DNA from: Gonapodya prolifera JEL478
Taxonomy: Eukaryota; Monoblepharomycota; Monoblepharidomycetes; Monoblepharidales; Gonapodyaceae
Length of the DNA: 22,172 bases
Assembly (NCBI GenBank): GCA_001574975.1
Contig: KQ965918.1
Coordinates: 1,413-23,584 of the forward strand
Reading direction: 5' to 3'
Part shown: in pieces, positions 1 through 22,172 of the stretch
How the letters are laid out: the number at the start of each line of letters is the position of its first letter
Numbering within the stretch: the stretch's first letter is position 1
Notes under the pieces: generated by a model
What the model was told of the DNA's origin: nothing
Databases searched by the model: none
What the model saw: the letters and a program-made list of their open reading frames with translations, nothing else
Made by a program: the position numbers and the translations under genes

Positions 1-1454
1 GCCTTAACAGCACTGTGCCACACACTCAGCCCCTATCTGTGCTGTGCCACACTCCACCCCACACAGCCATGTAAATGGCTGTCACCCAGGAGGCTGGGTG
101 ACATGCCACCATTGATGTATGTATCATCTATTCGTTTAACTTGCTTAGGCTTAGACAGTGGGACTGTTGGTATTTTGTATTTTGAAACAAAATTGGGACT
201 AATAATTGCATAGATGGATGAGCCAGAGTCGATCTCAGCAGAAGTAGAAAAGAAAGATGAGTTTATTTGTAATCTCAAGTTAACCAACATGCTTAGATTG
301 CTTCTACTTATGCTTGTTCCAACTCTGACATCCATCTGCTTGGATGCCAAAGGTGGGCCCTGAGGGTGGCAATGTTCCCCAGGGCCTAACAAAAATCCTT
401 TTTAGTAGTTCCAGGTTCTTGCAATGCCCCAACCTTTGGGATGAACCTTTTTAGGGGGTTGCAAGTTAGGATGCTGTACCCAGCGCTTGATATCAGAGTG
501 AGGGGCTCCAGGATGGATTTTGCAAGAATCATGGGCCACAGTGCCACCATGAAGGCTGTCATGGGCATCTATGCGCCTGCACCTCTGAATGGCAGATTCC
601 AAACTATTTGGGTCATAGTCAGTGAGGGCTAGTGCCTGTTGCAGCTTTAAGGAAAGAGCTTTGACAAGCATTTGAACTGAATCTTTTGCTGCAAAGCCTG
701 CATCCATACAAAGGACTTGGAATCAAATTAAAAAGGCCTCAAAGTTCTCCCCTGGCCGCTGCTTGATCTGCAGAAATTGGGCTCGAGCTGTTGAAAGTCT
801 ATCAAAATTGTCAAACAGGCTATCAAGCAATTCCCAAAGTGCTTTTAAAAGTGAAATTGGTGTAGAATATGGTTGAGGTTCCATAGAGTGCATTGTAGAC
901 CACTGAATGTAAGTAGTCATGGCTGTACCTTTCAGGCGGGATCCAATATATATAATCTGCTGATATGGAGTAGTATATGTGTGGGGCTGAGCTTAGAGGA
1001 ATAATTGTGTTCTAGTTTGCCAGTGTCTATAGGCATCTCTCTCTGTTGCAGTATCCCCTGAATACTCTGGGGGTGGCTCAATCTTAGGATCTTTGGCTGC
1101 ACCACCCACTAATTTGGCAACAAGTGCAAGCTCTTGGCGAAGTTCTTCATTCTCCCTCTCAAGTTCCTGGACCTGAGAGCACAAGGTTGGAATCATAACC
1201 ACTTGTGATTCCAATCTCCGCAAGGTGGCTAATACAGTTTGAAACTCCACTCTAGACACATTACCAGTACCAGTTAAACGTTCTAAAAATTCTCCTGAAG
1301 AAGTAGGAAGGATACGTTGGGGTGCAGGGGTATGGCTGTGCACCCCATTATTGGAAGCAGCAAAGACATCAGATTGATTCCCTTCAGTGGCATTTTCCAA
1401 GCGCCTTTGACTAGTAGGTGTATCAAGAGTGTGATAATTGCTAGATGAGCCCAT
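1..1454 (-). pseudogene. Decayed gag-protease ORF of LTR retrotransposon (copy A)
   Basis: One minus-strand reading frame runs from an ATG at 1454 (peptide start MGSSSNYHTL) to the left edge. It is broken by four in-frame stops at 993-995 (TAA), 723-725 (TGA), 402-404 (TAA) and 33-35 (TAG), with no frameshift. The N-terminal third has a coiled-coil stretch (LERENEELRQELALVAKL). The middle part looks like a retrotransposon capsid (tryptophan- and leucine-rich, with KQRPGENFEAFL matching the usual end of the capsid helix set). Near 170-230 is an aspartic-protease active site, EIDSGSSIYAIISP. No intact CCHC zinc knuckle is visible. The protein would form the particle and process the polyprotein of a Ty3/Gypsy-like element. 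The same N-terminus, better conserved, is found at 22018-22172. Reverse transcriptase and integrase would lie outside the window. Confidence 0.8.
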
Positions 1455-1813
1455 TTGAGTAGTTTTTGTTACAATAATGGGTGCAGATTTGATGATGGCT
1501 GCACTTTGAATACAAAACTGCTGATAACTCAACAAGGAATAGTTCAATTCTGATGAAACTTTGAAGTTAAAATATTGATAATATTGATTTTATAAGACGT
1601 GTACGTCCGTTGAGAACAATACGATATAACACTTGGTTCTTCATCCACGATTCCACAGTCAGAATTACGCCAGTCAAGATTACGGCTTCCTGAGCTGAAT
1701 AAATCCAACAACGACGCGTCACACTGATAGATATGATAAGAGAGTATGTTTTCGCAAAAATTGTGTCCCAGTAAAGCTTCTGTGCCTTGAAATAAGCTAA
1801 AACCTGGGCGTGG

Positions 1814-1824
1814 AAGTTTGGCGT
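1814..1824 (-). other. Self-priming primer-binding site of copy A
   Basis: On the minus strand the 11 nt ACGCCAAACTT begin 2 nt after the LTR end. They are the exact reverse complement of AAGTTTGGCGT inside the same LTR (1938-1948 on the minus strand). I see no match to the usual TGG-starting tRNA primer site. This fits a Tf1/sushi-type element whose transcript 5' end folds back to prime minus-strand DNA synthesis. Confidence 0.6.
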
Positions 1825-1826
1825 AA

Positions 1827-2064
1827 TGCTACACAACTAGGTGAGCTGCACAAGCTTGTAAACTGCAGGATTGTGTTTCTATCATTAGAAGTAGATAATG
1901 AGTTGGTTTATACATGGAACTCACCTGCAGGATTGTGACGCCAAACTTAGGGCACGTCCTGCAGGTGCACACATCTAATCTCGTGACCACAGTAGTGGCA
2001 CAGCACCTAGCACCTCAAACTATATATACCATGTCAATGGATGTCACTTGAAGCTATGGTGACA
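1827..2064 (-). repeat. 5' LTR of retrotransposon copy A
   Basis: This 238-bp LTR reads TGTCACCATAGC... to ...TGTGTAGCA on the minus strand, so it has the standard TG...CA ends. It carries a TATA-like box (TATATATA, 2021-2028) and several CCTGCAG motifs. It belongs to the same subfamily as the LTR at 21420-21653 and is more distant from those at 3983, 7078 and 9920. The internal region with gag follows directly on its left. The 5-bp flanks (CGTAA and ATCTG) do not match, as expected because the other end of the element is outside the window. Its insertion cuts the C-terminus of the Ulp1-like protease gene on its right. Confidence 0.85.
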
Positions 2065-2945
2065 ATCTGGTGCTCCTCCAATGTCTGGTATATAATCATT
2101 CTGATAACCCAGGATTGCAGTAAAGGCAGAGAGCTCTCTTCTATAAAGGCAGAGATACTGCTTCAACTTCTTCACCTCAGGAGACTTAAAGTTTACGTCC
2201 TCTCCTTGAAACATTCTTTCTATTGTGGCAAAGGTCCTCAATGCAAAGAGTATCCCTGTGCATGTGAAGACTCCACAATTGTAACCATCTGGTTGCTGTC
2301 TGCTGATACCAATGCTGTGCAAAGAGAATGTATATCACAGAAATAGACACAGCAACAAAGAATTCACATACCTTTGAAATTACTACCCCTACTTCTTCAT
2401 GAATAGTTAATCCCACAGCTTCAGTCAAGAACCTTTTGCATCTCAGAATATCCTTCTGATATCTAGCCCAGGATAACCTTTTAGAATCCAGAGCTAAAAC
2501 TGTTTCATGAGCTCTGTGGTACATAGCCAAGTACCAGTGTGCTTCACTGATGTAAACTGGCATAACAAATCATGCAGCACTCTGCATGAATTTTTTCCTG
2601 ACTGAACTGTCTTTATAAACACCTGATAATGTACCATCTGACTTGTGATATTTCTCATCAGTGAAATGTAGCCCACAGGGGGCACACCAGCTTCAAGTAA
2701 ACAACTGGCAAAAGTTTCAATAACCACATCAGAGAGGAAGACTCCATCTTTCAAGCACAGCAACTCCTTATAGATTTTGGGAGTATCTTTAAGGAGGAGA
2801 TCTCTGTCAAAGTAAGCCAAGTGATCATCCAAACTTTGTGTAACAGGAAGTACAGCTGTTGTGAGAGCTAGGAGGTGACTGAAATCTACTTCCCCAACCA
2901 TACTAAGAGGGTTGAAAGTATTAATTTCAATAGGCTCTTGTGGCT
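2065..2945 (-). pseudogene. Ulp1/SENP-type (C48) cysteine protease domain, broken
   Basis: The minus strand encodes a Ulp1-family peptidase. Seen in order: an N-terminal helical part with GVFLSDVVIETFASCL (the usual WLsDevI region), then PVYISEAHWYLAM with the catalytic His (about 2537), then ALDSKRLSWARYQ with the catalytic Asp (about 2486), then QPDGYNCGVFTC with the oxyanion Gln and catalytic Cys (2275-2277). A good intron (GTATGT...GACAG, 2296-2371) joins ...VVISK to QPDGYNC. The frame changes once near 2563, either an indel or an unseen splice. The C-terminus runs into the LTR at 2064. Such domains cleave SUMO-like isopeptides in cells. Here, by position, it belongs to the same element as the chromodomain and integrase to the right. 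Confidence 0.75.
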
Positions 2946-3617
2946 CCTTTCCTTTCCCTTTATTTTGGTGTGATGTATCTTTGAAAAGCTTCTCTGAAGA
3001 TGAAGCATTGCTGCTATAATTTCTGAAATTTTCTTTCCCTAGTTTGTTTCATGGCCTGACTTCAGAATAGGGGGTCTTTGCATTGACAGATTCCATAGTA
3101 TCCTCATCAATTGCATCAAGATGTATGTCTGTGGCAGTAGCTTTGAGACCCATCTCAACATTGGCAAGACGGAGGATAGTATCAACATCTTCCATGCTGT
3201 TGTTGGACAAATCAGGAAGTTTTGATTCCATTCCAAGCACATCAAAATTTAGGTTTGAGCTAAAAACGTCCTCATTAGTTTGACAATTCAAGAACTTGGC
3301 ATTCCTCCTACCTTGGCTCCCAGGTAGCTGCAGAAGGAGGCCATCCTGCCCAAAGCACCAAGTATCTTCTGTTTTTGCCATTTCTTCTATATCCCAGAAC
3401 TGCTTCAATATCATATGAATTTTTATCATCATCAATTCCTGTGATGTGTTTCTGCCCAATAAGAACATCAGTTGGTGACACTCACTTTGGAATTAGCTTT
3501 AAATATCACTGGTGGTACCACTGCTCTGCTACTGTTCCAGGGCAATCTTCAAGCAAGGGACCTGGTGATATCCACCTGACCTTGTACATGAAGCTTGAAG
3601 GAGATGACTCCTCAACA
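2946..3617 (-). pseudogene. Chromodomain and linker of the integrase/Ulp1 element
   Basis: On the minus strand, 3440 to 3312 reads YDIEAVLGYRRNG, then RRYLVLWAGWPPSA and ATWEP. This is a textbook chromodomain (YxVExIL, YLVkWxGW, tWEP), followed at once by an AG|GTAGGA donor-like site and a stop. Just upstream (3617-3507) is ASVEESSPSSFMYKVRWIS, the C-terminal part of the integrase protein, which continues across the hAT insertion from 6754. Downstream (3300-2946) is an acidic linker rich in D and N leading into the protease. Chromodomains bind methylated histone tails and can steer integration into heterochromatin. Exon joins around 3450-3510 were not resolved. Confidence 0.7.
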
Positions 3618-3642
3618 GATGCAGTTAGTGTTACAAGGGAGC
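3618..3642 (+). repeat. hAT left end: 8-bp target duplication plus 17-bp TIR
   Basis: GATGCAGT (3618-3625) is the target duplication, identical to 6746-6753. The element then starts TAGTGTTACAAGGGAGC (3626-3642). This matches the inverted right end at 14 of 17 positions and has the TAGNG start common in hAT ends. Confidence 0.85.
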
Positions 3643-3830
3643 AAGTAACTTGCTCAAAACGGTCCAACTCGCAACTTGCTCCCTCGGAGTGAGTCAACTC
3701 CCAACTTGCTCCCTCGGTTGTTGCTCAACTCCCAAACTCGCTCCATCAACAATTCACAAACTCCGACCTCGCTCCCTCATATGGGAGTCAACTCCGAACT
3801 CCGCGCGTTGACTCGGTTACAACTCACAGG
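3643..3830. repeat. hAT left subterminal repeats
   Basis: The stretch holds many copies of short motifs around ACTTGCTCCCTCG and CCAACTCGC in both orientations. A matching block lies at the other end (6545-6728). Clustered short repeats just inside the TIRs are where hAT transposases commonly bind, so these are likely transposase binding sites. Confidence 0.6.
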
Positions 3831-3910
3831 TTAAAAAGCAGGCTAAATGTAAAAATAAATAAATTCGGAGTTACAATGTTACAAACGTAAAGTCCCAACT
3901 TAATAAATTA

Positions 3911-6525
3911 TCACTTCATACACATTAATTCAGGATATTCCTGCTTCCACTTCTTTAATATTATTAAGTTTCTAATCATTACTGCTACACAACCTAGGAG
4001 AGCTGCACGAGCCTGTAAACTGCAGGAACGTGCATATATGATCAGATGTACATAGCAAGATGTGATGTGCATAGAACTCACCTGCAGGAACGTGATGCCA
4101 AACTTGAGGCACGTCCTGCAGGTGTGCACATCTAAACCCGCGGCCACAGTAGTGGCACAGCAGCTAATACCCAACACTCATACTACACTATATACTCCAC
4201 GTTAGTGGATGTCAGTGTGACAATTACAGGTCCAAGACGGGACCTCCGGTCCCCAATAACATTCCTCCCTGTGGAAAACATCCGCTCCGATTCTGCGCTG
4301 GTCCCTGGAATCCCCAGGTAGTCTTGCGCCATCCGCTGGAGTCCCAGAAGGTCTCCCCTTCCCTTCCAGTACTCCAGCAAATTCGTCCTCCACGGCCTCC
4401 TGGTCTCCATCAAGTACTGGTCCAGTTCCCCTTGCATATCCTTGTCCTCATCAAAAATACTCATTGCTCCTGCATCCTCTGTGGCTGAAGTCCGACGCCC
4501 AAGGCCACCACCCGTTGCAACACTTGCATACCTGTTGTCAAATGTTGCTTGGATGGTGGCCTCCACTTCGTCCATGTACTTCGTTTCCCATCCTTGTTCC
4601 TGCATCCACGATAGCTTGTATGCCGGGTGCAGCACTGTTGTAAAATTAGTCAAGGTGTCACTGATGTAAAACTGCAACGGGGCAACTCACCTAACGCAAT
4701 CCAATAGAGCCTCGTGCTATCTGTCTTTGCGTAGTACTTCCAAAGCACTTCCATGATGGCTTCCCGAACCGTCAAAAGGACCGGCAGCAACCCGACGTCT
4801 GCGTCCTCAAGCTTGTCCATTACGACGTTGAAGAGGGGGATGACCATCACGAGGGTCCGGTACGCTGCACTCTCCACCAAGGAGAGTGCTTGTGCTAGCG
4901 GCTGCATGAAATAGACAGGACAGGGTTAGGTGAGACCAGATCACAATTCACGTTTGCACCTACCTCAAGGAGACGTCGAACCTTCTCCAGATAGTTCCAG
5001 TCCTCGTCCGTCAGTTTCCACTCCCATAGTTTCACGTCCGAAGCAAAGAGCTTCTCCACCTCCGCTCTGTCCTGCATGGCGCGGGTGATGGCATCAAAAT
5101 CCAATTTCCATTGGGTTCCAACCAGCGCCACTAACTTGCGGGCCTTGGATCGTTCCATGAACTGCTTTGCATACAGTTCGCGGAGTCTTGGAGAGCATAG
5201 AACCTTGTAAACGAGCACATAGAGCTCCAGAACAACAAGTTACCAAAGATGCAGCCACATGAAAAAAGACAAAACAGCCACTCACCTTCGTTACAGGTCC
5301 ATCGTCGCCTCCAACAACGTCCTAGTCATCAACATCGGGAAGTCGCAACTTCTTGAGTCCTGCCCGGACAGCCAAGTGGAGGATATGGGCAAAACAGCAA
5401 ACCTGCAAGTCAACCTCGCTGAAGTTTGCTGCCATCATGCTGGAGTTTGCGATTGCTCGCATCATGGTTTCATTGTTGCCTGCATTGTCCATTGTGAACG
5501 AGATGACCTGTTTTCATGTTTGGGATATTTGTGAAAGTGCCAGCACCTGACCAACAACAATATAGTGCAACTCACCTTTTTTGTAACCCCAGTATTTCTG
5601 AGTGCTTCTAGCACAATCCTAGCAAGATTCTCTCCTGTATGGGGGCCCTTCACCTGAACAAAGTCCAACAAGACCTTGTTCATGCACCAGTCTGTCCCCA
5701 CCCAATGTCCTGTCACAGCTGCAAAGCTGTACCGCTGGTCCCGTGTGGTCCATACGTCCGTTGTGCATGCGATTCGCGTGCAATCAACCTGTAGAGAGTG
5801 CTTAATGGTTGTGGTAACAATAAATTTCAATGACACTCACCTCCAAAAGGTCCCGAATCGTCCCCTCTTAACGGTCCACCTCCTGTGGAATATCCGCCTT
5901 AATCATATCTCCTGATATCCGGGGGACTATGGGGTTTGCTGCATGAATCATCCTCAGGAACCACCGGTTTGTTGGTTTGGTGAGAGGTTGGTCGGCTGCA
6001 ACAATCCAATCGAGCATAAGTGCTTGATAAGCCTCTTCATCAAATGCCTGTAAATGGTGGTTAAAACTTGTTTGGTGAAACGATTCCGGGCATTATCACA
6101 CACCTGGACCGGATCTTGCTTCTGTTTCCCAGTTGCCATGTCCTTGAGGGTAAGCTGATTGCTGGTGGGGATTCTCTGCTGCTCCAGTTTCTTCCTTATG
6201 TTGGGGTCCCTGATGGTGTCTGCATGGTACTTCAAGACGTGGGTCTGGAGGGTTGACGTTGAGTGGTGTTGGGTCATATCATAACTAATGGAAAAAATGG
6301 AAGCAATGAAGCAGAAAATTATAACAAATTGTACCATACTCACGGTTTTGCACTGCATCCATTTTGTCCAAAATGACGGCAGATTGCCCTCCTCTCCCCA
6401 CCCTTCTCCTGCTTTTCAAAGTGTCCATCCTGAAACACCCATGACTCTTCCTGCTTGGAAGTGGCAAATCGCTTTGCGGCAATCCATCCATTGCCTCCTG
6501 GTGTACTTGATCCACCTGTGCTCAT
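3911..6525 (-). pseudogene. hAT transposase (BED finger, DDE-RNase H, hATC), one nonsense codon
   Basis: The ATG at 6525 opens a multi-exon gene. Domains in order: a BED zinc finger (SWVFQDGHFEK, CRHFGQNGC, then after a 59-bp intron at 6285-6343 STSTLQTHVLKYH); the DDE catalytic region with CTTDVWTTRD (first Asp), SFTMDNAGNN (second Asp) and CFAHILHLAV; a GTQWKLDFDAI segment at the position of the usual TRWNS motif; and a C-terminal dimerisation domain with MAQDYLGIPGTSAESERMFS and GDRRSRLGP. The enzyme would cut and paste its own element. Two lesions are seen: an in-frame TAG at 5322-5324 after RLPDVDD, and a solo LTR at 3983-4222. Without the LTR the end reads LGPVMIRNLIILKKWKQ and stops at 3911-3913. 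Intron borders were only partly resolved. Confidence 0.85.
3983..4222 (-). repeat. Solo LTR (copy B) inside hAT transposase
   Basis: This 240-bp LTR reads TGTCACACTGACATCC... to ...GTAGCA on the minus strand. It is flanked by a perfect 5-bp target duplication, ATTAC (3978-3982 and 4223-4227). No internal region is present, so it is a solo LTR left by recombination between two LTRs. It interrupts the last codons of the hAT transposase. It carries the AAGTTTGGCAT core that pairs with the primer site in the full copies. Confidence 0.92.
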
Positions 6526-6544
6526 ATTGTTTTTTTTTTGAGAG

Positions 6545-6728
6545 GGGTTCCAAGGGAGTTGACTCGAAGTTGGCTAAATTCAACTTGCTACTCGCTCCCT
6601 CGACCCTTTACAAACTCCCAACTCACTCCCTCGTAATCAAGCCAACTCCCAAACTCGCTCCCTCGCAAAAACCCCAACTCCACTTGCATTTGCGAGTTAC
6701 GAGGGAGTGAGTTGGCGAGTTTCAACTC
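6545..6728. repeat. hAT right subterminal repeats
   Basis: Repeated short units built on AACTCGCTCCCTCG and GAGTTGGCGAG appear in both orientations and mirror 3643-3830. A T-run (6531-6540) lies just inside. These are likely transposase binding sites at the transcription-start side of the transposase gene. Confidence 0.6.
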
Positions 6729-6753
6729 GCTCCCTCGTATCCCTAGATGCAGT
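6729..6753 (+). repeat. hAT right end: 17-bp TIR plus 8-bp target duplication
   Basis: GCTCCCTCGTATCCCTA (6729-6745) is the inverted partner of 3626-3642. GATGCAGT (6746-6753) repeats the left flank exactly. Confidence 0.85.
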
Positions 6754-8480
6754 GTATATCCATATAGCACCTTGAATGTCTCCCTTCCTGAGCCTCTTCC
6801 TGTTAATCTCTTTGCTCACAAGAAAATTAGATCCAATTGGTAATGTTTGAGGTGCTCCTTTTAACTTGGTTAAAGCATGCAAAAAAATGAGCCAATACAA
6901 AGTGTGACAAGACACATGCACTCACCAGGCAACAATTTTTGCAGCTGATTGTTTCAGATTAAGTGCCACCTTTTCCAGTAGAGATTCATACTCTTGCAAA
7001 TCAAGCTGCCTATTGCCACAATATTGATCTTTTTCTGATTTTGGCATGAAAAATGAATTGTCTGTTCTGCCTTTGAATGTCGCACTGACATCCACTAATG
7101 TGGAGTATATAGTGTAGTATGAGTGTTGGGTATTAGCTGCTGTGCCACAACTGTGGCCGCAGGTTTAGATGTGCACACCTGCAGGATGTGCCCTAAGTTT
7201 GGCATCATGTTCCTGCAGGTGAGTTCTATGCACATTACGTCTTGCTATGTGCATCTGATCATATATACACGTTCCTGCAGTTTACAGGCTTGTGAAGCTC
7301 ACCTAGGTTGTGTAGCATTGAAGACTACAAATGTAACCTGCTTGTGGGAGCTATGGTGCTCATGGTTGTAAGTGTTCATCACATCCTGCATTCTCCTGTT
7401 TGCTTCATACACAGTCATGGTAGAAACATCAACATTATCTTGGTACACCCCAGCCCACCACTTGGATTTCAGAGTACCATGTGGGTGCTCTATCACACCT
7501 TGACTCTGAGGTCAATACAGGTGTCCACAGGAAACCTTAACTCCAAGTCTTCATTGCATTCAAACTCTTTGATGTGAATTCTCTGCCATTGTTGCTTTGT
7601 GTTCTGTAAAAGACCTATTTTTGACAGTGCATGACAAGGTTGCAGAAAATATCATACTGTTACAGAATTCCATGTTCCTTATAATAATTCTCCAGAAATT
7701 TCTCAACATTCACAGATTCTTTGTTGCAACATTTCTCCAGCAATATATTTGGAGCAATGATCAATGGCTGAAAAAAACTGAAATCTGGAAATAAAAGTGT
7801 AATCATAGACAAGAAGCTTTCAAGGTCTTGTCACAATGATGGGTGTGAGGGGTACTGGATTGGGAGTCACATGAGATGTAACACATATACCGCATCTTGC
7901 AATGAGTGATTTGAAGCATGGAGACAGTCCTCCTAAATAGTAGTTTGTGCTGCACTTTTCCCAAGTTTGATTGAACCCAGGGGTGTGTTCCACTCTTGGA
8001 TGATGAATGTGTGTTTTGAAATAGTTCAATAAACTGAGTGCACTTATATGAGGAAAATCAGCTTGCAAAATGCCACAAACACTCACTTCATCAATCAAGT
8101 TAAAAACAAGTAGGTGCTGCTTCTCTTTGAAAGAATAATACAATCTCCCCTTCCTAAAGTAGTACTTTGAATGTGCCTAAAGAGAACTTTGATTATTCAA
8201 AAATACCTAGTGACAGATAAATCTAGTCACCTTCTTTTTGAAGTTCTTACGATTTTGCCTGTTGCTGGCACCCATCAAATGGCAAGGAAAAGCACCATTC
8301 ATAAGAAATTGACCAATCTCACAATGTGCCACAAGGTATTGCATTATTAGGCCAATCTCCTTCCATGTAAACTTCATTGCTGGCTGAGCCAGATTGAGAG
8401 GATTGAATTGGTTGCTATCCTTTCCTTTGCACAGCATGTTGATAAGGCATTGTTCAAGTTGGCAAGGGTCCCATTACTCC
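6754..8480 (-). pseudogene. GINGER/KRBA2-like DDE integrase, frameshifted
   Basis: The minus strand encodes a broken integrase in several frames. An N-terminal region (8437-8210) is followed by a zinc-binding part with HPRVEHTPGFNQ, YYLGGLSPCFKSLIARCGIC (H-x4-H and C-x2-C, 8143-7880). The catalytic core shows KLLVYDYTFISRFQFF (first Asp, about 7810), then SNNGREFTSKSLNAM, where the usual second Asp of the DNG motif reads Asn, then QGVIEHPHGTLKSKWW with the Glu (about 7490). The C-terminal part runs through the LTR at 7078-7317 (FVVF then KGRTDNSFFMP). It continues past a likely intron (GTGAGT donor near 6930) to GDIQGAIWIYTAS at the hAT border. It would have joined element DNA to target DNA. 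Several frameshifts and stops make it inactive. Confidence 0.7.
7078..7317 (+). repeat. Solo LTR (copy C) inside integrase gene
   Basis: This 240-bp LTR has TG...CA ends and is flanked by a perfect 5-bp duplication, TTGAA (7073-7077 and 7318-7322). It lies opposite in orientation to the gene it interrupts. Removing it and one duplication joins the integrase frame (VVF to KGR). It includes a TATA-like box (about 7107-7112), AAGTTTGGCAT and a CAG|GTGAGTTC donor-like site. Confidence 0.93.
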
Positions 8481-8859
8481 ACCCCCATCAGAATTGTCAA
8501 GTATTTCCATCTCAAACTCTGACACTTTTGGTTGCTTTGGTCTTGAACACCTCAATAACCTCCTGAGCAAAGGATGTTGACCTTTGAGGACATTCCACAA
8601 TGAAGAGGAGGCTATACTTCAATGCAAAGATGTAAAATAGAATGCTTATTACAAGCAATGGCTTTCCACTATAAACCTTGATTTAGGTATTGCTTGTGGG
8701 TCCAACCTACAGAGATCTAAAGTGTACAATGCCTCCTCATCAAAATTGTTTACCACTAACGTTATGTTATTTTTTTACCCTCTCCAAAATGTGAGTGAAG
8801 AACAAACACTTGGTTTTTGTGACATTTGTTGACACCGCTTTTCTACATAGAACTGTGGT
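8481..8859. other. Spacer, probable decayed end of the integrase element
   Basis: No intact gene is seen. On the minus strand, short open pieces (for example FDEEALYTLDLCRLDPQ near 8740-8690) may be remnants of the element's N-terminal region, but they are too broken to name. Confidence 0.3.
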
Positions 8860-9912
8860 GCACGGAAGGCGTCACCAAAATGGGAGTTTGGACCAAACTC
8901 CTGTTTCTGGGACTCAGAACCAGGAGTTCTGTCCGAACTCTTGTTTTGGTGCCAGGTATCCAAACACCAATTTTAATATAATACAATGGTGCACCAAAGA
9001 TGTCACCAAAACAGGAGTTTGGACCAAACTCCAGTTCCTGACCAGGGTACTCAGACCCAAGAGTTTGGTCCAAACTCCAGTTTTGGTGACACCTTCAGTG
9101 CACCAACAATTTACACTGGCACTGCTATTCAATGTAGAACTGTGGTGTCTGGATAGGTGTTGCCAAAACAGGAGTTTTGACCAAACTCCTTGTTCTGAAC
9201 ACCCCACCCTTTTCAGAAACAGGAGTTGGGTCCGAACTCCTGTTTTGGTGACATGTGTTGGGAAAACTTGATTTTGATGTAGAACTTAGTGCACTGATGG
9301 TGTCACCAAAACAGGAGTTTGGACCAAACTCCTGGTTCTAAGCATGGTGCACAGAATCAAGAGTTATTCCAAACTCCTGCTTTGGTGGCATGCATTGAAA
9401 CACTACTTTTCAACATAAAACCATGGTGCACAGAAGGTGTCACCAAAACAGGAGTTTGGTTGGAACTCCTGTTTTGGCAACACAGTCAGTGCACCATTGT
9501 TTACAGTCAACTCTGCTTTTGGACATAGAACCATGGTGCACCAAAACAGGAGTTTGGTCCAAACTCCTATTTCTGAGCATGTTGCTCAGAATCAAGCGTT
9601 TGGTCCAAACTCTTGTTTTGGTGACAGGTGTCAAAACACAGAGTTTTTGACATAATACCATGGTGCACAGAAGGTGTCACCAAAACAGGAGTTCAGACCG
9701 AACTCTTGATTCTGTGCACCGTGCTTAGAACCACAGGTTTGGACCAAACTCCTGTTTTGGTGACACCTTCCATGCACCATGGTATTATGTTAAAACTCAG
9801 TGTTTTGACACCTGTCACCAAAACAAGAGTTCAGACCAAACTTTTGATTCCAAGCACCATGCTCAGAAATAGGGGCTCAGTCTGAACTCCTGTTTTGGTG
9901 ACACCTTTAGTG
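8860..9912. repeat. Array of nested palindromes, ~140-bp period
   Basis: About eight units are spaced 100-157 bp apart, with starts near 8870, 9001, 9158, 9300, 9437, 9537, 9677 and 9816. Most begin with a variant of TGTCACCAAAACAGG followed by the perfect palindrome GGAGTTTGGACCAAACTCC. Several also contain the inverse order ending CCTGTTTTGGTGACA, so single units and the whole array can fold into hairpins. A second short motif, CATGGTGCAC, recurs between units. Open frames across it on both strands are by-products of the repeat. It could be a foldback transposon, tandemly multiplied MITE ends or a satellite. Confidence 0.85.
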
Positions 9913-9919
9913 CACCATG

Positions 9920-10157
9920 TGCTACACAACCTAGGTGAGCTGCACAAGCCTGCAATCTGCAGGAACATGTATGTGTGATCAAATATACATAACAAGTTGT
10001 AATGTGCATGGAACTCACCTGCAGGAACCTGATGCCAAACTTAGGGCACATCCTGCAGGTGTGAACATCTAAACCTGCGGCCACAGTTGTGGCACAGCAG
10101 CTAATACCCAACACTCAAACTACTCAATATTCCACATTAGTGGATGTCAGTGTGACA
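9920..10157 (-). repeat. LTR (copy D), no clear target duplication
   Basis: This 238-bp LTR has TG...CA ends on the minus strand and is close to copies B and C. Its left neighbour is the palindrome array and its right neighbour is unrelated sequence. The 5-bp flanks are CCATG and CCAAA, which match at only three positions. It may be a solo LTR with a mutated duplication or the product of recombination between different insertions. Confidence 0.85.
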
Positions 10158-10291
10158 CCAAAGAAATTCACATCGTGGCTACAGGAAGCAATACGGGGAT
10201 CTGTCCGTGTGGAGCTTGGGGTAAAGCATATGCAACAGTATGATATTTATGTAGACCAGGATTGTTGACAGCTGTTTTTGTCTTTGTACCT

Positions 10292-10844
10292 TTACTTCAG
10301 ATCTCTCCAATCATCATTGCTTGTTGTTGAGGTGGTTGGTTGATTTTGTCTCCAGAACAATGGTTTTTGTTGTTTTGTTGACATTGCCATCTGAATTGGT
10401 GTCACCAGAATCACTCCAAGGTCAGTCCACCAGATATTCTTGATTTCTGATTTCTTGATCTTTGTGCACACATTTGCTGTTACATTACGTGCACACTCAT
10501 ACTCTTGACATAAGGACATCTCTAAACTCTCTGTTGAGACAATTTTTGAGATTCAGAACACTACAAGGAACCTCATGGTCATGGTTCCTGAAATGTGCTT
10601 TGTCTATTGAAATAAAGTCATCCTCACTTGTGTATTGATTATTGATTTGTATAGAATTGTAGTTCTGATGGATACTTGCCACAATTTTTTCTAGGTCAAT
10701 ATTTAGGTCATTTTTCAAAACAGCCACATTCCTGTCAACTGCAACCCCACTATTAGCAATGAAAAGTATCTCAGTATCCTCTGACGTAGCACGCTCATCA
10801 TTAACACGGATTTTCCTGTAATTGTTATGAAAGCGCTCCTTCAC
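10292..10844 (-). pseudogene. Unidentified decayed ORF
   Basis: Two overlapping minus-strand frames (10844-10497 and 10519-10292) read as one protein if one frameshift near 10505-10515 is allowed (DVLMSRV then YECARNVTANV). The product is charged and Asn/Lys-rich. I see no motif that names it. Composition and its place next to an LTR suggest another transposon remnant, but no catalytic signature is visible. Confidence 0.35.
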
Positions 10845-11803
10845 TTACGCAATGTCTGTATCATGATGTGTCTGAAGTTCTTGAGTCTTTTGGAGCGCGT
10901 TGTTCTTTTCTTTATTGCCAGTGCTAAAACCCAAATCAGGGTGACCAATCGAATGGGTACATACTGCCCTGCCCATCTGTTACTTGCGAATTGCAGTGCT
11001 TGCTATGTGGGTTGTATCAAATACACGGAGTTTGTCAATTCCAGTGTGTTGAGAAGCAGCTGAGAGTACAACATTCATATTGTTTGCATCATGAATGAAA
11101 CTGGTCCACAAACACTAAATTCCCACCACACGGACCACTACAGGAAGTGAACATGGCTTTGAGTGTATAATGTGCACGGGTTACCCAATGCAAGAGATCG
11201 TGATATCCATTTAGTTATGGGAAAAGACGGATTTCAAACTTGGATGTTTTGACAATTGGCAGAGGTAAAAGTTGCTCCGTTTCAGAATGAAATGAGCGCA
11301 GATTATGCTCAACACATCCCCAGTTCGTTCTGTTGAGAACAACCGTTCAATTTTGCCAAAAATTTTGCCCTTGTCCTCAGCTACTGCTCTCAAACATCAC
11401 ACTTGCCTGGATCGTGAACCTGACCTGCAGGCTTGGAATGGGACGCAGGTCATACCCACTACATCTGTTGAGAGGTCTACTCACCTCGTGCAGACTGGAA
11501 ACTCAGTGGACGTGAGAAGTTATGGCGAGCATGCAACACATCTCAAAGCATCACTGGGAGCAGTTGACAGCCATCTCACACCATAACGTTCACTATTCAG
11601 ATAGAATTGACCCTGCAATGACCGCTCTGTAACACCACAACGGAAAGCAACATCCTAAAATTATATAAGGTGCTCAGGGCATTGAGACACATGTGACATG
11701 ACAACTCTCCAAAGGTTCGACTGAAGCGACGTCATCGACTGCAAATTGACGACCAATCCAGAGGTAGTGACAGCGCCCGGCGCCTCCAAAGAAATCAGTG
11801 GCT
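10845..11803. other. No recognisable gene
   Basis: Short open frames exist on both strands, but none has a recognisable domain, a convincing start or splice-consistent extensions. The right part may contain the 3' UTR of the LRR receptor gene that reads leftwards. Confidence 0.4.
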
Positions 11804-14690
11804 TTACAAGGACCGTTGCGTTGAACCTACTGCGAGCGGCACCCTGGCAGCGGGGAGGGCCACAGTGTCCACTCCCGGCACAGCGCCGATCGCTCCACGA
11901 ACGTCCTCTACATTGCGCGCATTTGAGGAAGGAGGTGGCGCGGTCGGTGTGCCGCCGCTCCCTGTAAGATGGACGGATTCGAGGCGGATGGTTGGCGGTC
12001 CAGAAAAGTTTGGCTGGCTTGGAGCAATGCGAAGGCAATCTCTGTTTTGGGCATGACGTGTTGAGACCCAAGCAAATTGGCAGGAAAAAAGAAATAAAAA
12101 AATGTCAGTACCAGCTATTTGCCAAGTTGCTGGAGCGCCAACATACAAGGGTATTAATCCCACTGCCTCGCTCACAACATTGAGTCCGATACCCCACCCG
12201 TCGCGGAACACTGTTTTCAATTTCACGAGATCGCCGCGTGCCGCGGCAAGTTCGTCCGGGTTCGTGGGGACGTACTTTATCGGGAGCGATGTATATGCGG
12301 ATTCGTCAGAGATGTATTTTGCAACAAAATGGAATGACTCTAGCAACTCTTCAAACTTGTAACTCGAAACTATTTCAACTCACATCGTGCTCCACACTCA
12401 GTGGAGGGGATCGAAGAGGTAAATCCACGCGAGGCATATGATCGAGCATCGTCCCAACAAGTGCAGTGAAAGCCCAGTGTGGAACCTGACCACAGAAAAA
12501 AAAAAGAAATGTTTTTGAAGTTAAACAAACCGTACCTTTTCGCTCAGCACCATCAAACAAGTTAGTGGCCAAAAGACTCACCAAGCTCTGCAGGTGTTCA
12601 TCTTCACCTGCCAACCCAGGCCCGTTGGGGATCTCATTTGATGTGATACGGTCAAAGCGATGCGGCTGTCCGGATCCCCCTTGATCGCGGAATGGGTTAT
12701 AATTTGAGGGCACCGCTAGTCGGAGGCTGTCACTGGGGGGAAGCGCAAGCAAAGGTGGTGGTGCGAGAGGCTTAGATGGCGGTTCTGTACCATGGCTGGA
12801 CAGAGGGATAACCGGCTTCAGGTTTCGAACGGATGGCCAGATCGTCAAGAGTTCAGAAGAAGGTCGTCCCAAAATGACCAAGAGAGCACCCACGGTTTCC
12901 AAATTGCCGAGCAGGCGCGTCAATGACGCGTGTGTTGATTCGTCGTCCAGGTTCTTGTTGCTATTACGAGGTTGTTCTTCGGTGCTATTGTTTTCCGATC
13001 TTAGGTCGCGTACATGACGCATCTTGCTGTCGGGAGATACGGTCCGTTCAACTGCTATGCTGGTGCGCTGGGGAGGTAGAGCACGAGGAGCCGTGGGCTG
13101 TGTTTTCCGAATGCCCTCACTCGCCACCGCCATCGTGTCCAGGTTTGATGTAGATCTCCGATTCTTTGCCTTACCACGCCGATACCGCGCTAACCCTACA
13201 ATCAAGATCGCGACCCCAACTACCCCTCCAATGACCCCGCCGGCAATCGCAGCAGTTTTCGGCCCAGATATAGAATCGCTTGGGTTAATACATGCACCGC
13301 TGAAGACTATCGGCGACGCCGTGTCATTGCAAACCGACGGCAGACTCCCATTGCATGAATACAACCCTGGATTTGATCCCAAGCGGCAGTACATCAAAGC
13401 AGGAAGCTTGAGCAGGTTGTCTAAGTTCCCGGAAAAGTTGTTAAAGCTGAGATCGAGATTGGTGAGACGTTCGTAGCCATAAAGTGGCGGAATTGACCCG
13501 CTGAAATGGTTGTGATCAAGGGCGACGTATCGCAAATACTGTGGAAGCTTTGGGGGGGCTCCCGACAGTTGGTTGTAACTTAGGTCGACGAGTTGCAGTT
13601 CGGAGAACGAGGTCAAATCCTTGACGTTGCCACTGAACTGATTGTGGCTCAGATCCAAGGTAATATTTTGAAAATATTCTGGGGTCCAGGTCGGAATCGA
13701 TCCTGTCAATTGATTCCTGCTCAGATTGAGGATTGACAGACTTTTGGAATAGGCGCTGATCGTCCCTGAGAGTTGGTTATTGGATAAGTCTAGAATTTCC
13801 AGGTTTTCAAGGTAAGACCCGTATACACTCGCGGGAACTGGGCCTGTAAGAGAATTGTGAGAAAGATTGACGGTGGTGAAACCTTCGCCCAGTTTTGGAA
13901 TCACTCCGGTGAGGTTGTTATCGCTGAGATCGAGAATGGATGATCCCGGTGCATTTTGAAGGTACGGAATCGTCCCGGTGAGGTGGTTGCGGCTGAGATT
14001 TAAAGTATAGAGAGTCTTAAAGCTACTTAGTGGCGGGATGGTTCCCGTGAGGATGTTGGAGCTCAGGTCCAAGACCTGCAGTGTGACGTTGTTTTTCAGG
14101 AGGTAGGGCACGGGGCCTGAGATTTTGTTGAAACTGAGGTTGAGGTGGTACAGGTTGAAACCCCAGGACAAAGGAATCTGCCCGTCAATATTGTTGAGGC
14201 TTAAGTCCAGATAATAAAGTTGTGTTGTTGCACTGAGATCCGGAATCTCTCCCATGAATTGATTTTTGCCCAAGTCTATGCGTTCGAGTTGCGTTAGGTT
14301 GGCCAACCACTGCACATTCCCGGTGAGCTGATTGTTTGAGAGATCGAGGATTCTGAGCTCGGACGCAACGGAGATGTTGGAAATAGGAGCTCGAAGCCCC
14401 AACCCATACAGCCACACATCTTTAATCCTGCCTGAACTGCAATTGAACGCGGGAGCGGGAGGATTATACCAGTTGGACGACGGATTGACAGAGCAGCAAT
14501 CACCCGGTTTCCATAGGAGGGGTAATCCAGATTGGTTGAAAAGCTGCTCGAATGGGGTGCAATCGGGTGTTTGAGACATGGTTGGATTCACCGCGACCAA
14601 AATCAACGCGGAAAAAGACAAGATTCCGAATAGTACGGAATGGGGTCGCGACCGACAAGGGAGGAAGTGCTTTGTTCTTGTAGTTTGCAT
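11804..14690 (-). CDS. LRR receptor with membrane segment and cytosolic SH3 domain
   Basis: The ATG at 14690 opens a signal-peptide-like N-terminus (hydrophobic about 20-34), then a Cys pair region (PGDCCSV) and about 14 plant-type leucine-rich repeats (LxLSxNxLxGxIP), with many NxS/T glycosylation sites. A Cys-bearing cap (SLPSVCN) and one membrane helix follow (about 478-500, AAIAGGVIGGVVGVAILIVG) with a basic RYRRGKAKNRR stop-transfer. The cytosolic part is Ser/Pro-rich and includes PPSKPLAPPPLLALPP, a possible SH3 ligand. A second exon block (12346 to about 12200) encodes an SH3 domain: YVPTNPDELAAARGDLVKL, FRDGWGIGLN, GLIPLYV. Likely introns are 12486-12530 (GTTTGT donor, in frame; 12535 GTACGG is the alternative) and one starting GTGAGT at 12383 with an unusually near acceptor. 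The tail after the SH3 domain to 11804 is Pro-rich and its splicing is unsure. The ligand is unknown. The role is inferred as a cell-surface sensor recruiting SH3 partners. Confidence 0.8.
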
Positions 14691-15065
14691 GGCGGGTCAA
14701 AAAAAAAAAAAATTGGGGGTGGCGCATACTTGGCCCTCTTGTTATTTCCCCGAACTCCACCATTGCAATTGAGGCAAAGTCTTGCACCCCCCTCCCCCCC
14801 CCTTCACACCGTAAATCTCCGGCTGTGAGGGAGGCACAGGCATCATTCGTTTTCGTAATTCTAAAAGTGACCGCGAACACGACTTGCAACGGAGCATGTC
14901 CATCGCCATGATTCTTCAAGTTTCGGATTTTGGTGAAAAGGAGTTTTCGGTTAAACTCTCACCGCAACTTGCAAGCAGATAATGGGTTCTCCCTTTTTAT
15001 TCGTGGGGAATACATATACTAACACTTCAATCATGCACCTGCTCCGATGGCCGGACCAGAGCGAA
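14691..15065. other. Upstream region of the LRR receptor gene
   Basis: No gene seen. It contains an A-run (14700-14713) and a C-rich run (14786-14802) just upstream of the LRR gene's start, so it likely holds that gene's promoter and 5' UTR. No clear TATA box was found at a fixed distance. Confidence 0.35.
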
Positions 15066-15746
15066 TTTGTGACCTTGAAGACACGCTGGTGCTTGCTCTC
15101 TTGACCGTTTTGTGTATGAACTTTTCAGAGAACAAGTCGCTCATCAAGAACACAACCACGTCCATCGAATCGTCACGTCGTATATCAAAAGTGTAATGCG
15201 TGGTTACCCTTGCATGAGTNTCAGAGAACAAGTCGCTCATCAAGAACACAACCACGTCCATCGAATCGTCACGTCGTATATCAAAAGTGTAATGCGTGGT
15301 TACCCTTGCATGAGTGATGTGAAATTCTACTTGTTTTGATCTGTGCAGGGAAGGAGTAAATTGAAGCATAGAGCACAAGGTTTTGAAAGACCACAATAAC
15401 GAACTGTTTCCCGCCCGCCATAGAATCAAAGGAAGTTATTGTATCCTATAATTGCGAACTCGTTGTGACCGCAGGGAGCAAGGGCGTAGCTCTTTGTTCG
15501 AGGGTTGTGAGCTGAAAGAAGACCCCAACAGCTTTTCATCTTTTGAGTTCGGTTGGATCCCCTCCTAGCGGTAATTTAGCACTGGTGCACTGTTTTGACG
15601 AAATTCGGCTTCAAGTACACTCTCCACCTCCCCTCGCCACAACTGCTCACATGCTACAAAATCCGCCACTACATCATTTGCTCGCCCGAACTCGATAATG
15701 TAATGTCTGAGAATCGAATCCCAATACAATGCATATGTGTGGATCC
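15066..15746. repeat. Segmental duplication, copy 1
   Basis: After removing the duplicated 96 bp around the N at 15220, this copy is 585 bp, exactly the length of copy 2 at 20212-20796. I counted about four differences. The match starts at TTTGTGACCT and ends at GGATCC. Beyond the ends the flanks are unrelated. The orientation is the same in both copies. Confidence 0.92.
15125..15315. other. Probable assembly overlap: 95-bp direct repeat around one N
   Basis: 15125-15219 and 15221-15315 are identical and separated by the single N at 15220. The other duplication copy has the block once (from 20271). This is the pattern left when two contigs with overlapping ends are joined with a placeholder base. 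Confidence 0.85.
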
Positions 15747-15822
15747 GGAGGGTTGCGATCCCACATCCGGCAGTAAATCTAAAACTACAGCTACCATGTA
15801 TCCTACCACATATCTATGCCAA
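15593..15822 (+). pseudogene. Fragment of a dCache-receptor-like exon
   Basis: The plus strand reads VLTKFGFKYTLHLPSP and then an open frame to a stop at 15823-15825. Its first 25 bases (15593-15617) match 19610-19634 in the dCache-RhoGEF gene with one difference, in the same reading frame (SLTKFGFKYYLV there). The later part, with ICVDPEGCDPTSGSK, has no counterpart in that gene. The left part (to 15746) is inside the 585-bp duplication. The piece is probably a remnant of a paralogous receptor gene. No start, donor or acceptor was established. Confidence 0.45.
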
Positions 15823-15825
15823 TAA

Positions 15826-17981
15826 CACAAAACAAGAATGCGTCGTAACACTGGGCAACATACGATGTGAGCGTGAGAGGTTGGTTGAGCGGGGTCACGT
15901 GACTTCGGGCAACTCCCGCCTTCAGCTGTCGACTTACCACACCACGCTCGATTTCACGCTTCCTTCCTACGCTGAACTGGCCCTCTGAACCACTCGGTAT
16001 TATCTCTGCGAATCTCTCCCGTCAGCAATTTCGAAGAGTGTAAAGCTCACCACCCGTCCCTCCGTTCTGAAAGCCACTGAGCAGCTCGAAGCTCCTACAA
16101 ACTGCAATGTCTAGAGGCGAAGACGTCTTGCAACTTTTCCAGTGACAAGCTCAAAAAATGAAATCTCTCAACTGTGACTGTCGCTGATTCAATGGATGCC
16201 CGGGACCAAATCGTGAATAAACCATACTCTCCCGATATTTTGATCATAGGTAATGAAATTATGCTTGTGCGTGAGAACGAAGTTCTAGGTCCGAGCATTT
16301 AAAGATTTCGCACTGTAGCTCTTGCCCATTTATTCATCCTTTGCTTACTCGGGCTTTCTCTGCAAACAATTTGCTCCGACTCCGTTTCCCGTTGTCATGA
16401 GGGGTTTCCAACAGCTGAAAATGTGGTCGAATAATAGGGACCTTGCGCAGAATTTCCTTCAGCAATTTTCATTCATGTAAAAAATAGTTATTCTCCTCCA
16501 TTAAAGCAGCAGCTTCATCAAGTATACTCTAAACTATTAATTAAAACATATTCGAATTTCTCCTCATTCCCAAATTTCTCACCCTGCGTCTTGGCAAATT
16601 GTTTGACATCAGTGAAAAGTGCCGAATGATATTTTGCGCAAGGTTCCTAATATTCAAAACTGCAAAAGAGCAGTAGGTGTTAATATCCCGGGACCAACGT
16701 TGTAAATTGTCAAATATAGGGTCCGACACATAAAATAAAGTGCTTTACTATCTCTATCTTGATAGGAGAGCACCTCTAGCGTCGTTGTCGCTAGTGTCAA
16801 ATTCGTCACTCTGTGTTCGTGCTTGCGAGTGTAACGGTGACCAGATCACAAGACTTTTCGAAAAGTGATTGAGGATGGGATGGGATGGGATGGGATTGGA
16901 TTCTGAAGACTTTTCGAAAAGTGATTCAGGATGGGAGGGGATGGGATGAGATCAAATTCTATTCTAACGTAGTGCAGTTACTTCCTGCTTTTTCAAACCG
17001 AGATTCTGTGTTCAAGTACACCCACCGCGCCCGTGGAGTATTGAACGAGTACCGTCGAGAAACTCGAGCGTGTACAGAGAAGAAGCGGGTTATAGCTTAT
17101 TTTTTTTTTTTTTTTTTTGACAGACATGTGAGACGTCTGATTCTGATAGGAACGACCTCCCACCACCTACCGCCCACGGACTGCAAGCATCACAGCGAAT
17201 CACCATTCACCCGCCTAGAACGACAGCGCGACAGACAACCAGACGGACAGACAAACAAGCTCGTGAAGTTTACTGTCGCTTTCTGCTCTGCTCACTGTGC
17301 CAACTCTGAGGTTCATGTATCCCCCCAGTCCCCTGCTCTGCACGACAAACTTGGTGCGCTCGCAATTTATTTCGCAAATATGAATTGGGTACAGTTGCTT
17401 GTCTGTGTGCCTTTCATTTTTTTTTTGATTTTGGTGCTGTTTGGTGTGTGGCCGAATTATTAAACAGTGCCTTCATGACGTGATTTTCATTTCCGAACAT
17501 GAAAGAACCGCCACCCAAACCCACAACCTCCTCGCAAAAAGAGGGCAGAATTCAAGCTGTCGGCATGAAGTCGCATGAAAATCAAGCAACCTCTCTATGT
17601 ATCTTGTAGTTCGCGGCACGATTCGGTCAGTTATCCATTCATTCGCCGCCGGCCAAGCCTTGAAGTGTGATTCTCAGTCTCAGACCAAATCGGGGGATGA
17701 CGAGACGAGTATCCCGGCCGGGGCCGGGACTGGGGTCCAACATAGTTACGTGTATGTGTGCGGTCCATTTAAGTCAACAAAATTGACAACCCGTTTTGAG
17801 TCCAAATCAGAGATGCCTTTTCGGTCGAGATGTCCGTCCTCAAGCATCCAAATCGATTCATTAACCTGCTAGCGCGTCGACCGCAGGCGCGGTCCCTGAT
17901 CGGTGTACAGGCAGCAGGTTCCCTTCAATCGAATTCTCCGCAAAGAATAAGACCAGCAGAACGCAAAGCTCAACTACATCA
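15826..17981. other. Intergenic region between divergent receptor genes
   Basis: No convincing gene seen. Notable contents are a 10-bp palindrome GTCACGTGAC with a CACGTG E-box core (15894-15903), a short tandem repeat at 16851-16950, and an 18-base T-run near 17100. The promoter of the plus-strand dCache gene should lie in its right part. Confidence 0.4.
16851..16950. repeat. Two-copy 56-bp tandem repeat with palindrome and GGGAT run
   Basis: Each unit starts with AGACTTTTCGAAAAGTGATT (16851 and 16907), which contains the perfect 14-bp palindrome ACTTTTCGAAAAGT. A run of GGGAT/GGGATG steps follows. The second unit is slightly diverged. Confidence 0.8.
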
Positions 17982-20205
17982 ATGAAGCGATCGTCGCCTG
18001 CAATCGGAATGCTCAGTCCTGATGCCGACGCGGGCCGAGCATCTTCAGCGTCCGATGCGAACAATGAGCCATCAACGAGGACTAGAAACTCAAATGAAAG
18101 GTCCCTCTCTTTGAGGACACTCATAGTGCTGCTGGTTACTGTCAGGTGTGTCCTCGTTACGAAATGCATCTCCCAATGGGTACCCTTTACCCACTCATCA
18201 CGGAACAGTATCTCCTCGGTTGCTGTTGTAACGGTGTGGCTTGGTGTAAACACCAATAACAAGTCTATAGCAAGCTCTTCAGATCAAGGTCATAATCGTC
18301 GGAGGGTTCAAGTTCGATGTATGCAGTCATTAACGAAAAGTCCCGAATTTTTACGACAGCATCACAAAGCATTGCTTCGCTTGGACAAGCGCGTCTTTCC
18401 GATGCAAGCGACAAAGTTCTTACCGCTGTTGGTGAGCTTTGAGCGAATTTTGCTCTTGCTTGTTACACTTCGTCACTTGTTTCTTCCATCGATTGCAGAC
18501 TCCTACCTGAACCAGGTACAAAATCGGTAACATTCGCGTATAGTACTGGTGGCAATCTGTTGACACATCTTTTGATATATTTGCTTAAGGTGTTCTTTGC
18601 GGGGATCAGTTTTACCGAAGCTTTCGAAAATGGTCTTCTGAACTATACCGATTATGAGTGAGTGATAACAAGTGGTGGCGCATCTCTGTCCATCCCACTG
18701 ATTTAATTGTCTCTCTCTACAGTGCGATAATTCCTTTCTTGAACAAGACCATTGCTGCTTTCAAACTCGACTGTGTGTTGGCTCAGTTCTGCCCGTTTCC
18801 GCCTGCTTTTTCAGCTCAATTCTTCCACCAATTTAGCAATCGCCGATTCTTTTGTATACGTAACGCTTTCAGGTCCGAACACTTTTGCACTGGTCTCTAA
18901 TGAAATCTACGGTGGAACCGGCCCACCGGCGTTTCTAGTCCGAGGTGCAAATCTGACATGTCAGCGCTTCTGTCCCGTTAATGACACGCAAGGCGCAAAC
19001 TATGTGTATCCTCGGAATCCCGCCACACTTCAGATCGGAAACATTTCGTTTTCGTTCAATTTTCCTCCTGCCCCGGAGTACTTCATCCTCTATCCCAAAG
19101 GGACCGCGCACCTCTCAGATTTAAATGTCGGAATCGGAAACTCTTTCTATCAGGAGATGTATACAAGCATTTTGGCCCCTTCTGGGCAACATGTCGCTGC
19201 AGGAGCTATCACCTTCACAGTCCGGACTCTTTGTTCTCTCCTCGACACTATTCAAACGACCCTTACTAATAATTCGCTGCTGTACATGTTTGTTCCTACG
19301 CAAGGAGGGAGAATGGTTGCCATATCAGGGTTGGGTAATGACACGATGCAGAGAAAGGTGCCTTGCTGCGGTTTCCCATTGTACAGGTTTGGCCATCATG
19401 TTCAACGACCAAGACCGTTCTGTTCCTGCATAATCACAGGCTTTGATATTGAATAGCGCTCCACGGTCAATCTTTGACTTCTCATATGAGGAATATCCAT
19501 TGCTCAATATTTCCGCTGCAACAATCTTCCAGTACTCGGGAAACAATTTCTCTCGGGAGCTCAAAGATTCACAATGGATGATTGGCGACTATATGTTCCA
19601 GTTCAAATCTTTGACGAAATTTGGCTTCAAGTACTACTTGGTCACCGGAGCGTGAGTTGCATGTGGCACAAGTGATGGTTTCGTATCTATTAGATCACAA
19701 TTCTCCTTGCAGACCACTCTATGACTTCCTGGGAGACACAATACATTTAAAACAAAGACTTAAAGAAGACGGCGTGCGGTCGACGGTTGTTGTAGTGATT
19801 GCAGGTGTGGATCAAAATTCTTTGCCCGCCTCGCGGAGATTGTGTGGGTACCGCAGTATTCATCGAAACTCTTCTGCAATTGTCCCCCACCCATAAAGCG
19901 GTGGCCGTAGTAGTAGGCCTAAGTCTTGCTGCTGTGATCTTCGTGTGGGTCTTCATTACGAGGCCTCTCCAAGCGTGGGTTCCTTGCAAGTGTGCTGTTG
20001 CCAGCGTTGCCTCTACGGGATTTTCAAATCCACTCGCCCCCCACCCGTCTCAGGATTCTTGTATCCATGAAGAAAGCAGCCAAATTCGATTTCTCTGACA
20101 TAAGAGGTGGCAGTCTCGAAGGTCGGCGTTCCATTGTCTCGGAGATTCTACGCACCCAAGACAATTTTATGGAAATGCTTCAAGTTTTCGCGAGTGCTCT
20201 TAAAC
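17982..20205 (+). CDS. dCache-like sensor receptor with RhoGEF (DH) start, 3'-truncated
   Basis: The ATG at 17982 fits an 11-exon model, all joins in phase: 17982-18145, 18209-18245, 18305-18431, 18499-18515, 18590-18657, 18723-18774, 18815-19357, 19440-19651, 19713-19773, 19805-19974, 20054-20205 (about 534 residues). A short Ser-rich cytosolic N-terminus leads to membrane helix 1 (about 45-70, LIVLLVTVSISSVAVVTVWL). An extracellular region of nearly 390 residues follows, with Cache hallmarks: a long N-terminal helix, SFVYVTLSGP, a helix before NNSLLYMFVPTQGGRMVAIS, and a late QWMIGDYMFQF, LTKFGFKYYLVTGAPLYDF strand pair. Helix 2 is at about 459-478 (AVAVVVGLSLAAVIFVWVFI). Then comes GRRSIVSEILRTQDNFMEML, the first conserved helix of a RhoGEF DH domain. 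The rest of DH is missing. The model implies ligand-controlled Rho activation. The 31-bp intron 19774-19804 is odd, and domain names come from pattern only. Confidence 0.7.
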
Positions 20206-20211
20206 GTACGT

Positions 20212-20796
20212 TTTGTGACCTCGAAGACACGCTGGTGCTTGCTCTCTTGACCGTTTTGTGTGTGAACTTCTCAGAGAACAAGTCGCTCATCAAGAACACA
20301 ACCACGTCCATCGAATCGTCACGTCGTATATCAAAAGTGTAATGCGTGGTTACCCTTGCATGAGTGATGTGAAATTCTACTTGTTTTGATCTGTGCAGGG
20401 AAGGAGTAAATTGAAGCATAGAGCACAAGGTTTTGAAAGACCACAATAACGAACTGTTTCCCGCCCGCCATAGAATCAAAGGAAGTTATTGTATCCTATA
20501 ATTGCGAACTCGTTGTGACCGCAGGGAGCAAGGGCGTAGCTCTTTGTTCGAGGGTTGTGAGCTGAAAGAAGACCCCAACAGCTTTTCATCTTTTGAGTTC
20601 GGTTGGATCCCCTCCTAGCGGTAATTTAGCACTGGTGCACTGTTTTGACGAAATTCGGCTTCAAGTACACTCTCCACCTCCCCTCGCCACAACTGCTCAC
20701 ATGCTACAAAATCCGCCACTACATCATTTGCTCGCCCGAACTTGATAATGTAATGTCTGAGAATCGAATCCCAATACAATGCATATGTGTGGATCC
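20212..20796. repeat. Segmental duplication, copy 2 (abuts truncated RhoGEF)
   Basis: 585 bp, about 99% identical to copy 1 (15066-15746 without the artefact). It starts 6 bases after the last coding base I can assign to the dCache-RhoGEF gene (20205) and ends at GGATCC, where the 70-bp tandem repeat begins. Open frames inside it do not resemble the missing part of a DH domain. Confidence 0.9.
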
Positions 20797-20805
20797 AGCA
20801 TGTTG

Positions 20806-21040
20806 ACTGATATCAAATGTGCACTCAATTTGAAGTCAATTTGATGAGGTGCACTTTTATGCACAATTGTATACCACTGATGTCAAATGTGCACACAATT
20901 CAGAGTCGATTTGATGAGGTGCACCTTTGTGCACAATTGTATACAACTGATGTCAAATGTGCACACAATTTGAGGTTGATTTGATGAGATGCGCTTTTGT
21001 GCACAATGATATACAACTGATGTCATATGTGCACTTGACG
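20806..21040. repeat. 70-bp tandem repeat, three full units plus a partial
   Basis: Units start with ACTGATGTCAAATGTGCAC (variants) at 20806, 20876, 20946 and 21016, exactly 70 bp apart. Each includes GATTTGATGAGGTGCAC and TGTGCACAATTGTATAC, the latter holding a GTGCAC palindrome. It is AT-rich with no coding potential. Confidence 0.9.
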
Positions 21041-21419
21041 TGATTCCAAACTGCATCATTTGTTTGCTTTGTTTGTTCAATAAGAAGTGCAGATTTTCAG
21101 CAGGGGTCAAAAATTTTGATGGTAATTTGTTTGCTTTGTTTGTTCACACAACTATCTCAATTGGTAAATGTTGATAAAACTTTGCGTACCATTATTTGGG
21201 TTGTAAATGGTAGGAGACAAACCTGCAGGTGATTACAACTTAAACAACAAAACATTGCCCTTGGTCAATTTGATAATTTCAGCCCATTCCAATACAACTT
21301 GACCCCCCCTTCCATTGTTAAGTACAGGCAAAAGACTGTATTCCGTATCATTGATGTGACTTGAAACTTTGATCTGACCAGTGAACAAGGAGGATGATCC
21401 TGTCCCATGGCTCACATAC
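21041..21419. other. Spacer, no gene seen
   Basis: AT-rich sequence between the tandem repeat and the right-hand LTR. TTTGTTTGCTTTGTTTGTTCA occurs twice (about 21059 and 21127). No recognisable protein. Confidence 0.4.
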
Positions 21420-21653
21420 TGTCACCATAGCCTCAGGTGACATCCATTGACATGGTATATATAGTGTGAGGTGTTAAGTGCTGTGCCACTACTGTGGTCA
21501 TGTATTTAGATGAGTGCACCTGCAGGGCGTGCCCCAAGTTTGGCGTCACGTTCCTGCAGGTGAGTTCTGTGTGCGCTACAACATATTATGTATCTTTGAT
21601 CATATATATACACGTTCCTGCAGGCTCGTGCAGCTCACCTAGGTTGTGTAGCA
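21420..21653 (+). repeat. 5' LTR of retrotransposon copy E
   Basis: 234 bp, from TGTCACCATAGCC to TGTGTAGCA, the same subfamily as 1827-2064. It has a TATA box (21456-21463), AAGTTTGGCGT (21536-21546) 73 bases further on as a candidate transcript start, then CAG|GTGAGTTC (21556-21566) and a TTCCTGCAG acceptor-like site (about 21614-21622). The internal region with gag follows. Confidence 0.88.
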
Positions 21654-21655
21654 TT

Positions 21656-21666
21656 ATGCCAAACTT
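21656..21666 (+). other. Self-priming primer-binding site of copy E
   Basis: ATGCCAAACTT lies 2 nt after the LTR and pairs with AAGTTTGGCGT at 21536-21546 through ten Watson-Crick pairs and one G-U wobble. It pairs perfectly with AAGTTTGGCAT in LTR copies B and C. The spacing is the same as in copy A. Confidence 0.6.
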
Positions 21667-22017
21667 GCACGCCCTGTTTTTAGCTTATTGCAAGGCACAG
21701 AAGCATTACTGGGACACGAGTTTTTGCACAGACATACTTTCTTATTATATCTATCAGCGCGACGCGTTATCGTTGGATTTATTCAGCTCATTGAGCCGTA
21801 ATCTTGACTGGCGTAATTCCGACTGTGGAATCGCGGACCAAGAACCAAGGGTTATATCCTATCGTTCTCAACGGCCGTACGCGTCGTATAGATTCAATAT
21901 TTCAACTTCAAAGTTTCTTCAGAATTGAACTATCCCTCGTTGAGTTACCAGCAGTTGTGTGAGCAAAGTTCAGCCATCATCAATTCTGCAACCATTATTG
22001 TTACACAAACTACTCAA

Positions 22018-22172
22018 ATGGACTCATCTAGCAGTTCTCACACTCCTGATACACCGATTGATCAAAGCCGCTTGGCAAATGCCACTGAAGGGAATCAATC
22101 TGATATCTTTGCTGCTTCCAATAGTGGGGTGCATATCCAGACACCTGGACCCCAACCTATTCATCCTACTTC
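22018..22172 (+). CDS. Gag N-terminus of retrotransposon copy E, cut by window end
   Basis: The ATG at 22018 follows a leader of about 365 bases. The frame is open to the window edge and begins MDSSSSSHTPDTPIDQ, then NATEGNQSDIFAASNSG. This is clearly homologous to the gag of copy A (MGSSSNYHTLDTP, NATEGNQSDVFAASNNG). An in-frame extension upstream (NYPSLSYQQLCEQ) is also conserved in copy A without an ATG, so the true start could be earlier at a non-ATG codon. No lesion is visible in the part present. Confidence 0.7.
   Translation, partial: MDSSSSSHTPDTPIDQSRLANATEGNQSDIFAASNSGVHIQTPGPQPIHPT

Follow-up and report, generated by a model that had tools for sequence, protein, structure and literature searches.

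Gene structure and neighbouring features

The stretch analysed here, referred to as the window, comprises 22,172 nucleotides of contig C187 (1413-23584) in the 47.6 Mb assembly of Gonapodya prolifera JEL478, a fungus of the Monoblepharidomycetes that forms zoospores. At 17982-20342 the window contains a spliced gene of 12 exons, encoding 531 codons plus a stop in a single open frame. Its 11 introns, of 40-94 nt, all have GT-AG ends, and the frame closes with a TAA at 20340-20342, the end of exon 12 (Table 1). An open frame with two membrane helices had been claimed in the initial annotation, and both the splice sites and the two hydrophobic segments described below agree with it. Its spliced model was largely right overall and better than the deposited one, its endpoint at 20205 being only the end of exon 11.

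A protein search identified P0001, hypothetical protein M427DRAFT_50190 (392 aa), as the public counterpart, with 94% identity over 69% of the query. The two proteins agree through Cys151, after which P0001 lacks 20 residues from the start of exon 7; following exon 8 it departs from the frame, with an upstream AG used as the acceptor. From these alignments, the public model appears to be truncated. The 20 residues by which exon 7 precedes the exon of the public model hold an extra strand common to the paralogues L002, L045 and L048. Homology to P0002 and P0003 backs exons 9-11, membrane helix 2 included, and P0004 backs exon 9 and the cytoplasmic module, its public model jumping over membrane helix 2. 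Since the contiguous frames of paralogues also back the longer joins, the 12-exon structure was preferred to the deposited model on the combined evidence of these frames and the homology of P0002, P0003 and P0004. An alternative exon 2/3 boundary was dropped, and the P0001 junction was used instead.

Table 1 Exons of the receptor gene and a further copy of its 3' end, in window positions
Feature	Position	Strand	Basis
Exon 1: from the start codon through the cytoplasmic N-terminus into the first part of membrane helix 1	17982..18145	+	joins; start shared with P0001; hydropathy maximum, residues 46-64
Exon 2: remainder of membrane helix 1	18209..18288	+	joins; P0001
Exon 3: stalk helix (predicted) at the N-terminal side of the ectodomain	18360..18431	+	joins; helix 83-114 in P0001 model, low confidence
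Exon 4, 17 nt	18499..18515	+	joins; protein agrees with P0001
Exon 5	18590..18657	+	joins; protein agrees with P0001
Exon 6: protein as in P0001 through Cys151, donor two bases different	18723..18774	+	joins; P0001
Exon 7: membrane-distal dCache-like part and start of the membrane-proximal part	18815..19357	+	joins; contiguous paralogue frames
Exon 8: membrane-proximal ectodomain	19440..19651	+	joins; block pLDDT 77-92 over the exon 8 part
Exon 9: end of the ectodomain (APLYDFLGDTI) and start of membrane helix 2; absent from the public model	19713..19804	+	joins; homology of P0002, P0003, P0004
Exon 10: membrane helix 2, then RPLQ at the entry to the cytoplasmic module	19899..19974	+	joins; hydropathy; P0002/P0003 homology; helix in P0002 model
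Exon 11: cytoplasmic module (MKKAAKFDFS ... SIVSEILRTQDNFMEMLQVFASALK), containing the proposed DH helix	20054..20205	+	joins; P0002 model; family conservation
Exon 12: short tail NKSLIKNTTTSIESSRRISKV, closed by the TAA stop	20275..20342	+	joins; tail comparison
Second copy of the gene's 3' end, with exon 12 and the DNA following it; outside the gene	15066..15746	+	self-comparison

The second copy of the 3' end, which carries two copies of exon 12, lies 5 kb upstream of the gene. Positions 15066-15219 correspond to 20212-20365 (98%) and 15221-15746 to 20271-20796 (99.8%), with a single N at 15220 between them, and the copy is either a recent partial duplication or an assembly artefact. Just downstream of the gene, a 70-bp unit is repeated in 3.3 tandem copies (20806-21034). 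On the minus strand, 12375-14696 holds a 773-residue leucine-rich-repeat frame (LRR_1, E 7.3e-33) with no kinase among its matches; it has a membrane helix by eye and possibly represents another, neighbouring surface receptor. Gag-like frames, similar by eye and opposite in orientation, occupy both ends of the window (993-1836, minus; 21470-22172, plus), and the frame at 993-1589 gave no Pfam match at E<=0.01. A minus-strand frame at 4183-4686 resembles the end of a hAT transposase.

Predicted membrane topology and fold of the ectodomain

Hydropathy analysis revealed two hydrophobic segments, with best windows at residues 46-64 and 429-447, and 11 N-glycosylation sequons lie between them. In the topology that we infer, the ectodomain fills the extracellular region between the two membrane helices. 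A structural model of P0001, searched with Foldseek, contains two PAS-like modules in a Cache arrangement, with low TM-scores that place the likeness at the level of the fold only. A long N-terminal helix is predicted at residues 83-114 of P0001, mostly with pLDDT <50. The double-Cache ectodomains of PctD, TlpQ, Mlp24 and vpHK1S are alike in predicted fold and in their place between two membrane helices, with identities of 6-14% in the best 18 fold matches. These chemoreceptors and histidine kinases differ from the window protein in their output domains, as none was found in the latter.

None of the Pfam Cache profiles, dCache_1 among them, matched the whole protein or its C-terminal piece at E<=10; according to a passage in PMC4822843, the Pfam Cache models were built without eukaryotic sequences. 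Given the missing dCache_1 match, the ectodomain is termed dCache-like by its fold and is kept out of PF02743. Structure prediction and the fold search together support a predicted dCache-like ectodomain and bear out the Cache-type sensor that had been placed between two membrane helices in the initial annotation. Pfam rows for RE_BanI, DUF4457, DUF3040 and MAPEG were below cut-off and were set aside as noise, and a sequence search of the PDB returned a single row (E 1.9) and no usable relative.

A paralogous family with a conserved cytoplasmic module

A genome search with the C-terminal (TM2/module) piece of the window protein returned 80 matches, and one with the corresponding piece of P0002 returned 73. 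Merging the two by hand gave 61 distinct places, spread over 46 contigs, at E<=0.01. This figure is not a gene count, as the weakest matches lie near the threshold, some are partial and some contain stops. Three protein searches returned Gonapodya proteins only (P0001-P0006), with relatives in Gonapodya sp. JEL0774. Scoring was restricted to proteins within a length limit that share exact words, so relatives may also occur outside Gonapodya; a scan of prokaryote genomes with P0002 gave 21 pattern matches, of which 0 were confirmed.

Stops inside some matches (e.g. L026 and L050), whether introns or damage, could be taken as signs of decay, the loci then being relics of receptors with former kinase or cyclase outputs. 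We consider such decay very unlikely, given that dN/dS was 0 to 0.56 in ten paralogue comparisons (two with saturated dS, three with few changes), that the 12-exon frame of the window gene is intact and that the tails of close pairs are free of gaps.

Directly behind membrane helix 2 lies a juxtamembrane module of about 58 residues. In the predicted structure of P0002 (mean model pLDDT 76.7), its first helix is continuous with membrane helix 2 and is followed by an eight-residue loop and a second helix. Among 33 loci compared, the median pairwise identity of the module was 45.3% (32 loci covered), against 27.6% for the distal part of the ectodomain (22 loci), 29.7% for its proximal part (27 loci) and 31.4% around membrane helix 2 (28 loci). 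E489 and F504 are present in 32/32 loci, and F497 and G478 in 31/32. The module is therefore better conserved than the sensors, a combination expected if receptors for different ligands address the same, presumed partner.

This distribution of conservation also bears on the idea that the proteins are accessory or decoy subunits like alpha2-delta, which bind ligands or channels and perform no transduction by themselves. Two calcium-channel alpha2-delta chains, 8fd7_D and 8if4_A, are among the fold matches, and a passage in PMC4822843 describes animal Cache domains as mostly limited to such subunits. The best-conserved part of the present family is the cytoplasmic module, and no VWA match was found in the window protein, which makes an accessory role unlikely. 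To our knowledge, alpha2-delta has no such cytoplasmic module.

The module resembles HAMP domains in its predicted helix-loop-helix directly after membrane helix 2 and, by eye, in an E-x3-[LT]-x3-F-x2-M register and a spacing of 15 between proline and aspartate that Tsr and NarX share. It differs in a connector that is about 6 residues longer by eye, and PF00672 matched neither the window protein nor any of 43 alignment rows. A profile comparison with six E. coli HAMP domains gave a probability of 6%, with 2/200 shuffles scoring as high (3/100 in another run).

A different identity, the first conserved helix of a RhoGEF (DH) domain, had been assigned to the peptide RRSIVSEILRTQDNF in exon 11, which forms the opening of the second helix of the module. 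The stretch SIVSEILRTQDNF is indeed similar to the opening of DH domains: its E-I-x-x-T-Q-x-x-F resembles the E-x3-T-E-x2-Y with which G. prolifera DH domains begin. Among the 44,340 six-frame codons of the window there is a single instance of E[ILVM]xxT[EQ]xx[FY], a rarity indicating that the local likeness is present. Comparison of the module with three G. prolifera DH starts gave a profile probability of 1.7%, and only 2/200 column shuffles scored as high, a result that HAMP domains equal. Because HAMP and DH align about equally weakly with the module, sequence alone gives it no name. A family-wide, two-helix, HAMP-like juxtamembrane module that includes the conserved piece is a better reading than DH.

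Chain ends and the proposed receptor

The ends of the chains were examined at 29 loci, including the window gene and leaving out L042, which is a second piece of it. The module end was recognised in 27/29, and a short tail with a stop was readable in 24/29; the five loci dropped from the tail count were L026 and L031 (module end not recognised) and L037, L044 and L046 (no expected tail pattern), L044 having a 24-residue tail under a looser pattern. Tails extend 18-68 residues past ALK, with a median of 29.5. The count is not independent proof, since the acceptor was picked by the start of the tail and a wrong join, too, would by chance soon run into a stop. Stronger support comes from L032, in which module, tail and stop all lie in one exon, from the annotated P0002 and P0004, which also finish soon after the module, and from two close pairs, in which the tail exons are gap-free and the 300 nt past the stop contain 5 and 11 gaps.

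Such chain ends conflict with a RhoGEF output coupling the receptor directly to Rho/Rac and the actin skeleton, as the initial annotation had proposed. After the glutamate of the motif, 42 residues remain, compared with 180 positions in the DH profile, too few for a DH bundle. PF00621 (RhoGEF) matched neither the whole protein nor the C-terminal piece alone at E<=10, nor any of the 43 rows of alignment A4 at E<=1, and Pfam gave no match to a PH domain in the protein. The genome contains 20 stretches with RhoGEF matches, none of them on C187. The nearest on the same strand lies on contig C13 (L056, G000:C13:151360-155710), about 3.4 kb downstream of a family member; the intervening DNA has stops in all three frames and the second gene has, by eye, its own start, so that the two are apparently separate genes. 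A RhoGEF fusion was rejected on the lack of a profile match, the short chain and the short tails at 24 loci, and we consider it extremely improbable despite the motif. The likeness of the protein to RhoGEF proteins is confined to one short motif, with neither a DH nor a PH domain, which serves as a warning that a short helix motif behind a membrane helix can pass wrongly for a DH domain.

A further possibility is that an output domain sits in another exon, past the stop that we read as the end. The tails are short and poorly conserved, and GT dinucleotides are present in exon 12. The 879-residue public model of P0006 from Gonapodya sp. JEL0774 has a family receptor and an API5-like protein in one chain, for which annotation fusion is the simplest account; as the API5-like neighbour was probably fused in this way, P0006 was not accepted as evidence for an output domain. 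Pfam was searched with 112 downstream frames. Of these, 13 came from the part of the window beyond exon 11; the other 99 were the longest among 240 frames that measured 45 residues or more and lay no farther than about 1.3-1.5 kb from the tails (window locus L023 included). This distance was all that the scans covered at other loci, which favours the possibility of a further exon. No kinase, cyclase, GEF or phosphatase was detected among the 112 frames at E<=0.001; the matches were to short-chain dehydrogenase/KR families, one F-box-like domain and one TMEM18, which were taken for neighbouring genes. In genome profile searches, all RhoGEF and cyclase matches lay more than 3 kb away from the 61 places, and among 7 guanylate cyclase matches in the genome the nearest on a shared contig is about 58 kb off. 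Together with the ends of P0002, P0004 and L032, and with close-pair gaps that fall after the stop and not before it, these results make a further exon distinctly unlikely.

The gene thus probably encodes a two-pass dCache-like receptor with a conserved module and a Ser/Thr-rich tail in which no catalytic domain is recognisable, belonging to a family that shares a presumed partner. Its chain would run from a short N-terminus through membrane helix 1, the dCache-like sensor, membrane helix 2 and the helix-loop-helix module into the tail. In the proposed mechanism, the receptor is probably a dimer whose variable ectodomain would bind a small molecule; membrane helix 2 would pass the resulting movement on to the HAMP-like module. 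The module would then engage one shared partner carrying the enzymatic output. That the receptors serve the chemotaxis or settling of zoospores is conjecture based on the biology of the organism.

The proposed logic, many sensors on one transducing module, would be that of bacterial chemoreceptors minus the long signalling hairpin. Methyl-accepting chemotaxis proteins likewise combine variable sensors with one conserved cytoplasmic part, and the top Foldseek match of the P0002 model was an McpB model (E 1.7e-4, rmsd 29). They differ in their signalling hairpin, since the window protein ends after its module and gave no Pfam match to MCPsignal. We suggest more tentatively, as a possible though doubtful extension, that about 60 dCache-like receptors use a new HAMP-like module to signal to a single cytoplasmic transducer, separate from them, which they all share. 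If true, this would be a eukaryotic system arranged like bacterial chemoreceptors and operating without the bacterial signalling machinery.

A passage in Upadhyay et al. 2016 (PMC4822843) states that Cache had until then been known exclusively from proteins that carry output signalling domains, and another that eukaryotes have significantly fewer Cache sensors than bacteria. Searches of the literature on Gonapodya, zoospore receptors, fungal and eukaryotic Cache, and RhoGEF with Cache gave no description of the family in the titles or abstract openings of the papers listed. A large family of output-less dCache-like receptors is the wider finding and is of interest in its own right. With 61 places, one conserved module and no output domain at the examined loci, it offers a handle on possible chemical sensing by zoospores, and the module provides a defined bait for the shared partner.

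The genome's only dCache_1 match (40.4 bits, cut-off 45) lies at a different locus, L055 (G000:C135:64114-64482, minus), which is not recognisably of the same family. By eye, its Cache domain is followed by a membrane helix, then by a HAMP-like stretch and finally by a short tail that ends in a stop, with no output domain seen, suggesting that output-less Cache receptors extend beyond the family of the window gene. Its tail contains PPPSYE, a possible WW-binding motif.
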